DNA from: Hyphomonadaceae bacterium
GTDB taxonomy: Bacteria > Pseudomonadota > Alphaproteobacteria > Caulobacterales > Hyphomonadaceae
Assembly (NCBI GenBank): GCA_024742355.1
Contig: JANSYM010000008.1
Coordinates: 62,001 to 126,000 of the forward strand
Direction of reading: 5' to 3'
Length of the DNA stretch: 64,000 bases
Each line of letters starts with the position of its first letter. The stretch's first letter is position 1. Under the pieces are notes generated by a model. That model had not been told where the DNA came from. It did no database searches and saw only the letters and a list, made by a program, of their open reading frames with translations. Below, piece by piece: positions 1 to 64,000 of the stretch. A program made the translations under genes and the position numbers.

Positions 1-1
1 C

Positions 2-676
2 GCTTTGATCGAGAATGGCGTGAACGCTCAAAAGTCAAAAGTCCTGGGCCTCGGTATCAAACCGCTGCGCGAAACCACGACGGACACGATCGACGGCTTG
101 CGCGCGCGCTATTTGCCTGACGGAAAGGGACAGATTGTTTTCAGCCCCTCACGTCTGGCCCCGCAAAAGGGGATCGATGTCATGATCGAGGTCGCGAAAC
201 GTGTGATCAAAGAGCGCCCTGACACGCATTTCGTCGTCGCCGGCGGCGGAGTCCTGACAGGAACTGTAAACGAGTGGGCCCGAGCGGCTGGAGTCGAGCA
301 AAACATGCACTTCATCGGTGCCATCGATACCGTCCCTGAGCATTTGCAAGCGTCGGATCTGTTCTTGTTGACCTCGCGCTGGGAGGCCCTGCCAATCTCC
401 ATCGTTGAAGCTTTTCGCGCCGGGCTTCCGGTGGTGGCGACAGAATGCGGCGGCGTCTCGGAATTGGTTGATGATCAGGTCGGAACGCTCTGTGAGGTCG
501 AGGATGTCGATGCTATCGCCAACGCCGTAATGCGTCTTTTGAGCTCGGACACGCTGCGGCGACAGAAACGCAATGGCGCCCTGCTGCGCAGCCAAGAAGA
601 CCGTTTCGATGTCGATCACGTGCACGCCCAATTCCTCGCCAAGTATCAATCACTGGCGACTGAGCGTCACTCCTAA
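2..676 (+). CDS. Glycosyltransferase family 4, C-terminal part (5' truncated by window edge)
   Basis: GT4-type glycosyltransferase, expected to move a sugar from a nucleotide-sugar donor onto a growing cytoplasmic glycan. Only the C-terminal GT-B half is visible. The frame stays open to the left edge, so the TTG at base 5 is probably not the true start. The visible part has the GT4 segment 'SRLAPQKGIDVMIE' (residues 49-62), the 'VVAGGG' strand and an EX7E motif (E127 and E135, in 'EALPISIVE') that binds the donor. It ends 17 bases before the convergent flippase gene. The neighbours (flippase, sulfotransferase, nucleotide-sugar dehydrogenase) place it in a surface-polysaccharide cluster. Donor and acceptor cannot be told from sequence. 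The family call is firm. Confidence 0.9.
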   Translation, partial: ALIENGVNAQKSKVLGLGIKPLRETTTDTIDGLRARYLPDGKGQIVFSPSRLAPQKGIDVMIEVAKRVIKERPDTHFVVAGGGVLTGTVNEWARAAGVEQNMHFIGAIDTVPEHLQASDLFLLTSRWEALPISIVEAFRAGLPVVATECGGVSELVDDQVGTLCEVEDVDAIANAVMRLLSSDTLRRQKRNGALLRSQEDRFDVDHVHAQFLAKYQSLATERHS

Positions 677-692
677 ACACCTGGAAGTTTGG

Positions 693-2129
693 TTAGCGCC
701 TGGACAAATATTCCTGCGCCAGACTGAGGCGATCACGCATCAACAGTAACGATCCGAGCGCGTAGATCGTAAGCCCGGTCACACCGCAAACGCCAACCAT
801 GAACAGATCAGACCCACTGATCACGTATTCACCCAGAACCGCAACGCTCGCGGCCATGAGCGCGCTGACCATCAGCGGCGTGAGATGTTGACGCGCAAGG
901 GAGATTGCCTTCACGCCGGAGAGCCGCGATACGATGCTAAACCGGACCGCCCAGAGCACGACGAATGATCCCGCAAACCCGTATGAGACGCCTGAAAGCC
1001 CGTGCGAAGCCGTCGCTGCCACCGCACACGCCGCAAGGCCTACTTCCATCCAGACCACGATCGCCAACGCCCCCATCTTTCGAGCCGCCAGACAGTAGGA
1101 CTGGTGCACAACCTCGACCGCCAAATAGGCACCGATGAGGCCGACAATACTGAGTGCGGGAGCCGCCGGGCTCCATTTCTCTCCAAATACCAAAGCCACA
1201 ATCGGGCCGGACAGGACGATCATTCCGAACATCGCCGGAAAGGCAATCCAGCCCGACAATCTCGACAATTCGAGCAGCAGAGACTTGGCCGGACGGCCTT
1301 CACGCAACCGCGCCGCGAAAGCCGATTGGGACACCATTCGGATCGGCGTTGAGACCAGGAAAGACGCGATCTCGACGAGGCGCCAGGCGAGCGAGAAATA
1401 GCCAAGAACAGTCGGACCGAGGAGTGCGCCAATCAATGCCATCGGCACTTGCACGCGCGCGATCTGTGCGGCGCGAAACGCCAGGACCGTCCGCCCGAGG
1501 CCGAAAATTTCACGAACTGCGGCATGCTTCACGGTGAGCGCAGGTCGCCAGGAGACCGCACCCCAGGCAAGAATTGTGTTGACGCCAACCTGCACCAAAC
1601 GCTGTGCAACCAAAGCCCAGACGCCAAAGCCATTGAACGCCATCCAGATCGCGACGGCCCCGCCACAAACCACACCAGCAATGGCTCGAATGGCCAGGGA
1701 TTTGAACTTCATATGGCGGCGCAACAGGCTGGCTGGCACCGCCCCCAATGCAACCAGAACCACGGATATGCCGAGATACTGGATGAGCGGCGCAACGATT
1801 GCTTGCTGATACAGTCCGGCAATGAGGCTGGCACTGAGCCACAAGGCCAGAAACAGCACCGCCGAGCCGCCAAGCAAGCTGTAGAAGACCGCATCTGAAT
1901 GCGACTGGTCCTCGTTCGGCGCCGCGACGAGGTACTCCGTCAGCGTTTCACGCACCAGGAATTCACAGAGAACGACAATCGCCGCTGCCATCGCGATCAG
2001 CCCGAAGGCTTCAACACCCAGCAAACGGGCCAAAATGACGAAAATCAGGACATTGAAGGCCTGTTCGACCCAGTTGCCCATGGCCATCCAGGCGATGCTG
2101 GCTCCAACCTTTTGGCGATCTTCATTCAT
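693..2129 (-). CDS. Wzx/MOP-type oligosaccharide flippase
   Basis: Polytopic membrane protein (478 aa from the chosen start) of the polysaccharide biosynthesis/MOP flippase superfamily. Such proteins carry undecaprenyl-linked oligosaccharides across the inner membrane. Long hydrophobic segments run through its length ('FNVLIFVILARLLGVEAFG' near the N-terminus, then about a dozen more), with the family's early 'ARLLG...FG' pattern. The ORF can be extended to 2258, but I prefer the ATG at 2129. It has a GGGAGAG ribosome site about 10 bases upstream, and a sigma-54-like promoter (2180-2194) lies inside the longer ORF. The first 43 residues of the long form also look non-membrane and arginine-rich, unlike a flippase. 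It is divergent from the sulfotransferase gene. Confidence 0.85.
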   Translation of the reverse strand: MNEDRQKVGASIAWMAMGNWVEQAFNVLIFVILARLLGVEAFGLIAMAAAIVVLCEFLVRETLTEYLVAAPNEDQSHSDAVFYSLLGGSAVLFLALWLSASLIAGLYQQAIVAPLIQYLGISVVLVALGAVPASLLRRHMKFKSLAIRAIAGVVCGGAVAIWMAFNGFGVWALVAQRLVQVGVNTILAWGAVSWRPALTVKHAAVREIFGLGRTVLAFRAAQIARVQVPMALIGALLGPTVLGYFSLAWRLVEIASFLVSTPIRMVSQSAFAARLREGRPAKSLLLELSRLSGWIAFPAMFGMIVLSGPIVALVFGEKWSPAAPALSIVGLIGAYLAVEVVHQSYCLAARKMGALAIVVWMEVGLAACAVAATASHGLSGVSYGFAGSFVVLWAVRFSIVSRLSGVKAISLARQHLTPLMVSALMAASVAVLGEYVISGSDLFMVGVCGVTGLTIYALGSLLLMRDRLSLAQEYLSRR

Positions 2130-2179
2130 TCGACTGGATCTCTCCCAAATCGCCAGGCGTCGCAACTTGGCGAAGCGCT

Positions 2180-2194
2180 GCAAGAGGGATGCCT
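2180..2194 (-). promoter_or_regulatory. Putative sigma-54 promoter of the flippase gene
   Basis: On the minus strand this reads AGGCATC-CCTC-TTGC. GG and GC have the exact 10-base spacing of the sigma-54 -24/-12 element (consensus TGGCAYR-N4-TTGC); the first T is replaced by A. Transcription would start near 2168, about 40 bases before the ATG at 2129. This also argues against the longer ORF start at 2258. Confidence 0.5.
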
Positions 2195-2219
2195 GAATCG
2201 CCTGGATGAGTCGAGAGAC

Positions 2220-2234
2220 GGGCATGCGGCGTGC
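2220..2234 (+). promoter_or_regulatory. Weak sigma-54 promoter candidate for the sulfotransferase gene
   Basis: Reads GGGCATG-CGGC-GTGC. The invariant GG and GC are present at correct spacing but there are two mismatches to TGGCAYR-N4-TTGC. The predicted start near 2246 leaves a 68-base leader to the ATG at 2314. On its own it would not be convincing; it is listed because better matches precede the neighbouring genes. Confidence 0.3.
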
Positions 2235-2313
2235 ATACGTGTTTAACCATTGATCCATCCGGGGATAGGATAAGGGGTGTGATCACCAGAACGGGTCTTG
2301 AATTGAGGAACAA

Positions 2314-3219
2314 ATGACAGCGAAATTGCCTGATTTTCTGGTAATTGGTGCGGCCCGGGCCGGCACCACCGCGCTACATGCTTTCCTGCGCCAGCATCCC
2401 GAGATTTTCATGCCGACGCACAAGGAGCCGAACTTCTTTGCCTATGAAGGGCAAACGCTTGCCTGCGCAGGTCCAGGCGCGGACTATATCAATAATTCGG
2501 TCGTCGATCTGGCGAAGTACACAGACCTGTTTGCGGATGCTCCAGCGACCGTCAAATGCGGAGAGGCCTCACCACTTTACCTCTATTCAGAGACGGCACC
2601 GACACGGATCAAGCATCATATCCCGAATGCAAAAATGATCGTAATCCTGCGAAATCCGGTCGAACAAGCCTATTCGCACTTCATGTACGCCACCAAGCAA
2701 TGCATTGAAACTGAAGTGGATTTTGATCGCGCACTGCAGCTTGAAGACGAGCGTTTGGCGCAAGGATGGCAACCCTTGTTCGGGTATTCAGGATTCCCGC
2801 GTTACGGAGACCAGTTGGCTCGGTATTTTGATCTGTTCCGGCGTGAACAATTCCTGATCCGTCGCTATGAGGATTATCAGACGGACCCAGCGCACCTGTT
2901 GGCCGAGATCTTCGATTTTATCGGCGTCGATCCCGCCTTTTCGCCCGAAACCGGCGAGAAGATAAATGCCGGAGGCATTCCCAAGAACCAGGCCTTTCAG
3001 GATTTCCTGATGAAGTCGAACCCGATCACGAAAGCGATCGGCCTGGTTGTCCCACAGCAAACCCGTTTGAAAATCCGCGATTGGCTCGCCAGTCGGAATA
3101 TGAGCGTCCCGGATGAGATGAGCGCCGCCGCCCGTGCCACACTGCTCGACCGCCTGTCGGGAGACATTAAGACACTGGAAAAACTGCTCGATTGGGACTT
3201 GTCTGACTGGCTGCGCTAA
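2314..3219 (+). CDS. PAPS-dependent sulfotransferase
   Basis: Sulfotransferase-domain protein of 301 aa, related to the heparan N-sulfotransferase/Sulfotransfer_1 group. These enzymes move sulfate from PAPS to a sugar hydroxyl or amine. The 5'-phosphosulfate loop is 'GAARAGTTAL' (residues 12-21). The 3'-phosphate site is in 'VILRNPVEQAYSHF', with R113 and S121 in the expected places. There is no signal peptide or membrane segment, so it acts in the cytoplasm, probably on a glycan precursor. It lies between the divergent flippase and the co-directional nucleotide-sugar dehydrogenase, which suggests the cluster's product is sulfated. The acceptor is unknown. Bacterial members also sulfate lipids and small molecules, so a polysaccharide substrate is an inference from context. 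Confidence 0.88.
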   Translation: MTAKLPDFLVIGAARAGTTALHAFLRQHPEIFMPTHKEPNFFAYEGQTLACAGPGADYINNSVVDLAKYTDLFADAPATVKCGEASPLYLYSETAPTRIKHHIPNAKMIVILRNPVEQAYSHFMYATKQCIETEVDFDRALQLEDERLAQGWQPLFGYSGFPRYGDQLARYFDLFRREQFLIRRYEDYQTDPAHLLAEIFDFIGVDPAFSPETGEKINAGGIPKNQAFQDFLMKSNPITKAIGLVVPQQTRLKIRDWLASRNMSVPDEMSAAARATLLDRLSGDIKTLEKLLDWDLSDWLR

Positions 3220-3268
3220 AGTGCAGAACCTGATCCTTTTTTCGGCGCGCGGCCGGAAGGCGGTTGAA

Positions 3269-3283
3269 TGGCGTGTTTCTTGC
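3269..3283 (+). promoter_or_regulatory. Putative sigma-54 promoter of the nucleotide-sugar dehydrogenase gene
   Basis: Reads TGGCGTG-TTTC-TTGC followed by T. This matches TGGCAYR-N4-TTGCW except for A to G at the fifth base. The predicted start near 3295 leaves a leader of about 29 bases before the ATG at 3324, and no other gene lies between. Confidence 0.6.
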
Positions 3284-3323
3284 TATTAGCCCTATAGACA
3301 GGGACAAGTAGAGGCACCGTGCC

Positions 3324-4706
3324 ATGGGGACGTTAAACATAAAATCCGATGCGTTGGACGCGAACGAGGCTGCCCTGCCCGCGCTCGGCCTGGAATTGCT
3401 GGAAAAGCTGGAATCGAAGACAGCGCGCGTTGGCGTGATCGGTCTCGGCTATGTCGGCCTGCCATTGGCGGTGACCGCAGCAACACGCGGCAATCCGGTG
3501 GTTGGGATCGAGATCAACTCGAACAAGAACAGCCTGCTCGAGCAAGGCTCCAGCTATATCGATGCGGTCAGCAATGACGCGCTGCAAGCTGTGTACGGAC
3601 AGACCTTCACCAGCACCTCGAATTTTGCTGCCCTGGCCGAGTGTGATGTCATCGTTATCTGCGTCCCGACCCCGCTCTCTTCACACCGCGATCCTGACTT
3701 GTCCTATGTCGAATCGGCGGGCCGCGAGATTGCGACACACCTGACACCCGGCGCGTTGATTGTTCTGGAATCAACGACCTATCCGGGCACCACGCAGGAT
3801 ATCCTCGTACCGATCCTGGAGACCAGCGGACTGAAAGCGGGCGAAGACTTCTTCATGGCCTCGTCGCCGGAGCGCGAAGACCCAGGCAATAAATCATTCA
3901 GCACGTCGACTATCCCGAAAATCGTCGGTGGCGACGGTGAAATGGCGGCTGTTCTGGCGCAGAAATTCTATAGCGGTGTGGTTGATCGCGTCGTGCCGGT
4001 CTCATCGACCCGGGCGGCGGAAGCGGTCAAAATCACCGAGAACATTTTTCGCGCGGTGAATATCGGTCTCGTGAACGAGCTCAAGACGATTTACGACGCG
4101 ATGGGCCTTGATATCTGGGAAATTATCGATGGCGCGGCGACCAAGCCGTTCGGTTTCATGCCCTTCTATCCTGGCCCCGGTCTTGGCGGTCACTGCATTC
4201 CGATCGATCCCTTCTATCTGACCTGGAAAGCCCGCGAGCATGATTTGCCGACCAAGTTTGTCGAATTGGCTGGCGAAGTGAACCAGTCCATGCCACGTTA
4301 TGTCGTGTCCCGCACCCGCGAGGTGATCGACCGCACAACGGGCAAGGGATTGTCGGCCGCGAAAATCCTGGTCATTGGCGTCGCTTACAAAAAGAATGTC
4401 GCGGACATGCGCGAAAGCCCGGCGCTGCGCATTCTCGAGAATTTCGAGGCCGCTGGCGCAACGGTCGATTTCTATGATCCGATGGTGCCGTTCATTCCCA
4501 AGAATGATGAGCACCCGACCCTGGAAGGGCGCAAATCCGTTCCGGAGAGCGCGATTACGTCAACTGAGTATGAGGCCGTGATCATCGCGACGGACCACGA
4601 CAAAGTCGATTATGCGTCGCTGAGCCAGACAGGTGTTCCGATCATCGACACGCGCAATGTGATCGCGCGCAACGACCTGCCATTGGATAATGTCACCAAG
4701 GCCTAG
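3324..4706 (+). CDS. wbpA: UDP-N-acetylglucosamine 6-dehydrogenase-like nucleotide-sugar dehydrogenase
   Basis: NAD-dependent UDP-sugar 6-dehydrogenase of 460 aa. It oxidises C6 of a UDP-hexose(NAc) to the uronic acid in two steps. The Rossmann loop 'GLGYVGLPLA' starts at residue 40 after a short non-conserved extension. The catalytic cysteine is C291 in 'GGHCIPIDPFYL', the form typical of the WbpA/UDP-GlcNAc branch rather than classical UDP-glucose dehydrogenases. The C-terminal UDP-binding domain includes 'GVAYKKNVADMRESPA'. It would supply a uronic-acid building block for the surrounding glycan cluster. Its 3' end overlaps the convergent deacetylase gene by 4 bases. The sugar-base preference is inferred from motif style and was not tested. 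The gene symbol is by family resemblance. Confidence 0.85.
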   Translation: MGTLNIKSDALDANEAALPALGLELLEKLESKTARVGVIGLGYVGLPLAVTAATRGNPVVGIEINSNKNSLLEQGSSYIDAVSNDALQAVYGQTFTSTSNFAALAECDVIVICVPTPLSSHRDPDLSYVESAGREIATHLTPGALIVLESTTYPGTTQDILVPILETSGLKAGEDFFMASSPEREDPGNKSFSTSTIPKIVGGDGEMAAVLAQKFYSGVVDRVVPVSSTRAAEAVKITENIFRAVNIGLVNELKTIYDAMGLDIWEIIDGAATKPFGFMPFYPGPGLGGHCIPIDPFYLTWKAREHDLPTKFVELAGEVNQSMPRYVVSRTREVIDRTTGKGLSAAKILVIGVAYKKNVADMRESPALRILENFEAAGATVDFYDPMVPFIPKNDEHPTLEGRKSVPESAITSTEYEAVIIATDHDKVDYASLSQTGVPIIDTRNVIARNDLPLDNVTKA

Positions 4707-5473
4707 GAATAGGCTGTCGGCCTGATCCATTGCCGTAAGCGCCGCAGCGCCCGTCGGAGTGTGAGATAAGTCTCACCCTTGCCGTCCAGGAAATCCTGCC
4801 AGCGCTTCGGGTCCTGGTAATAGAACATTTCGAGGCGCGGCAGATCATGGATGTCGCTGTTGCGCGTTGCGATGCCGTGCTCGACACCGACCGATAAGTC
4901 ATAGTGCTCAGCGATCTGCGCCAAGGCTGCGGCGTTTACCTGTCCGTAAGGCGGCGCGAAATGCGAGGTGACCTTGTTGAGTTCGGATTCCAGGTCCTCT
5001 TTTGACCCAGAGACTTCTGCGCGCAATTCGTCCGCGCCCAAACTGCTGAGGTCGACATGGTTTCGTCCATGCGGGGCTATATCGACCCGTGCCTGATCGA
5101 GCATTTTCAGATCCGGCCAGTCCAGCAAGGGGCGCGTCGCGTCGTGCCCGCCATACCAGTCTTCCTCGCCACCGGTTTTCCGGGTCGGTACGAACAGCGT
5201 GCTCGGGAATTTGAACTGTTCCAGCACTGGATGCGCATGCTCTTTAAAGTCGACAAACCCATCGTCGAAAGTGATGGCCATGGCCTTGGCGGGCAGGTCA
5301 CGCTCGCCTTTATGCCACGCAGCGACGTCTTGCAGGGATACGACGTTGTAGTCGCTCGCCGCCAATGATGACATCATGGACTTGAACGTGTCCGGCGCGA
5401 TCGATGTTGGGCCACCCGCATCAGAGATCGAGTGGAACATCAGAATGGGGACTCGCGCCGCCAGCTTGCACAT
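4703..5473 (-). CDS. Polysaccharide deacetylase (NodB-type, CE4)
   Basis: CE4 carbohydrate esterase of 256 aa, expected to remove N- or O-acetyl groups from a glycan using a divalent metal. Motif 1 is 'TFDDGF' (residues 68-73), where the two Asp are catalytic base and metal ligand. Motif 2 is an H-x3-H in 'APHGRNHVDL', giving the two metal-binding histidines. No clear signal peptide is seen, so location is uncertain. It is the last gene of a minus-strand unit starting at 8844, with 2 bases between it and the upstream flavoenzyme stop. That suggests it works on the same lipid-linked product as the GT2, the membrane protein and the flavoenzyme encoded ahead of it. Confidence 0.87.
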   Translation of the reverse strand: MCKLAARVPILMFHSISDAGGPTSIAPDTFKSMMSSLAASDYNVVSLQDVAAWHKGERDLPAKAMAITFDDGFVDFKEHAHPVLEQFKFPSTLFVPTRKTGGEEDWYGGHDATRPLLDWPDLKMLDQARVDIAPHGRNHVDLSSLGADELRAEVSGSKEDLESELNKVTSHFAPPYGQVNAAALAQIAEHYDLSVGVEHGIATRNSDIHDLPRLEMFYYQDPKRWQDFLDGKGETYLTLRRALRRLRQWIRPTAYS

Positions 5474-5475
5474 GT

Positions 5476-6924
5476 CTAGTCTTCTACCACGTGTGTTTCG
5501 AATTCCTCGCGCAATTCGCCCCAGCGCGCGCGGTCGAAATTCCCGGCCTCGTCGAGGCAGCTCACTGCCCCATATGCCATAGACAGCGCATGGTGGGTAT
5601 TGTCATGCGCGAACAGGCCCTGGCGACCAAATGTCAGCACGTTTTCCAGGCTCGACACCCAGTCATCCATGACCGCGAAATTCTCCGCATAAGTGCGGTT
5701 GTAGACGGGATATGCGAATGGCAGGCGGCGCGTTTCAACCGTGACAGTCTTCGCCGTCAGCGACAGGCCTGCTGCTTCGATCCAGCTTCGCATTTTCTCA
5801 CCGAGCGCTTCATTTGACAGGTCCCAATGCTCGTCGCCGGGATCTGCCGGCAGCTCAGCACACAAGACAGTCCGACCCTCGGGCGTTGTCGAGGCGGAGT
5901 AATTCTTCGGCTCGGACATCCGCGACATCGGAATTGCCGCTTCCGGGAAATAGTGCGCGTCAAATTCGGTGAACTGGTCTGTATCGAGGACGAGATAGAT
6001 CAGGATCATGCCGCGATATTCAATATTCTCCGCAGCAGTTTTGACCTCAGCCGGAACCGCATCGCCCGCAGCGCGGATCAGGGTCGAGATCGGCAGCGTC
6101 GACCAGATCTTGTCCGGCGAACTGGTTTGCAAGCCGGACGGCGTTTCCACGGTTAAAGAGGTCACGCGATTGCCATCGACCTCCATGCCGACGACTTTCG
6201 AGTTCAGGGCAATTTTAGCGCCCGAAGCCTCGGCCGCACCAGCAAATCCCGTGCAGATCTGCCCGAACCCTTCCTTGGGATAGTAGAACTTGCCCGTGGT
6301 CGGTGATTTCAGGCCGGGCAGCTGACCGAAAATCTTCTTGAGGAGTTTCGGCAGTGAGCTGCCTGACACACGGCGCTGCGCCAGCGTCGTCGCAAGCTCA
6401 TCAGGATCCTTGCCCCAGAGCTTGCGGACATAAGGGAAGTAGAAACTCTCACACATGGTTTTACCGAGGCCACCGAGGAGCACAGTCTTGAAAGTTGGAT
6501 CGTCGGTTTTCGGAGCGCGGAACTTGGCGGTCAGGGCATCGAAGAAGAGCGAGAACGCAAACGGGATCGGCAAACGGGTGGCCAGATCCAACGGCTTGAG
6601 CGGGAAGTGGATCCAGGACTTTCGCAGCCGAATGCGGCCATGGCGCGGACGCAGCAACAGGTCATCACCGAGGATGTCCTTTATATGTCCCATAATCTCA
6701 GGATCGGTGACCGGATGCAGGCGGTGGCTGCCATAATCAACGCGAATACCCTCGACATCAAAACTCGCCGCATTGCCGCCCACCAGGGGCGCGCCTTCAT
6801 GCAGCGTGACGTCAAACCCCGTTTCCTGGCGCAGTTTCCAGGCTGCGCCGAGGCCCGCCGGTCCACCGCCCAGGACGGCGATCGTGTGGCTGGTATCTTC
6901 AGATTTTTGTTTGGCTTCAGCCAT
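5476..6924 (-). CDS. FAD-dependent amine-oxidase/UGM-like oxidoreductase (copy 1)
   Basis: Flavoprotein of about 482 aa in the amine oxidase/protoporphyrinogen oxidase/UDP-galactopyranose mutase-like fold. The dinucleotide loop 'VLGGGPAGLGAAWKL' is near the N-terminus, followed by a 'GSHRLHPVTDPEI' segment; related proteins carry 'GGHRF' there. I chose the ATG at 6924, not the ORF start at 6999. That ATG overlaps the upstream gene's stop in ATGGCTGA, giving translational coupling and placing the FAD loop at the usual distance. Homologues in polysaccharide loci are often annotated as NAD(P)/FAD-dependent oxidoreductases of unknown substrate. A mutase or sugar oxidoreductase role is inferred. 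It is a paralogue of the gene at 9972. Confidence 0.85.
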   Translation of the reverse strand: MAEAKQKSEDTSHTIAVLGGGPAGLGAAWKLRQETGFDVTLHEGAPLVGGNAASFDVEGIRVDYGSHRLHPVTDPEIMGHIKDILGDDLLLRPRHGRIRLRKSWIHFPLKPLDLATRLPIPFAFSLFFDALTAKFRAPKTDDPTFKTVLLGGLGKTMCESFYFPYVRKLWGKDPDELATTLAQRRVSGSSLPKLLKKIFGQLPGLKSPTTGKFYYPKEGFGQICTGFAGAAEASGAKIALNSKVVGMEVDGNRVTSLTVETPSGLQTSSPDKIWSTLPISTLIRAAGDAVPAEVKTAAENIEYRGMILIYLVLDTDQFTEFDAHYFPEAAIPMSRMSEPKNYSASTTPEGRTVLCAELPADPGDEHWDLSNEALGEKMRSWIEAAGLSLTAKTVTVETRRLPFAYPVYNRTYAENFAVMDDWVSSLENVLTFGRQGLFAHDNTHHALSMAYGAVSCLDEAGNFDRARWGELREEFETHVVED

Positions 6925-7906
6925 GCTTTGTCCCCAAAGGTTCAGCGCCTTCTGGCGCAGACTTGAACTTTCCAGACCAGGCTTGAACGCCCAGTCCAAT
7001 CAATCCGGTTGAAATCAGAATGGTTTGCCAGACAAACCCGACCGCAATGACCACCGGCGAGGCGTATGCGAACGCCGCGAAGATCGCTGCCAGACTGGCT
7101 TCCCGCACACCCAGACCACCGAGACTGATCGGCAAGGTCGCGATGAGCTTCGCCAGCGGCCAGGCAAACAACCAGATCGCAATATCGGTTGGGCCTTGCA
7201 TGCTCCACGCCAACACAATGTTGAGGCCCACAAAGCCGGTTTGAATGGTGATTGAGAGCAGCGCGCAGATCAAAATTCGGGTGCGGTGGGCGGCCATGTA
7301 ATGGGCAATGTCAGAGACCATCTGGCCAATCTTGCCCTGCCCCGCGGCTTTCGCTTCAACGAAGCGCGCGAGCGTCGGCAACGTTAGATAGACAACGAGG
7401 CCCGCAGCGATGAACGCCCCCGCAATGATTTGCAGCCACATACCCGTCTGACCCGCCGTCCCGAGCAGGGCCGCCCCGAATGCAGAGATCAGAACCAGCA
7501 CGCCGACATCAATCAAGCGATCGATGATCGAACCTGTGACGAGTCTGGATTTCGAGGTCACCTTCTGCGCCAGGATCGCCGCGCGCGCGACATCGCCGCC
7601 AGCGACGCCAGGCAAAGCAATATTGGCGGCCAGGCCGGCAAAGTGAGCTTTGAGGATAATTGGAAAAGGCAGTTTCTGCCCGACCAAGAGGCCCCATTTG
7701 AAGGCTGCGAAAACATGTCCAGCAAGGAATCCAACGAGCACACAAGCCCAGACCACCGGATTGGTGCGCGTGATTCCGGCCCAGATTTCTTCAAATGAGA
7801 CAAAGTGAAAAATCACCGCCAGAACAATGGCGGTGAAAAGTAGCTTCAATCCCGTGGCCAGGAATGGCCTGGATTGCGATTTCTGAGGCGCGGCGTCCGT
7901 TGGCAT
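6917..7906 (-). CDS. Flippase-like membrane protein (LPG synthase TM/UPF0104 family)
   Basis: Integral membrane protein of 329 aa resembling the transmembrane half of lysylphosphatidylglycerol synthase (MprF N-terminal domain, UPF0104/AglD-like). About eight hydrophobic segments are visible, with conserved-looking 'ALPGVAGGDVARA' and 'LPISLGGLGVREASL' loops typical of the family. Members have been proposed to flip lipids or lipid-linked sugars. The aminoacyl-transfer domain of MprF is absent, so it should not lysylate lipid. It sits between a polyprenyl-phosphate-type GT2 and a flavoenzyme in one unit and overlaps the latter. The simplest reading is that it moves the sugar-phosphate lipid made by the GT2. 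That role is inferred. Confidence 0.82.
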   Translation of the reverse strand: MPTDAAPQKSQSRPFLATGLKLLFTAIVLAVIFHFVSFEEIWAGITRTNPVVWACVLVGFLAGHVFAAFKWGLLVGQKLPFPIILKAHFAGLAANIALPGVAGGDVARAAILAQKVTSKSRLVTGSIIDRLIDVGVLVLISAFGAALLGTAGQTGMWLQIIAGAFIAAGLVVYLTLPTLARFVEAKAAGQGKIGQMVSDIAHYMAAHRTRILICALLSITIQTGFVGLNIVLAWSMQGPTDIAIWLFAWPLAKLIATLPISLGGLGVREASLAAIFAAFAYASPVVIAVGFVWQTILISTGLIGLGVQAWSGKFKSAPEGAEPLGTKHG

Positions 7907-7932
7907 GGTCCGTTCGCTCTATCCGTATCGGT

Positions 7933-8844
7933 CTATTTGAAATGCAGACGCGAAATCATGTCGGCAATCAAGCCGAGCGACCAAACCACCAGAGCTGCGA
8001 GCAGCGCGAAAATGGCACTTTCCGACAGGTTCATCTGGAAAATATCGTAGATGCCCTTGGCAGCCCCAAGCGCGAACAAAACAGCGCCCAGCGGCAGGAA
8101 AACACGCAAAGGATGGAACAAGACAATGATCCGGACCACGAGCAGCATGAAGCGGAAGAAGTCGGTTGGACGGATCTTGGAATGTCCGACGCGTTTGGCA
8201 TAGCTGATCGGCGTGTAAACGACGCGCAGGTTCGAACAGATCATGCAAAGCGTACTGGTCGTACTGAAGGAGAAACCGTCCGGCATCAGGCCCAGGAAAC
8301 GCTCAATCGACTCACGGCGGAACACGCGCAGGCCGGAGTTCAGATCCGGAATTTTGCGCTGCGCCAGGATATTGGCCAGCTTGTTGAGAACCCATTTGGC
8401 CGGTTTGCGCACCAGCGGCACACCGGTCATGGCCGCGCCGCGATTGCCGACAATCATGTCGGCCGTCTGGCACATCTCGAGCATTTCAGGGATTTTGTCG
8501 GCTGGGTAAGTGCCGTCGGCATCGATGATCGCAACGAAATTCGATTTCGACTGAACGATCCCGGTTTTCAGCGAGTGGCCGTACCCGACATTCTCTTCCT
8601 TGCGGATGACACGGGCAACGGTCTGGACAGCTTTCTCATAGGTGCCGTCCGTCGAGCCATCATCGACAACAACGATTTCAGCATCCAGGCCAGCAGACTT
8701 GATCATCTCATCCAGCTGCTCAATCGTTGGCACGATGGCATCTGTTTCATTGTACGCAGGAATAACGATCGACAGATCATAGACGCGCTCAACGGGTCGT
8801 TTCTTGGCCTTCACTGGCGTGTCCTTTTTCACCATGGCTGTCAT
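7933..8844 (-). CDS. Polyprenyl-phosphate-type glycosyltransferase, family 2
   Basis: GT-A fold glycosyltransferase of 303 aa of the DPM1/ArnC/GtrB type, which attaches a sugar to a polyprenyl phosphate. It has 'LSIVIPAYNE', 'VVVDDGSTDGT' and the metal-binding DxD in 'IIDADGTYP'. Two C-terminal hydrophobic segments (after 'FFRFMLLVVRIIVLF' and in 'AIFALLAALVVWSLGL') anchor it in the membrane. The ORF begins with a TTG at 8856, but the ATG at 8844 has a GGGGA site six bases upstream and is preferred. It is the first gene of the four-gene unit 8844-4703 and has a strong sigma-54-like promoter at 8881-8895. Confidence 0.88.
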   Translation of the reverse strand: MTAMVKKDTPVKAKKRPVERVYDLSIVIPAYNETDAIVPTIEQLDEMIKSAGLDAEIVVVDDGSTDGTYEKAVQTVARVIRKEENVGYGHSLKTGIVQSKSNFVAIIDADGTYPADKIPEMLEMCQTADMIVGNRGAAMTGVPLVRKPAKWVLNKLANILAQRKIPDLNSGLRVFRRESIERFLGLMPDGFSFSTTSTLCMICSNLRVVYTPISYAKRVGHSKIRPTDFFRFMLLVVRIIVLFHPLRVFLPLGAVLFALGAAKGIYDIFQMNLSESAIFALLAALVVWSLGLIADMISRLHFK

Positions 8845-8880
8845 CTTGTTCCCCAATCAAATCCTTGAATGTGCATTGCA

Positions 8881-8895
8881 GCAAATCCCGTACCA
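8881..8895 (-). promoter_or_regulatory. Putative sigma-54 promoter of the GT2-flippase-flavoenzyme-deacetylase operon
   Basis: On the minus strand this reads TGGTACG-GGAT-TTGC followed by T. It is a close match to TGGCAYR-N4-TTGCW with C to T at the fourth base. The predicted start near 8869 gives a 25-base leader to the ATG at 8844 that contains the GGGGA ribosome site. Confidence 0.62.
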
Positions 8896-8928
8896 AACTT
8901 GGTTACTGCGCAGCCGTCCCACGCTGCA

Positions 8929-8949
8929 TACTGTAGCAATCAGACAGTA
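8929..8949. promoter_or_regulatory. Inverted repeat, possible activator site upstream of the operon promoter
   Basis: TACTGT-N9-ACAGTA, perfect 6-base arms, centred about 70 bases upstream of the predicted sigma-54 start of the GT2 operon. Sigma-54 promoters need an upstream-bound activator and this is a reasonable place for one. No second copy was found near the other promoters, so the role is speculative. Confidence 0.25.
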
Positions 8950-8987
8950 AGATTTCCCTAATCCGGCCGACGCGATTTGCGCCAAAC

Positions 8988-9698
8988 CTACTTGATGGCG
9001 ACAAAACCTTCGAAGCAGATGTGTTTGAAAATCGTCATGTGGTCGACGAACCCGGCACGCTGCAGGAGTTCGATATTCGCGGCTGTCGAGAACGGCTCCA
9101 TAATGCCCTTCAGGCTGCCGGTCTTGGACAGGATCTCTTCGGCGGAGAAGCCTTGCTCGGTTTTGAAATCATTATACAGCGCCGAAATCATGTCCTGGAA
9201 CCGGGCATCCGGTCCACGAACTTTTTCAAACATGATGAACGCGCCGCCCCAGTTCAGGGACTCGTAAATCTTGTTGAAAATATCCTGGCGATAGCGCGGT
9301 GGGATGAACTGCATCGTATAGTAAGACACGATCAGATCCGACTTTTCGAACTCGAACAAACGCACATCGTCGACCGAAAGCTCGACATTCTTGAGGCCTT
9401 TACAATGCGACTTGGCCTTGGCGATCATTGGCTTTTCAGGGTCAAACCCAATCCAACGCGCCTCTTTGCGATGTTTGTGGCGCTTTGCCAGTTTGCCCAA
9501 CAGCTCACCGGTCGATACGCCCATTTCATAGACGACACTGTCATCATGAATGAAATAATCGCTGAATTTGCAGACCAGGTCGTGGCCCTCTTCATACATC
9601 GGCACGGATTGGCGAATGTGTTCAACAAAAGTATCAGCGACATCACCGCCGAATGACCAATTGGCATTGCCTGCTTCAATGTCGTGTCCGACTTTCAT
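8988..9698 (-). CDS. CmoA-like class I SAM-dependent methyltransferase
   Basis: Rossmann-fold methyltransferase-like protein of 236 aa. Along its whole length it resembles CmoA, the carboxy-SAM synthase of tRNA wobble modification: an N-terminal 'FVEHIRQSVPMYEEG' segment, the SAM loop 'VYEMGVSTGELL', 'TMQFIPPRYRQDIFNKIYE', 'DFKTEQGFSAEEI' and the C-terminal 'FEGFVAIK'. Comparing with E. coli CmoA from memory, the region 'SQKRSML' reads 'LSKTGSL' here, so the Arg thought to hold the carboxylate of carboxy-SAM appears missing. No cmoB lies nearby. It has its own sigma-54-like promoter within the glycan cluster, so methylation of a glycan or lipid precursor with ordinary SAM is at least as likely as a tRNA role. 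Confidence 0.75.
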   Translation of the reverse strand: MKVGHDIEAGNANWSFGGDVADTFVEHIRQSVPMYEEGHDLVCKFSDYFIHDDSVVYEMGVSTGELLGKLAKRHKHRKEARWIGFDPEKPMIAKAKSHCKGLKNVELSVDDVRLFEFEKSDLIVSYYTMQFIPPRYRQDIFNKIYESLNWGGAFIMFEKVRGPDARFQDMISALYNDFKTEQGFSAEEILSKTGSLKGIMEPFSTAANIELLQRAGFVDHMTIFKHICFEGFVAIK

Positions 9699-9733
9699 GG
9701 TCCCCGTCTCCTAACTTTACTACGTCCCTTAAC

Positions 9734-9748
9734 GCAAAGACTATGCCA
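9734..9748 (-). promoter_or_regulatory. Putative sigma-54 promoter of the CmoA-like methyltransferase gene
   Basis: On the minus strand this reads TGGCATA-GTCT-TTGC, a full match to TGGCAYR-N4-TTGC. The predicted start near 9722 is about 24 bases upstream of the ATG at 9698. The rest of the 273-base gap (9699-9971) holds this site, the divergent promoter at 9905 and no gene that I can support. Confidence 0.62.
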
Positions 9749-9904
9749 AGCGAGCGGGTTCAGGCAAGCGATCAAGGACCTGCCTATTTTGCCAGTACAA
9801 CGCTGTCTGAGGAACAATTGCGCAGCATTACAGAGAATATTGGCAAAGTAGACGCAAACTGGCTTGATTTTTCTGCTCAGCGGCTATTTGGATGGACGAC
9901 ACAC

Positions 9905-9919
9905 TGGCACAGCTCTTGC
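9905..9919 (+). promoter_or_regulatory. Putative sigma-54 promoter of flavoenzyme copy 2
   Basis: Reads TGGCACA-GCTC-TTGC followed by T, a full match to TGGCAYR-N4-TTGCW and the best in the window. The predicted start near 9931 leaves about 40 bases to the preferred ATG at 9972. It places the track's earlier start (9864) upstream of transcription. Confidence 0.65.
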
Positions 9920-9971
9920 TTTTGTAACGGGGACACGAGAGACAAGCCTGTATCAAAGGGGACATTCGAAG

Positions 9972-11474
9972 ATGGACGGGAATCCCGTAGGCGCAGAAAC
10001 GCTGCCCATAGACGACGGCGGAGACGACAGCCGCACAACGGTCGCAATCATTGGCGGTGGACCTGCTGGTCTGACCGCGGCTTATGAGTTGCAACGCAAT
10101 TCCACTGACTACAAACCGGTGGTGTTTGAAGCCGACAAGATTGTCGGTGGTATCTCGCGAACTGAATCACATAACGGCTATCGCTTTGATATTGGCGGAC
10201 ACCGCTTCTTCACCAAAGTGAGCGAAGTCGAGGAAGTCTGGCACGAAATCCTGACGGATGATTTTATCACCCGTCCGCGCAAGAGCCGGATTTTCTATCG
10301 CAGCAAATATTACGATTACCCGCTGAAAATCACCAACGCTCTGCTGAACATCGGCATCGTCGAATCCATCCGCGTCGGTCTCAGCTATATCAAGGCTCAG
10401 CTTTTTCCATCAAAGCCTGAGGAGACCTTCGAACAATGGGTGTCCAATCGCTTCGGTAAGCGCCTGTTCCAGCACTTCTTCGAAACTTATACTGAAAAAG
10501 TCTGGGGTATTCCGTGTAGTGAAATTCGCGCTGACTGGGCGGCCCAACGGATCAAGAACCTGTCGCTCATGAAGGCAGTATGGAACGCGCTTACAGGCGC
10601 AAACGACACGGCCAGCCTGATCGAAGAGTTTGAATATCCGCGCCTTGGCCCCGGTATGATGTGGGAAAAGGCGGCTGAACTGGTCGAGAATAAAGGCGGC
10701 GAAGTGCGCATGGAGGAGTGGGTCAGCCGCGTCTTCATGGACGGCAATCGCGTCACCGAGATCGAAGTGATCAAGGATGTGAATGGAACTCGCACGCCGT
10801 ATCGCATGGCGGCGGATCAATTCATCAACACGATGCCAATTCGCGAACTGATCCACTGTATGGATCCGCCGCCACCTCAGCACGTGATCGATGCCGCGGA
10901 TCAGCTGAAATACCGTGACTTCCTGATTGTCACCCTGGTTCTGGATCATCCGGATCCGTTTGATGATAACTGGATTTACATTCACAGTCCTGAAGTCAAA
11001 GTCGGCCGCATCCAGAATTTCCGCGCCTGGTCGCCGGAAATGCTTCCGAACCAGGACAATGCGTCAATCGGCATGGAATTCTTCTGCCATGAAGGCGACG
11101 GCTTGTGGCAATCGAGCGACGAGGACCTCATCAAACAGGCCTCTGAAGAGCTCGAATTCCTCGGTCTGGCCTCAAAAGACAGCGTGATTGATGGCTGTGT
11201 CATCCGCCAGAAGAAGGCCTATCCTGTCTATGATGCGGTCTACAAGGATGCGCTGGACACGATCAAGGATTGGATCCTGACGCTGGAGAATTTCCAAACC
11301 GTCGGTCGCAACGGTATGCACCGTTACAACAACCAGGATCATTCGATGCTCACAGCTATGCTCGCGTCCAAGATTATCATGGGCGAGGAGCACGATATCT
11401 GGAACGTCAATGTCGAGCGCTCGTATCACGAGGAATTCCAGGTAAGTAAGAAACCGGCTTTGGAAAAGAGCTAG
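9972..11474 (+). CDS. FAD-dependent amine-oxidase/UGM-like oxidoreductase (copy 2)
   Basis: Flavoprotein of 500 aa with '[16 protein letters not shown]' as FAD loop, then '[22 protein letters not shown]', the pattern seen in UDP-galactopyranose-mutase-like and amine-oxidase proteins of polysaccharide clusters. The central '[20 protein letters not shown]' and the C-terminal '[10 protein letters not shown]' segments fit the same family. The ORF track starts at 9864, but the sigma-54-like promoter at 9905 and an AAGGGGA site make the ATG at 9972 the likely start. It is a paralogue of the gene at 5476 and is followed by a hairpin terminator. It probably acts on a nucleotide- or lipid-linked sugar in the cytoplasm. 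The exact reaction is unknown. Confidence 0.85.
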
Positions 11475-11524
11475 GCGAGATCGCTGGCGTCACAGTCGCA
11501 GCCCTCACCCCAACCAACCAATCT

Positions 11525-11555
11525 ACAGGCGGCTCCGGGCCGCCTGTTTGCGTTT
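11525..11555 (+). terminator. Rho-independent terminator after flavoenzyme copy 2
   Basis: A perfect 9-base stem, ACAGGCGGC-TCCGG-GCCGCCTGT, is followed by TTGCGTTT, about 50 bases after the stop at 11474. The T tract is interrupted, so termination may be incomplete. Confidence 0.6.
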
Positions 11556-11642
11556 CGCCGCTACAGTTCGACGCGTAGAATCGCCTTGCTTTTTCCTCTA
11601 ACAAAGCGTTAATGTCAGACTTGGTGGTAAGCTGAAATTTTC

Positions 11643-11657
11643 TGGCGTGGGATTTGC
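11643..11657 (+). promoter_or_regulatory. Putative sigma-54 promoter of the downstream GT2 gene
   Basis: Reads TGGCGTG-GGAT-TTGC, one mismatch (A to G) from TGGCAYR-N4-TTGC. The predicted start near 11669 falls just after the TTG that the track uses as start (11667). Translation must therefore begin downstream, in agreement with the TTG at 11751 that has a strong ribosome site. Confidence 0.6.
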
Positions 11658-11750
11658 ACTCAGAGATTGAAGCATGATGCAGGTTGCGACTGCATCGGGG
11701 ACAAACCCACCAACCGTACAGAACGTGCGTTGTATAGTGAGGGGACGAAA

Positions 11751-12794
11751 TTGGTTAAGCAGAATGTCAGCCAAGGCAAAGCTGAGCGCATTTGCGTAAT
11801 TGTGCCAGCGTATGAAGCAGCACATTATTTGGAACAATCACTCCCGCCCCTGATCGCGTTGCGTGATGGCGGCCATGTCGACGATGTAATCGTTGTTGAT
11901 GATTGCTCGCCAAGTCCCGCCACTGCGGAAATGGCAGAACAGTTTGGCGCGACGGTCATCCGGGCAGCAAAGAATGGTGGCCCCGGCGCGGCCCGAAACC
12001 TCGCCGCGACCAAGACAGATTGCGAATTGCTTTGGTTTGTCGACGCCGACGTTGTCGTCCACCCCGCTTCTGTCGAGCGCATTCCCGTTGCATTCGCCGA
12101 TCCGGCAGTTCACGCGATGTTTGGATCCTATGACGAGAATCCACCGGCTCCGGGCTTTGCTTCTCAGTACAAGAATTTGATGCATCGCTATTATCACACG
12201 AATTCAAGCCGCCAGGCGACGACTTTCTGGTCGGGCTGCGGTGTCATTCGCCGGGATGCGTTCTTGCGGTTGGATGGATTCGACGTCGAGCAATTCACCA
12301 AGCCGTCGATCGAGGATATCGAACTCGGCTATCGTATCCGCGAAGCCGGTGGAGAAATTGTGCTCGATCCTGAATTGCTTTGCACGCACCTCAAGGAATG
12401 GTCATTGCGCGAAGTTGTCATGACCGATGTGCTCAAGCGCGCCGTGCCGTGGTCAAGGTTGATTGCGACGCGCGAAATGCCAGAGAACAATCTAAACGTA
12501 TCAACGCCAGAGCGCATCCGCGCCGGCATTGCCGGCCTGTGGGCGCTTTCAATCCTGGCCGCGATGACCGCATTTCTCTGGCCTCATGGCGCCATGATTT
12601 TCATGGCCATGACGATCATCATGGTATGCGCAAATTGGCGCCTGCTAATGTTTTTCACACGCCGAAAAGGGCTCCCATTCGGGCTCGCGGCTCTGGCTTT
12701 CCACCAAGTCTATTACATCTATAGCGCGGTGACCTTTAGTCTGGTCCATCTGCGCCACCGCCCGATCTCGCATCGCGAAGCGTCGGCGTCCTAA
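11751..12794 (+). CDS. Glycosyltransferase family 2 with C-terminal membrane segments
   Basis: GT-A glycosyltransferase of about 347 aa. It has 'ICVIVPAYEA', 'DDVIVVDDCSPS', a metal-binding 'WFVDADVVV', and the acceptor-side 'SIEDIELGYRIREAGGEI' with the ED pair usual in GT2 enzymes. Two or three hydrophobic C-terminal segments ('GLWALSILAAMTAFLW' and onward) suggest the catalytic domain faces the cytoplasm at the membrane. I chose the TTG at 11751 because GAGGGG lies six bases upstream. The track's start at 11667 (also TTG) has no ribosome site and lies at the predicted transcription start. The convergent neighbour ends 4 bases beyond its stop. The sugar is unknown. Confidence 0.87.
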   Translation: MVKQNVSQGKAERICVIVPAYEAAHYLEQSLPPLIALRDGGHVDDVIVVDDCSPSPATAEMAEQFGATVIRAAKNGGPGAARNLAATKTDCELLWFVDADVVVHPASVERIPVAFADPAVHAMFGSYDENPPAPGFASQYKNLMHRYYHTNSSRQATTFWSGCGVIRRDAFLRLDGFDVEQFTKPSIEDIELGYRIREAGGEIVLDPELLCTHLKEWSLREVVMTDVLKRAVPWSRLIATREMPENNLNVSTPERIRAGIAGLWALSILAAMTAFLWPHGAMIFMAMTIIMVCANWRLLMFFTRRKGLPFGLAALAFHQVYYIYSAVTFSLVHLRHRPISHREASAS

Positions 12795-12797
12795 GCG

Positions 12798-14456
12798 CTA
12801 TTTTGACTCGGCAATAAATGCGCCCAGTTGGATGGGCGCGACGCCCCCTTGCAGGAATGGATCGAGCGCACGGACCTTGGTGCAATCAAATCCATCATCT
12901 GGAAACGCCTCGAGCTCATTCTCGCGCATCCAACCCAGCCACTCGACCAATTCAGTCGATTCATAAACGATGGAAGAGTCAGCCTGGGATTTCGGCGCAA
13001 CGTTGAATCGGTTGTCGAGTTGGCGCCAACTCAGGAACGGATTAATGAGCCAAATCCGATCGGCCGCCAGATGGTCGATTGTCGGCTCCGTCATGCAGGC
13101 GGCGCGTTCGACGATCGCCCAACGCTGATCCTGCAATCCGTACGCTTGTCGATACAACAAATAGGGTGGCAGCGACCAGCGCGTCAGCAGGACCACATCT
13201 TGCTCAGTGACGTGTTCGGAGATCGTGGCAAGCTCGTTGGAAATGTCGCGGTTCGATTGGTTCGGCGCAAACGTGCTCTCGTAAGCGTAGTTAGCCGCCG
13301 AACCAAGGCTCATAAACACCACGGCGCCGGCGAGTATTACCGGCACAGATCCTTTCGCCTCCTGCATCAAACGCTCCAGCGCGAAGGCCGCCAGCAGGAT
13401 TATGATCGGCACCATGTACAGCATCAGTCGCGCCATGACCGGGTAGAGTTGAGCCATGGACAACACCACGGCGATAACTGGCGGCGCCAGACAAAACCCG
13501 GCCAGCCAGACTTTTTTCCGAAGCATGATGACGGCACCGCAAATGGCCAGGAAGATCATGAAGAACGAGGATTGCAGGCCAAACCAATCTGCAAACAGGT
13601 CCTCGGCAACCGTCGGATACCAGGCAATATCGTCAATGCTGAGCGGCGGAAAAGGCGCGTAGAGGCGGCTGAAATAATTGCCCATGCCGCCATCGCTTAT
13701 TCCACTTGCGTCCACCTGCGTCTTGTAAATCGTCAATGACAGAATCAGGAACACCACCGCAGCGATCGCGGCACCTGCGCCCAGCATTAATACAGCGCGC
13801 ATGTCGCGCTTCAGGTATCTGTTCACAATCAGACATCCACCGATCGCACCGACAACGATTGGGGCGACGAATGTCGTGAAGCTGCCGATCAGGAACAATC
13901 CAACCAAAGTCGCGATCTGAGACACACTGAGGCGCTCCAGATCAATCAATTTCAAGGCCAACCAGGCGAGAACCAGCCACAGCAACATGTCGAAGCCATA
14001 TGGCTTGACCTCCGCTGAATAGTAGACCGCAGAAAAATTCCCCGCGAACACCGCGACGGCCAGAAACGCCGCGGGTTTGGAGAGTTGTGAAAGACAAATC
14101 TTATAGAACACCCAGAGGCCAGCCAAACCCGCAATCAATGCCGGGAATCGGCCGCCATAGGCGTAGTTTTTCGTCGTATCCACGAAAGCATCGGTAAGGA
14201 TAAGCCAACCGGGCGGCGCAACTTGCCGGAAATCCAATGGCGCGAACAGATCGGCGCCTGAGCGGCTCACCAGGTTGACCGTCAGCATTGCTTCATCGAG
14301 CCACAACATTCGCCCCAATCCGTAATGGATGAGGCGTAACAGGACACCCACGACAAGGGCAGCCGCCAGAAAATGCGACCAGTTCAAACCGCCAAGCTTC
14401 GCCTGCAGCGAACCAAGCACGCCTGATCCTTCCGTTATATTCGGCATTTTCCCCAT
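12798..14456 (-). CDS. ArnT/PMT-like polytopic glycosyltransferase (GT-C fold)
   Basis: Membrane protein of about 552 aa with roughly ten or more hydrophobic segments. Its acidic first periplasmic loop 'LWLDEAMLTVN' corresponds to the Asp-Glu motif of GT39/GT83 (PMT and ArnT) enzymes, which use polyprenyl-phosphate sugars on the periplasmic side. The C-terminal part is soluble with little resemblance to anything I know. The start is unsettled between GTG 14477, ATG 14456 and ATG 14447; none has an ideal ribosome site. Unlike most neighbours it has no sigma-54-like site upstream. It could use the sugar lipid made by the GT2 at 7933. That link is inferred. Confidence 0.75.
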   Translation of the reverse strand: MGKMPNITEGSGVLGSLQAKLGGLNWSHFLAAALVVGVLLRLIHYGLGRMLWLDEAMLTVNLVSRSGADLFAPLDFRQVAPPGWLILTDAFVDTTKNYAYGGRFPALIAGLAGLWVFYKICLSQLSKPAAFLAVAVFAGNFSAVYYSAEVKPYGFDMLLWLVLAWLALKLIDLERLSVSQIATLVGLFLIGSFTTFVAPIVVGAIGGCLIVNRYLKRDMRAVLMLGAGAAIAAVVFLILSLTIYKTQVDASGISDGGMGNYFSRLYAPFPPLSIDDIAWYPTVAEDLFADWFGLQSSFFMIFLAICGAVIMLRKKVWLAGFCLAPPVIAVVLSMAQLYPVMARLMLYMVPIIILLAAFALERLMQEAKGSVPVILAGAVVFMSLGSAANYAYESTFAPNQSNRDISNELATISEHVTEQDVVLLTRWSLPPYLLYRQAYGLQDQRWAIVERAACMTEPTIDHLAADRIWLINPFLSWRQLDNRFNVAPKSQADSSIVYESTELVEWLGWMRENELEAFPDDGFDCTKVRALDPFLQGGVAPIQLGAFIAESK

Positions 14457-14564
14457 CCGCAGCTGGTGCCCCTGCACTATTTGCAGGCAATCACACGGAT
14501 TTCAAGCTGCCACAAAGCGGACGCATCTTGCAAGCAAACAGTAATAAAGATTGCGAATCCGGCC

Positions 14565-15542
14565 TCAGAACCCGCTGACTCGTTCTACCAGCCAGATCGT
14601 CCCAGAAATTCCGACCAGATAAGCCCCTGCGGTTTTACTGAAGGCGAGCCCTCGATGAATGACGCGGCTCAGCAGGAATGCGCCCCCCAGCAAGGTCAGA
14701 ACGAACAGGACCTGCCCCAGTTCAACGCCAAGATTGAACAAGAGCAACGCCCAGACTTCCTGATTCTGGGGTAATCCGATATCAGCCAACGCGCCTGCGA
14801 AGCCGAAGCCATGGATCAATCCAAATCCAAATGCGATGAGCCAGGGGAACTGACTGGTCAGGGACGCCCCCCCGCGCTGAACCGTAATCGCTTCACGGGC
14901 GAGGAGGATGAGACTGAGTGCGATGACCGCTTCGACGGGCGGCCCTGGAAGCGTCACCCCTGCGAGCGTCGACAGGCCGAGCGTGATCGAATGCGCGACC
15001 GTGAATGCGGTCACCGTCAGCAGTAATTGGCGAGGGCGCACAAGGAGGCAAAGTCCGAGGACAAACAATAGGTGATCATAGCCAAACAGGATATGATCTA
15101 CGCCTATTCTCAAATAGGCGAAGAGCGGCGCGCTCGGATTCGTTTTATCGAGTTCGAACGACGCTGCTGCCGGTTTCAACACGACCGAAAGATGGTCGCC
15201 ATTGAGGCGGTGGATCTGTACGAAGACATCGGTCAAGGTGCGGTCGAGACCAGCAATTCGAATTTCGCCCTGATCCAGCGCACAGGTCAGCGTCCAGCGT
15301 GACACGACAGCGCCCGCAGCGCCTTCAAGGGTGACCGGCGTTCCTTCACAGCCGTCCGGAAAGATCGGATCGAGTTTCAGCCGACGCCCATCCTTGATCG
15401 GCTGTTTCCACACGACCTGGAACTGACCAGTTTCAATTTCAGTCAGTTCCAGGAAGGCTGGATTGACTTCATGCGCGGCCGCCGGACGCGGCAACCCGGC
15501 CACAATGAACATGGCAATCAGAAGCACAAACAGACATTTCAA
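14565..15542 (-). CDS. HupE/UreJ-family membrane protein with exported N-terminal domain
   Basis: Protein of 325 aa with a signal peptide ('LFVLLIAMFIVAGLPRPAAA'), about 140 residues of predicted periplasmic beta-rich domain, and then a HupE/UreJ_2-type membrane domain of about six helices. The family's metal-like motif H-x5-DH is present ('DHILFGYDHLLF'), as are 'FTVAHSITLGLS' and 'IHGFGFAGAL'. HupE/UreJ proteins are known or proposed nickel/cobalt permeases, but this version has no hydrogenase or urease nearby. Translation starts at a TTG overlapping the upstream PPIase stop (TTGA). It is the last gene of a DUF3604-PPIase-HupE unit, so it may deliver a metal or move a product for that system. 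Confidence 0.8.
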   Translation of the reverse strand: MKCLFVLLIAMFIVAGLPRPAAAHEVNPAFLELTEIETGQFQVVWKQPIKDGRRLKLDPIFPDGCEGTPVTLEGAAGAVVSRWTLTCALDQGEIRIAGLDRTLTDVFVQIHRLNGDHLSVVLKPAAASFELDKTNPSAPLFAYLRIGVDHILFGYDHLLFVLGLCLLVRPRQLLLTVTAFTVAHSITLGLSTLAGVTLPGPPVEAVIALSLILLAREAITVQRGGASLTSQFPWLIAFGFGLIHGFGFAGALADIGLPQNQEVWALLLFNLGVELGQVLFVLTLLGGAFLLSRVIHRGLAFSKTAGAYLVGISGTIWLVERVSGF

Positions 15543-16372
15543 TTGCTGTCGACGCCTTCAATCACGATGTCATACTTTTCAACAATGGCATTGATCTCTT
15601 CGGCCGTGCGTCGTCGTTGCTCTGTTTCCGTCCAGTCTTGCACGACTGCGGAGCGCACTTCAGCAAGTTCCGGCATCCGGGCGTCAGAGCGCTGATTGAT
15701 ACGTACCAAATGCGTGCCGAGCGCTGAACGCACAGGGCCTTGCCAGGTGCCGTCGGCGGTCTCGGAGAGGGCAGCGAGCTCGACCGCGAATTGTCCACCA
15801 AACAGACGTATAATCTCGCGCTCCGGCAGTTCGGCATATCGCCGCTGCAGCATGAACGGATCCCCTTGCCCGCGCCAATCTGTCTCGGACGCGTCGTTCA
15901 GGCTCGCCAGTATCCCGGAAATGCGCGGATCGTCGCCGTCCGAGAAGAATACATGATCAAAGGATAGGCGAAGCGGCTGTTCAAACCGTTCCGCATGCGC
16001 TTGCAGCCAGGCGTCGAGCACCTCATCAGACGGCGGGTCGACCTGCCCAAGATCAGACAGCATGAATGTCATTTTCTGCGCCAGACGGCGCTGCACCACG
16101 GTGTCGTCTTCGGCCATGCCAAGCTGGCGCGCTTCACGAGCGAGGGCTTCCTGCTGGATCTGATCGGTGACAATCGCGCGCATATCCTGCTCGGTGGGCA
16201 AGGCGCCTGCCTCGACCGCGTAAAGCGACGCGAGACGTTCCAAATCAGCCTGGGTGACAACGATCGTGCGCTCAGCGGATTGCCGCTCAGCCGTCACCCA
16301 TTGGTAGACGCCGAAAATGACGACCGCCAGCAGAATAAAATGAACCAGCGGTTCGCGTACGAGTTTCGTCAT
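15539..16372 (-). CDS. Membrane-anchored parvulin-type peptidylprolyl isomerase
   Basis: Protein of 277 aa with one N-terminal membrane anchor ('VHFILLAVVIFGVYQWV'), a SurA-like chaperone region (residues about 35-130) and a C-terminal parvulin-like domain ending 'ALGTHLVRINQRSDARMPEL'. It most resembles the PpiC/SurA group that helps exported proteins fold. The parvulin core looks degenerate around 'GGQFAVELAALSETADGTW', so chaperone rather than isomerase activity is possible. Its ATG follows directly on the stop of the DUF3604 lipoprotein gene (TAA then ATG), and it overlaps the HupE-like gene. This suggests a dedicated folding factor for these exported proteins. Confidence 0.8.
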   Translation of the reverse strand: MTKLVREPLVHFILLAVVIFGVYQWVTAERQSAERTIVVTQADLERLASLYAVEAGALPTEQDMRAIVTDQIQQEALAREARQLGMAEDDTVVQRRLAQKMTFMLSDLGQVDPPSDEVLDAWLQAHAERFEQPLRLSFDHVFFSDGDDPRISGILASLNDASETDWRGQGDPFMLQRRYAELPEREIIRLFGGQFAVELAALSETADGTWQGPVRSALGTHLVRINQRSDARMPELAEVRSAVVQDWTETEQRRRTAEEINAIVEKYDIVIEGVDSN

Positions 16373-18277
16373 TTAGTTACCAGGCGTGTACCAGATCGGA
16401 GATGTATATGCCCGCTCTTGCAGGGTCAGCGGGACATCCGGACGCGGAGGTGTGCCGGCGGCCAATGCTTCCCAGGTTGACCAGCGACAAGTCGGGTTTT
16501 CGAGCACCCGCACATAATAGCTGGCGCGCTCGGACGCGTCGAAGCTCGGATCGCTCCACACGGTCTTCAGCTCAGCGGCGCCTTCGCCCGTCGGCGCACA
16601 CGTGGTCAGATCAACCCCTGCCCCATTGTCCGGACAGCGATGGGTGTCTGGATCAGGCGCGCCAGTATGACAGGCAACATCAAAGACCTGCTCTGAGCCA
16701 CTCGTCACTTTCACAACCTGCGCGCGTTGGAGCGGCGCTGCATTCGGGTCTTGCTGGGCCCAAACCAGGAAGGACGGCGCGCGGCCATCGCCAATCAGGT
16801 CGCCGCCCATCGTGACCCCTTGTGCGTAGGCCTTGCCAGCGAGGTTGGCATCATTTTCCATACCGTCCTCGAAATCGAAGCTGGCGAAAAAGCGTACTTT
16901 CATGCGCGGACCTGTGGTCGCAAATGTTTCCTTGCGGCGGAACGCATCGAAGATTGAATCCCGGGTGTTCTCTTCAGCCCAGACGCCGGTCAAGCCAGAT
17001 GCCGACCAGCGCGAGAACCATTCGGTCGCGTTTTGTGTTTGCTGGTTTACCGGTTGATCTTCCCAGCTCTTCTCTGGGTCCACAGGCACGGAACCTCGAT
17101 TGATTGGCAGACCATCGACAATGCCGACTTTCGACCAGTAATCATTCTCGGCATAAGCACCGCCCACGACGTGACTGTCGGAAGCCGCCACCAGGCCGAA
17201 TTTGAACGGGTTGAACCCGTCTTCCTCTTCCAGTTTCAGGCCGAGCCCGTAAGCTTCGCGGACATAGCTCCCATTGGTCGCCGAAACGTCATACGAGCCG
17301 AGCAGGCGTGTATAGATCTCGAAATCGGCCCACTCATCATTTGGCGACAGGTCTGGGTGAGTCTCTGACGTGCCCTTCACCTGGGTGACTTCGACCAGCG
17401 GCTCATTGCGCATGCGTTGTTCGGCATATTCAGCGCTTAGCGGCGCCCCATCATAAGTTTCCAGTTTGAACATCTGGCCGTCGGACACATTCGGGTTATG
17501 CGGCACGGCGATCGATTCGATGCCTTCCTCGCGCTGCGCATCCATCCAGTCCCAGAGGTCTTCCGGATTGGTCGAATCGAGGGTCGAGAATGCCCGCAAG
17601 GGCGCTGCGCCCCGGAAGAAGACATTGCGGTGCAGGTTGCCGCCACCAAATGTACCATCGTCGCTATTGGTTGTGACAGAAGTGTATTCGTATGCTGCAA
17701 ATGTGGTGAACACGCCCGGTTCGTTGTGGCGCGCGGCAGCTTCGACATTCTCCAGCCAGATCGAATTGATCAGATGCTGATCAAACATGTCTTCAATCTT
17801 CTCACCAGAGCGCACGGAGGCACCAACGCCCTGGAAGGCTGCGGTGATCTTGACAGGATCGGTCGAGAACATGTCCTTTGACCGCGGAAGCTCGCTGAGC
17901 TCGGTGCCAGGCGTATTCATCGCGGGGAGAATGCCGAGATATTCCGCATGATCGGTCACCGCGTAGAAATCGAGCGGACCACCGGCAATCGTCATGTCAA
18001 ATCCGGACGGGTGCTGCACGGTTTCGCCTTTGGCGAAGCGATAGGCGTCATCGGCTGTGCGGCGGACATTGAAGATATACGCATCGAAACTGTTACGCGT
18101 GTGAATGTGCAGGTCGCCAAAATAGGCATTTCGCGTCACCGCGTAATCTGGAGCGGAAGCGGTTGCCGCCGGAGCGGTGTCAGCAGTGGCCGTCTCCTGA
18201 GACCCCGTATCATTCGTTCCACAAGCTGCTAGTGCGGCGGCGAGCGCCAGCGTTGAAACTGTGCGTAAGGTGTTCAT
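16373..18277 (-). CDS. DUF3604 lipoprotein, PHP-like metallohydrolase candidate (copy 1)
   Basis: Lipoprotein of 634 aa. The signal peptide ends in a lipobox ('ALAAALAAC'), then a short linker rich in Ala and Thr. The DUF3604 domain opens with 'YFGDLHIHTRNSFDAY', carrying the HxH typical of PHP-type metal sites, and continues with 'AVTDHAEYLG', 'VPHNPN' and 'AASDSHVVGG'. Together these give the His/Asp set expected of a multi-metal phosphoesterase-like enzyme. Substrates of DUF3604 proteins are not known to me. A GGGAGG site precedes the ATG. It leads the unit with the PPIase and HupE-like genes and diverges from a Crp/Fnr regulator across a palindrome-bearing gap. It is paralogous to the gene at 19146. 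Confidence 0.87.
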   Translation of the reverse strand: MNTLRTVSTLALAAALAACGTNDTGSQETATADTAPAATASAPDYAVTRNAYFGDLHIHTRNSFDAYIFNVRRTADDAYRFAKGETVQHPSGFDMTIAGGPLDFYAVTDHAEYLGILPAMNTPGTELSELPRSKDMFSTDPVKITAAFQGVGASVRSGEKIEDMFDQHLINSIWLENVEAAARHNEPGVFTTFAAYEYTSVTTNSDDGTFGGGNLHRNVFFRGAAPLRAFSTLDSTNPEDLWDWMDAQREEGIESIAVPHNPNVSDGQMFKLETYDGAPLSAEYAEQRMRNEPLVEVTQVKGTSETHPDLSPNDEWADFEIYTRLLGSYDVSATNGSYVREAYGLGLKLEEEDGFNPFKFGLVAASDSHVVGGAYAENDYWSKVGIVDGLPINRGSVPVDPEKSWEDQPVNQQTQNATEWFSRWSASGLTGVWAEENTRDSIFDAFRRKETFATTGPRMKVRFFASFDFEDGMENDANLAGKAYAQGVTMGGDLIGDGRAPSFLVWAQQDPNAAPLQRAQVVKVTSGSEQVFDVACHTGAPDPDTHRCPDNGAGVDLTTCAPTGEGAAELKTVWSDPSFDASERASYYVRVLENPTCRWSTWEALAAGTPPRPDVPLTLQERAYTSPIWYTPGN

Positions 18278-18329
18278 GGTTTCCTCCCGTGCAAGCCTGC
18301 GCGCAGCTCGCCTGTTTTCCCATTCTTCT

Positions 18330-18344
18330 GAGCTGTATCAGCTC
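18330..18344. promoter_or_regulatory. Palindrome between DUF3604 copy 1 and the Crp/Fnr gene
   Basis: GAGCTG-TAT-CAGCTC is a perfect inverted repeat in the 105-base divergent gap. A second, outer pair CATTCTT (18321-18327) and AAGAATG (18354-18360) brackets it. The position suits an operator for the neighbouring regulator, but the sequence is not the textbook CRP or FNR site. Confidence 0.45.
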
Positions 18345-18382
18345 GTCTTGAGAAAGAATGTCAAAAATGCAACATTTCGGGC

Positions 18383-19057
18383 ATGTTTGATTTTGCTCGA
18401 TTTCAGGCCACGCCTTTTTTTGATCTTTTGCCACAAGATTGTGTGGCGCGCCTGCGAACAGAGGGACATCGCCGAACCCTTTCGGATGGCCAATACGTGC
18501 ACAGCCGCGGCGATGACAATCCCGGAATATCCGTCATCGAGGATGGCGCCGCGCAAGCTGGCATATATAGCGCTGATGGCAGTTTTGTTCTGACCTCGTA
18601 CATCGGACCAGGACATACGTTTGGTGACTTTACCGTGTTCACCAATCTGCCGCGCACACACGATATCTCTGCGGTCGGGCCAACCACGATCCTGGACGTA
18701 CCAGCGAGCCGGTTCAAAGCCCTCTGCGATCAGGATCCGCGCTATATGCAAGCCCTGCTGCAGACAACGCTGATGCGCTCGCACCTGATCCTGGAAATGC
18801 TGCACGCTGTCCGCAGCTTGCCTCTGGTGCCGCGCGTGGCGAAATTTCTGCTCATTCTGGCGCCCGGCGGACCAAATGCGCCAACCTTGCGCTTTCGCCA
18901 GACAGACCTCGCATCAACGCTCGGCGTGTCGCGCGCCTCGATGAATCGCGCGCTGTCGAAACTGGAGACCAGATCGCTCGTCGACCGAGGTTATGGCCAC
19001 GTCAAAATCCGTGATCGACAGGCCCTTGCGACATGGTTGAACGCGCAGGAATCCTGA
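18383..19057 (+). CDS. Crp/Fnr-family transcriptional regulator
   Basis: Regulator of 224 aa with an N-terminal cyclic-nucleotide-binding-like beta-barrel (residues about 5-120, including 'GHTFGDFTVFTNLPRTHD') and a C-terminal winged helix with recognition region 'TLGVSRASMNRALSKLE'. The FNR cysteine cluster is absent, so it is not an Fe-S oxygen sensor. The phosphate-binding cassette is poorly conserved, so a ligand other than cAMP, or none, is possible. It diverges from the DUF3604-PPIase-HupE unit and precedes the second DUF3604 gene on the same strand, which makes it the likely local regulator of both. The ribosome site is weak. Confidence 0.87.
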   Translation: MFDFARFQATPFFDLLPQDCVARLRTEGHRRTLSDGQYVHSRGDDNPGISVIEDGAAQAGIYSADGSFVLTSYIGPGHTFGDFTVFTNLPRTHDISAVGPTTILDVPASRFKALCDQDPRYMQALLQTTLMRSHLILEMLHAVRSLPLVPRVAKFLLILAPGGPNAPTLRFRQTDLASTLGVSRASMNRALSKLETRSLVDRGYGHVKIRDRQALATWLNAQES

Positions 19058-19145
19058 CCGCTCGCGGTGGCCTATCCGAGGGTCAACGTGGACAAAGCCG
19101 AAATTGCGGCGCACTCTGAGCGCGGGAAGGAAACGGAGGGTCATC

Positions 19146-21041
19146 ATGAATCGCGTTGGAATTATCGCACTTTTGGGCATTGCCGCAGCTGGATGCAGTG
19201 CGCCGGAAACTGAAGTGGATACGGGCGAAGACACCGAAATTGTCGAAGGCGAAACGGTCGTCGAGCGAACCCCGACCAAGAACGCCTATTTCGGCGATTT
19301 GCACGTCCATACGCGCAACAGTTTTGATGCTTACATCTTCGCGACACGGCGCACACCGGATGATGCGTATCGCTTCGCCAAGGGTGAGGTCATTCCGCAT
19401 GATGCCGGCTATGAAATCCAGCTCGATGGCCCACCGCTGGACTTTCTCGCGGTGACCGATCACGGCGAATATCTCGGCGTGATCCCATTCATGGATGATC
19501 CGAACCACCCTCTGTCCAAGACCATGACCGCGCAGGCCGCGTTCGGCGATGATGCAGCGGCCTCGGCTGAAACCTTCCAGAATATCGGCATCTCTTTCGT
19601 CATCGGACAACCGATCGAAGAGATTCGCGACCAGGAACATATGAACCAGATCTGGGCCCAGACCATCAATGCTGCCGAGCGCCACAATGATCCGGGTACG
19701 TTCACGACTTTTGCCGGATATGAGTTCACAGCGATGACGATTGTCAGCCAGGAAGCTGGCGCTGCAGCCAACCTCCACCGCAACGTTATTTTCCGCGATG
19801 CAGCGCCCGACCAGGTCTTCTCGACCCTCGATTCGACCAATCCGGAAGACCTCTGGGCGTGGATGGACGGTCAACGTGAAGCCGGAATTGATGTGCTCGC
19901 CATCCCGCATAATTCAAACAGCTCAAATGGCGAGATGTTCGCGCTTCAGACCTATGATGGCGCGCCACTGACCGAGGACTATGCTGTCACCCGGCTGCGC
20001 AACGAGCCGATCGTCGAGATGACGCAGATCAAAGGCACATCGGAAACCCATCCCAGCCTGTCGCCAAATGACGAATGGGCGAATTTCGAACAGTATGACT
20101 ATTTTATCGGCAGCTCCGCAAAGTCGACCGTCAATGAGGGGGACTTTGTGCGTCCTTCGCTGGCCCGAGGCCTGGCGCTCGCTGAAAGCCTGGGCGCCAA
20201 TCCCTACGAGTTTGGCTTTATCGGTTCGAGTGACACCCATATTGCCGCGGCGACGCTGCGCGAGGACACACATTGGGGCAAGTTCCCGACCGATGGTGCC
20301 AATCCACAATCGCGCAGTTCAGTGCCGCCCGAGGGTTATACAGACTGGGCGGACGTGCCCAATGCAACCGACCGGCGCATCCTGACAGGGGCGAAATTCA
20401 GTGCTTCGGGCCTGGTGGGCGTCTGGGCCGAATCGAATACGCGCGACGACCTGTTTGACGGGATGCGCAACCGCGAAACATTCGGCACCTCCGGTCCGCG
20501 CATGAAAGTGCGCCTGTTTGCCGGCGACTATGATGCCAGCATTCTCGACGCGGCAGACCTGCTCGACCAAGCTTACGTGAACGGTGTCCCTATGGGCGGC
20601 AATCTCGTCACCTCTGAAGGCGAGGCACCAAGCCTGCTCGCCTGGGCTGTCCAAGACCCCCTGTCCGCGCCTTTGCAGAGGCTGCAGGTCATCAAGGTCT
20701 GGGCCGAGGATGGAGCTGCGCGTGAAGCCGTATACGATGTCGCTTGCTCGGATGGTAGCACGCCAGATCCGCAGACTCATCGGTGCGCCGATAATGGCGC
20801 ATCTGTAGATATTTCGACCTGTGCGACCGAGCCTGGCACCGGGTCCGGTGAACTCAAGGCCGTGTGGCAGGACCCGTCCTACGACCCGGACCAGGTCAGC
20901 GCCTATTATGTGCGCGTGCTCGAAAATCCGACGTGCCGCTGGAGCACCTGGGACGCGGTTCGCGCGGGGACGCCGCCGAATCCGAACCTGCCAACGACTT
21001 TGCAGGAACGGGCCTGGTCGTCACCAATCTGGGTCGACTGA
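19146..21041 (+). CDS. DUF3604 lipoprotein, PHP-like metallohydrolase candidate (copy 2)
   Basis: Lipoprotein of 631 aa and paralogue of the gene at 16373. Alignable motifs are 'YFGDLHVHTRNSFDAY', 'AVTDHGEYLG', 'IPHNSN', 'HPSLSPNDEWANFE' and 'GSSDTHIAA', so the metal-site residues are kept. The start at 19146 is preferred over 19104: it has a GGAGGG site five bases upstream and gives a proper lipoprotein signal ('GIIALLGIAAAGC'). An acidic linker follows the lipid cysteine, unlike the Ala/Thr linker of copy 1. It lies 88 bases after the Crp/Fnr gene. Two such paralogues flanking one regulator suggest related substrates or a division of labour. Function remains unknown. Confidence 0.87.
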   Translation: MNRVGIIALLGIAAAGCSAPETEVDTGEDTEIVEGETVVERTPTKNAYFGDLHVHTRNSFDAYIFATRRTPDDAYRFAKGEVIPHDAGYEIQLDGPPLDFLAVTDHGEYLGVIPFMDDPNHPLSKTMTAQAAFGDDAAASAETFQNIGISFVIGQPIEEIRDQEHMNQIWAQTINAAERHNDPGTFTTFAGYEFTAMTIVSQEAGAAANLHRNVIFRDAAPDQVFSTLDSTNPEDLWAWMDGQREAGIDVLAIPHNSNSSNGEMFALQTYDGAPLTEDYAVTRLRNEPIVEMTQIKGTSETHPSLSPNDEWANFEQYDYFIGSSAKSTVNEGDFVRPSLARGLALAESLGANPYEFGFIGSSDTHIAAATLREDTHWGKFPTDGANPQSRSSVPPEGYTDWADVPNATDRRILTGAKFSASGLVGVWAESNTRDDLFDGMRNRETFGTSGPRMKVRLFAGDYDASILDAADLLDQAYVNGVPMGGNLVTSEGEAPSLLAWAVQDPLSAPLQRLQVIKVWAEDGAAREAVYDVACSDGSTPDPQTHRCADNGASVDISTCATEPGTGSGELKAVWQDPSYDPDQVSAYYVRVLENPTCRWSTWDAVRAGTPPNPNLPTTLQERAWSSPIWVD

Positions 21042-21098
21042 TCACGTCGCCAGTTAAGTCATTGCACCGAACCAATCGCTGAGCGATAGATCGCGGCC

Positions 21099-22262
21099 AT
21101 GAGCACCTATCCGATTGTCCGCGACCTGCTCGCGCAACTGATTGCGTTCGACACCACGTCGCGCCTGTCCAACCTGGCTTTGATCGAGTGGATCGAACAC
21201 CGCCTGGAACCGCTTGGCGCCGTATGCCGGCGCATTCCGAACAAGGAAGGCACGAAAGCCAATCTCTGGGTCCGGATCGGTCCGGATGTACCGGGCGGCA
21301 TCGTCTTGTCAGGTCATACGGATGTTGTCCCCGTCGATGGTCAGGATTGGCACACAGACCCGTTCGCGCTGACCGAGCGTGATGGTCTGCTCTATGGTCG
21401 CGGCACCTGCGATATGAAAGGCTTCGTCGCCCTGTGCCTGGCTTACGCGCCAGCATTTGCGAACCTGAACCTGTCCAAGCCAATCCATTTTGCCTTTTCC
21501 TATGATGAGGAAGTCGGGTGCCAGGGCGCACCCGACATGATCGCGCAGATTGTGGCGCATGGGGCGCGACCGGATGCCGTATGGGTCGGTGAGCCGTCGC
21601 TCTGGCAAGTCGTGTCAGGGCACAAAGGGATCATGGTGACCGAGGTCGACGTCTACGGGCATGAGGCGCATTCTAGTTCGCCATATCTCGGCGTTTCCGC
21701 GAATGGTATCGCGGTCGACCTGATGAGCGTGCTGCGACGGATCGAGAAGGAACTCGCCGAACAAGGCCCACCAGACTCCCCTTTCGACCCGCCCTACCCG
21801 ACACTCACGATTGGTGAAATCCGGGGTGGAACCGCGCATAATATCCTGGCGCGACATTGCCATTTTGGGTTCGATCTACGCTGTCCACCCGGCTTCGCGC
21901 CCGACGCAATACTGGCGCCGTTCTTTGCCGCCGTTGACGCCGCGAATGAGGATTTGAAACTGCGCTTTCCAGAGAGTGGCGTCGCGGTTCACAGAATTTC
22001 CAATGTGCCGCCGCTGGCACCCGATCCGGACAATTCCGCCGAGCGCCTCGTCCGCGCCCTCACCGGCGACAATGCGCTGCGTGCGGTCGCATATGCCACC
22101 GAAGCGGGTCAGTTCCATGCGGCTGGTCTGCCATCTGTCATTTGCGGCCCGGGCTCAATTGATCAGGCACACAAGCCGAATGAGTACATCGACCCTGCGC
22201 AGCTCGAACAGGGTGTCGTCATCTTTGACAAACTGATCGAGCACCTGTCAGCTGGCGGCTAA
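21099..22262 (+). CDS. argE: Acetylornithine deacetylase
   Basis: M20-family metallohydrolase of 387 aa, the usual size for ArgE, which releases acetate from N-acetylornithine in arginine synthesis. It has the metal-ligand motifs 'GHTDVVPVDG' and 'GRGTCDMKGF', the catalytic/bridging Glu pair 'YDEEVGCQG', and a C-terminal 'ICGPGSIDQAHKPNEY' that supplies the last metal His and the Asn found in ArgE. No other arginine genes are in the window. Its 3' end overlaps the convergent DUF1467 gene by 15 bases, so the two transcripts share a tail. A succinyl-diaminopimelate desuccinylase is the main alternative, but the motif set favours ArgE. Confidence 0.88.
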   Translation: MSTYPIVRDLLAQLIAFDTTSRLSNLALIEWIEHRLEPLGAVCRRIPNKEGTKANLWVRIGPDVPGGIVLSGHTDVVPVDGQDWHTDPFALTERDGLLYGRGTCDMKGFVALCLAYAPAFANLNLSKPIHFAFSYDEEVGCQGAPDMIAQIVAHGARPDAVWVGEPSLWQVVSGHKGIMVTEVDVYGHEAHSSSPYLGVSANGIAVDLMSVLRRIEKELAEQGPPDSPFDPPYPTLTIGEIRGGTAHNILARHCHFGFDLRCPPGFAPDAILAPFFAAVDAANEDLKLRFPESGVAVHRISNVPPLAPDPDNSAERLVRALTGDNALRAVAYATEAGQFHAAGLPSVICGPGSIDQAHKPNEYIDPAQLEQGVVIFDKLIEHLSAGG

Positions 22263-22487
22263 CCAGGGCACGACAATGAAATGCGCGAGCGCGGTCAGGA
22301 CCACGGCCCCGATCGTCGCCCAGATCGCCTTCTTCTTGATCATCGGCTCCTTGGGCGCGCCTTCTTCGGTGCCTTCAACCACTTCACCGTCATCTTCGAA
22401 CTGACCCTGCACACCAATCGGCAGGACGCAGAAGAAGCTCAGCCACCATGAGATGACAAAGACGACGAGGGCACCAACAGGATCCAT
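22248..22487 (-). CDS. DUF1467 family small membrane protein
   Basis: Protein of 79 aa with two hydrophobic helices ('GALVVFVISWWLSFFCVLP' and 'AIWATIGAVVLTALAHFIVV') joined by a strongly acidic loop. This is the pattern of DUF1467, a family found almost only in alphaproteobacteria and typically next to methylmalonyl-CoA epimerase. Its ATG follows the epimerase stop directly (TAG then ATG). It is the last gene of the long nuo-birA-coaX-rnj-mce unit and overlaps argE tail to tail. Function is unknown. Confidence 0.85.
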   Translation of the reverse strand: MDPVGALVVFVISWWLSFFCVLPIGVQGQFEDDGEVVEGTEEGAPKEPMIKKKAIWATIGAVVLTALAHFIVVPWLAAS

Positions 22488-22919
22488 CTAGTGCGCCCCG
22501 TCCTTCGGGGTTTCCATCAACTCAATCAGAACACCATTTGAGTTTTTGGGATGGATGAAGATGATCATCGTTCCATGAGCGCCAATGCGCGGCTCGCCGA
22601 GCACGGTGGCGCCGCGGTCATTCATGACGCGCACCGCCTCATCGATATCGTCCACTTCGAAACAGACATGATGCTGGCCGCCTTTTGGATTCTTGGCGAT
22701 GAAATTGTGGATCGGGCTCTGCTCATTAAGCGGCTCAATCAATTCGATCTGGCTGTTTGGCAGGTTCACAAAACAGACCTTCACACCTTGCGCCGGCATG
22801 TCGAACGGTTCGGTGATATCAGTTGCGCCATACAGCGTACGATAGGTCTCCATCGCTTCCTCGATATCGGGCACGGCAACGCCGACATGATTGAGCGGAC
22901 CGATTTTGAACTCAGACAT
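22488..22919 (-). CDS. mce: Methylmalonyl-CoA epimerase
   Basis: VOC-fold epimerase of 143 aa that interconverts (2R)- and (2S)-methylmalonyl-CoA in propionate and branched-chain catabolism. The opening 'GPLNHVGVAVPDIEEAM' gives the first metal His, 'HHVCFEVDDIDEAV' the central one, and 'VLIELMETP' the last metal Glu. The length is typical. An AAGGAGAG site precedes the ATG. Position between rnj and the DUF1467 gene is common in alphaproteobacteria, so this is likely a conserved housekeeping block. Confidence 0.9.
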   Translation of the reverse strand: MSEFKIGPLNHVGVAVPDIEEAMETYRTLYGATDITEPFDMPAQGVKVCFVNLPNSQIELIEPLNEQSPIHNFIAKNPKGGQHHVCFEVDDIDEAVRVMNDRGATVLGEPRIGAHGTMIIFIHPKNSNGVLIELMETPKDGAH

Positions 22920-22935
22920 CGTAACTCTCCTTGGT

Positions 22936-24621
22936 TCAGACCCTTAGCACACTGACATCGACCAGCGGCTTGCGACCGAAAGTCCGCTCGCAGGATTTCT
23001 TGACGGCGCGGGCGAGCGTGCGCTCGACTTCTTCATCATCCTGGCGTTTGCGGCGCTTCATCTTGTTCATCGCCTCTTCAACCGCTTCATCGACATCGAT
23101 CAAGCTCTCATCGGCGGTACTGCCGTCCATTTCGGACAGGCCGCGCGCCGTCAGCAATGGACCATCGACCAGATCGCCATTCTCATCAATCGCAACCGCG
23201 ACACTGACATAGCCCCAATTGGCGAGCGCGCGGCGCTCGCGAATGCCTTCGCTTTCCGCCGGTACAAGCCGATTGCCATCCAGATACAGGCGGCCATTCG
23301 GCACCGTGTCGATAGTCCTGGCATCGCCCGGCGCAAGGCGAATGAGATCGCCATTTCGAGGTGTCACGGCATCGCTGACCTGCAGGCTTTTGGCGTAGGC
23401 CGCGTGTTCGACAATATGGCGCCGCTCACCATGTACGGGAACGGCAATCTTCGGGCGCACCCACTGGTACATCCGGCGCAACTCGTCTCTTGCGGGGTGT
23501 CCAGACACGTGAATAGGCCCCTCGGTCATCTTGTCGGAGATGATCCGGACGCCCTTCTCAGCGAGGGCATTCTGCATGTCGAATATGCCCTTTTCATTGC
23601 CGGGAATGACCCGGCTGGAGAAGATGACCGTGTCCCCCTCACCGAGACTGATATGGCGATGATCATCGCGGGCGATACGCCCAAGCGCCGCACGTGCTTC
23701 GCCTTGCGATCCGGTGCACAGGAATAGAAGGTTGTCATCCGGCAAGCTGCCCGCCTGGTCCTCGCTGATCAGGTCCGGCATGTCCTTGATCACACCCGTC
23801 GCCACCGCCGCATCGGTAATCTTGTGCATGCTACGCCCGACCAGGCAGACACTTCGTCCGGCCTGTCGCGCTGCTTCGATCACGCTGGCGACGCGCGCGA
23901 CATTTGAGGCAAACGTGGTGACGGCGATGCGGCCCGTCAGAGAGCCGATCAATTCAATCAGATTGTCGCGAACAACGCCTTCTGATCCACTTTCGCCCTC
24001 GACGAACACATTAGTGCTGTCGCAGACCATGGCCAGGACACCGTCTTCGCCTAGCTGGGTCAGCGCTTCCACATCGGTCGCACTGCCAAGCTGCGGATCG
24101 GGATCTATCTTCCAGTCGCCTGTGTGGAGAATGGTCCCGAGCGGCGTTTCCAGGGCCAGCGCATTCGGCTCCGGAATGGAATGCGTCAACGTGATGTAGC
24201 GGACCTTGAACGGCCCCGCCTCGACCTCTGCGCCGAGCGGGATCACATTGATACTGGTATGTTTCAGCCCGCGTTCGATCAGCTTGGCCTGAGCCAGGTG
24301 CGCTGTGAACGGCGTCGCGTAGATCGGCGCCCTGGTCTGCAGACGCGGAAGAATCAAACCGATCGCCCCGATATGATCCTCATGCGCGTGGGTCAGGAAA
24401 ATCGCGTCAATCTGATCGCCTTGATCTTCCAGGAAGGTCGGGTCAGGCGTTATCAGGTCAATGCCCGGCGTATCCTCGCCGCCGAATGTGACGCCGACAT
24501 CGATCAGGATCCAGCGCCGATTATGCGCCGGTCCATAGCCATAGGCGTTCAGGTTCATGCCGATCTCGCCGCATCCGCCCAAAGGCAGGAAGACGAGTTC
24601 AGCGTCTTTGGTTTTGCTCAT
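22936..24621 (-). CDS. rnj: Ribonuclease J
   Basis: Metallo-beta-lactamase/beta-CASP ribonuclease of 561 aa, combining endo- and 5'-exonuclease activity in RNA maturation and decay. The zinc motif is 'THAHEDHIGA' (HxHxDH), with the second ligand set around 'LTHSIPEPNAL' and 'HTGDWKIDP'. The beta-CASP region contains 'VTTFASNVARV' and 'GHPARDELRRMYQWVRPK', and the C-terminal domain ends near the stop, so the protein is complete. It lies between coaX and mce in the tail of the nuo unit. Confidence 0.93.
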   Translation of the reverse strand: MSKTKDAELVFLPLGGCGEIGMNLNAYGYGPAHNRRWILIDVGVTFGGEDTPGIDLITPDPTFLEDQGDQIDAIFLTHAHEDHIGAIGLILPRLQTRAPIYATPFTAHLAQAKLIERGLKHTSINVIPLGAEVEAGPFKVRYITLTHSIPEPNALALETPLGTILHTGDWKIDPDPQLGSATDVEALTQLGEDGVLAMVCDSTNVFVEGESGSEGVVRDNLIELIGSLTGRIAVTTFASNVARVASVIEAARQAGRSVCLVGRSMHKITDAAVATGVIKDMPDLISEDQAGSLPDDNLLFLCTGSQGEARAALGRIARDDHRHISLGEGDTVIFSSRVIPGNEKGIFDMQNALAEKGVRIISDKMTEGPIHVSGHPARDELRRMYQWVRPKIAVPVHGERRHIVEHAAYAKSLQVSDAVTPRNGDLIRLAPGDARTIDTVPNGRLYLDGNRLVPAESEGIRERRALANWGYVSVAVAIDENGDLVDGPLLTARGLSEMDGSTADESLIDVDEAVEEAMNKMKRRKRQDDEEVERTLARAVKKSCERTFGRKPLVDVSVLRV

Positions 24622-24630
24622 GAGCCCCGT

Positions 24631-25404
24631 TTAGTCTTTCTTGTTCCGGCGATAGACCTCTAGCAGGCCGACCTCCATCAAACTCTGATCAAAATGATCG
24701 ATTGTTTCGCTCGCCCCTTCGAACAGGGACGCGACGCCGCCCGTCGCGATAACTTTCAATGGCGCGCCATACTCGTCTTTTACCCGGCGTATCAGGCCAT
24801 CAATCAGATCGACATAGCCCCAAAACACACCTGACTGCATGGCCGAAACCGTATCCTGACCGATCACTTGCGGCGGTTTCTGAATGGCGATCCGTGGCAA
24901 TTGCGCGGCCGCATCATGCAGAGCCCGCATGGACAGGTTGATGCCCGGGGAAATGATACCGCCCTCAAACCCGCCATCAGGACCGACAATATCGAACGTC
25001 GTTGCCGTGCCACTATCGATGACGATCTTGGCGCCCTGGTAAAGCTGATGCGCCCCGATGGCGGCGACCAGGCGGTCCGCTCCGACCTGTTCTGGCCGGC
25101 GAATGCGGATCGGCACACCCAGCTTGACTTCAGGATCACCGACAAACATCGGCTCGGCATCAATGTATCGTCGTGACAGGTTGCGGAAATTGAACTTTGC
25201 CTGCGGCACCACGGTCGAGATGATGCAGCCTTTGATCTGGTTCAGATCCATTCCGTCCAGACGCATCAAGGTGCCGAGCCAGACAGCATGATCGTCGGCG
25301 GTGCGCGTTGCATCCGTCGAGCTGCGCCAGCTGGCGCGCCAGGTTTCGCCATCGTGAAGCGCGAAAACCGTGTTCGTGTTGCCGACATCAATGACCAAAA
25401 GCAT
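24631..25404 (-). CDS. coaX: Type III pantothenate kinase
   Basis: ASKHA-fold kinase of 257 aa that phosphorylates pantothenate in the first step of CoA synthesis. '[15 protein letters not shown]' at the N-terminus is the phosphate-1 loop with its catalytic Asp. '[13 protein letters not shown]' and '[12 protein letters not shown]' are the pantothenate-binding and phosphate-2 motifs. The start overlaps the birA stop in TGATG, giving translational coupling. The birA-coaX-rnj order is shared with many alphaproteobacteria. Confidence 0.93.
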
Positions 25405-26144
25405 CAGTCTACTTGCCTCACCAAATCTACGTCACCGGCCCTTATGGTCTGTCTCGAGCCATCGGGCAAACGCAAGTTCAGCCCGCCATCTGGCGCGAGC
25501 CCTTCAAACACGCCCTGAACGCGGCGATCGTGGGGGCCAGCCTCGATTATCTGTCCCAGCCCTTCGGCATGGCGTAACCAGTCTTCGAGCAATTGCTCGA
25601 AATTATTCCGGGCCTGCGTGACGCGCTGATCGAGGTTGGTGCGCAAATCGTCGAGCACATGTTCCGGCGCGACAGCGGCCGGCGCGCCTTGTTCGACGAG
25701 CGAGGTCGACGCCTGCTCGAAGACCGCAGGCGCGTGCTGCACATTGATACCCATGCCGAGCGCAATCCAGACGACCCCATTGGTCTCGCCAGATTCGGTC
25801 AGGATGCCGCAAATCTTGGCACGATCGATGCGCACATCATTCGGCCATTTCAGCTTGGCGTCGAGATCGGGCACCACTCGCGTGCAGGCGTCTCGCACCG
25901 CGAGGGCGGCGGCGAAGGGGATGCGGCTGGCAACCGTCAGGCCGCCAGGCTCGGGAAACAAGACCGTCGTGAAAAGGTTGCCAGTCGGCGATACCCAGTT
26001 CCGCCCGAGGCGCCCGCGCCCGGCGGTTTGCTGGCGTGCTGCAATCCAGACGGCAGAGGTTTCCCCGCCGCGCGCACGGCGTTTGGCTTCTTCGCTGGTG
26101 CTGTCTATCTCATCGTACCAGTAAACTGGTGCGTGCTGGATCAC
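25404..26144 (-). CDS. birA: Biotin--[acetyl-CoA carboxylase] ligase
   Basis: Biotin protein ligase of 246 aa that adenylates biotin and attaches it to the carboxylase carrier domain. The ATP/biotin loop '[17 protein letters not shown]' and '[10 protein letters not shown]' are intact, followed by the short SH3-like C-terminal domain. There is no N-terminal helix-turn-helix, so this is a group I enzyme and not a repressor like E. coli BirA. Translation begins at a GTG that overlaps the nuoN stop (GTGA). Confidence 0.92.
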
Positions 26145-27571
26145 GAGATCAGGCTCGCGGCAACCGATGCGGCGAGTTCGCTGAGCGGCGCCACCAGGAT
26201 CAACAGGGCGACACTGATCAGAGCCGTCAGATAGACTGTACCGGTGACCCAGCCATCGACCGGTTCAAAGTCCTCGGCACGCTCGTCAAACCACATGATT
26301 TTGACGATGCGCAGATAGTAATACATCGCGATCACGGAACTCAGAACCAGGATGATGACCAGAGGCAACATTCCGGAATCAACGCCTGCCTGAATGACCG
26401 CCAGCTTGCCCAGGAAGCCAAATGCGAGCGGGAAGCCTGAAACAGAAATCAGCAGGACCGTCAGCGCGGCGGCGAGGCCGGGTTGGCGCCGGACAAGGCC
26501 TGCAAGCTCATTGATATCCTCAACCATGCCGCCCTCTCGGCGCATCGACAGGACACCGCCAAACAGACCGAGCGAGGCGATGACATAAGCGGTCATGAAG
26601 ATCAGCAGAGAACCAGCGCCATATTGAACGCCCGCGGCGACCGCGACCAGCGCATAGCCCATATTGGCGATCGACGAATAGCCGAGCAGGCGTTTCAGAT
26701 TGGTCTGCGGCAGCGCGCCAAACGCGCCAATGATCATTGAAGCAGCGGCGATAATCGCGACAATCATCTGCCAGTTCTCGAAGGCCAGGGCCTGTGGGAA
26801 GGCGGTGAACATAACGATCGCAAACACAACCATGCTGGCCATTTTCGGGGCCGTGGCAAAAAAGGCGACCACCGGGCTCGGTGAGCCTTCATAGACATCT
26901 GGCGTCCAGACATGCATCGGCGCGGCGGAGACTTTGAAGGCCAGCCCGGTAATCATCAGCACCATGCCGAACAGGAAGCCCATGCTCGGCTCAGCGTCGG
27001 CGACGATTTCGTAGCTGGTGCTACCTGAGAATCCATAAACCAGTGACATGCCGTAGAGCAGCAAGCCGGAGGCAAGCGCGCCGAGGACAAAGTATTTCAG
27101 GCCCGCTTCGGCTGAGCGTGGGCTGTCACGGTGGAACGAGGCCAGCACGTAAGAGGAAAGGCTGAGCGTTTCGACGCCAAGATACAGCGTCATGAAGTTT
27201 GCCGAGGACAGGATCACACCCATGCCAAGCGCTGCGAAGATCACCAGCAATGAATACTCATAACGCAGCGTCTCGTGGCGGCGCAGGAACCCTTCGGCCA
27301 TAAGCAGCGCGACACCGCCGCATGCGAAGCTCACGACTTTCGCGAAATTGGCAAAACTGGAGGTTTCGACCAGACCGTCAAATGCCCGGCCGCCGTCCCA
27401 GTAATATCCCGCCAGCACTGCAGCGGCGAACAGGACAAGTGCGCCAAACTTGAAGGACAGGCCATTGAAGCGATCGCCGAGAAAGGCACCGATGGTGACG
27501 CCCAGAAGACCTGCTGCAGCGAGCAGGACTTCAGGCGCGATCGTGGTCAGAATGGTCTCAAGATCAAACAT
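26141..27571 (-). CDS. nuoN: NADH-quinone oxidoreductase subunit N
   Basis: Antiporter-like membrane subunit of respiratory complex I, 476 aa, with about 14 hydrophobic segments. The proton-channel lysines lie in the usual helices ('[19 protein letters not shown]', '[20 protein letters not shown]', '[20 protein letters not shown]'). Size and motifs are normal. It lies 5 bases after nuoM and is the last true complex I gene of the operon; birA follows with a 4-base overlap. Confidence 0.95.
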
Positions 27572-27576
27572 GATGC

Positions 27577-29067
27577 TTATCCTCCAGCCACTTGGGCGAG
27601 GGCGTTGAGTGAGGACTCACGCGTGATGTCGAAAATCAGGTTGGGCAGGATGCCGAGCAGGATCGTCCCGATGGCCAGAGGGATCAGGCAGATCAGCTCC
27701 TTGATATTCACATCCTGAATATTTTCGAGCTCCGGATTGGTAATCTCCCCAAACACGGTGCGACGGTAAAGCGTCAGCATGTAAACGGCTGAAAAGATCA
27801 CACCGAGCGCAGCGCCCGCGGCGGCCCAGGTGTTGGCCTGGAAGGCACCGACCATGGTCAGGATCTCACCCACAAAGCCACTGGTGCCCGGCAGGCCGAC
27901 ATTGGCCATGGTGAACAGCATGAACAGCGTTGCATAGACCGGCATGCGATGCACCAGTCCGCCATAGGCCGAGATGTCTCTGGTGTGCATCCGGTCATAA
28001 ACCACACCGACGATCAGGAACAGCGCACCAGAGATCAGACCGTGGCTGAGCATCTGGAACACGGCACCTTGCACACCAATCTCGGTGAACGAAAAGATGC
28101 CGAGCGTGACAAAGCCCATATGCGCCACCGATGAATAGGCGATGAGCTTCTTCATGTCCGTCTGACGCCAGGCCACGAGCGAAGCATAAACGATGGCAAT
28201 CACCGATATGGTGAAGACGAAGGGCTGGAACAGCACGCTGGCATCTGGGAACATTGGTAAGCTGAAGCGCAGGAAGCCATAGCCGCCCATTTTCAGCAGG
28301 ATACCCGCCAGGATGACCGAACCCGCCGTCGGCGCCTGCACGTGCGCATCCGGAAGCCAGGTATGGACCGGCCACATTGGAAGCTTCACAGCAAAGGACG
28401 CGAAGAATGCCAGCCAGAGCCAGGTTTGGGCCCCCTTGTCGAAACTGAATGTCTCGAGCAGCGCAATGTCTGAAGTCCCGGCGGTCAGGTACATGTAAAC
28501 CACTGCGGCCAGCATGAAGAGCGACCCGAGCAAGGTGTAGAGGAAGAACTTGAAGCTCGCATAGATACGATCAACGCCGCCCCAGACCCCGATAATGATG
28601 AACATCGGAATGAGACCGGCCTCGAAGAAGACATAGAACACGACCAGATCGAGCGCGCAGAACACACCAATCATGAACGTCTCCAGCACCAGGAAGGAGA
28701 CGACATATTCGGTCAGGCGGTGCTTGATCGAGCCAATGCTGGCTATCAGGGCAATTGGCGTCAGCAACGTGGTCAGCAGGATCAGCAGGACGGACATTCC
28801 ATCGACGCCCATCTTGTACTGAATGCCCTGGAACCAGTTCATTTCTTCGACCAGTTGGTACCCACTCGCCGATTGATCAAAACTCAGGAACATCACGATC
28901 GAGATCAGGAACGTGGCGATCGAGAACAGCAGACCGGCATACATGACGCGCTCGTCTTCGCTGCCATCGGCCCGAACCTGCGCACCGGTGAGCATCTTGA
29001 TCAACAGGATCAGGATCGCACCGACCAGTGGCGTAAACGTCACCGCAGAGAGAATTGCGAAATCCAT
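27577..29067 (-). CDS. nuoM: NADH-quinone oxidoreductase subunit M
   Basis: Antiporter-like proton-pumping subunit of complex I, 496 aa, about 14 transmembrane helices. Typical segments are '[21 protein letters not shown]', '[23 protein letters not shown]' and '[17 protein letters not shown]', which contain the functional Glu and Lys residues. Its start overlaps the nuoL stop by one base (TAATG). Confidence 0.95.
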
Positions 29068-31196
29068 TAGCCTGCGCCTCCGCTGCGCCAGAACAAGACT
29101 GCGCCGAAGATCAGGGCGGCCCCGATAATCACGAACGCATAATGATAGAGATATCCGGTGTGCATGGCTGACAGGCGCTTCGCGCCCCAGCGGACCACAG
29201 CAGCGACACCGTCCGGGCCGATGCCATCAACGACTTTCTTGTCGCCTTTCCAGAACGTGTTTCCGAGCCAGGCAGAGCCTTTGACCAGAGTGGCATTGTA
29301 GATCTCGTCGAAATACCACTTGTTTGCGAACAGGCTGTGCAGCGGGCCGCCAGACTTGGCGATCCGTTCACCAACACCGCGATTGAACAAGTAGGTGAAG
29401 GTGGCGAGAACGAAACCTGTCACGGTGACAACGAGTGGCGCCCAGAACACCCATTCCGGCACATTATACTTGTCTTTGAGGACCGTGTTTTCCTTGGCGG
29501 CGTAGATCGCACCATCCCAGAACGCTTTGTAATCGTGACCGACAAAGGCGTCGTAGAAATACCAACCCGCGAACACCGCACCGATGCTCAGCACGCCGAG
29601 CGGGATCAGCATGACCAGCGGCGACTCATGCGGGTCGCCGTGATGGTGATCATGACCGTGATCGTCTTCGCCATGCGCGTCATCGTGATGCGCGTGATCG
29701 ACCTCAGCCCGCGGACCGTGGAACGTCATGTAGACAAGGCGCCAGGAGTAGAAACTGGTCAGCAAGGCGGCAGCAAGACCGAACCAGAAGGCCATCTGCG
29801 CATACGGCACGCCATTCATCCCGCCGGCAAAGGCAGTTTCGATGATCGCGTCTTTCGAGAAGAAGCCGGACAGACCCCAGACGTGCGGCAGGCCGAGACC
29901 GATAATCGCAATCGTACCGATCATCATGGCGCCATAGGTCAGTGGCATATAGCGGGCAAAGCCGCCCATCTTGCGCATGTCCTGCTCATGGTGCGCGCCG
30001 TGGATGACCGAGCCCGCGCCGAGGAAGAGCAGCGCCTTGAAGAAGGCGTGTGTGAACAGGTGGAACATTGCCGCTTCATATGCGCCAACACCGGCCGCGA
30101 AGAACATGTAGCCGAGCTGCGAACAGGTCGAATAGGCAATCACGCGCTTGATGTCGTTTTGCGCCATGCCAACGGTTGCGGCGTAGAGCGCCGTAACCGC
30201 GCCGACGACGGTGATCATCGCTGCGGCTGCAGGTGCATATTCGTAAATCGGCGATACCAGGCAGACCAGATAGACCCCGGCGGTCACCATGGTCGCGGCA
30301 TGGATGAGTGCGGAGACTGGCGTCGGGCCTTCCATCGCGTCTGGCAGCCAGACGTGCAGGAAGAACTGCGCCGACTTTCCCATGGCACCGATGAACAGAA
30401 GCACGCCAATCAGTTCCAGCGCCGGAATGTTCCAGGCCAGGAATGGCACAACAATCTCTCGGACATGGCCAGCTTCAGCAAGCGCCAGCGGCACAAGCTC
30501 AGCATTCTCCTTGACCGCGGACAAGACGGGTTCAAGCTCGACCGAGCCGAACACCAGGAATATCGCCATGATCCCGAGCGCCAGGCCAAAGTCGCCGACC
30601 CGGTTGGTGACAAAGGCCTTGATCGCCGCGTCGTTCGGCGCCTTGTTCTGATACCAGAACCCGATCAGCAGGTAAGACGCGAGGCCAACCCCTTCCCAAC
30701 CGAAGAAAAGCTGAATGAAATTGTCGGCGGTCACCAGCATCAGCATGGTGAAGGTGAAGAGGGACAGATAGGAGAAGAAGCGCGCCTTGTGCGGGTCGTC
30801 TTCCATATAGCCCCAGCTATAGAGATGCACGAGGCCGGACACGCTGGTGATCACGGCCATCATGACGATGGAGAGGGCATCCACGCGGATCGCCCAGTCT
30901 GCCTGGAATTGGCCGACATCGATCCAGGTCATCAGCTTGATGACATGCTGGCCGACATAGTCTGCTGCATGGCCGGTATCAGCGGCGAGCGAGGCATGCT
31001 CGACATGGCCGGCGCCGCCAGCGCCTGAGGCGTAGACGAACAGTTGGTAGATCGAGAACAGACCGGCGAGGCCGACCGTTCCGGTCGTCACCACCATCGC
31101 ACCGCGATCTCCGATAAAGCGCTGGAACAGGCCGGCGATCAGGGCCGCCAGGCCAGGTCCGAGGACAATGAACGTGATGAAGTTGTCAGATAACAT
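29067..31196 (-). CDS. nuoL: NADH-quinone oxidoreductase subunit L
   Basis: Largest antiporter-like subunit of complex I, 709 aa, ending in the long lateral helix region that braces the membrane arm. It has '[18 protein letters not shown]', '[28 protein letters not shown]' and '[18 protein letters not shown]'. Between two C-terminal helices is a loop extremely rich in His and Asp (around 29,630-29,710). Similar His-rich loops occur in other NuoL proteins, but their purpose is not established. A GGGGAG site precedes the ATG. Confidence 0.95.
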
Positions 31197-31205
31197 GCTG
31201 CTCCC

Positions 31206-31514
31206 CTACCCCTTCATCAGGTCGACGCTCTCGACCGAAATGTCTCCGCGATTGCGGAAGTAAACCACCAGGATGGCCAGCCCGACCGCCGCCTCTGCTG
31301 CGGCCACTGTCAGAACGAGCATCGCGAAGATCTGGCCGGATATCGTGCCGGTGAAGACCGAAAACGCGACCAGGTTGATGTTGACCGAAAGCAAGATCAG
31401 CTCGATCGCCATCAGGATGACGATGATGTTCTTGCGGTTCACGAAAATGCCAACGACACCGATCGTGAACAGGATCGCCGAGATGGTCAGGAAGTGATTG
31501 ATCGTCAGGTCCAT
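31206..31514 (-). CDS. nuoK: NADH-quinone oxidoreductase subunit K
   Basis: Small membrane subunit of complex I, 102 aa, three transmembrane helices. It carries the two buried glutamates of the proton path ('[17 protein letters not shown]' and '[16 protein letters not shown]'). It follows nuoJ by 2 bases with a GGGGGA ribosome site overlapping the nuoJ end. Size and sequence are typical. Confidence 0.95.
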
Positions 31515-31516
31515 GT

Positions 31517-32110
31517 CTAAATCCCCCGACCTGGTTCGACGGCGACTTTCTCCGTCGAGTCTTCGCGGCGACGTGACGTCTGCCGCGCAATATTCTGTCG
31601 TTTGACACCAGGACGCTCGCGAAGCGTCAGCACGATTGCCCCGATCATCGCCACCAGCAGCACAAGTCCAGCCAGTTGGAAGAGCAGGAAGTAATCGGTG
31701 TACATGACCTGCCCGATGGCCTCGGTATTCGTGTCAGCGCCGGGAGAGGCATCGAAGGTGGCTGTCGACGATCCACCGCGCGCAAAGCTTGCCAGCGCGA
31801 TCTCGGCGATGAAGGCTAGTCCGATCAGAACCGCAAAAGGCCAATAGCGCAGCGTGCCCTGTTTCAATTCGACGAAATCGACATCCAGCATCATCACCAC
31901 GAACAGGAACAGCACCGCGACGGCGCCGACATAGACGACGACCAGCAGCATCGCCAGGAATTCCGCCCCGATCAGGACGAACAGGCCAGCGGCTGTAAAG
32001 AATGTCAGGATCAGCCAGAGCACCGAATGCACCGGGTTCTTGGCCATGATCACAGCCAAGGCCGACACGGTCACGATGGCCGCGAAAATATAGAAGGCGA
32101 TCAGTTCCAC
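31517..32110 (-). CDS. nuoJ: NADH-quinone oxidoreductase subunit J
   Basis: Membrane subunit of complex I, 197 aa, five helices, with the conserved third-helix region '[27 protein letters not shown]' that contains a pi-bulge in known structures. A polar tail rich in Arg and Glu follows the last helix. Translation starts at GTG with an AAAGG site. It lies 53 bases after nuoI, the widest gap inside the nuo cluster, with nothing recognisable in it. Confidence 0.94.
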
Positions 32111-32163
32111 TACCTTTGCCCCTATTCCCTTCTGGCGGTTCCCCGCCTCCTCATATGCGGGCG

Positions 32164-32649
32164 CTACCGGTACGGAGCGTCCAGTTCCAGATTCTTGGCA
32201 ATGAGACGCTCCCAGCGATCCCCATTCGCCAGCAATTTCTCTTTGTCGTAGTACAGTTCTTCACGGGTCTCGGTCGCGAATTCGAAATTCGGTCCTTCGA
32301 CAATCGCATCCACTGGGCAAGCTTCCTGACAGAAGCCGCAATAGATGCATTTCACCATGTCAATATCGTAGCGCGTTGTTCGGCGCGAGCCGTCTTCGCG
32401 TGGTTCGGCCTCAATCGTGATGGCCTGGGCCGGGCAGATCGCTTCGCACAGCTTACAGGCAATACAGCGTTCTTCGCCATTCGGATAACGACGCAGCGCG
32501 TGTTCGCCGCGAAAACGTGGGCTGACCGGGTTTTTCTCGAACGGATAATTCACCGTTGCCTTGCGCCGGAACATCTCGCGGATGCCGAGACCGAAGGCCG
32601 AAATGAAATCGGTCAGCAAGGCGCCTCTGATGGTTTGGACCAGGCTCAT
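32164..32649 (-). CDS. nuoI: NADH-quinone oxidoreductase subunit I
   Basis: Peripheral complex I subunit of 161 aa carrying two 4Fe-4S clusters (N6a/N6b). The ligands are '[12 protein letters not shown]' and '[12 protein letters not shown]'. The ORF track begins at 32796, but the first 49 residues of that ORF are cysteine-rich nonsense overlapping nuoH. The true start is the ATG at 32649, before '[14 protein letters not shown]', which overlaps the stop of a 36-residue ORF (ATGA). Confidence 0.94.
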
Positions 32650-32756
32650 GAGAAAGCTCCACTCAAAAGCGCTGTCGAAGCCACGTGGCCCGTCATGTAC
32701 CAGGCCGGATAAAGGACCTTGGCGACCGGTCCGACAGCAAACAAACTCGCAATCAT
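32646..32756 (-). CDS. 36-residue hydrophobic ORF between nuoH and nuoI (not in ORF track as such)
   Basis: A small ORF beginning '[19 protein letters not shown]' and ending 'ALLSGAFS'. Its ATG overlaps the nuoH stop by one base (TAATG) and its TGA overlaps the nuoI start (ATGA), so it fills the gap exactly and keeps translation coupled. GGGGGAG lies about 10 bases upstream of the ATG. It could form one or two short membrane helices. No family is recognised. It appears in the track only as the tail of a spurious 63-residue ORF. It may be a complex I accessory peptide or merely a coupling ORF. Expression is unproven. Confidence 0.6.
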
Positions 32757-33832
32757 TACGCTTGCACTCCCCCATACACGACATATCCACCGACAATCAC
32801 CACAGCGGCGAGCGCGGTTGGCAGGAAGATCTTCCATCCGAGGCGCATCAGCTGGTCATAGCGATAACGCGGCACCACGGCCTTCACGAGCGCGAACAGG
32901 AAGAAGAAGAAAACAAGCTTGGCCATGAACCAGGCGAGATGGCCGAGATTGACGATCCATTCCGGGAACATGTTGACGAAATCGGCGCTAAGCGGGATCG
33001 GACCGTGCCAGCCGCCAAGGAACAGGATCGTCATCATCGCGCACATCAGCACGATGTTGAGATACTCACCGAACATGAAGAGCAGATAAGGCGTCGCGGA
33101 GTACTCGACCTGATAGCCCGCCACCAGTTCGGACTCCGCTTCCGGCAGATCGAAAGGCGGACGGTTGGTCTCAGCCAGGGCCGAGACAAAGAACATGACA
33201 AACGCAGCAACCATGACGGGCAACACCAGGATGTGTTCGAAGGTCAGCAGGTGCCAGGTGAACAGTCCGCCATCCTGGGCGTTTACGATTTCCGACAGGT
33301 TCATCGAGCCGGCGAGCAGGATCACCGTGATGATGATCAGACCAATCGAGACTTCGTAAGACACCATTTGCGCGGCACTACGCAGCGACGCAAGGAAAGG
33401 GTATTTCGAGTTCGAGGCCCAGCCGCCCATGATGATGCCATAGACGCCGAGCGACGAGATCGCGAACAGGTACAGGATCCCGACATTGATGTCCGAGATC
33501 ACCCAGCCCGGCGCCACCGGGATCGCCGCCCAGGCGGCGAAGGCCAGGGTCAGGGTCAAGATGGGCGCAATCAGGAAGACCGTCTTGTTGGCGCCAGCCG
33601 GAATAATGATTTCCTTGAGCAGGAATTTTCCGAAATCTGCAAAGCTCTGCATAAGACCGAACGGGCCGACCACATTGGGGCCCTTGCGCATCATCACAGC
33701 GGCCCAGACCTTGCGGTCGAGCAGCAACAGGAAGGCAATCGAGAGCGACAGGACCAGCGTGAACAGGCCAATCTGGCCGAGCACGAGCAGCCAGCCTGTC
33801 AGCACGCCATATTGTTCGATCAAACCAGTCAT
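32756..33832 (-). CDS. nuoH: NADH-quinone oxidoreductase subunit H
   Basis: Membrane subunit of complex I, 358 aa, eight helices, forming much of the quinone-binding chamber with NuoB and NuoD. It has '[25 protein letters not shown]', '[26 protein letters not shown]' and '[24 protein letters not shown]', all hallmarks of the family. It follows nuoG by 9 bases. Its TAA overlaps the start of the 36-residue ORF. Confidence 0.95.
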
Positions 33833-33841
33833 CGCGACGCC

Positions 33842-35941
33842 CTACTCCGCTGCCATCGGGGTTTCAAGACCTTGTTTCTGCAGAGAACACTCGGCCATGG
33901 TCTTGGAGGCCCGTGCAATTGGATTGGTCAGGTAGAAATCATCAATGGCCGCCGTCAAAGCGCCGTTCCCAACACCGGTATCACCGCCCGGGATTTTCTC
34001 TTTCAAAGCGTCCACACCGGCATCGCCTGGCGCAAAACCAAGACCGGCGAAGACCGGATTGGCCTCCCGCAGGGTCTCACGGAGCGCATCTGCCGAATCG
34101 TATAGCAGGGTCTTGCCGACAACGTCCGACAGCGCCCGGAAAATCGCCCAGCCTTCGCGGGCCTCGCCTTTTGGCTGCACCGCACGGCGGGTCATCTGCA
34201 CGCGGCCTTCGGTGTTCACATAAGTCGCCGCCATTTCGGTATAAGCGGCCGCAGGCAGGATGATGTCCGCCTTGCTCGCTCCGGCATCACCGTGCGAACC
34301 GACATAAATCACCGTGGCGTTGCCGGTCGTGGAGAGATCGACTTCATCCGCGCCGAGCAGGACGATCGTATCCATGTCGCCGCTGAGGATGGCAGCCGTA
34401 TCTGCGCCGCCTTCACCTGGCACAAAGCCCGTATCGAGCGCGCCAACGCGGCCGGCGGCCGAGTGCAACACGCCGAAACCGGCCCAGTCTTCCTTGATCG
34501 CCTGGATTTCCAGGGCGTAATCATGCGCCGCGGCGAGCACGGCCTGTCCGTCTTCGCGGGCGAGGACGCTTTCGCCGACAATGATCATCGGCTTCTCGGC
34601 ATTTCGCAGCGCTTCAGCAATCTCGCTATCGCGGCTGAACAGGCCTTTCAGCGCATCCGGTCCGTCGCCGAGATGTTCGTAATCATAGGTCAGGTCTGCA
34701 GCTTCGCCGATGACACCGACCTTCAGGTCATTCCACAGCCAGGCCTTGCGAATGCGGGCATTCCAGACGGCCGCTTCCTTGCGTGGGTTGGTGCCGATCA
34801 GCAGCAGCGCGTCTGCTTCTTCGACGCCGAGCAAAGTCGGGTTGAAGATATAGCGCTCACGCACGCCATCCGCGCCGTAAGACGCGCCTGCCGGGCGGCA
34901 ATCCGTGTTCTGGACGCCAAGCGCACGAGCGAGATCGAGGGCAGCCTTGGCCTGCTCGACTTCAATCAGGTCACCCGCAACAAAGCCGATTTTCTCAGCC
35001 GGGGCGGCCAGCGCGGACTTGGCCGCGTCAAACGCTTCGCCCCAATCAACCGCCGTCAGTTTGCCATCCTTGCGGACGTAAGGCGTATCGAGGCGCTGGC
35101 GGGCGAGGCCGTCCCAGATGAAGCGCGACTTGTCGGACAGCCACTCCTCATTCACCTCTTCATTGATCACCGGCATGATGCGCATCACCGCATCGCCTTT
35201 GGCATCAACGCGAATGTTCGAGCCGAGCGCGTCCATGACGTCAACGCTTTCCGTCTTGCGCAGCTCCCACGGCCGCGCATTGAACGCATAAGGCTTGGAG
35301 GTCAGCGCACCAACCGGGCAGAGATCGATGACATTGCCGGAGAGTTCCGAGGTCAGGCTTTCTTCGAGATAGGTCGTGATCTCGGCGCTCTCACCGCGCG
35401 AAATCATACCAATCTCTTCGACGCCCGCGACTTCCGCGGCGAAGCGGACACAGCGTGTGCACTGGATGCAGCGGGTCATGATCGTCTTGACCAGCGGCCC
35501 CATATTCTTGTCTTCGACGGCGCGCTTGTTAAGTTCATACCGGCTATCGGCGCGGCCATAGGCGACCGCCTGGTCCTGCAAGTCACACTCGCCGCCCTGA
35601 TCGCAAATCGGGCAATCCAGCGGGTGGTTGATAAGCAGGAATTCCATCACGCCATTGCGGGCCTTCTCGACATAATCGCCCTTGGTCGAGATATTCGGCG
35701 GCGTGCCATCCGGGTTCATCCGCATGTCGCCAACTGTTTGCGCACAAGACGCAATCGGCTTCGGCGCCCCATGCCACTGGACCAGGCACATACGACAATT
35801 GCCGGCCACGGACAGGCGCTCATGATAACAGAAACGCGGAATCTCGGCGCCCGCTTCTTCGCACGCCTGCATGAGCGTGTAAGAACGCGGAACCTCGACC
35901 TCCTGGCCGTCAATGTTCAGTTTGAAAAGATCGTCGGACAT
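33842..35941 (-). CDS. nuoG: NADH-quinone oxidoreductase subunit G
   Basis: Iron-sulfur subunit of the complex I peripheral arm, 699 aa, the usual alphaproteobacterial size. The N-terminal ferredoxin domain has 'CYHERLSVAGNCRMCLV', then 'DCPICDQGGECDLQD' and 'CIQCTRCVRF' for the 4Fe-4S clusters. The rest is a molybdopterin-oxidoreductase-like domain without cofactor function. It lies 5 bases after nuoF. Confidence 0.95.
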   Translation of the reverse strand: MSDDLFKLNIDGQEVEVPRSYTLMQACEEAGAEIPRFCYHERLSVAGNCRMCLVQWHGAPKPIASCAQTVGDMRMNPDGTPPNISTKGDYVEKARNGVMEFLLINHPLDCPICDQGGECDLQDQAVAYGRADSRYELNKRAVEDKNMGPLVKTIMTRCIQCTRCVRFAAEVAGVEEIGMISRGESAEITTYLEESLTSELSGNVIDLCPVGALTSKPYAFNARPWELRKTESVDVMDALGSNIRVDAKGDAVMRIMPVINEEVNEEWLSDKSRFIWDGLARQRLDTPYVRKDGKLTAVDWGEAFDAAKSALAAPAEKIGFVAGDLIEVEQAKAALDLARALGVQNTDCRPAGASYGADGVRERYIFNPTLLGVEEADALLLIGTNPRKEAAVWNARIRKAWLWNDLKVGVIGEAADLTYDYEHLGDGPDALKGLFSRDSEIAEALRNAEKPMIIVGESVLAREDGQAVLAAAHDYALEIQAIKEDWAGFGVLHSAAGRVGALDTGFVPGEGGADTAAILSGDMDTIVLLGADEVDLSTTGNATVIYVGSHGDAGASKADIILPAAAYTEMAATYVNTEGRVQMTRRAVQPKGEAREGWAIFRALSDVVGKTLLYDSADALRETLREANPVFAGLGFAPGDAGVDALKEKIPGGDTGVGNGALTAAIDDFYLTNPIARASKTMAECSLQKQGLETPMAAE

Positions 35942-35946
35942 GTTTC

Positions 35947-37251
35947 TTACTCCGCCGCCACTGTGTGGCCCTGCACCAGCGCACGGGGGGCGCGGTATTG
36001 GGTGATGCGGTCTTCAATCTCGTGGCGGAAATGGCGGATCAGGCCCTGGACCGGCCAGGCTGCCGCGTCGCCAAGTGCACAGATCGTGTGGCCTTCGACC
36101 TGTTTAGAGACATCGAGAAGCTTCTCGATATCGTCATGATGGGCGTCACCTTTGACCATCTGTTCCAGCACGCGCCACATCCAGCCAGTACCTTCCCGGC
36201 ACGGCGTACACTGGCCGCAGCTTTCATGCTTGTAGAAATAAGCGATCCGCGCGATCGCCTGGATCAGGTCGGTCGACTTGTCCATGACGATGACGGCGGC
36301 CGTCCCGAGACCGGATTGCAGGTCGCGCAGTGTGTCGAAATCCATATGCGCGTCCATGATCTGCTCAGCCGGCACCATCGGCACCGATGAGCCACCCGGG
36401 ATCACAGCTTTGAGATTGTCCCAGCCGCCGCGAATACCGCCGCAATGAGTATCGATCAGGTCCTTGAACGTAATCGACATTTCTTCCTCGACATTGCACG
36501 GCTTGTTCACGTGACCGGAAATGCAGAACAATTTGGTGCCGGTATTGTTCGGGCGGCCAAAGCCGGCAAACCATTGCGCCCCGCGGCGCAGGATGGTCGG
36601 GACAACCGCGATTGACTCGACATTGTTGACCGTGGTCGGACAGCCATAAAGACCGGCATTGGCCGGGAAAGGCGGCTTCAGGCGCGGCTGACCCTTCTTG
36701 CCTTCCAGGCTTTCCAGCAGCGCGGTTTCCTCGCCGCAAATATAGGCGCCGGCGCCGTGATGGACATAAAGATCGAAATCCCAGCCATTCACATTGTCCT
36801 TGCCGATCAGCTTGGCCTCATAGGCCTCTTTGACGGCCTTCTCGAGTGCCTCGCGTTCGGCGATATATTCGCCGCGCAGATAGACATAGCATTTATGCGC
36901 GCGCATCGCCCGGCTGGCGACCATGCAGCCTTCGATCAGCAGGTGCGGATCATGGCGCATGATCTCGCGGTCCTTACAGGTGCCCGGCTCAGATTCGTCA
37001 GCGTTTACAACCAGATAGTGTGGACGCTCGCCAACAGATTTCGGCATGAAAGTCCATTTCAACCCAGTCGGGAAGCCCGCCCCGCCGCGGCCACGGAGGC
37101 CACTTTCCTTGACCTGCGTGCAGAGCCAGTCCGGCCCCTGCGCCAGCATCTCACGCGTCAGGTGCCAGGCACCGCGTTTCTTGGCGCCTTCCAGGCCCGG
37201 ATCATGCGCGCCATATAGATTGGTGAAGATGCGATCTTTATCCTGAAGCAT
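35947..37251 (-). CDS. nuoF: NADH-quinone oxidoreductase subunit F
   Basis: NADH- and FMN-binding subunit of complex I, 434 aa. '[13 protein letters not shown]' is the nucleotide-binding glycine loop, '[19 protein letters not shown]' is part of the FMN site, and '[12 protein letters not shown]' with the later 'TICALGD' binds 4Fe-4S cluster N3. The track starts at 37284, but the ATG at 37251 ('[11 protein letters not shown]') matches the family N-terminus. The preceding small membrane-protein gene overlaps this start by 14 bases. Confidence 0.94.
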
Positions 37252-37453
37252 TATCTCGCTCCCTAATTTCGCGCATGGCGGCAAGGATCAGCGGCACACT
37301 GACCACGGCGCCGAAAGCCACCGCCATCAAGATCCAGAGCGGACTGCCGGAGACCACGAACATCGCGACGCCGAGCGCCACGATCAGAAAATCCAGTCCC
37401 GCCGCGAGGATGAGCTTCTTGCGAGGGTCGGGGCGTTCAACGAGCGCCATCAT
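37238..37453 (-). CDS. Small two-helix membrane protein between nuoE and nuoF
   Basis: Protein of 71 aa with two hydrophobic helices ('[21 protein letters not shown]' and '[19 protein letters not shown]') and a short basic/acidic tail. Its ATG overlaps the nuoE stop (ATGA) and its 3' end runs 14 bases into nuoF, so it is translated within the complex I operon. I do not recognise the family. Analogous small membrane ORFs occur inside nuo operons of other alphaproteobacteria. Topology suggests an assembly helper or accessory subunit, but nothing in the sequence proves it. Confidence 0.75.
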
Positions 37454-38490
37454 GCCTCTCCCTCATCTTTCGAAGACTCGACTTCGCCCGCATCAACACG
37501 CTTGGAGAAATCAGTTTCTTCACCGCCTGCCAGCGTCTCGGCCTGGGCAATCCAGTCTTCGCGTTCGATCCGGCCAGGGAAGGACATGAAATCCTCAACC
37601 CAGTCGACATTGGCCGGGGTCCAGGCTGCAATCTGGCTGAATTTATAAATGCCGAGCTCGTTCAGCGCCTTCTCATTCACCGGGCCAATGCCCTTGATGC
37701 GTTTGAGGTCGTCTTCTTCGCCTACAGCCACTTCAACCATTTCCGGCTTGTCTTCAGCCTTTGGCGCCGGCTTTGAATCCTTGATCAGTGTCGTCTTCTT
37801 CTCGGGTGCAGGCGCTGGCTCAGGCTCGGCCGGAGCATCCTTGGGCAGGTTCGGCAATTCCGACACCGCGTTACGCGAGCCGTCATAAAGATCGCCTTCG
37901 AGCAGCGTCGTCGCACCGCCTTCCGGAGCCGAGTTCAGTCGATCGACAAATGTCCCGGGCTTCACTTCCGCGCCGTTTTGCAGTTTGGCGAGAATTTCGG
38001 TCAGCGATTCCGGCGTCAGGTCCTCGTAATAATAGTCATTGATCTGGACCATCGGGGCATTGGCGCAGGCGCCGAGGCATTCAACCTCTTCCCAGCTGAG
38101 GCGACCATCATCGGTCACCGACATCGGCTTACCGATGTTCTTCTGACAGACTTCTTTCAGATCATTGGCACCGCGCAGCATACAGGGCGTTGTGCCGCAC
38201 AGCTGAATATGGTGCTTCCCGACCGGCTGGAGCCGGAACATGGTGTAGAAAGTCGCGACTTCATAGACGCGGATATATGGCATCTCGAGTCGGTCAGCGA
38301 CTTCCCGCATGGCTGGTTCGGAAAGCCAGCCTTCATTGTCCTTCTGGGCCAACCAGAGCATCGGAATCACCGCCGACCGCTTCTTGTCCTGCGGGTATTT
38401 GCCCAGCCAGAACGCGATGGTTGGCTCTGTTTCCGGCTTGAACGCGAAACTGTCGCCGCCGGCTTCAAGATCAAATCGTCTCAGCGCCAT
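37450..38490 (-). CDS. nuoE: NADH-quinone oxidoreductase subunit E with C-terminal extension
   Basis: Thioredoxin-fold 2Fe-2S subunit of complex I. The first 170 or so residues are standard NuoE, with the four cluster cysteines in 'LCGTTPCMLRG' and 'ECLGACANAP'. At 346 aa it is about twice the usual length. After a Pro/Glu/Lys-rich linker comes a helix-hairpin-helix-like domain, 'DDLKRIKGIGPVNEKALNELG', ending with a Trp-rich stretch. Such tails are known from other alphaproteobacterial NuoE proteins, and the same mini-domain occurs in ribosomal and DNA-repair contexts. The start overlaps the VOC gene stop (TAATG). Confidence 0.92.
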   Translation of the reverse strand: MALRRFDLEAGGDSFAFKPETEPTIAFWLGKYPQDKKRSAVIPMLWLAQKDNEGWLSEPAMREVADRLEMPYIRVYEVATFYTMFRLQPVGKHHIQLCGTTPCMLRGANDLKEVCQKNIGKPMSVTDDGRLSWEEVECLGACANAPMVQINDYYYEDLTPESLTEILAKLQNGAEVKPGTFVDRLNSAPEGGATTLLEGDLYDGSRNAVSELPNLPKDAPAEPEPAPAPEKKTTLIKDSKPAPKAEDKPEMVEVAVGEEDDLKRIKGIGPVNEKALNELGIYKFSQIAAWTPANVDWVEDFMSFPGRIEREDWIAQAETLAGGEETDFSKRVDAGEVESSKDEGEA

Positions 38491-38939
38491 TACGCTGTCT
38501 CCCCGGTCGGCAGAACCACGCGGCCTGCCTCGTCAAATTTCCAAAATGGGTTGAACGCGACTTCCCAGGCATTGCCCTCAGGATCTGCGAAATACCCGGA
38601 ATAACCGCCCCAGAATGCCTCGTGCGGCTGGGTCGTGATGTTGACGCCTGCCTCTTTCAAGCGCGCGAAAATCTCGTCCACTTCCTCGACCGAGCGGGCA
38701 TTGTAAGCCAGCGCCGCATTGCGGAACCCTTCTGCAGGGCGCGCGACCTGGCCAGCATCCTCGGCCAGTTTGTCGGCTTCCCACAGACCCAGGATGAAGC
38801 CGCCCATGTTGAACATGGTCATGCCCTCTGGTCCGACATTGTTGAAACCGATGACATCTTCATAGAAGGCCGTCATCGCCGCACGATCGCGCACGCCAAG
38901 GGTCATGATCGACAGGCGGTGTTCGGGAAAGGCAGCCAC
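38490..38939 (-). CDS. VOC/glyoxalase-like protein between nuoD and nuoE
   Basis: Protein of 149 aa with one betaalphabetabetabeta pair of the VOC fold: 'HRLSIMTLGVRDRAAMTAFYEDVIGF' and 'WGGYSGYFADPEGNAWEVAFNP'. The second segment has the metal-type Glu; the first has a Leu/Thr where the metal His often is, so catalysis is uncertain. Translation begins at a GTG whose G is the last base of the nuoD stop (TAGTG), not at the track start 39017. Its stop overlaps the nuoE start. It may be an accessory protein or simply a passenger. Confidence 0.82.
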   Translation of the reverse strand: MAAFPEHRLSIMTLGVRDRAAMTAFYEDVIGFNNVGPEGMTMFNMGGFILGLWEADKLAEDAGQVARPAEGFRNAALAYNARSVEEVDEIFARLKEAGVNITTQPHEAFWGGYSGYFADPEGNAWEVAFNPFWKFDEAGRVVLPTGETA

Positions 38940-40144
38940 TAGCGGTCCACCTCGCCAAACACGATATCGAGGGAGCCTAGGATGGCCGACGTGTCGGCCA
39001 ATTGGTGGCCCTTGCACATATGATCCATGGCTTGCAGGTGGGCAAAGCTCGGCGCACGCAGCTTGACGCGATACGGCCGGTTCGAGCCATCAGAGACGAG
39101 ATAGACACCGAACTCACCAGCAGGCGCTTCGACCGCGGCATAGACTTCGCCTTCCGGCACGTGGAAGCCTTCGGTGTAGAGTTTGAAGTGATGGATCAAG
39201 GCTTCCATGCTGTTCTTCATCTCGGCGCGGCGCGGCGGCGACACTTTCGTGCCTTCTGCCAGAACCGGGCCTTTCGGCATGTTCTCGATGCACCATTTCA
39301 TGATGTCGCAAGAGACCAGCATTTCTTCCATGCGTACGACATAGCGATCATAGTTGTCGCCATTCTTGCCGATAATGACCGGGAAGACCGAGGACGGAAT
39401 CTCGGAATAGATCTCATAAGGCTGGCTGCGGCGCAGATCCCAGGCGAGACCTGAGCCGCGCACCATTGGGCCGGTGAAGCCGTATTGCATGATCGTCTTT
39501 TCATCAACGACGCCAATATCGACATTGCGCTGCTTAAAGATGCGGTTCTCGGTGATCAGGCTTTCCAGCGTGTTCAGGATAGCCGGGAATTCCTCACACC
39601 AGGTCATGATGTCGTCGATCAGATCCTGCGGCAGGTCCTGATGGACACCGCCGGGGCGGAAATAAGCCGCGTGCAGGCGCGATCCGGAAGCGCGCTCATA
39701 GAAGCCCATCAGCTTCTCACGCTCTTCAAACGCCCAGGTGATCGGCGTCAACGCGCCAACATCGAGAATGAAGGTCCCGATATTCAGCAAGTGCTCGAGA
39801 ATACGGCCAAGCTCGCTGTACAGCACGCGAATGAAGCTGCCACGACGTGGCACTTCCACGCCGACCAGTTTCTCGATCGCCAGGCACCAGGCATGCTCCT
39901 GGTTCATCGGCGCGGAATAGTGCAGCCGATCGAAATAAGGCAGGCCCTGGAGATAGGTCTTGTACTCGAGCAGCTTCTCAGTGCCACGATGCAAAAGGCC
40001 GATATGGCAGTCGATGCGATCGACCAGCTCACCATCAAGGTCCATGACCATACGCAGCACGCCGTGCGCTGCCGGATGCTGTGGTCCGAAGTTTAGCGTG
40101 AAGGTGCGATCTTCCTCGGGAAGGGATTTCATATCGTCAGCCAT
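38939..40144 (-). CDS. nuoD: NADH-quinone oxidoreductase subunit D
   Basis: 49-kDa subunit of complex I, 401 aa, forming the quinone pocket with NuoB. It begins with '[17 protein letters not shown]', whose His lies at the quinone head-group, and has '[26 protein letters not shown]' and 'DIVFGEVDR' at the very end. The track start at 40186 adds residues that belong to the preceding gene. The ATG at 40144 has an AAGGAGGG site and overlaps the lipoprotein stop (TAATG). Confidence 0.95.
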
Positions 40145-40791
40145 TATGCGCCCTCCTTGGTCATCAACGCGTAGTGGTACTCCCACCCAGGCGCTTTAAC
40201 CAACTCGACGCTCTCTAGGTCGAGCACTGGATTTCCTTGCGCGAACAAAGGAAGGTCTCTCTCGGCACGATCTCTGAGAATATAGCTGGAATTCGACGTG
40301 TAATTACAAACATCGACCCCATACAGTTCACCCAGATACAGAACCTGCCCCGGCTCCAGATTGAACTTGAAAGCCGCGTTCGCAAAATAGTCGATCGACC
40401 AACTTGATGTCGCGCCGCCACTGGTCGCCGCTGCCCCTTTTGGCGCTTTCCATGGCGTGATTGCATATTCGCCCGGATCAAGAACGATCGCACTCAAGTG
40501 CCCATAATGAGTATCGAAATCGCTTGCGGCCCCTCTGGAATCATCGATCGAGACTAAAGCCGCCTGCTCGCCCAACAGCGCTTTGAATGGCACCGAAGAT
40601 TCGTTTATTTTCGCGAAACTTCCATTCGAGAAGCAGCTCTCGTCCGCACCTGATGAAAGCAAAACGACACCTGCGTCGTCGCCGATGTTCGCGAAATCTA
40701 TCGAATTTGCATCATACTCGGGGACCGAGATACATCCTGGTATCAGTGAGACCACGGTAACTCCGAGCCCGAAACGAATCATCCGTTTCAT
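40144..40791 (-). CDS. Lipoprotein of unknown function inserted between nuoC and nuoD
   Basis: Protein of about 215 aa with a lipoprotein signal ('[13 protein letters not shown]') followed by a Ser/Asp/Tyr-rich exported domain with no family I recognise. It lies inside the otherwise contiguous nuoC-nuoD pair, coupled on both sides (TGATG with nuoC, TAATG with nuoD). Two 60-base rows counted by hand give 47% and 50% GC, against 58% for one row of nuoD, so it looks foreign or less constrained. The last bases before each junction, AGGAGGGCGC then ATG three bases on, are repeated exactly at both ends. Complex I faces the cytoplasm, so a periplasmic lipoprotein is unlikely to be a subunit. Confidence 0.85.
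40148..40157 (-). repeat. Direct repeat / ribosome site at lipoprotein-nuoD junction
   Basis: AGGAGGGCGC on the minus strand, the ribosome site of nuoD and also the last codons of the lipoprotein. An identical 10-mer lies at 40795-40804 before the lipoprotein start. The pair brackets the inserted gene. Confidence 0.6.
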
Positions 40792-41417
40792 CACGCGCCC
40801 TCCTCTTCGGTGGTCGCTTTCTCATCGCCGGGGATTTGGGCCGTCATACCCTCCCATGGCGAGAGGAAATCGAAATTGCGATATTCCTGCGCCAGCTCAA
40901 CCGGCTCGTGGACAATGCGCTTCTCAAGATTGTCGTACCGCACTTCGGTGAAGCCCGTCAGCGGGAAATCCTTGCGCAGCGGATGGCCTTCAAAGCCATA
41001 ATCGGTGAGGATCCGGCGCATGTCAGGATGACCGGAAAACACGATGCCATACATGTCAAAGGCTTCGCGTTCGAACCAGTCAGCACCGCGATGCAGGTCG
41101 ACAATGCTTGGCACTGGCGTGTCTTCATCGGTGGAAATCTTGACCCGGATGCGCTGATTCAGGCGCAGCGACAGGAAGTGATACACCACCTCAAACCGGC
41201 GGCTGCGCTCCGGATAATCGACGCCGCAGACATCGATCATCATCTCAAACATGCACATCTGGTCGCGTTTCAGGAAATCGACGAGAGTCACGATCTGGTC
41301 GCGTTCAGCCCAGACGGTGAGTTCGCCAACGCGCACTTCAAACTTACGCACCGCATCCGGCATCTTGTCGGCAATGTGTTCGCCGAGTTCGGTCAGGGCT
41401 TCGCTTTGTTGTGTCAT
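40791..41417 (-). CDS. nuoC: NADH-quinone oxidoreductase subunit C
   Basis: 30-kDa subunit of complex I, 208 aa. It has the family signature '[40 protein letters not shown]', split across the middle, and an N-terminal NuoC fold. There is no NuoD fusion as in E. coli. Two ATGs are possible; the one at 41417 stands 9 bases after AAGGG, while the track ATG at 41426 abuts it, so I prefer 41417. It lies just after nuoB and is followed by the inserted lipoprotein gene. Confidence 0.93.
40795..40804 (-). repeat. Direct repeat / ribosome site at nuoC-lipoprotein junction
   Basis: AGGAGGGCGC on the minus strand, the ribosome site of the lipoprotein and the last codons of nuoC. It matches the copy at 40148-40157 exactly, and in both copies the ATG begins three bases downstream. 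Confidence 0.6.
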
Positions 41418-41429
41418 CTCAGCCATCCC

Positions 41430-41999
41430 TTAGCGGTCAATCGACCCTTCGCGGCGGATCTTCTTCTGCAATTGCAGCAGTCCATAGACCAAAGCCTCTG
41501 CGGTGGGCGGACAGCCCGGAATGTAAATGTCGACGGGCACGATCCGATCGCAGCCGCGCACGACGCTGTAGCTGTAATGGTAATAGCCGCCGCCATTGGC
41601 ACAGGAGCCCATCGAGATCACGTAACGCGGCTCCGGCATCTGGTCGTAGACCTTGCGCAGGGCCGGTGCCATTTTGTTGGTCAGCGTGCCAGCAACAATC
41701 ATCACGTCTGACTGACGCGGCGAGCCGCGCGGTGCCATGCCGAACCGCTCAAGGTCATATCGCGGGTTCCCGGCTTGCATCATCTCGATGGCGCAGCAGG
41801 CGAGGCCAAACGTCATCCACATCAGAGAGCCAGTGCGGGCCCAGGTGATCAGGTCATCGGCACTGGCAGTGAAGAATCCTTTGTCGGCAAGCTCGTCTGA
41901 CAGGCCGGCATAGAACGGGTCGTCAGGCCGGACTTCGTGTCCGCCTTCGACGCTGGTGCGGCCTGAACTGAGGGCGTAAGGCTTGAATTCCCCTGACAT
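41430..41999 (-). CDS. nuoB: NADH-quinone oxidoreductase subunit B
   Basis: Complex I subunit of 189 aa holding the terminal cluster N2 next to the quinone site. It has the tandem cysteines 'LACCAIEMM' and the other ligands in '[14 protein letters not shown]' and '[12 protein letters not shown]'. The start at 41999 has an AGGAGG site; the track start at 42041 overlaps nuoA. The roughly 45-residue N-terminal extension before the core is modest for the family. Confidence 0.95.
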
Positions 42000-42010
42000 C
42001 CAACCGCCTC

Positions 42011-42385
42011 CTAATGCCACTCGAGCGCGCCGCGGCGCCACTCATAGATGAAGCCGATGGTCAGCACGCCGAGGAAGATCACCATCGACCAGAAGCCGAA
42101 CACGCCAATCGCGCCGAGGCTGACCGCCCATGGGAAAAGAAAGGCGACCTCAAGATCGAAAATAATGAACAGGATGGCGACGAGATAGAAGCGGACATCG
42201 AACTTCATTCGCGCATCATCAAACGCGTTGAAGCCACACTCATAAGCGGAGTTTTTCTCCGGGTCCGGATTACTCGGCGCAAGGATCGCATTGCCAACAA
42301 TGAACAGCAGAGACATCGCCAGACCAATACCCAGGAACAGGATCACCGGCATATAGTCTAGCGCAAGTCGTTCGACTTCGGACAT
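42011..42385 (-). CDS. nuoA: NADH-quinone oxidoreductase subunit A
   Basis: Small membrane subunit of complex I, 124 aa, three helices, with '[42 protein letters not shown]' spread over the middle, the family signature. The ATG at 42385 has GGGAAGG upstream; the track start at 42460 is too early. It is the first gene of the nuo operon, and the upstream 186 bases hold a nested inverted repeat. Confidence 0.95.
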
Positions 42386-42430
42386 TTCGCGCACCTTCCC
42401 ATCAGAGTCGCGGATAATTCTTTGCGCCCC

Positions 42431-42482
42431 GATAGGATGGTTTCCAAGGGAGCGCAACATTAACTGAGCGCTTTATCCTATC
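42431..42482. promoter_or_regulatory. Nested inverted repeat upstream of nuoA
   Basis: GATAGGAT (42431-42438) and ATCCTATC (42475-42482) are perfect complements 36 bases apart. Inside them AGCGC (42451-42455) pairs with GCGCT (42468-42472). They lie 46-97 bases upstream of the nuoA ATG, so this may be a 5'-leader hairpin or paired operator. No -35/-10 box could be assigned with confidence. Confidence 0.4.
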
Positions 42483-42571
42483 CTTTTTCAGTTGGAATTC
42501 TGCCCACCATTTGTGCGACCTGGCGTCACGTCCGTGAGAACGATTTGCAACTGGATTTGGTCGCCCCGAGT

Positions 42572-43825
42572 CTACGGGCTTGCACCTGTTGTCGTTCCAG
42601 CAATTGGCGCCCGAAATCCGTGCGAAGCGAGTATCGCGAAGGCGCTCACAGAAACCAGGAATGGCATCTGCACCAGACTATCAATCGGAACAAACTGGCG
42701 CAGAGTGAGCAGGCCCCATGCGGCCGTCAGGAGTGCGATCGCCGCCCCGCGATCCATCCTCGATCTGAATACCAGCCAAATTGCTGCCGGGGTCAGGGCC
42801 GCCATTTCGTAAGCATAAGCATAGGGCGTTACCAGGATGGCGCCGGCGCCGGTCAAGGCCGCGAGATAAAGCGCAGCCCCGTCCCGCCGGGCGTGACGGC
42901 GCCACAACACAGTCACACTGACAAATACGAGCGCAGCAAGCAGCAGGTGCATCGGCATCGCAATCGAAGACGGGACCTGCCAGTATCTGAGCTGCCCGAA
43001 CAAGGTCGTCATGTTGACGGGCGGTGTGTGCGTGCCGCTGCCCGCGACGTCCGACTGCAACCTGACTACCGCATTGAAGAAGGCTGAAATCGTTTCCGGG
43101 CCAAACACCAATACCGACACAGTGTGCAGCACCACTGCCGTAACTGCCGCAACTCCAAATGCGCGCCAGGCGCCGGCCATGACATAGGCGAGCGGGATCA
43201 GGACCCCGAGCTGCGGCTTCACCGTCAACAGGCCAGCTGCCAGCCCAGCCAGCAACCAATGCGTGTTGGGCCGAAATGCTGCGGTCATGAGCAAGGCCGC
43301 GGTGAGCAGGCTGATCTGGCCGCTGGTGACCACCATCAGACACAGCGGCGAACTGAGGAGAAGGAGTGTCGCGAGACGTTGATCGCTGAGCTCCGGCGCG
43401 ACGGATCTTACCAATCGCCGAAGCGCCCAGACAAACATCGCGGCTGTCCCGAGGATCCAGACCCACAAGCTCACTTTGTACGGCATCAATGCCAACAACC
43501 CGACCAGGAAAAACATGGCCGGCGGGTACTGCCACATCATACCCAGATGTTCATTTTCGACGCGGGTCTGCAGAGCCGAGTCAAAGGCCTCAAAGTCATA
43601 GGCCTCCAGCGCACGTCCTTCGAGCGTCATATCTCCAGCTGTGTAGAAGGCGAGAAAATCGCCGCCGACAACGCCCTTCGCGCCATAACCCAAACCTGGT
43701 GCAAGCCAGGTCAGGACAAAAGTCATGACAAAAAACAAGGCGCCATAATTGATGGCGAGCCGCTGCAGGCGTGGCAACACTGCCGGCGCGCTTAGCCAGT
43801 CCCCGAGAGCTTTGAACCAGGTCAT
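42572..43825 (-). CDS. GT87/DUF2029-type polytopic membrane glycosyltransferase
   Basis: Membrane protein of 417 aa with about ten helices and the 'GGDFLAFYTAGDMTLEGRALEAYD' segment. That GxDF...YxAG pattern is typical of DUF2029/GT87 proteins, which transfer mannose from polyprenyl-phosphate-mannose in actinobacteria; the acidic residue in this first loop is the probable catalytic one. 'MMWQYPPAMFFLVGLL' is also characteristic. It stands alone between the nuo promoter region and the M24 peptidase gene, away from the glycan cluster at the left. Substrate unknown. Confidence 0.82.
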   Translation of the reverse strand: MTWFKALGDWLSAPAVLPRLQRLAINYGALFFVMTFVLTWLAPGLGYGAKGVVGGDFLAFYTAGDMTLEGRALEAYDFEAFDSALQTRVENEHLGMMWQYPPAMFFLVGLLALMPYKVSLWVWILGTAAMFVWALRRLVRSVAPELSDQRLATLLLLSSPLCLMVVTSGQISLLTAALLMTAAFRPNTHWLLAGLAAGLLTVKPQLGVLIPLAYVMAGAWRAFGVAAVTAVVLHTVSVLVFGPETISAFFNAVVRLQSDVAGSGTHTPPVNMTTLFGQLRYWQVPSSIAMPMHLLLAALVFVSVTVLWRRHARRDGAALYLAALTGAGAILVTPYAYAYEMAALTPAAIWLVFRSRMDRGAAIALLTAAWGLLTLRQFVPIDSLVQMPFLVSVSAFAILASHGFRAPIAGTTTGASP

Positions 43826-43887
43826 GATCTATCGGCCTAGACCTGAGACCTCAAATCAAGGTTAAGACAATCAGACCGCGCGATCAG

Positions 43888-43901
43888 GCGGTGAACACCG
43901 C
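43888..43901 (-). terminator. Short GC hairpin just after the M24 peptidase stop
   Basis: GCGGTG-AA-CACCGC, a 6-base perfect stem immediately downstream of the M24 gene. There is no T tract on the minus strand, so it may stabilise the mRNA end rather than terminate. Confidence 0.3.
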
Positions 43902-43902
43902 T

Positions 43903-45267
43903 CTACCGGATGACATGCCAGTCAGTTTGGCGTCCAGCGAGATAATCGACATTCTCACCGTCAAAACAAGCATCCTGCTCGAGCTTGATCTGAGCCAGCT
44001 GGCCGTCCCATTCCGGCACCGGCACCTTCACATTGCCTTCGATGGCGTAACAGGTGTTGGCATAAACCGGCCAGTCGCCGCGAACCGGTGTGTCGCCTTG
44101 ATTATCCCACATGCCAATTGTTGGTCCCGGCGCATGACCAAACATGCCAAGCGGATGCGTATAAGTTGCACAGTTCATCCCGTCCGCATCACATTTTTCG
44201 CGCGTCGCAGCGAGGACCTGATTGCCCGTTCGGCCAAGCTTATAAGAGGTCGTCAGGTGATCCTGCCAGGTGTTGCCAACGGCCAATGCCGCCTTCAGGC
44301 CATCCGGCACATCATTCTCGCCCAGATGCGCGACATAACCCATCTCCTGCGTATCGGTGCACAGTTTCAGATAACAAATCCCGACATCGGTGTGGATGAT
44401 ATCGCCGCGCAGGATCTTCCCCTCAATCCCGCAAAACGGCTGGTCGGCTTCACAGGCGAGGCCCGGGCGCTGAACGTTGACATAAGGGTTGAACCAGGGC
44501 GCGAGATTCAGGTCTTCGAAGCGCTGCCGGATATACCAGGCGACATCATCCGTGGTGGTGACACCCGGGGTGATCACACGCGATGAGAATGCCTCGCTGA
44601 TGACCGATCTGGCCAGACCGACCACGTGACCATAGGCTTCCATTTCCAGTTCACTGCGCGTTTCGATCCATCGAATGACCAGGTCTTCGGCGCTGACCAG
44701 TCGATCCGACAAATGATCTGGCAATTCTGCCACGAGTCGTTTGTGCAAGCCGTGAGTCAATCCATCCGCCACGGGCCAGTCAGCTGAAACATTGATGCCA
44801 ATCCGGTCTGGATCCTTCTCCGCGATCAAGTCGGCCAGCGCTCGCCATTGCTCGTCGAGGTCGCCGCCCTCCCATGCCGCCTCATAGGGTTCGCCCAACG
44901 GATAGCGATTGACCGTCAGGCGCTCGAACAAATCGCCATGCTTGTAAAAGACCAGAATCGTTGTCCGGCGCGCCGCAAAGGCAGGCTGTGGCACGAGCGA
45001 AAAATAGACCGGATCTTCGGCATATTCGCGATTGATCACCAGCCACATGTCGATCCCCGTCTCGTCCATCAGGGCTGGCAACAGCGTCTTGAGGCGGTCG
45101 CTGGTCACGTCATTTTCCGGCGCGATCCGATCGCGAAAATCGAGCACGGCGCGTTCACCCGACACGCTGCGGCCTTGATCGAACAAATCCTGTGAAAGCG
45201 CTGCCGGGCCGTGGATCGCGGCGTGAAAGACACTCAGACTCAAGACGATAAAGAATGCGCGAACCAT
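43903..45267 (-). CDS. Exported M24-family metallopeptidase (Xaa-Pro aminopeptidase-like)
   Basis: Protein of 454 aa with a signal peptide ('FFIVLSLSVFHAAIHGPAALS'), a creatinase N-like domain (residues about 40-190) and a C-terminal pita-bread M24 domain. Metal ligands are visible in 'DIIHTDVGICYLKLCTDTQEMG' (two Asp), 'THPLGMFGHAPGP' (His) and 'CYAIEGNVKVPVPEW' (Glu). It should cleave N-terminal residues from peptides in the periplasm. The extra cysteines (for example 'CYLKLC' and 'LACEADQPFC') suit an exported disulfide-bonded enzyme. A GGGGAG site precedes the ATG. It lies 40 bases after the XRE regulator gene on the same strand. Confidence 0.87.
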   Translation of the reverse strand: MVRAFFIVLSLSVFHAAIHGPAALSQDLFDQGRSVSGERAVLDFRDRIAPENDVTSDRLKTLLPALMDETGIDMWLVINREYAEDPVYFSLVPQPAFAARRTTILVFYKHGDLFERLTVNRYPLGEPYEAAWEGGDLDEQWRALADLIAEKDPDRIGINVSADWPVADGLTHGLHKRLVAELPDHLSDRLVSAEDLVIRWIETRSELEMEAYGHVVGLARSVISEAFSSRVITPGVTTTDDVAWYIRQRFEDLNLAPWFNPYVNVQRPGLACEADQPFCGIEGKILRGDIIHTDVGICYLKLCTDTQEMGYVAHLGENDVPDGLKAALAVGNTWQDHLTTSYKLGRTGNQVLAATREKCDADGMNCATYTHPLGMFGHAPGPTIGMWDNQGDTPVRGDWPVYANTCYAIEGNVKVPVPEWDGQLAQIKLEQDACFDGENVDYLAGRQTDWHVIR

Positions 45268-45307
45268 GATGACTCCCCGATTGTGACATACACTCTAGGG
45301 AGCGAAA

Positions 45308-46084
45308 TCAGGAAGGGGAAGCCAGTTCGTCGGGCGCTTGTGCCAAGGCGCCTAGTGTCGCCGCGGTTTCTGCATCCGACGGAAAGAAGAGCTCAATCTT
45401 GAGATCGTCGAGCGCAAGATCTTCCGGTGTCCCGAACTGCGCAATCGTGGTGAACAGCGACAAGCGCAAATCCCCGGCCCGGTAGATGGTCGGAATCACG
45501 GGATCCACAGGCGCCGCATCTGGCGCGCGCACCAAAGAGAGTGCCTCAATCGCGGCATCGAGACGCCTGTCCCCGCCACGCGATGCACTCTCGACGCGCA
45601 GCCTTTGCGCTGTGTGATGGGCGACTTCGGGCCAGTTTTCGATCATGGCCTGAACCGACTCCTCGAGCATCAAATCAAGCAGGCTGATCCCCACCCGCGC
45701 GCCGATCAGGCCAAGCAGCTTTTTCGCAGGCATGTTCATCTGCAGGATCGTCCAATGCCGATCGACAGCAAGCGCCGGGTATGGCGCATGCTGGCGCAAT
45801 GTGTATTCGACCGCCTCTCGGATTGGGGCCATCTCATCCGAAGACCAGTCGCGTTGCGGATAGCGCGCCGCAAATCCGGCCTGTGCCAGCAGCTGGTTTC
45901 GGATCGCCAGCGGCAGATCGAGCGCATCACCGAGCCTCTGGATCATCTCGCGACTGGGATTGGCTCGACCGGTTTCCAGGAATGACAGGTGACGGGATGA
46001 GACCTCGGCTTCATGGGCGAGTTCAAGCTGGCTGTACCGGCGCGCCTTGCGCCAGGATTTCAATGCATCTGCGAATTGCGTCAT
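45308..46084 (-). CDS. XRE-family regulator with MmyB-like ligand domain
   Basis: Regulator of 258 aa. The N-terminal helix-turn-helix is 'YSQLELAHEAEVSSRHLSFLETGRANPSREM', quoted here across its parts, and the C-terminal two-thirds matches the MmyB/PAS-like ligand-binding domain ('ALAVDRHWTILQMNMPAKKLLGL'). Such proteins are common in Proteobacteria and Actinobacteria and usually control a neighbouring gene. I prefer the ATG at 46084; the extra 40 residues to 46204 overlap the divergent gene and contain the operator. A perfect 15-base palindrome lies 36 bases upstream of this start. Confidence 0.87.
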   Translation of the reverse strand: MTQFADALKSWRKARRYSQLELAHEAEVSSRHLSFLETGRANPSREMIQRLGDALDLPLAIRNQLLAQAGFAARYPQRDWSSDEMAPIREAVEYTLRQHAPYPALAVDRHWTILQMNMPAKKLLGLIGARVGISLLDLMLEESVQAMIENWPEVAHHTAQRLRVESASRGGDRRLDAAIEALSLVRAPDAAPVDPVIPTIYRAGDLRLSLFTTIAQFGTPEDLALDDLKIELFFPSDAETAATLGALAQAPDELASPS

Positions 46085-46119
46085 GGGCCTTGTGTACCGC
46101 AAACCAGTCAGCGCGTCAG

Positions 46120-46134
46120 TTACCTCTGAGGTAA
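46120..46134. promoter_or_regulatory. Perfect palindrome, probable XRE operator
   Basis: TTACCTC-T-GAGGTAA, 7-base perfect arms, in the 107-base gap between the XRE gene (46084, minus) and the membrane-protein pair (46192, plus). Position and symmetry suit autoregulation with control of both units. Confidence 0.65.
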
Positions 46135-46191
46135 TTGATTTCATGTCATCCGTGCGACTAATCAACGGCTCCGCAACAAAAGGAGCGCGCC

Positions 46192-46641
46192 ATGTCACCT
46201 TCATTTCACAAGCTCTGGCTCAAAGTGACCGCGATCGTCATCGCCGCATTCGGACCGATCTTCTTTCTGGGATCGATGGAGCCGACGATCGAACCCGCAC
46301 GCTGGACGCTCGATTTCTTGAGCTGGCCACTGGATGGCGCCACCACATACGCTTCCGCCGACACACGGTTTCTGTCTGCACTGACGGGCGGGTTCCTGCT
46401 CGGTTGGGGCGTGACCGTGTGGTGTTTGTCGACCTGGGTTTACGATGCCGCCCCCGAAGGTGTGCGTAAATCGGTCCTCTTCGGTGCGCTCGCCTGGTTC
46501 TTGCTGGACAGCGCCGGATCTGCGGCATCCGGCAATGTCTCCAATGTAGTTTTCAATCTCGTATTTCTGCTCGTCGCGGTCGGCCCGCTCTGTCGTCCGG
46601 CGATTTCGGAGACAGCCCCAGCTTTGGAGCACGCGTCATGA
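46192..46641 (+). CDS. Small membrane protein, likely target of the XRE regulator
   Basis: Protein of 149 aa with four hydrophobic segments ('VTAIVIAAFGPIFFLGSM', 'FLSALTGGFLLGWGVTVWCL', 'VLFGALAWFLLDSAGSAASG', 'VVFNLVFLLVAVGPLC'). I do not recognise the family with certainty; it resembles small uncharacterised membrane proteins found beside MmyB-type regulators. It has an AAAGGAG site and is the first of two genes, overlapping the next by 4 bases (ATGA). The divergent arrangement around a palindrome suggests ligand-dependent induction. Confidence 0.75.
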   Translation: MSPSFHKLWLKVTAIVIAAFGPIFFLGSMEPTIEPARWTLDFLSWPLDGATTYASADTRFLSALTGGFLLGWGVTVWCLSTWVYDAAPEGVRKSVLFGALAWFLLDSAGSAASGNVSNVVFNLVFLLVAVGPLCRPAISETAPALEHAS

Positions 46642-46982
46642 CCCTGTTTCGCCTTTTCCTGTTCGCATTGTTGGCCAGCCTGTTCATCTACACCCTCCTG
46701 GTCGGCGCCGAACACGGCTGGAATCTAATCCCGCCTTTCTTCGCCGAAATCCAGGCCATGACCTGGCAAGGCCAGTTCAATTTCGATTTCATGGGCTTTT
46801 TGATACTGTCAGCGCTGTGGTGCGCCTGGCGCAATCATTTCTCGCCGCTGGGATTTGGCCTCGCCCTACTCGCTTCGACCGGTGGAATCCTGTTCCTCGC
46901 GACCTACCTGCTCATTTTGAGTTTCCACACCGGCGGCAATATAAAAACGATCCTGCTCGGCACGCGGCGCGCTCAAGAATAA
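46638..46982 (+). CDS. Small membrane protein, second gene of the pair
   Basis: Protein of 114 aa with three hydrophobic helices ('LFLFALLASLFIYTLLVG', 'FMGFLILSALWCAWRN', 'FGLALLASTGGILFLATYLLIL') and a short basic tail. No family recognised. It overlaps the preceding gene by ATGA, so both are probably translated together and may form a complex. The convergent terminator of the large exported-protein gene follows within 30 bases. Confidence 0.75.
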   Translation: MTLFRLFLFALLASLFIYTLLVGAEHGWNLIPPFFAEIQAMTWQGQFNFDFMGFLILSALWCAWRNHFSPLGFGLALLASTGGILFLATYLLILSFHTGGNIKTILLGTRRAQE

Positions 46983-47011
46983 TCCTGCGGCGATTCCTCC
47001 CACGCATCCCC

Positions 47012-47042
47012 AAAAAAAAGACCCCGGCCTTCTGCCGGGGTC
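47012..47042 (-). terminator. Strong rho-independent terminator of the 1016-residue protein gene
   Basis: On the minus strand, GACCCCGGC-AGAAG-GCCGGGGTC is followed by eight T. The stem is perfect (9 base pairs, GC-rich). It lies 8 bases after the stop at 47051, the best terminator in the window. Confidence 0.9.
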
Positions 47043-47050
47043 AAACTGTG

Positions 47051-50000
47051 TCAGGGTTCTCCCAAGACACCGGACGCGAGATCAATCCCGCCTCCTTTGT
47101 CGGCAAGATCGGGCGGGACCGGAATGGGCGCGATCACGAACGGGTTCTTGCCGTCAATCTCAATTTCTTGCTGCACGGGCTGACCGGATACTGTGGTTTG
47201 CAGCTGATATGTTCCGGGTGACACATTTTCGAAGCCATATTGCCCGAACGAGGCTGAGTGGCTGGTCTGCGCCTCACCTGTGTCACTGGAAATCAGTTTA
47301 ACCCACTGTCCTTCAAGGCGTTTTTCGCCTGAATCGACCACGCCATTGGCATTTCCGTCCAGGAAGATCGTTCCCCGCACCTGGCCTGACAGAATCAATG
47401 GAATGTCGACATCGGTGCGCCGGCCTGCCCCGATGGTCACGCGTGGCTGCGCATCTTCCGGCACCATATAGCCGAGCGGCAGGCTCTTCTTGCTGACCGT
47501 GACAGCGTACAGGCCCTGCTTGACGTTCTGGATGGTAAAATAGCCTTCACGTGACGTGTTCAGCGCCAGGCGTGTGCCAATCACGGTCACGCGCACGCCC
47601 GGAATGCCAGGCTCGCTGTCCTGACGAATGCCGTCGCGATTGCGGTCGAGGAAGACGCGACCATTGAGGATACCCTTGCCATCATCCGGCAAACGGCTCT
47701 GGCGCGGCGGGTTGAAGTTGACGGTTCCACGCAATCCAACAGACAGATCACTGCGACCGTCAAAATCGTCGGTATAGATCGCCGTCAGTTGCGTATTCCG
47801 TGTCAGACGATAGCGCGCCTCGACAGACCCAAGGAAACGGGTCGTCGCGGCGTTTTCTTCATCCGCGGAGAAATCCGAAAAAGCCGAGAACCGGCCTTGC
47901 AGATCCAGCTTGGAGCCAAATGTACGTCCCGCATCAACAATCGCCGAGGCGCCGGCAAATAGACGCGTTTTCTCGCCATCCCAGTTGAATGTCGCGTTTG
48001 GAGCGATCTGAACCGAGGCGTCCTTGTCATTCAGACGCTTACGGAGCGGATTGACCTGCGCTGTGGCGACAAATTGCTGAGATCCCTCAGCGCTATCCGA
48101 GCTCGTATTCTGGTATGAGGCCGTGACGCTGCCCCAGTCATAGCGCTGCATGCCGCGCAGGCGGAACGAGGTGCTGTTGCTGGCGACACCCGCCTGCTCT
48201 GTTTGCGAGGTTTGAACCACGGCTGACATGTTAGGGCCGGTTTCGCCGATCTGGGTGTTCGCAGCGACACTGAAACTTGTATCCGTCGCCGCTTCGTCGC
48301 CGCCCTGGTGGCGGACAGAGACCCGCGACGCGAATGACACTCGATTGAAAGCGCCCCAGGGCTGGTCAGCGCGCCAATTGGCGCCAACTGACAGATTGGT
48401 GCGCGCGCCGACGCGCTGATCGAACACGCCGCCAAAGTTCGGGCGCTCGGCCCCGGCGGCAAACTTCTCGCCTTCATAGCTGGCCGTCGCATTCAGGCCT
48501 GTCTGCTCATCAATGGCGTAGTTGGCAGAAGCGCGCGCACGGATGTCAGGGCCGCTTGCTGCGCCCGTGAATGCGCCAACGTCCGCGGCGACATAAGCGG
48601 ATTGCAGGCCTTTGTCGCGATTGTCGAAATAGAAGGATTTTTGACCGTTGACGACGACAGCCCCATTGCCACCATCCTCCGACACGCTGGCGGCGATGCC
48701 GACATCCTGAGTCTGATCTTCCGAAATCAGGCGTCCGCCGGCAACGAACCCGCCAAAGGTCGGCACCGCCACCGCATCACTTTCGACTTCCGATCCGGTC
48801 AGGGGCACACCTGCGGCAATCGCAATAATCGTCCCGCTCGGCTGTTGCTTGCGCCACGACGCCCCACGGATACGGTTGCCCCCAACGCCCGACAGCTCGC
48901 GGAAACTCGTGCCATAATCACCAACCGTACCGGCCCAGCCCTTCAGGGACGAGATGTCGACTGAGGCCCAGGCTGGCTGCTGCGACGCCAGGTTTTGCAG
49001 GCCACCCGCCGTTTCGATTCGCCCGCGAAGATTGTAATTGCCGACATGTGCCTGCCCCTCAAGGCGCAGTGGTCCGCGATCACTGAGCTCGTAGGACAGG
49101 TTCTCCATCGTGAATGGTGTCGAACGCGCCTCTTCGGCGACATCTGCGCCCGGCAGTGCGGTGCTGTCGAGGCGGGTATCGAGCGAGATATCGACCCGGT
49201 TCGTGCCGGGAACCAGCTTGATATGCGTGCCGGTCAGGCTTTCGACGGCGCCGAATGGCAGGAGCAACGTATCCCGCTCGGCCAGTTGCATGTCGGGTGT
49301 CACACCGCGCGGCGTGGTGTTGACCGAGATCAGACCGGTCGCCAGCTCGAGGTGAATGGCTGCCTGGTCTTGCTGGCGGCGAACCGTAACCGTCCCGCCG
49401 GAGCGCGTCAGCTGGTGACCGAGCGCCTCGACGACTGGCTCAAGCGGCACCAAGAGCACCGGCCCGATGGTGCGCGCTTCATTGTCGAACGTGTCGACAG
49501 GCGCGCCATTGACCCAGATTTCCAGCCCGAATTGCGGTTTCAGGCGATCATCCAGTGTCAATTCAATCCGGCCCTGATCGTCTTCCTGGGCGTGTGTCCC
49601 CGACATTACGGTCACTGCATTCAACCCAATCCATGGGCTCGCCAGCTCGCGCGGCTCGAAATCAGGCAGTTTCCCCAGAACCACGCGGTTTGAGCGTACT
49701 TTTCCATCGGCCATGTTGATCGACATCAGGACGCCGTCCTGGGCGCGATGATAACCGAGCAATGTGTCCTGGAGTTCGGTGCGGCTGCGCAGCGCCTCTG
49801 CGATATCGGTGAGATTGAACTCACGCACGCCTGATTCAGGCATGCGGGAGCGCACTGAGACCAATTTCCCCTCGACGATCATGTCGACATGTTCGATCGA
49901 AGCGGCAGCATCCGGCGCCTGGTCCAGAATAACTGGTTCTGCAGTGTCTATTACGATTTGAGCCGTATCTTTGGTGTAATCGATACCGGTTTCGTGGACC

Positions 50001-50101
50001 GGATTTTGGACAGTCACGTCCGCTGCAGCGCCGCTCACAGCGCTGAACAATACGGCAAGTGCCGTGGCAGAAGACCCGAAACGCAAACGCATCCTGTTCA
50101 T
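47051..50101 (-). CDS. Large exported protein: CuAO-N-like domain, probable beta-barrel, two SdrD-B-like repeats
   Basis: Protein of 1016 aa with a signal peptide ('ATALAVLFSAVSGAAA'). Residues about 170-310 look like copper-amine-oxidase N-terminal (stalk-type) domains: 'VLLVPLEPVVEALGHQL' and 'LLLPFGAVESLTG'. Residues about 330-810 are alternating polar/apolar strands such as 'RYDWGSVTASYQNTSS', consistent with a large outer-membrane barrel, perhaps usher-like. Two SdrD-B-like domains follow ('GRVFLDRNRDGIRQDSEPGIPGV' and 'GTIFLDGNANGVVDSGEKRL'), with Asp-rich loops that bind calcium in Gram-positive relatives. The small secreted protein gene lies 18 bases upstream and a strong terminator follows. 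Usher or scaffold for surface fibres is a guess; the domain order is unusual. Confidence 0.7.
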   Translation of the reverse strand: MNRMRLRFGSSATALAVLFSAVSGAAADVTVQNPVHETGIDYTKDTAQIVIDTAEPVILDQAPDAAASIEHVDMIVEGKLVSVRSRMPESGVREFNLTDIAEALRSRTELQDTLLGYHRAQDGVLMSINMADGKVRSNRVVLGKLPDFEPRELASPWIGLNAVTVMSGTHAQEDDQGRIELTLDDRLKPQFGLEIWVNGAPVDTFDNEARTIGPVLLVPLEPVVEALGHQLTRSGGTVTVRRQQDQAAIHLELATGLISVNTTPRGVTPDMQLAERDTLLLPFGAVESLTGTHIKLVPGTNRVDISLDTRLDSTALPGADVAEEARSTPFTMENLSYELSDRGPLRLEGQAHVGNYNLRGRIETAGGLQNLASQQPAWASVDISSLKGWAGTVGDYGTSFRELSGVGGNRIRGASWRKQQPSGTIIAIAAGVPLTGSEVESDAVAVPTFGGFVAGGRLISEDQTQDVGIAASVSEDGGNGAVVVNGQKSFYFDNRDKGLQSAYVAADVGAFTGAASGPDIRARASANYAIDEQTGLNATASYEGEKFAAGAERPNFGGVFDQRVGARTNLSVGANWRADQPWGAFNRVSFASRVSVRHQGGDEAATDTSFSVAANTQIGETGPNMSAVVQTSQTEQAGVASNSTSFRLRGMQRYDWGSVTASYQNTSSDSAEGSQQFVATAQVNPLRKRLNDKDASVQIAPNATFNWDGEKTRLFAGASAIVDAGRTFGSKLDLQGRFSAFSDFSADEENAATTRFLGSVEARYRLTRNTQLTAIYTDDFDGRSDLSVGLRGTVNFNPPRQSRLPDDGKGILNGRVFLDRNRDGIRQDSEPGIPGVRVTVIGTRLALNTSREGYFTIQNVKQGLYAVTVSKKSLPLGYMVPEDAQPRVTIGAGRRTDVDIPLILSGQVRGTIFLDGNANGVVDSGEKRLEGQWVKLISSDTGEAQTSHSASFGQYGFENVSPGTYQLQTTVSGQPVQQEIEIDGKNPFVIAPIPVPPDLADKGGGIDLASGVLGEP

Positions 50102-50119
50102 CCCCGAAGGGACGCGTCG

Positions 50120-50539
50120 CTAGCCCTGGCAGGCCTGTTGCGAGGCGATCAGCTGGCCGCAGCGGCCGCCTGCATCGCAGTTTCGGTCGAGGCTGACAGA
50201 AAAACTCTGCGCGCCGCCCCGTCCGCTGGAAGTGACCACGATACGCGGTGCACTTGGATTGGTGTCGAGCTCAAAGCGCTGATCAAGCGTCGCCATTGCG
50301 CGCCCGATCGACACCAGTTCAACCGTGTGAGAAACCCAGACAGGCCCCATTCTTGTTGCAGGTTGCAGCGTTTTCAGGCACGGCCCGGTCATCCAGACCT
50401 CGCCTGTGTCTTCATCCAGCAAAAAGCCGTTATCGCTGTCGGAAAATCCAATCCAAAGATCAGAATCTTGCAGGCCGGCATGCGCCGCTCCTGCATGAGC
50501 CACCGCAAGCGCGGCAAGCCCAGTCATAGCCCATTTCAT
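50120..50539 (-). CDS. Small exported protein upstream of the large barrel-like protein
   Basis: Protein of about 139 aa with a signal peptide ('MTGLAALAVAHAGAAHA') and a mature domain with four cysteines ('GPCLKTLQ', 'NCDAGGRCGQL', 'QQACQG') that could form two disulfides. No family recognised. The track start at 50710 is too early; the ATG at 50539 gives a normal signal peptide and has GGTGG upstream. It is transcribed with, and 18 bases ahead of, the 1016-residue exported protein, so a structural or chaperone partnership is plausible. Confidence 0.72.
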   Translation of the reverse strand: MKWAMTGLAALAVAHAGAAHAGLQDSDLWIGFSDSDNGFLLDEDTGEVWMTGPCLKTLQPATRMGPVWVSHTVELVSIGRAMATLDQRFELDTNPSAPRIVVTSSGRGGAQSFSVSLDRNCDAGGRCGQLIASQQACQG

Positions 50540-50758
50540 TTTAACCACCATCGGTATTTTATTTTTTGTGAGCTGACCGTACCGGTTTATAGTTAATATC
50601 CCCCTTATTGCAGTGTTTTCAGGCACATGCGGTGGTTCCGATCGCGCTCGGACATCTGCCCGAAAAGAAATGAGAAATTGAGACAAGTTGAACGGTTGCC
50701 TCTGCCGCAAATCCGGGCATTATACTCCGATTAAACCCCACTAAAGGACCGTTTTTTA

Positions 50759-51289
50759 ATGACTTTTTTCAAAACCAGTGCATTCATATTGGCATCCGCC
50801 GCTGTTTTGACCGCTTGTGGTGGCGGAGGGGGCGACACCCCCGCACCAACAGAAAATACTGTTGAAAATCCGACCTCTAGTGAGAATTCCGCTACAGAAA
50901 CGCCCGCAACGCCGGCTGCGGTGGATAATTCGGAAGCCTTCGCTGCGCTGCCCGAACCGTACAAAAGTGCAGATTTCAATCGTGGCAAAAGGACATTCAA
51001 GCTCTGCCAGTCCTGCCACACGCTGAACGAAGGCGGTCAAAACCTCGTCGGACCAAACCTTTACGGCATTTTCGGACGTGAAATTGGCACCGTCGAAGGG
51101 TTCACCTACTCAAAAGCAGTGGACGAGTCAGACATTGTCTGGAGCCCAGAAATCCTCGCCGACTGGCTCGAGAGCCCGCGCAACTTCCTGCCAGGCAACA
51201 AAATGAGTTTTGCTGGCGTCCGCAAACCGGAAGACCGCACCGCTGTGATCGCCTATATCATGGCTGAAACGGGGTATTCAGGCGAGTAA
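50759..51289 (+). CDS. Cytochrome c family lipoprotein
   Basis: Protein of 176 aa. A lipoprotein signal ends 'ASAAVLTAC', then comes a Gly run and about 40 residues rich in Thr, Glu, Pro and Asn as a flexible spacer. The class I cytochrome c domain follows, with heme motif 'CQSCH' and distal Met in 'LPGNKMSFAG'. It closely resembles soluble c2/c550-type cytochromes tethered to a membrane, and probably shuttles electrons in the periplasm. It has an AAAGGA site. Its last 12 bases overlap the convergent PDH-E1-like gene. Confidence 0.9.
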   Translation: MTFFKTSAFILASAAVLTACGGGGGDTPAPTENTVENPTSSENSATETPATPAAVDNSEAFAALPEPYKSADFNRGKRTFKLCQSCHTLNEGGQNLVGPNLYGIFGREIGTVEGFTYSKAVDESDIVWSPEILADWLESPRNFLPGNKMSFAGVRKPEDRTAVIAYIMAETGYSGE

Positions 51290-53644
51290 GCTCGCCGCAG
51301 CGTCCAGAATAGCGCTCGCATCCAGGCGATGCTCGGCATATGTGTCGGGCAGATCGCCGGTCTGGCCGAACCTTTCGGTTCCGAGTGCGCGTACGCGCTG
51401 GCCTTTTACCGATCCGAGCCATGATAGCGTGGAAGGAGCGCCATCGATGAGCGTCACCAGGCCGGACCCTGGGGGCATTGTGCTGAGCAATCGCTCAATA
51501 TGGCTCGTCCGCCCGGCCTCTCCGGTCCAGGGTGATCGCGACGCAGCCATCCAATCCCGGTGCAAGACATCTGGCGAGGTGATCGCGAGCAGCCCAGCGC
51601 CGGGCAGGTCTTCGCGAAGCTGCTCAAAGGCTTCGCGCGCCTCGGGCGCCATCGCACCGCAATAGGCAATCGCAATCGATGCGCCTTCGGACGGCGACTG
51701 CGCCCAATAGGCGCCGTTGAGAATGTCATCGGCCAGCGACGCGCTCATGTCGCGATCGACTTGCTCAAGTTGGCGGGTCGACAGGCGCAAATAGGACGAA
51801 CCGCCCTCCTCGCGCTCAACCGCGTCGAAGGCCTCGCGCAGGATCACCCGCACCTCGTCTGAATAAGCTGGCTCCCAATAGGTCAGGCCTGGTTGGCCCA
51901 TACCGATCAGTGGCGATGACAGAGACTGGTGCGCCCCGCCTTCCGGCGCCAGCGTCACACCGGACGGCGTGGCTGCCAGAATGAACCGCGCATCCTGATA
52001 ACAGGCATAGTTCAGCGCATCGAGACCGCGCGCGATGAATGGGTCATAGACCGTGCCCACCGGGAATATCCGTTGATCAAACAGGTCTTTGGAGAGCCCC
52101 AGCGCAGTCAGCATCAGAAACAGATTGTTCTCGGCAATGCCGAGCTCGATGTGCTGCCCTTTCGGGCTGTGCGCCCAGATTTGCGGGCTGGCAATCTTGC
52201 GCTTCTTGAACACATCTTCACTCGCTGAGCGCGAAAACAGGCCCTTGCGATTGACGAACCCGCCAAGGTTTGTCGACACGGTCACATCTGGCGACGTGGT
52301 CACGATCCGCGAGACAAAATCAGTCTCCTCCCGCGCCAGATCATTCATGATTTTCCCGAAAGCCACCTGGGTCGAGCTTTTTCCGCGCCCGGGATCCGGC
52401 ATTTCCGACAGGCCAGGCACGGAAACCGATGGAGCCGATCTTGTTTCCTTTGTCGCAGCGCGCCAAGGCGCTTCGGCCATAACCTGCTTCGCCCGCTCCT
52501 CACGTTTGGCCGAGAGCCCGGCCAATGGCGCCCATTCTTCACCCTCATCAATACCAAGTCTGTCGCGCAGTTCACCAATTTGCGTTGGCGTCATCAAACC
52601 GGAATGATTGTCCTTGTGCCCCTGGAATGGCAGGCGTCTGCCCTTGGTCGTGTAGGCAATAATCAGTTTCGGCGTCTCGGACGCAGCGGCTTGCTCAAAC
52701 GCCTCCAGCAGCGTGACCAGACAGTGCCCACCAAGCTCGGTCATCAGATTGCCGAGCGTGTCATCATCGTAGGATTCAATGAGTTCGAGCGTCTTGGGCG
52801 AGCGCTTCAAGTCCTTGGTCAATCGGCGCCGCCAGGCCTCTCCACCCTGATAGGTCAGCGCGGCGTAGAGATCGTTCGGACAGTCATCAATCCATTTTCT
52901 CAAACGCGCGCCGCCGGGTTTCTTGAACGCCGCGCGTTGGCGCGCACCATATTTCAGCGTCAGCACGTCCCATCCGGCCGTTTCAAAAATATCATCGAAG
53001 CGGTCGAACATTTTCTCGGATGTGGTGGCGTCGAGGCTCTGCCGGTTATAGTCGACAATCCACCAAGTGTTGCGGATATCATGCTTGTAGGCCTCGATCA
53101 GGGCCTCATATATATTGCCTTCATCCAGCTCCGCATCCCCGAGCAGAGAAATGAATCGGCCCGAATCTTCGGGCGCCATCTCGCCGCGCGCCAGCCACAT
53201 ATCCTGAACCAGGGAGGCGAACGCCGTCACAGCCACGCCCAACCCCACCGACCCGGTCGAGAAATCCACACGGATCTTATCCTTGGTGCGGGATGGATAG
53301 GATTGCATGCCGCCATAGCCGCGAAATCGCTCAAGCTGTTCCTGACTCTGCCGCCCGAACAGGTATTCAACCGCATGCAGAACCGGAGATGCATGCGGTT
53401 TAACGGCGACGCGATCCTTGGGTCTCAGCACATGGAAATACAGCGCGGCCATCAGAGTTGTCATCGACGCACAGCTGGCCTGGTGACCACCAACCTTCAA
53501 ACCATCGCGATTTGGACGGACGTGGTTGGCATTGTGGATGGTCCAGCTCGATAGCCAGAGCAATCTCTGTTCAAGGGCATCCAATCCCTCAATCAGGTCG
53601 GTTCGGCTCAGCTTGGACTCAATAGGTGTCGACGTATCAGGCAT
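51278..53644 (-). CDS. Transketolase-like / homodimeric pyruvate dehydrogenase E1-like enzyme
   Basis: Thiamine-diphosphate enzyme of 788 aa resembling the homodimeric AceE-type 2-oxoacid dehydrogenase E1. It is about 100 residues shorter than typical AceE. The N-terminal 'HVRPNRDGLKVGGHQASCASM' and the ThDP/metal site 'LLGDAELDEGNIYEAL' with following 'WWIVDYNRQSLD' are clear, and the pyrimidine domain contains 'ELGIAENNLFLMLTALG'. No E2 or E3 gene is nearby, so partner and substrate are open; similar proteins are often labelled simply transketolase. It follows the barrel-like gene by 39 bases and is probably transcribed from the LdtR-like regulator promoter. Confidence 0.83.
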   Translation of the reverse strand: MPDTSTPIESKLSRTDLIEGLDALEQRLLWLSSWTIHNANHVRPNRDGLKVGGHQASCASMTTLMAALYFHVLRPKDRVAVKPHASPVLHAVEYLFGRQSQEQLERFRGYGGMQSYPSRTKDKIRVDFSTGSVGLGVAVTAFASLVQDMWLARGEMAPEDSGRFISLLGDAELDEGNIYEALIEAYKHDIRNTWWIVDYNRQSLDATTSEKMFDRFDDIFETAGWDVLTLKYGARQRAAFKKPGGARLRKWIDDCPNDLYAALTYQGGEAWRRRLTKDLKRSPKTLELIESYDDDTLGNLMTELGGHCLVTLLEAFEQAAASETPKLIIAYTTKGRRLPFQGHKDNHSGLMTPTQIGELRDRLGIDEGEEWAPLAGLSAKREERAKQVMAEAPWRAATKETRSAPSVSVPGLSEMPDPGRGKSSTQVAFGKIMNDLAREETDFVSRIVTTSPDVTVSTNLGGFVNRKGLFSRSASEDVFKKRKIASPQIWAHSPKGQHIELGIAENNLFLMLTALGLSKDLFDQRIFPVGTVYDPFIARGLDALNYACYQDARFILAATPSGVTLAPEGGAHQSLSSPLIGMGQPGLTYWEPAYSDEVRVILREAFDAVEREEGGSSYLRLSTRQLEQVDRDMSASLADDILNGAYWAQSPSEGASIAIAYCGAMAPEAREAFEQLREDLPGAGLLAITSPDVLHRDWMAASRSPWTGEAGRTSHIERLLSTMPPGSGLVTLIDGAPSTLSWLGSVKGQRVRALGTERFGQTGDLPDTYAEHRLDASAILDAAASLLA

Positions 53645-53683
53645 ATTCGCCTTCTAGGACGGATTTCGTTGCAAAAACACCCC

Positions 53684-54370
53684 TCAAAACCGCTTTGCGA
53701 CGGCAATGAAGATGCTCTCCTCGACAAAGAAACCACCATTCTCGTTTCGGTAGCCGATCGAGTAATCGTTTCGCCCGTCACGCCACAAAAGCTCCGACTG
53801 AACCTTGTCCGATGACGCGTTGGCTGCGCCGCGCTCTATCCAGACTTGCGAGACGCTCCAGATGTTTTCCGACAATTGCTGCCCGAACCCGAACTCCTGG
53901 CGTTGGCGTCGGCAACCATCATGTTCGCGGGCGACGGCTTCGGCGAAAGCGAAGCTCTGGCGTTTCAGCCATTGTCCAGACCAGGAGATGCCAGCTCTCG
54001 CCTCCGCGCCGAGCGTGTCACAGCCATTCCGACCACCGATCGCTGCCCCTTCGAGCACTCCCACTTCGGCGGTGATATTCCACGTGCCTATTTGCAATAT
54101 TCGATGGCGCAAGGTTGCCCGCCAGCCATCCGCGTTGAAATCGGTCGCGTCTGGATAAGCAACCGTTTCGAGTTTCAGGCTTGCGGTCAACGTGTCTCGG
54201 ATGCCGTACTCGGCGTAGACGTCGCCGCGCCAGGCCTCCAAACCGTCCACCCGCTCTCGGGCGATCGAAGAACGCGCATAGGTCGACTTTTCTGCCAGAG
54301 TCCAAGGAGCTGCCGCAGCCTCAGGCCACGACAGCACCAGGAATAAGATAAGTAGCACTCTCCCAAGCAT
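53684..54370 (-). CDS. Exported beta-rich protein, probably outer-membrane barrel
   Basis: Protein of 228 aa with a signal peptide ('VLLILFLVLSWPEAAAA') and a mature part of amphipathic beta strands ending in 'ESIFIAVAKRF'. The terminal Phe and alternating pattern match outer-membrane barrels recognised by BamA. No family name can be given. It contains two cysteines ('GCDTLG', 'HDGCRRQ') possibly bonded in the periplasm. It lies 40 bases after the LdtR-like gene and 39 before the PDH-E1-like gene on the same strand. Confidence 0.7.
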   Translation of the reverse strand: MLGRVLLILFLVLSWPEAAAAPWTLAEKSTYARSSIARERVDGLEAWRGDVYAEYGIRDTLTASLKLETVAYPDATDFNADGWRATLRHRILQIGTWNITAEVGVLEGAAIGGRNGCDTLGAEARAGISWSGQWLKRQSFAFAEAVAREHDGCRRQRQEFGFGQQLSENIWSVSQVWIERGAANASSDKVQSELLWRDGRNDYSIGYRNENGGFFVEESIFIAVAKRF

Positions 54371-54410
54371 CCCGCATACTATTCAAGTATTCGAGAAAGA
54401 GTACACTCAC

Positions 54411-54920
54411 CTATAGTTGAAAACGGATCTGGTCAGTCCAGAAGCGCTCGAGGCGCGAAACCGTTTTGTTCAGTTGGCTCAGATCGTCCTGACGAACGCT
54501 CGCCGTTGGCTCCAGAGCCGTCGCCTGGCGATCGAAGAGATCGACGACACGCTGGCGTACCTTGTGACCACGTTCGGTCAGCTTCAGGCGGACGGTGCGC
54601 TTGTCTCGCTCTGAACGAGACTGCAGCAGATAACCACCTTCTTGCAGTTTTTTCACATTATAAGACAGGCTGGTACCTGCAAACGCGCCACGTGAACGAA
54701 GAGCCGAAGCAGGCGTTTCATCTTCACCAATTTCATAAAGAAGCAGAGCCTGGACGCCAGTCAGGTGACGCTCCCCACCACGCTCAAGATCGTCCTTGAC
54801 CACATCATGGAGACGGCGATGCGCCTGCTCCAGAAGCGAAAGAGATTTCACGAAAGATTCAGCGACACTCAGGGAATCGCTCGCAGCCTCGGCTGCGCCA
54901 TAAGTCATTGTCATTACCAT
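54411..54920 (-). CDS. MarR-family winged-helix regulator, LdtR-like
   Basis: Regulator of about 169 aa. A first helical segment, 'FVKSLSLLEQAHRRLHDVVKDDLE', leads to the winged helix with 'GVQALLLYEIGEDETPASALRSRG' and recognition helix 'AGTSLSYNVKKLQEGGYL', then the wing 'RSERDKRTVRLKLTERG'. This resembles LdtR of Rhizobiales, which controls an L,D-transpeptidase and other envelope genes. The track begins at a GTG (54926); ATGs at 54920, 54914 and 54908 are all possible, with a weak ribosome site. An inverted repeat sits directly upstream, as expected for autoregulation. Confidence 0.85.
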   Translation of the reverse strand: MVMTMTYGAAEAASDSLSVAESFVKSLSLLEQAHRRLHDVVKDDLERGGERHLTGVQALLLYEIGEDETPASALRSRGAFAGTSLSYNVKKLQEGGYLLQSRSERDKRTVRLKLTERGHKVRQRVVDLFDRQATALEPTASVRQDDLSQLNKTVSRLERFWTDQIRFQL

Positions 54921-54924
54921 CACC

Positions 54925-54949
54925 ACTCAACTTTTGTTGTAGTTTGAGT
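54925..54949. promoter_or_regulatory. Inverted repeat upstream of the LdtR-like gene
   Basis: ACTCAA-N13-TTGAGT, perfect 6-base arms, starting 5 bases upstream of the ATG at 54920. The spacing suits a dimeric winged-helix protein. The rest of the 160-base gap to the NTF2-like gene (54950-55109) is AT-rich with no gene that I can support. Confidence 0.4.
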
Positions 54950-55109
54950 AGATTTACAGTACTGAGACTTATAATTCGTTAAACACGTCTTGTTTTCGGC
55001 CCCACTTGGTTAACAAAACCGCCGAAAGTGTTACTTTTCACCCCAAAACAAGCTGAAAATTGGGATTTGGGACGTGAAACAGGCAAATTTCTGTTCACCA
55101 TAACCAGGG

Positions 55110-55535
55110 TTAGCCCCCCAGAGGCGTTCCTCTGGCCGCCCAGGCCTCGGTTTCGCCGTCAGCCACCGCCATGACCGCCCTCCACGCGCCATTCACGCGC
55201 TGAAGCACATAAGCAGCCTGCCAGCTGGCGATCTGTGTTCCATCCGCGCCATACATTGCGTCGGACACAACCATCGACGCGGCATCACGATGCAATAAAT
55301 GACACTCGACCAAAGCCCGCTCGACCCGATCGACATTCTGGGCGCGGTAGAAACCGAGCAATACGTCGGTATTCCTGGCGAAATGCTCTTCGCTCTTGAA
55401 GGTGAAGGAGCGCCCCACCTGAGTGGTCAACGCAGGGAAACTCCAATGCGCCGCGATCGACTCGGCATTTTCTGCATTGAACGCTGCGACATAAGACAGG
55501 CACCAGGCCTCGAGTTCGGTGCGCAGATCAGTCAA
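55110..55535 (-). CDS. NTF2/SnoaL-like small protein
   Basis: Protein of 141 aa with the cone-shaped NTF2-like pattern: N-terminal helices 'WCLSYVAAFNAENAESIAAHWSFP', then mixed beta strands ending 'QRVNGAWRAVMAVADGE'. Members range from ketosteroid isomerase to binding proteins, so no reaction is claimed. Translation appears to begin at a TTG that overlaps the end of the 3-hydroxyisobutyryl-CoA hydrolase gene by 8 bases, so the two are coupled. Confidence 0.75.
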   Translation of the reverse strand: MTDLRTELEAWCLSYVAAFNAENAESIAAHWSFPALTTQVGRSFTFKSEEHFARNTDVLLGFYRAQNVDRVERALVECHLLHRDAASMVVSDAMYGADGTQIASWQAAYVLQRVNGAWRAVMAVADGETEAWAARGTPLGG

Positions 55536-56589
55536 AGCTCAACTCATCCTCGCCCAGCGGCGCGAAATACCTGGACACGTCGGCTTCAGACACGGCTTCC
55601 AGCGTCGCCGGTGCCCATTTCGGGGCGTGGTCCTTGTCGATGATCACAGCGCGGACGCCTTCGATAAAATCAGGAGACTGAACCTTGCGCCAGCCGATGC
55701 GGTATTCCATCCGCATATTGTCCTCGAACGTGTCGCATTTGGCGCCTTCGCGAACCTGTCGAAGGGCGACTTTCACCGTTTCGGGAGATTTGGTTCGGAT
55801 CGTCTCGGCTTGCTTGACGGCCCATTCCGACCCGTCCGTATCCAGGGCGGCAACCATGGCCTCGGCGCTGTCACCCGCAAAGCAGGCATTGATCGCGTCC
55901 ATGTCTGCCTCAAAGCTCCCCGCTGGGACAGCGTGCGTCAGCCGCGCCAGGATCTCACCGAGCATCTCCGCTGCGCCCGCGGAAAAATCAGCCTCGGCAA
56001 TCTGTGCCTTCAGGTTCGGGATGAGCTCTGACGGCAGGAAATGCGTCGCCACACGCGCGGCGGCAACGTCCGCGCCTTTCAACCGTGCGCCGGTCAGCGC
56101 CAACCAGGTTCCAAGCTCTCCCCGCAGGCGCGGCAGGAACCAGCCGCCGCCAACGTCCGGGAACAGACCGATGCCGGTCTCTGGCATCGCGAACAGCGTG
56201 CGTTCCGTGGCGATGCGGTGCGAGCCATGAACCGACAGCCCGACACCGCCGCCCATGGTCACGCCATCCATCAAGGCGAGGTATGGCTTGGGAAACGATT
56301 TGATCGCCGCGTTCATACGATACTCTTCAGCAAAGAAGGCGCGGGCCTCCTTGCCATCGCTGAGACCGCTCTCGCGCAGCATGGCAATGTCGCCACCAGC
56401 GCAGAAGCCGCGTGTGCCATCGGCATGGTCAATCATCACCAAGTGCACGTCTGGATCCTGCGCCCAGACGCGCAGCGCCGCGAGAATAGTTTCGCACATG
56501 TCGAAGTTTAGCGCATGCAGCGCGTCGGGGCGGTTGAGGGTAATGTACCCTACCCCGCCTTCGGTCTTGGTCAGGACTGAATCGGTCAT
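55528..56589 (-). CDS. 3-hydroxyisobutyryl-CoA hydrolase (crotonase fold)
   Basis: Crotonase-superfamily enzyme of 353 aa. It hydrolyses 3-hydroxyisobutyryl-CoA in valine degradation. The oxyanion-hole segments are 'RGFCAGGDIAML' and 'DGVTMGGGVGLSVHGSHRIATE', and the catalytic Glu region follows in 'MPETGIGLFPDVGGGWFLPRL'. The C-terminal 'SPDFIEGVRAVIIDKDHAPKW' is typical of the hydrolase branch as against enoyl-CoA hydratases, which are about 100 residues shorter. The rest of the valine pathway is not in the window. Confidence 0.9.
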   Translation of the reverse strand: MTDSVLTKTEGGVGYITLNRPDALHALNFDMCETILAALRVWAQDPDVHLVMIDHADGTRGFCAGGDIAMLRESGLSDGKEARAFFAEEYRMNAAIKSFPKPYLALMDGVTMGGGVGLSVHGSHRIATERTLFAMPETGIGLFPDVGGGWFLPRLRGELGTWLALTGARLKGADVAAARVATHFLPSELIPNLKAQIAEADFSAGAAEMLGEILARLTHAVPAGSFEADMDAINACFAGDSAEAMVAALDTDGSEWAVKQAETIRTKSPETVKVALRQVREGAKCDTFEDNMRMEYRIGWRKVQSPDFIEGVRAVIIDKDHAPKWAPATLEAVSEADVSRYFAPLGEDELSFD

Positions 56590-56621
56590 GTCACGGCGTT
56601 AGCGCGAGACGGGAAAGCGGT

Positions 56622-58262
56622 CTAGTGGCCGCCGCCAAAGATGCCCGTGCGGACATTGTAATCAACCGCAACCGCATAATCGGGATCGTCCTCACTGTCG
56701 ACCATGAGCTGTCCGGCCTTGGTCAGGAGTTTGTGGCAATCACGCGAGAGATGGCGCAGTTTGAGCGTCTTGCCCTTGGCGGCATATTTGGCCGCGAGGT
56801 CTTCGATCGCCTGCAACGCAGATTGGTCGACAACGCGCGAGCGTAGGAAATCGACGATGACAACGTCCGGGTCTTCGTCCGGATGGAACAGTTCAGCAAA
56901 ACCGTCAGTCGAGCCGAAGAAGAGTGGCCCTTCGATTTCGTAGACGGTCGCACCAGGCGTGCGCACCGAGTCGCGCTGCAGAATGCGGATGCGCTTGGCA
57001 TTGTTCCAGGCATAGGCAAGCGCGCTGACAATCACACCAACCACGACGGCCACGGCGAGGTCTTTCCAGACGGTAACGCCGGTGACGAGGAGAATGACAA
57101 AGGCATCGGTCCACGGGATCTTGGACATGATTCGCAGGCTGTTCCAGGCAAACGTGCCGATCACGACCATGAACATGACGCCAACCAGGGCCGCGAGCGG
57201 AATCATTTCGATCCATTGTGATCCGACAAGGATGAAGGCGAGCAGGAACAAGGCTGCAGACAAGCCAGACAGGCGCGTGCGCCCGCCGGACTTCACGTTG
57301 ATCATCGACTGGCCGATCATCGCGCACCCGCCCATGCCGCCGAAGAAACCAGTGACGATATTGGCGCTGCCCTGCGCGACACATTCCTGAGACGCACCGC
57401 CCCGCTCATTGGTGATCTCGCCGACCAGGTTCAAGGTCAGCAGGCTTTCGATCAGGCCGATTGCGGCCAAAACCACGGCATAAGGCAAGATGATTTCCAG
57501 GGTCTCGAGATTGAGCGGCACCATAGGAATGTGGAAGCTTGGCAGTCCACCCTTGATTGATGCCAGGTCGCCGACCACGGGCGTGTTGACGCCGAGCCCG
57601 ATAACGATGGCGGCGACGACCGCGATACCCGCCAGCGGCGCCGGGATGATCTTCGTAATCTTGGGTAGCCCCCAAATGATCAGCATGGTCAACGCGATCA
57701 GGGTCAGCATGATGGTCATTTCCGCTGCGGGGAGCCAATCGCCGTTCGGCAAGAAACTGTGCCCATCAGCATGCGCGGAGCCCGGAACCTGAAACTGCCC
57801 CAACTGCGCCAGGAAAATCACGATGGCGAGGCCGTTGACGAAACCCAGCATGACGGGGTGCGGCACCAAGCGAATGAACTTGCCAAGTTTGAATATGCCT
57901 GCCGCGACCTGCAATATGCCCATCAGCACGACAGTCGCGAACAGGTACTCCACTTCATGCTGCGCCACCAAAGCCACCATGACCACGGCGAGCGCGCCGG
58001 TCGCACCCGAAATCATGCCAGGACGGCCACCCATCACCGCTGTGATCAGACCGACCAGGAAAGCTGCGTACAGCCCCACCAGCGGCTCTACCCCTGCAAC
58101 GAACGCGAAGGCAACAGCCTCGGGCACCAGCGCCAGCGCAACGGTCAGCCCGGCCAGCAATTCCGTTTTTACACGGCTCGGCGTGAACGTGGCGCGTTGG
58201 GTCTGTGCCCAGCTGGACAGGTTGATGCGGTCTGCATAGGCAGCAAATTGGGATCGGGCCAT
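56622..58262 (-). CDS. SulP-family anion transporter with STAS domain
   Basis: Inner-membrane transporter of 546 aa. The membrane part has about 12-14 helices, with early 'ELLAGLTVALALVPEAVAFAFVAG', the SulP signature region, and 'GGMGGCAMIGQSMINVKSGGRTRLSG'. A C-terminal STAS domain follows ('VVIVDFLRSRVVDQSALQAIEDL'). SulP proteins carry sulfate, bicarbonate or other anions. Sulfate would fit a genome with a PAPS sulfotransferase, but bicarbonate (BicA-like) is equally possible from sequence. It diverges from the SDR gene across 172 bases with no clear operator. The ribosome site is weak. Confidence 0.9.
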   Translation of the reverse strand: MARSQFAAYADRINLSSWAQTQRATFTPSRVKTELLAGLTVALALVPEAVAFAFVAGVEPLVGLYAAFLVGLITAVMGGRPGMISGATGALAVVMVALVAQHEVEYLFATVVLMGILQVAAGIFKLGKFIRLVPHPVMLGFVNGLAIVIFLAQLGQFQVPGSAHADGHSFLPNGDWLPAAEMTIMLTLIALTMLIIWGLPKITKIIPAPLAGIAVVAAIVIGLGVNTPVVGDLASIKGGLPSFHIPMVPLNLETLEIILPYAVVLAAIGLIESLLTLNLVGEITNERGGASQECVAQGSANIVTGFFGGMGGCAMIGQSMINVKSGGRTRLSGLSAALFLLAFILVGSQWIEMIPLAALVGVMFMVVIGTFAWNSLRIMSKIPWTDAFVILLVTGVTVWKDLAVAVVVGVIVSALAYAWNNAKRIRILQRDSVRTPGATVYEIEGPLFFGSTDGFAELFHPDEDPDVVIVDFLRSRVVDQSALQAIEDLAAKYAAKGKTLKLRHLSRDCHKLLTKAGQLMVDSEDDPDYAVAVDYNVRTGIFGGGH

Positions 58263-58434
58263 GAGGCGTCTCTGACTTTCGGGAAGAACCGGGCGGTCAC
58301 TACGGCAATTCCCCAGATCGAGCTAGTCCTGATCGTCAGGCAATTCAGTTTTGCCATGATTTTCCTCGCGTCAGAATGGACAAGCCGCTGCAGCTGTTCC
58401 AGCTTGCGCGAAACACACTCTGCAGGAGAAAGAC

Positions 58435-59205
58435 ATGAAGTCGCTGTTCGATATTTCCGGAAAAACCGCCATCGTGACCGGAGGCTCGAGCGGGATCGGC
58501 GCGATGATCGCCCGCGGGTTTGTCGAGAATGGGGTCAAAACCTATATCTCCGCCCGCAAGGAAGAACGACTCAAGGCCAAGGCGGAAGAACTGTCAGAAA
58601 TCGGCACCTGCATCCCAATCCAGGCCGACTTGTCTCAAGTCGCCGGCATCGAAAAACTGATCGCCGAAGTTTCCGAGCGCGAGAGCCAGCTCGACATTCT
58701 GGTCAACAATGCCGGTGCCAACTGGGTCGTGCCGATCGATGAATTCCCCGAAGATGGCTGGGACAAGGTGATGAATATCAACATCAAATCCGTCTTCTTC
58801 ATGACTCAGAAAGCCCTGCCGCTATTGCGCGCGGGCGGAACGCAGGAAGATCCGGCCCGGGTCATCAACATCGCGTCGATCAACGGCATCACCAATCCCG
58901 GAATGCCGTCCTATGCCTACTCGGCAAGTAAGTCCGGCGTCGTCCATCTGACCAAGCATCTGGCGACGGATCTCGCGCGTCACAAGATCAATGTGAACGG
59001 CATCGCACCGGGGTTCTTTCCCAGCGACATGACCAAAGAAGCAACCAATTCAGACGCGATCCGGGAACAGGTGATCAAGCAGATCCCACGACGACGCATG
59101 GGTGAACCGGAAGACATGGCGGGCACCGCCATCTATCTCGCCTCACGCGCCAGCGCCTGGGTGGATGGGCACACCATCGTTCTGGATGGCGGCATGATCG
59201 CCTAA
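58435..59205 (+). CDS. Short-chain dehydrogenase/reductase
   Basis: Classical SDR of 256 aa. It has the cofactor loop 'TGGSSGIGAMIARGF', then 'LVNNAGANW', the active-site Ser in 'NIASINGI' and 'YAYSASKSG' giving the catalytic Tyr-x3-Lys. The Arg/Lys-rich 'YISARKEERLKAKAEEL' after the second strand favours NADPH. It resembles RhlG/FabG-type 3-oxoacyl reductases and gluconate dehydrogenases; the substrate is not determinable. It has a CAGGAG site and overlaps the convergent protease gene by 4 bases. Confidence 0.88.
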   Translation: MKSLFDISGKTAIVTGGSSGIGAMIARGFVENGVKTYISARKEERLKAKAEELSEIGTCIPIQADLSQVAGIEKLIAEVSERESQLDILVNNAGANWVVPIDEFPEDGWDKVMNINIKSVFFMTQKALPLLRAGGTQEDPARVINIASINGITNPGMPSYAYSASKSGVVHLTKHLATDLARHKINVNGIAPGFFPSDMTKEATNSDAIREQVIKQIPRRRMGEPEDMAGTAIYLASRASAWVDGHTIVLDGGMIA

Positions 59206-60155
59206 GTCGCGCTGGGCGTGTCGCTGATCATGGGCGCAATCCAGACCTTATAGTGCGCCACCCGGACATAAATGCCGGGCGCTTCGCGACGGGCGCAGCC
59301 AAGCCCCCAGCTGACAATCCCGATCTGGACAGGCGGCCCTTCCGGTGGGCGATGCACGAGCGGGCCACCACTATCGCCGGTACAGCTATCCTGCTCTCCG
59401 ACACCGGCGCAGATGTGCGTCTCGCCGCTGATGAGCAGCCCCTCGAACTGGCCGGGGTCGTCATAGCGGCTGATGGCGACATCCATTCTGCGTTTGCAGG
59501 CGACCGGATTGAGCGGTGGAACATCTGCCTGTTGCAAAGCCAGGCTGGGCGCATTTACGGCGCCGCGGCGACCGATTGCCGTCTCGGCGCTGCCCGCTTC
59601 ATACAAAAAGCCATAGCCGGCAACCTGAACCTGGTCGCGCCGAACGCGAACTGGTGGCGCGACAAATCCATCCAGCGTCGCCACAGGCCCGGTCCATGTG
59701 CCGTCGATTTTCAGGAGAGCAACATCATGCCCTTTGTGCGACTGACCGGTCGCGTAGCTGGGATGAACGTGCAGTTCGGCGAGTTCGTAGGTGACTTCGG
59801 TTGGGTCATGCGAGAGATCGCCCAGTCCGGCAACGATGGTCAACGGTCCGAGATTTTGCGGTCCTTGCGCCGGATCAGTGGCTGGCTGGTACTGGATCAC
59901 GCGCGCTTTGCCGCTCGCATCGGTTTCGAGACGCGCATGTTCGACACAATGCGCCGCCGTCAGCACCCATTGCTCAGAGATCATGGTCGCGCCGCAAAGA
60001 TGGTAGGCCCCGCCTGTTGCGTGCGAAATCTGCAGCGACGCCATTCCGGGCCACTCGCCAATATCTGCCGGTTCACCACCAACAACACAGCCGGACAGGC
60101 CGACAGACAATGCCGCGGTGCTCAGCAGGCTTTTGTGAATTCGATTCATCTTCAT
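59202..60155 (-). CDS. Trypsin-like serine protease lipoprotein (S1)
   Basis: Secreted S1 protease of 317 aa. The signal ends in a lipobox ('LSVGLSGC'), so it is probably membrane-anchored. The catalytic triad is 'LTAAHC' (His), 'HDVALLKID' (Asp) and 'CTGDSGGPLV' (Ser). The residue six before the catalytic Ser is Asp ('QDSCTGDSGG'), as in trypsin, so cleavage after Arg or Lys is expected. There is no clear activation peptide as in zymogens. The ATG at 60155 with GAGGGGG is preferred over 60248. It lies 25 bases after the TauD-type gene on the same strand. Confidence 0.88.
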   Translation of the reverse strand: MKMNRIHKSLLSTAALSVGLSGCVVGGEPADIGEWPGMASLQISHATGGAYHLCGATMISEQWVLTAAHCVEHARLETDASGKARVIQYQPATDPAQGPQNLGPLTIVAGLGDLSHDPTEVTYELAELHVHPSYATGQSHKGHDVALLKIDGTWTGPVATLDGFVAPPVRVRRDQVQVAGYGFLYEAGSAETAIGRRGAVNAPSLALQQADVPPLNPVACKRRMDVAISRYDDPGQFEGLLISGETHICAGVGEQDSCTGDSGGPLVHRPPEGPPVQIGIVSWGLGCARREAPGIYVRVAHYKVWIAPMISDTPSAT

Positions 60156-60180
60156 GACCCCCTCTTGCGGATCATGAAAC

Positions 60181-61041
60181 TCATGCGTCCAGCGCGCAAC
60201 CTTCAATCGTGATCCGGTGCATGATCCGGCGCTGTCCGGGATAATCATTCAGCGCCCAGTGCCAGGTTGATCGATTGTCCCACATGGCGATCGAGCCCGG
60301 CTCCCATTTGAACCGGTGGTGGAAACCGTCACCTTTAAAGACATGGGCGTAGAGCTCGGCCAGCAATGCCTCGCTTTCCGCCTGGTCCAGACCGACCACT
60401 TCGCGGGTGAAGGCTGGATTGACGTAGAGAGCCTTCTTGCCGCTGAGCGGATGCGTAATGACGATCGGGTGTTCCGGGTCAGTCAGCGTGTCGGCGACCG
60501 CCGCGTTGCCGATCCGATGGGTCCCCTCATCATGCGCGCCAGCATCTGTGGTATTGTAATAACTGTCAGGACCTTCACCGAATATGTGTTTGCCGGAATG
60601 CAGCGCGCTGCGACCTTCAATCTTGGCCTTCAGGTCTTCTGGCAGCGTTTCATAGGCTTTGTACATGCTGGCGAACATGGTGTCGCCGCCGCTCTCCGGC
60701 AGCTCACGCGCGACCAGGACAGAGCCCAGCGCCGGTTCATGGTCGTAGGAATGATCGGTGTGCCAGCCGCCGCCAATATTGTCTTTCTGGTCCGGTTCTT
60801 TCGCGACCAGGGCGATCTGCGGATAATCCGGGTGCGCGGCGAAGAAGCGATTGACGTTGATGTCGCCAAAGCGTTCGGCGAAGGCGATGTGATCCTTCTC
60901 CGTGGTATTCTGATCGCGAAAGAAGATCACGCCATGCTCGGCGAACGCGGCCTTGATCGCGTCGAACTCGGTTTCGCTAAGAGTAGTGATGTCCACGTCG
61001 GTAATTTCGGCGCCCAATCCGTCGACTTCGGTGATTTGCAT
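60181..61041 (-). CDS. TauD/TfdA-family 2-oxoglutarate-dependent dioxygenase
   Basis: Non-heme iron dioxygenase of 286 aa. The iron triad is visible as 'GGWHTDHSYD' (H-x-D) and the distal His in 'TWHWALNDYPGQRR', with the following Arg for 2-oxoglutarate. Family members oxidise taurine, 2,4-D, alkyl sulfates or other small molecules; the substrate cannot be named. Taurine transport genes are absent here. It has a strong GGAGGA site and appears to lead a two-gene unit with the trypsin-like protease, an odd pairing with no evident metabolic link. Confidence 0.88.
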   Translation of the reverse strand: MQITEVDGLGAEITDVDITTLSETEFDAIKAAFAEHGVIFFRDQNTTEKDHIAFAERFGDINVNRFFAAHPDYPQIALVAKEPDQKDNIGGGWHTDHSYDHEPALGSVLVARELPESGGDTMFASMYKAYETLPEDLKAKIEGRSALHSGKHIFGEGPDSYYNTTDAGAHDEGTHRIGNAAVADTLTDPEHPIVITHPLSGKKALYVNPAFTREVVGLDQAESEALLAELYAHVFKGDGFHHRFKWEPGSIAMWDNRSTWHWALNDYPGQRRIMHRITIEGCALDA

Positions 61042-61122
61042 AATATTCCTCCGCTGGCTTCGTCTTGTGGAAGCATGTCTGGGATGAAAGTACGCACTTT
61101 ACGTCGGGGTCGTCAAAGCCCA

Positions 61123-61983
61123 CTACTCACCCTTGACCAGGCGCTCGACATTGGCGCGGTAGGATCGACCAATTGGCAGCGTATTGCCCGAGGCGAGCTG
61201 CAGCTCTGCCCCGCCATTTCCGCGCGGCGTGATTTTGCTGATCTGGGTGATCTGCACAAGGAACGACCGGTGACAGCGCACATGCGAGGCCTCAATTTTC
61301 TCAATCAGGGTTTCCAGCTCTGAGAGCGAAATCCGCACCAGATGCATGCCCGTTTCGGTTTTAATCTCGACATAGTTCGACGCCGCCTTCGCCCACCAGA
61401 TTTCGGTCGGTCGAAAAATCAGGGTTCGACCTCCCGAGTTCAGGACCAGGCGCTGGTGATCCTCGGCTTGTTGCGTACGACCCGCCGCATCGAGGCGCAG
61501 GCGTTCAAGACTGCGAAACAGGAAGAAGGCCGCGAGATTGAGCAGATAGGTGTATACGATTTCCCGCGACTCATAGAGCCAGACCAGTGGCTCGCCGACG
61601 CTGGTCTCATAATATCCATCGAGAAAAATCGGCCAAAGCACCGAACGAACACCGGCCAGCAACAGCACTTGCGCGATGATGTACGCGATCAACCCGAAAA
61701 ACAGGATCAGCGCTGTCTTGGCCGCCTCTTCGCGCGAGAACCGCGCGCGTGACAGCAGCAGCGGGATGAGCGGAACCACCAACAGGACCGCAATGTCGGA
61801 GGCGAAATGGATTACCCACGGCTCAATCGCATTGATGCGGATGCCCGCGGCCTGGGCTTCAATCTGTTCGGAGCTCGATGATATGATCCAGGACAGGACG
61901 GCGAAAAATGCGATGGCGGCATAGGCCATCCGGTCTGCGCGCCGGTCGGCAATCCGTTCCAGATGATTCTGGTTCACATCCAT
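61123..61983 (-). CDS. Membrane-bound LytTR-type transcriptional regulator
   Basis: One-component regulator of about 286 aa. The N-terminal half has four hydrophobic helices ('MAYAAIAFFAVLSWIIS', 'WVIHFASDIAVLLVVPLIPLLL', 'ALILFFGLIAYIIAQVLLLAG', 'YTYLLNLAAFFLFRSL'); the C-terminal half is a LytTR DNA-binding domain ('VEIKTETGMHLVRISLSELE', 'ASHVRCHRSFLVQI', 'LPIGRSYRANVERLV'). There is no receiver domain, so the signal is probably sensed in the membrane. I use the ATG at 61983; a TTG at 62010 is possible. It diverges from the TPR protein gene, its likely target, across about 200 bases. Confidence 0.85.
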   Translation of the reverse strand: MDVNQNHLERIADRRADRMAYAAIAFFAVLSWIISSSSEQIEAQAAGIRINAIEPWVIHFASDIAVLLVVPLIPLLLSRARFSREEAAKTALILFFGLIAYIIAQVLLLAGVRSVLWPIFLDGYYETSVGEPLVWLYESREIVYTYLLNLAAFFLFRSLERLRLDAAGRTQQAEDHQRLVLNSGGRTLIFRPTEIWWAKAASNYVEIKTETGMHLVRISLSELETLIEKIEASHVRCHRSFLVQITQISKITPRGNGGAELQLASGNTLPIGRSYRANVERLVKGE

Positions 61984-62187
61984 GTCTTTCTTATGCGCTT
62001 TGGGCTGCAATCATAGAAGTGGTTTCCAACGACGTTCGCACCTTATGGGTGCCACTCGCCCCAAATGGTCTGCCTTCATACCAAGCGCGCCCTGATCGTC
62101 CCTGAGCCGAAGACAAGATCGCGTGATCGCGGTCTAGATACACATAAGAGCGCCATGGAGCCGCCGACATAGAGAGGACAATTTGAC

Positions 62188-62751
62188 ATGAAACTCATTC
62201 GAGCCATCGCTGGCATTGCCACCCTGGTGATGTTGTCTGGAACCGCAAACGCCCAATCCCTCGTGCTCGGCGACGGCCTTGCCCGGCAGTGTTATGTTGA
62301 CGCCGTCAGCGGCAATCCGGGCAAGCAGCGCGCCATCGCAAGATGCAAGGCGGCGCTGCGAAATGTCGGCATGTCAAAACTCAATCGTGCCTCGACCTGG
62401 GTCAATCTTGGCATTCTTCAGATGCGGTCCGGAGCTTATGAGGACTCTATGGTCTCCTATGATCGCTCTCTGGGGATCGCGCCCGACTCGCCGGAAGCCC
62501 TGATCAATCGCGGGGCAGCGCTGATCTATCTGGGCCGAAATGACGAAGCCGTCGAAAACCTGACGCGTAGCATTGAGCTCGAGACCAAGAAACTCCCTGA
62601 GGCCTTGTACAATCGCGCCCTCGCTTACGAAAAGCTCGAACAATACGAGTCTGCTTATTACGACTTGAGCCGCGCACTGGAGCTTCGCCCTGACTTCGAG
62701 ACCGCCGCGCGCGCTCTGTCGCGCTACTCCGTTGAGGAAGTGGAAGACTGA
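62188..62751 (+). CDS. Exported TPR-repeat protein
   Basis: Protein of 187 aa with a signal peptide ('AGIATLVMLSGTANAQ') and three or so tetratricopeptide repeats between residues about 65 and 170 (for example 'TWVNLGILQMRSGAYEDSMV' and 'ALYNRALAYEKLEQYESAYYDL'). It is expected to bind another protein in the periplasm. It has a GAGAGGA site. It lies between the divergent LytTR regulator and the convergent Tad genes, so it may belong to either context. Confidence 0.85.
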   Translation: MKLIRAIAGIATLVMLSGTANAQSLVLGDGLARQCYVDAVSGNPGKQRAIARCKAALRNVGMSKLNRASTWVNLGILQMRSGAYEDSMVSYDRSLGIAPDSPEALINRGAALIYLGRNDEAVENLTRSIELETKKLPEALYNRALAYEKLEQYESAYYDLSRALELRPDFETAARALSRYSVEEVED

Positions 62752-62768
62752 ACCGCTCCAGCCTGAAT

Positions 62769-63182
62769 TCAGACGCGTGGCACCGAAACGTCGATATCGA
62801 ACCGGGCTGTGAAAGACGGAAAAAACGGCACTTCGACCTCGTGATAATAGGTGCCTGAGATCGTGCCCAGCGCGGCGGTCCCCACTGTCGTGACATTATA
62901 ATTGATCTCGACGGCGGCATTGGAATCAATCGTCTTGATGCGTGCATCTATATAATCCTGGATGGCGGCCTCATCGAGGCTGGTGTCCAGCAGGGCGGCG
63001 CGCGCCGCCTTGTTGATCGCCCACTGCACTGTGTTGCCCTTGTGCAGAGCAAGTCCGATTTGCAAGGCCATCAATACCATGGACATCAGCACCGGCGCGA
63101 TGAGCGCGAACTCAATCGCCGTCGCGCCTTCATCGCGGCGCAACACCCGCCATTGTGCCCTATCGAATGCGAACAGTTTCAT
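62769..63182 (-). CDS. tadE: TadE-family pilus assembly protein (pseudopilin-like)
   Basis: Protein of 137 aa with the TadE motif near the N-terminus: a short basic lead, 'EGATAIEFALIAPVLMSMVL' with the Glu five residues into the hydrophobic helix, as in minor Tad/Flp pseudopilins processed by TadV/CpaA-type peptidases. A mainly beta C-terminal domain follows. It overlaps the neighbouring TadF-like gene by 23 bases and is the last gene of this Tad unit in the window. TadE and TadF are not always separable by sequence, so the symbol is by order and similarity. Confidence 0.85.
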   Translation of the reverse strand: MKLFAFDRAQWRVLRRDEGATAIEFALIAPVLMSMVLMALQIGLALHKGNTVQWAINKAARAALLDTSLDEAAIQDYIDARIKTIDSNAAVEINYNVTTVGTAALGTISGTYYHEVEVPFFPSFTARFDIDVSVPRV

Positions 63183-63585
63183 CAGAATAATACCGTTTCT
63201 GGATCAGCAGGCCATCATAATAGGCGGCGACGACAATCTTCTTGAACGCATCCGGCTGGGTGCCGTCCGGACAGACATTGGTGCACACCGCGACGATTTC
63301 GCCGCAGGTACAGAACCGCTCGGTTTCAATGGTCGAGTGTTCGGGGCGCCGCGTCCAGGCATGGTCGATGACGGCGATGGCCGTGTCGGAATCCTGTCCA
63401 CCCATCAAGAAATAGTCCACTCCGCTTTTAACCGAAGAGGTCATGTCGGAGCGGGCATGGATATACATGCCAACATCCACCAGGCCCATGATCGCAAATG
63501 CGAGCACGGGGGCGATGAATCCGAATTCAATGCTGGCAATCGCATCGTCTTCACCGCGGCGTCTGTGCCGTCTTAATCTCCACAT
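63160..63585 (-). CDS. tadF: TadE/TadF-like minor pseudopilin with cysteine cluster
   Basis: Protein of 141 aa with an N-terminal pseudopilin-type helix ('AIASIEFGFIAPVLAFAIMG') and a soluble domain with four closely spaced cysteines in 'CTCGEIVAVCTNVC', probably disulfide-bonded in the periplasm. GGAG six bases before the ATG at 63585 decides the start; a GTG just upstream is the track start. It lies between the TadG-like and TadE-like genes with tight spacing. It likely primes or assembles the Flp pilus. Confidence 0.8.
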   Translation of the reverse strand: MWRLRRHRRRGEDDAIASIEFGFIAPVLAFAIMGLVDVGMYIHARSDMTSSVKSGVDYFLMGGQDSDTAIAVIDHAWTRRPEHSTIETERFCTCGEIVAVCTNVCPDGTQPDAFKKIVVAAYYDGLLIQKRYYSDETVRIR

Positions 63586-63588
63586 CAC

Positions 63589-64000
63589 TCACTCCAATAG
63601 TTTTACAAAGCCGGGCAATTGGGCGTTGGTGATGCCATAGGCATCGCAATCACCGGTCATGTTGGAACCGCCAGTAAGATCGATCCTGAAGGCGACAATC
63701 TGCAGGCAGCCATCCTGCCCGGTGAAGTCGCCGGCATAGGTGACATCACCGGCAGCCGCGTACAGCGTGCCGGTCAGCAATGAATCTGCCGTGCCATTGA
63801 AAATGTACTCTGAAGAGCTGTCACTGCGATCACCAAAGAACAGAATGCCCGCATAGGGTCCCGTCGTCGGCGCGGTCAGGTTGACAGTGGACGTTCCGCG
63901 AAAACCGAGATCGGCCCCGCCGGTCAGGTAGAAAGTCACATCCGTGCCAGTGACATCGGCATTCGCCGCCGTCGACAGGCTTTGTCCATCAATGATGTAG
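63589..64000 (-). CDS. tadG: TadG-like pilus assembly protein, C-terminal part (truncated by window edge)
   Basis: The visible 137 residues are the C-terminus of a longer reading frame that stays open to the right edge; the GTG at 63939 is not a true start. The sequence ('LTGGADLGFRGTSTVNLTAPT', 'GTLYAAAGDVTYAGDFTG', 'IVAFRIDLTGGSNMTGDC') is the glycine-rich beta-helical-looking tail found in TadG/Flp-pilus proteins and related putative adhesive proteins of alphaproteobacteria. The stop is followed within a few bases by the TadF-like gene. The identity depends mainly on this neighbourhood. Confidence 0.75.
   Translation of the reverse strand, partial: YIIDGQSLSTAANADVTGTDVTFYLTGGADLGFRGTSTVNLTAPTTGPYAGILFFGDRSDSSSEYIFNGTADSLLTGTLYAAAGDVTYAGDFTGQDGCLQIVAFRIDLTGGSNMTGDCDAYGITNAQLPGFVKLLE

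Follow-up and report, generated by a model that had tools for sequence, protein, structure and literature searches.

How Sec-exported metalloenzymes acquire their correct metal is a question still largely unanswered beyond the TerC proteins of Bacillus. The question is raised anew by a locus in a 64,000-nucleotide stretch of a Hyphomonadaceae genome (the window), in which a DUF3604 lipoprotein, a peptidyl-prolyl isomerase (PPIase) and a HupE/UreJ-type permease are encoded together: what might a foldase and a metal-type permease do for the protein encoded beside them?

Organisation of the locus

All of the genes named in the first-pass annotation were found in place by Pfam matches. DUF3604 lipoprotein 1 (16373..18277, minus strand; 634 aa; PF12228, 5.8e-203) is followed on the same strand by a membrane-anchored parvulin-type PPIase (15539..16372, minus strand; 277 aa; Rotamase_2, PF13145, 2.5e-8) and a HupE/UreJ_2 permease whose N-terminal beta domain is exported (14565..15542, minus strand; 325 aa; PF13795, 3.9e-45). 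These three genes had been described as overlapping or abutting, which is borne out by the DUF3604 stop abutting the PPIase start and by a 4-base overlap between the PPIase stop and the TTG start of HupE. Divergent from the operon lies a Crp/Fnr-family regulator gene (18383..19057, plus strand; 224 aa), and downstream of it in the same direction is DUF3604 lipoprotein 2 (19146..21041, plus strand; PF12228, 1.5e-209), for which the sequence favours the ATG at 19146 as the likely start over the TTG at 19104. The set had been called functionally undescribed, and no description of the three genes together was found in the literature searched.

DUF3604 is probably an exported, metal-dependent hydrolase

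Both DUF3604 proteins carry a lipobox (LAAC, within the signal peptide, in copy 1 and AAGC in copy 2); copy 2 is 53% identical to copy 1 and was included in alignment A1. The AlphaFold2 model of copy 1 (pLDDT 89) has a PHP fold and a C-terminal beta domain. Its best Foldseek match was the PHP-like two-domain protein 3e38 (E 2.5e-6), chains A and B of which were the sole matches at E < 0.001, with modest TM-scores (0.27 by query, 0.44 by target). PDB sequence searches with DUF3604, using either the single sequence or a profile, gave no match. Hhalign against DnaE PHP domains was uninformative, as no more than two of the PHP loci retrieved had a recognisable HxH, and RNase AM and YcdX replaced the DnaE domains as comparison sequences; PHP motifs I and II of DUF3604 align with both.

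The ligand series of the PHP superfamily (HxH, D/H, TDH, E, H, H, DxH) is found in order in DUF3604, and nine ligand-type residues (H57, H59, D65, H110, E197, H216, H260, D367 and H369) are invariant in 143/143 DUF3604 sequences, a set that reaches down to 35% identity. The HxH and DH motifs reported earlier are therefore present, as HxH and TDH, together with further ligand-type residues. There is also a large insert with invariant residues of its own (R288-R340). The CehA/McbA profile (NF038032) matched DUF3604 weakly in the first motif and in a stretch after motif IV, at 0.0017 and 13.9-17.9 bits, well short of the 80 bits set as its curated cut-off; judged by this profile, the CehA/McbA family is the nearest named relative. 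Assignment of DUF3604 to the PHP fold is based on the 3e38 fold match, the alignment of motifs I and II, the weak CehA/McbA match and the nine invariant residues. Together, the fold, the ligand-type residues and the lipobox support the earlier suggestion of a metal-dependent hydrolase outside the cytoplasm, and DUF3604 is probably an exported enzyme of this type, with catalysis predicted from sequence and model.

The PPIase and the two-domain permease

The PPIase has a single N-terminal membrane segment and a PPIC-type domain that scores 35.2 bits against a cut-off of 27 bits. Across 30 homologues F195, G219 and H221 are invariant and H140 is nearly so; H140, F195 and H221 are plausibly equivalent to H59, F134 and H157 of Pin1.

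The permease matches HupE/UreJ_2 at 153.8 bits (cut-off 24.5 bits), and the Pfam search returned HupE families only, with TerC (PF03741) absent. An HX5DH motif (H150, D156 and H157) and residues H184, H244, N270 and E274 are kept in 103/103 homologues. The extra exported domain that had been noticed in this protein consists of approximately 115 added residues N-terminal to the membrane part (residues 24-139; 15126..15473, minus strand), starting at the predicted mature N-terminal His24 directly after AAA (cleavage site AAA/HE, predicted and placed by eye). The mature N-terminal residue is His24 in 94 of the 103 homologues and Asp in the other 9. The model of HupE has a pLDDT of 90; Foldseek ranked ZrgA (8ezw) first for the fold of the exported domain (E 8e-5) and the Ang-1 domain (9gce) fifth, the latter a weak match (E 0.13, prob 0.63), while by sequence no profile match to RbAng-1a (9GCE) was seen up to E 10. 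As modelled, the exported domain resembles the metal-binding domain of the "anglerases" described in 2025, and Cu and Ni binding is described for a comparable His1 domain joined to HupE/UreJ-2 (PMC12537917).

The three genes are near-obligate partners

In 80 fetched loci, 74 of 85 DUF3604 copies adjoin both partners in the order DUF3604-PPIase-HupE, and several of the exceptions are on truncated contigs. The order was found for 29/50 copies in class and phylum samples and for 9/11 copies on plasmids, was seen in dozens of genera, and recurs on plasmids of Rhizobium, Sinorhizobium and Pseudoalteromonas. The searches were centred on genomes of Pseudomonadota, and for a spread beyond this phylum the evidence is individual contigs, L105 among them. 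Conservation of the neighbourhood extends far past close relatives into many Proteobacteria, and the linkage of DUF3604 with PPIase and HupE genes, which the first-pass annotation gave for other marine bacteria, holds well outside marine bacteria too.

Presence and absence of the genes agree with their linkage. Among 41 relatives, the two-domain HupE and the PPIase were both present in 14/15 genomes with DUF3604 and in 0/26 without it (Fisher p = 4e-10, calculated without kinship correction and therefore overstating the significance, as related genomes are not independent), and the same-genus subset gave 11/12 versus 0/13. The pair is therefore not a general metal-uptake system that happens to lie beside the enzyme. 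At least one two-domain HupE was present in 33 of 35 genomes with DUF3604. Two genomes (G092 and G265) match DUF3604 without a two-domain HupE, one (G015) has fragments only, and in another (G400) the PPIase-HupE pair adjoins neither DUF3604 gene. Because the order recurs in dozens of genera and presence and absence match in the 41 relatives, the linkage is beyond chance, and the membrane parvulin and the HupE-type permease are supported as near-obligate partners of DUF3604. A chance grouping or selfish operon without common function would suit the travel of the trio on plasmids, but is contradicted by near-perfect co-presence across genomes and orders, which persists in non-adjacent and convergent arrangements, and can hardly be credited.

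The Crp/Fnr regulator is a clade-specific addition

The regulator combines a cyclic-nucleotide-binding fold (PF00027, 2e-13) with a Crp-type helix-turn-helix (PF13545, 7e-15) and is without an N-terminal cysteine cluster. A candidate operator, AATGTC-N8-AACATT, lies in the divergent promoter region (18357..18376); it has one match in the 64-kb window (0.01 expected) and two in the 3.46 Mb genome, and the palindrome is kept in all Crp-bearing loci whose region was scanned. A perfect palindrome at 18330-18344, GAGCTG-TAT-CAGCTC, was rejected as an operator because relatives do not keep the sequence. The Crp/Fnr gene adjoins DUF3604 in near relatives only and is a clade-specific addition to the trio, so that its description as the trio's own regulator stands within the clade, where the palindrome is conserved, and not outside it. 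In the window's clade the regulator would control the divergent promoter. The second DUF3604 copy at this locus is optional.

A proposed folding and metal-loading pair

DUF3604 copies outnumber HupE copies in 17 of the 35 genomes, equal them in 17 and are fewer in 1 (68 versus 39 copies in total, with ratios such as 7:1, 4:1 and 3:1). With enzyme copies often in excess over the PPIase-HupE pair, the latter would seem to provide a service that they share. We propose, with a probability of about one half, that PPIase and two-domain HupE form a pair dedicated to the folding and metal loading of DUF3604. The enzyme would be an exported, lipid-anchored PHP-fold hydrolase requiring several metal ions; the membrane-anchored PPIase would fold it on exit from the Sec channel; and the exported domain of HupE would present its N-terminal histidine as a metal ligand, with HupE keeping or moving a transition metal at the membrane to fill the DUF3604 sites. 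A single pair could serve several DUF3604 enzymes of differing substrates, probably esters, carbamates or phosphoesters. More tentatively, the parvulin and the His1-domain permease may exist solely to complete this one family of exported PHP hydrolases, as one station for several hydrolases per cell; the metal supply of a periplasmic enzyme would then be encoded alongside the enzyme. Counting against the proposal are the nine HupE proteins with Asp for His at the mature N-terminus and the exceptions G092, G265, G015 and G400; in addition, the import of nickel into the cytoplasm by characterised HupE/UreJ proteins is in the wrong direction for periplasmic loading unless the exported domain hands the metal over.

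When the 88 genes next to solo DUF3604 copies were tallied by Pfam family, no hint of a substrate emerged: 4 were TonB receptors and 3 were short-chain dehydrogenases, whereas the far control had acyl-CoA dehydrogenases. The tally bears on metal acquisition, in which DUF3604 would act in the periplasm by cleaving an organic complex that carries metal, the HupE domain would catch the freed ion and the permease would import it. HupE/UreJ proteins are known Ni importers, the His1 domain has been proposed to fish metal for uptake, additional HupE/UreJ genes lie after the trio in Rhizobium N324 and beside it in Pseudoalteromonas, and TonB-dependent receptors are close to some loci. However, DUF3604 copies often exceed HupE, solo copies are without common metal-related neighbours, and the TonB receptors among them are too few for a pattern. 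We consider acquisition unlikely.

The heterogeneous contexts of the solo copies likewise make it rather improbable that the trio is a catabolic module like CehA/McbA, in which an imported ester, amide or carbamate would be hydrolysed, with HupE for product uptake or ion balance and the PPIase as a helper. Members of this nearest named family are exported hydrolases, one with an adjoining TonB receptor (PMC8292978), and in one genome (G021) DUF3604 is flanked by a TonB receptor on one side and a CoA-transferase on the other. The residues invariant in HupE are nevertheless metal-type His/Asp/Glu, and not of the kind that a carrier of organic solutes would be expected to have. The earlier idea of organic product uptake by HupE found no support.

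Outside the trio, each neighbour family is confined to at most 15 of the 80 loci, mostly reflecting clade synteny, and genes for metal resistance recur across the loci no more than the others. A role in metal stress, with HupE sequestering or expelling excess metal and DUF3604 acting as an envelope stress hydrolase, is accordingly very improbable. A HupE/UreJ-like gene is the most nickel-induced gene in Sphingobium (PMC5557971), but this does not imply the DUF3604-linked type, and a heavy-metal P-type ATPase was seen in a single case, close to the Pseudoalteromonas DUF3604 copy.

If true, the folding and metal-loading proposal would give a first role to DUF3604, a family mentioned by a single paper of the literature searched, and a physiological client to anglerase-type permeases. 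The trio is present in tractable Rhizobium, Sinorhizobium and Pseudoalteromonas, allowing a direct test by separate deletion of enzyme, foldase and permease.

Comparison with known systems

The DLHxHT and TDH motifs of E. coli YcdX and RNase AM (rnm) align with DUF3604, whereas these proteins are cytoplasmic and small, without the insert or the C-terminal beta domain. YcdX holds three metals through nine ligands, which we take to match the nine invariant DUF3604 positions. HupE of Rhizobium leguminosarum, which has the HX5DH motif, is the nickel permease of hydrogenase operons and serves a cytoplasmic Ni enzyme; the HupE/UreJ family is common to both systems, but the DUF3604-linked enzyme is exported. 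The CehA/McbA proteins are likewise exported PHP-like hydrolases of the PHP superfamily, from which DUF3604 differs in its sub-threshold score and its insert, and the passages considered of the review PMC8292978 do not describe a PPIase-HupE partner pair for CehA.

The anglerases (Ang-1/Ang-2 with HupE/UreJ-2; PMC12537917, PDB 9GCE) share the two-domain plan, the His directly after the signal peptide and the beta-sandwich domain, and ZrgA is the nearest fold of Ang-1 as of the window's domain. They differ in domain length (~175 residues versus ~115 in the window type) and in that some DUF3604-linked HupE proteins have Asp at position 1; the neighbours named for them are DUF4198, indigoidine A-like and PfkB proteins, and neither DUF3604 nor PPIase (PMC12537917). 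A precedent comes from Bacillus subtilis, where the TerC proteins MeeF and MeeY, found in co-purification with the foldase PrsA, provide Sec-exported enzymes with their metal (PMC10550928). That permease belongs to another family, the metal is manganese and the service is general rather than dedicated; the paper on the LysE superfamily, which includes TerC, makes no mention of HupE, and the parallel is therefore one of role and not of descent. The proposed principle would be the same in both, a membrane metal protein and a foldase together completing Sec-exported metalloenzymes.

Gene content of the DUF3604 locus

All elements of the module claimed in the first-pass annotation were recovered as open reading frames with Pfam matches: on the reverse strand, the genes for DUF3604 lipoprotein 1 (16373-18277), a Rotamase_2 peptidyl-prolyl isomerase (PPIase; 15539-16372) and a HupE_UreJ_2 permease (14565-15542), and on the forward strand a divergent Crp/Fnr regulator (18383-19057) and DUF3604 lipoprotein 2 (19146-21041, with the best start at ATG 19146). 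The DUF3604 and PPIase genes abut, the PPIase and HupE genes overlap by 4 bases, and lipoboxes are present in the DUF3604 proteins. A glycosyltransferase-39-like membrane protein gene (12798-14477) adjoins the operon on the same strand and is kept, convergently, in two relatives (L032, L033). The same genome carries a third DUF3604 gene (L003:1495-3417; C17:113958-115676) without PPIase or HupE, flanked by short-chain dehydrogenase and polyphosphate-kinase-2-like genes.

Linkage of DUF3604, PPIase and HupE

The three-gene unit is real and widespread. In 80 loci holding the nearest relatives of the window DUF3604 protein among 85,462 species genomes (from Hyphomonadaceae, Sphingomonadaceae, other Caulobacterales, gammaproteobacteria and one Acidobacteriota bin), both PPIase and HupE lie beside DUF3604 in 74 of 85 copies, and PPIase in 78; several copies without the full trio sit where contig ends cut the locus. 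The pair also adjoins DUF3604 in 29/50 copies from even class and phylum samples combined with loci of relatives, and the trio recurs on annotated plasmids of Rhizobium, Sinorhizobium, Neorhizobium and Pseudoalteromonas, in some cases with extra HupE/UreJ genes. The trio lies on one strand in 108 of 123 cases; the 15 others indicate that the linkage withstands rearrangement. No further gene family common to clades at a similar level was found among the neighbours of trio loci.

Two extra short HupE/UreJ genes lie directly 3′ of the trio in Rhizobium N324 (L218:13154-14364). More distant proteins resembling DUF3604, about 760-820 aa long and scoring 49-82 bits, were seen at L175:9976-12300, L018:175-2457 and L019:1-2460; a diverged PPIase adjoins those of L175 and L018, with HupE downstream in L175, which suggests that the partnership predates the DUF3604 family proper.

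Co-occurrence was scored for PPIases above 180 bits and for full-length alignments to the two-domain HupE, in which an exported beta domain precedes the membrane part. DUF3604 was found in 15 of 41 relatives, and each partner was present in 14 of these 15 genomes (the exception, G015, being fragmentary) versus 0/26 others (Fisher p = 4e-10, uncorrected for kinship); within the window's own genus the pair occurs in 11/12 genomes with DUF3604 versus 0/13 without. Shorter HupE proteins lacking the exported domain occur whether or not DUF3604 is present. At least one two-domain HupE was found in 33 of 35 genomes, where DUF3604 copies outnumber it in 17, equal it in 17 and are fewer in 1. Co-presence and copy numbers thus show that the pair depends on DUF3604 and that a single pair is enough for several DUF3604 copies. 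No two-domain HupE was found in G092 or G265, both with a DUF3604 match; that of G265 is split, and this genome lies outside the 35 counted. In G400 the pair is located away from both DUF3604 genes, preceded by a 269-aa exported protein resembling an outer-membrane transporter (L288:7172-8991).

A regulator of the window's clade

The region separating the divergent genes contains a candidate operator, AATGTC-N8-AACATT (18357-18376). It occurs once in the window, against 0.01 matches expected, and twice in the genome, and every Crp-bearing relative scanned retains it; this supports a putative local Crp/Fnr switch at the divergent promoter. Most trio loci lack this regulator, so that Crp/Fnr is an accessory of the window's clade. 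A perfect palindrome in the same promoter region, GAGCTG-TAT-CAGCTC (18330-18344), was rejected as operator as it is not conserved in relatives. Genes for adenylate or guanylate cyclases were seen close to DUF3604 or the PPIase-HupE pair at L218:6826-8619, L223:16253-17755 and L163:3906-5696 (Rhizobium N324, Neorhizobium and genome G047), divergent from DUF3604 in N324, and are possibly linked to the cNMP-type regulator of the window.

Predicted metal sites of DUF3604 and HupE

The AlphaFold2 model of DUF3604 is good (pLDDT 89) and has a predicted PHP fold; the only PDB structure that it matches strongly, with both chains, is 3e38, which has two domains and is PHP-like. In profile alignment, GDLHIHT and TDH coincide with the metal motifs found in RNase AM and YcdX. 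Ligand-type residues H57, H59, D65, H110, E197, H216, H260, D367 and H369 are unchanged in 143 DUF3604 sequences, down to 35% identity, which we take to be the PHP pattern of YcdX, with nine ligands for three metals. A second invariant polar set in an insert (R288, E292, E296, Q299, K301, D314, E315, R340) may bind substrate, and four C-terminal-domain cysteines, each in 104/143 sequences, would fit disulphides, as expected of an exported protein. Searches of Pfam, NCBIfam and PDB sequences at ordinary thresholds gave no telling match to function; CehA/McbA is the nearest named family, with a match far under the family cut-off.

The membrane part of HupE carries metal-type residues (H150-x5-D156-H157, H184, E204, H244, N270, E274), invariant in 103 proteins except for E204. 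The exported part starts at the predicted mature His24, immediately after AAA, and this position is His in 94/103 proteins and Asp in 9/103. In fold, this part resembles the zinc protein ZrgA; it also weakly matches the Ang-1 domain (9GCE) of an 'anglerase' fused to HupE/UreJ-2, reported in October 2025, in which His1 binds Cu and Ni (PMC12537917). The anglerase neighbourhoods named there are without DUF3604 or PPIase, and no sequence match of the exported domain to 9GCE was found; it is therefore probably a branch apart from Ang-1.

Proposed mechanism and comparison with known systems

We propose that the PPIase would fold DUF3604 and that HupE would metalate it. The main argument against metalation of an exported protein is the inward transport of metal by known HupE proteins. 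Alternatively, HupE could possibly acquire metal from a complex cleaved by DUF3604. A catabolic role of the CehA-like type, as represented in PMC8292978, is also possible. One row in G021 (L289:1801-10000) is a catabolic-looking setting, comprising PPIase, HupE, a GntR regulator, a TonB-dependent receptor, DUF3604 and a class III CoA-transferase. Neighbours of solo DUF3604 copies, those without the pair beside them, do not discriminate between the readings.

The unit is apparently undescribed: in the literature searched, DUF3604 was mentioned once, in passing, and PF12228 was not found. What is new is the combination of three genes, the parts being of known kinds. For folding and metalation of DUF3604 by the pair, a precedent is provided by TerC proteins: in Bacillus these supply metal to enzymes exported through Sec, and the foldase PrsA co-purifies with them (PMC10550928), although TerC and HupE belong to different families.
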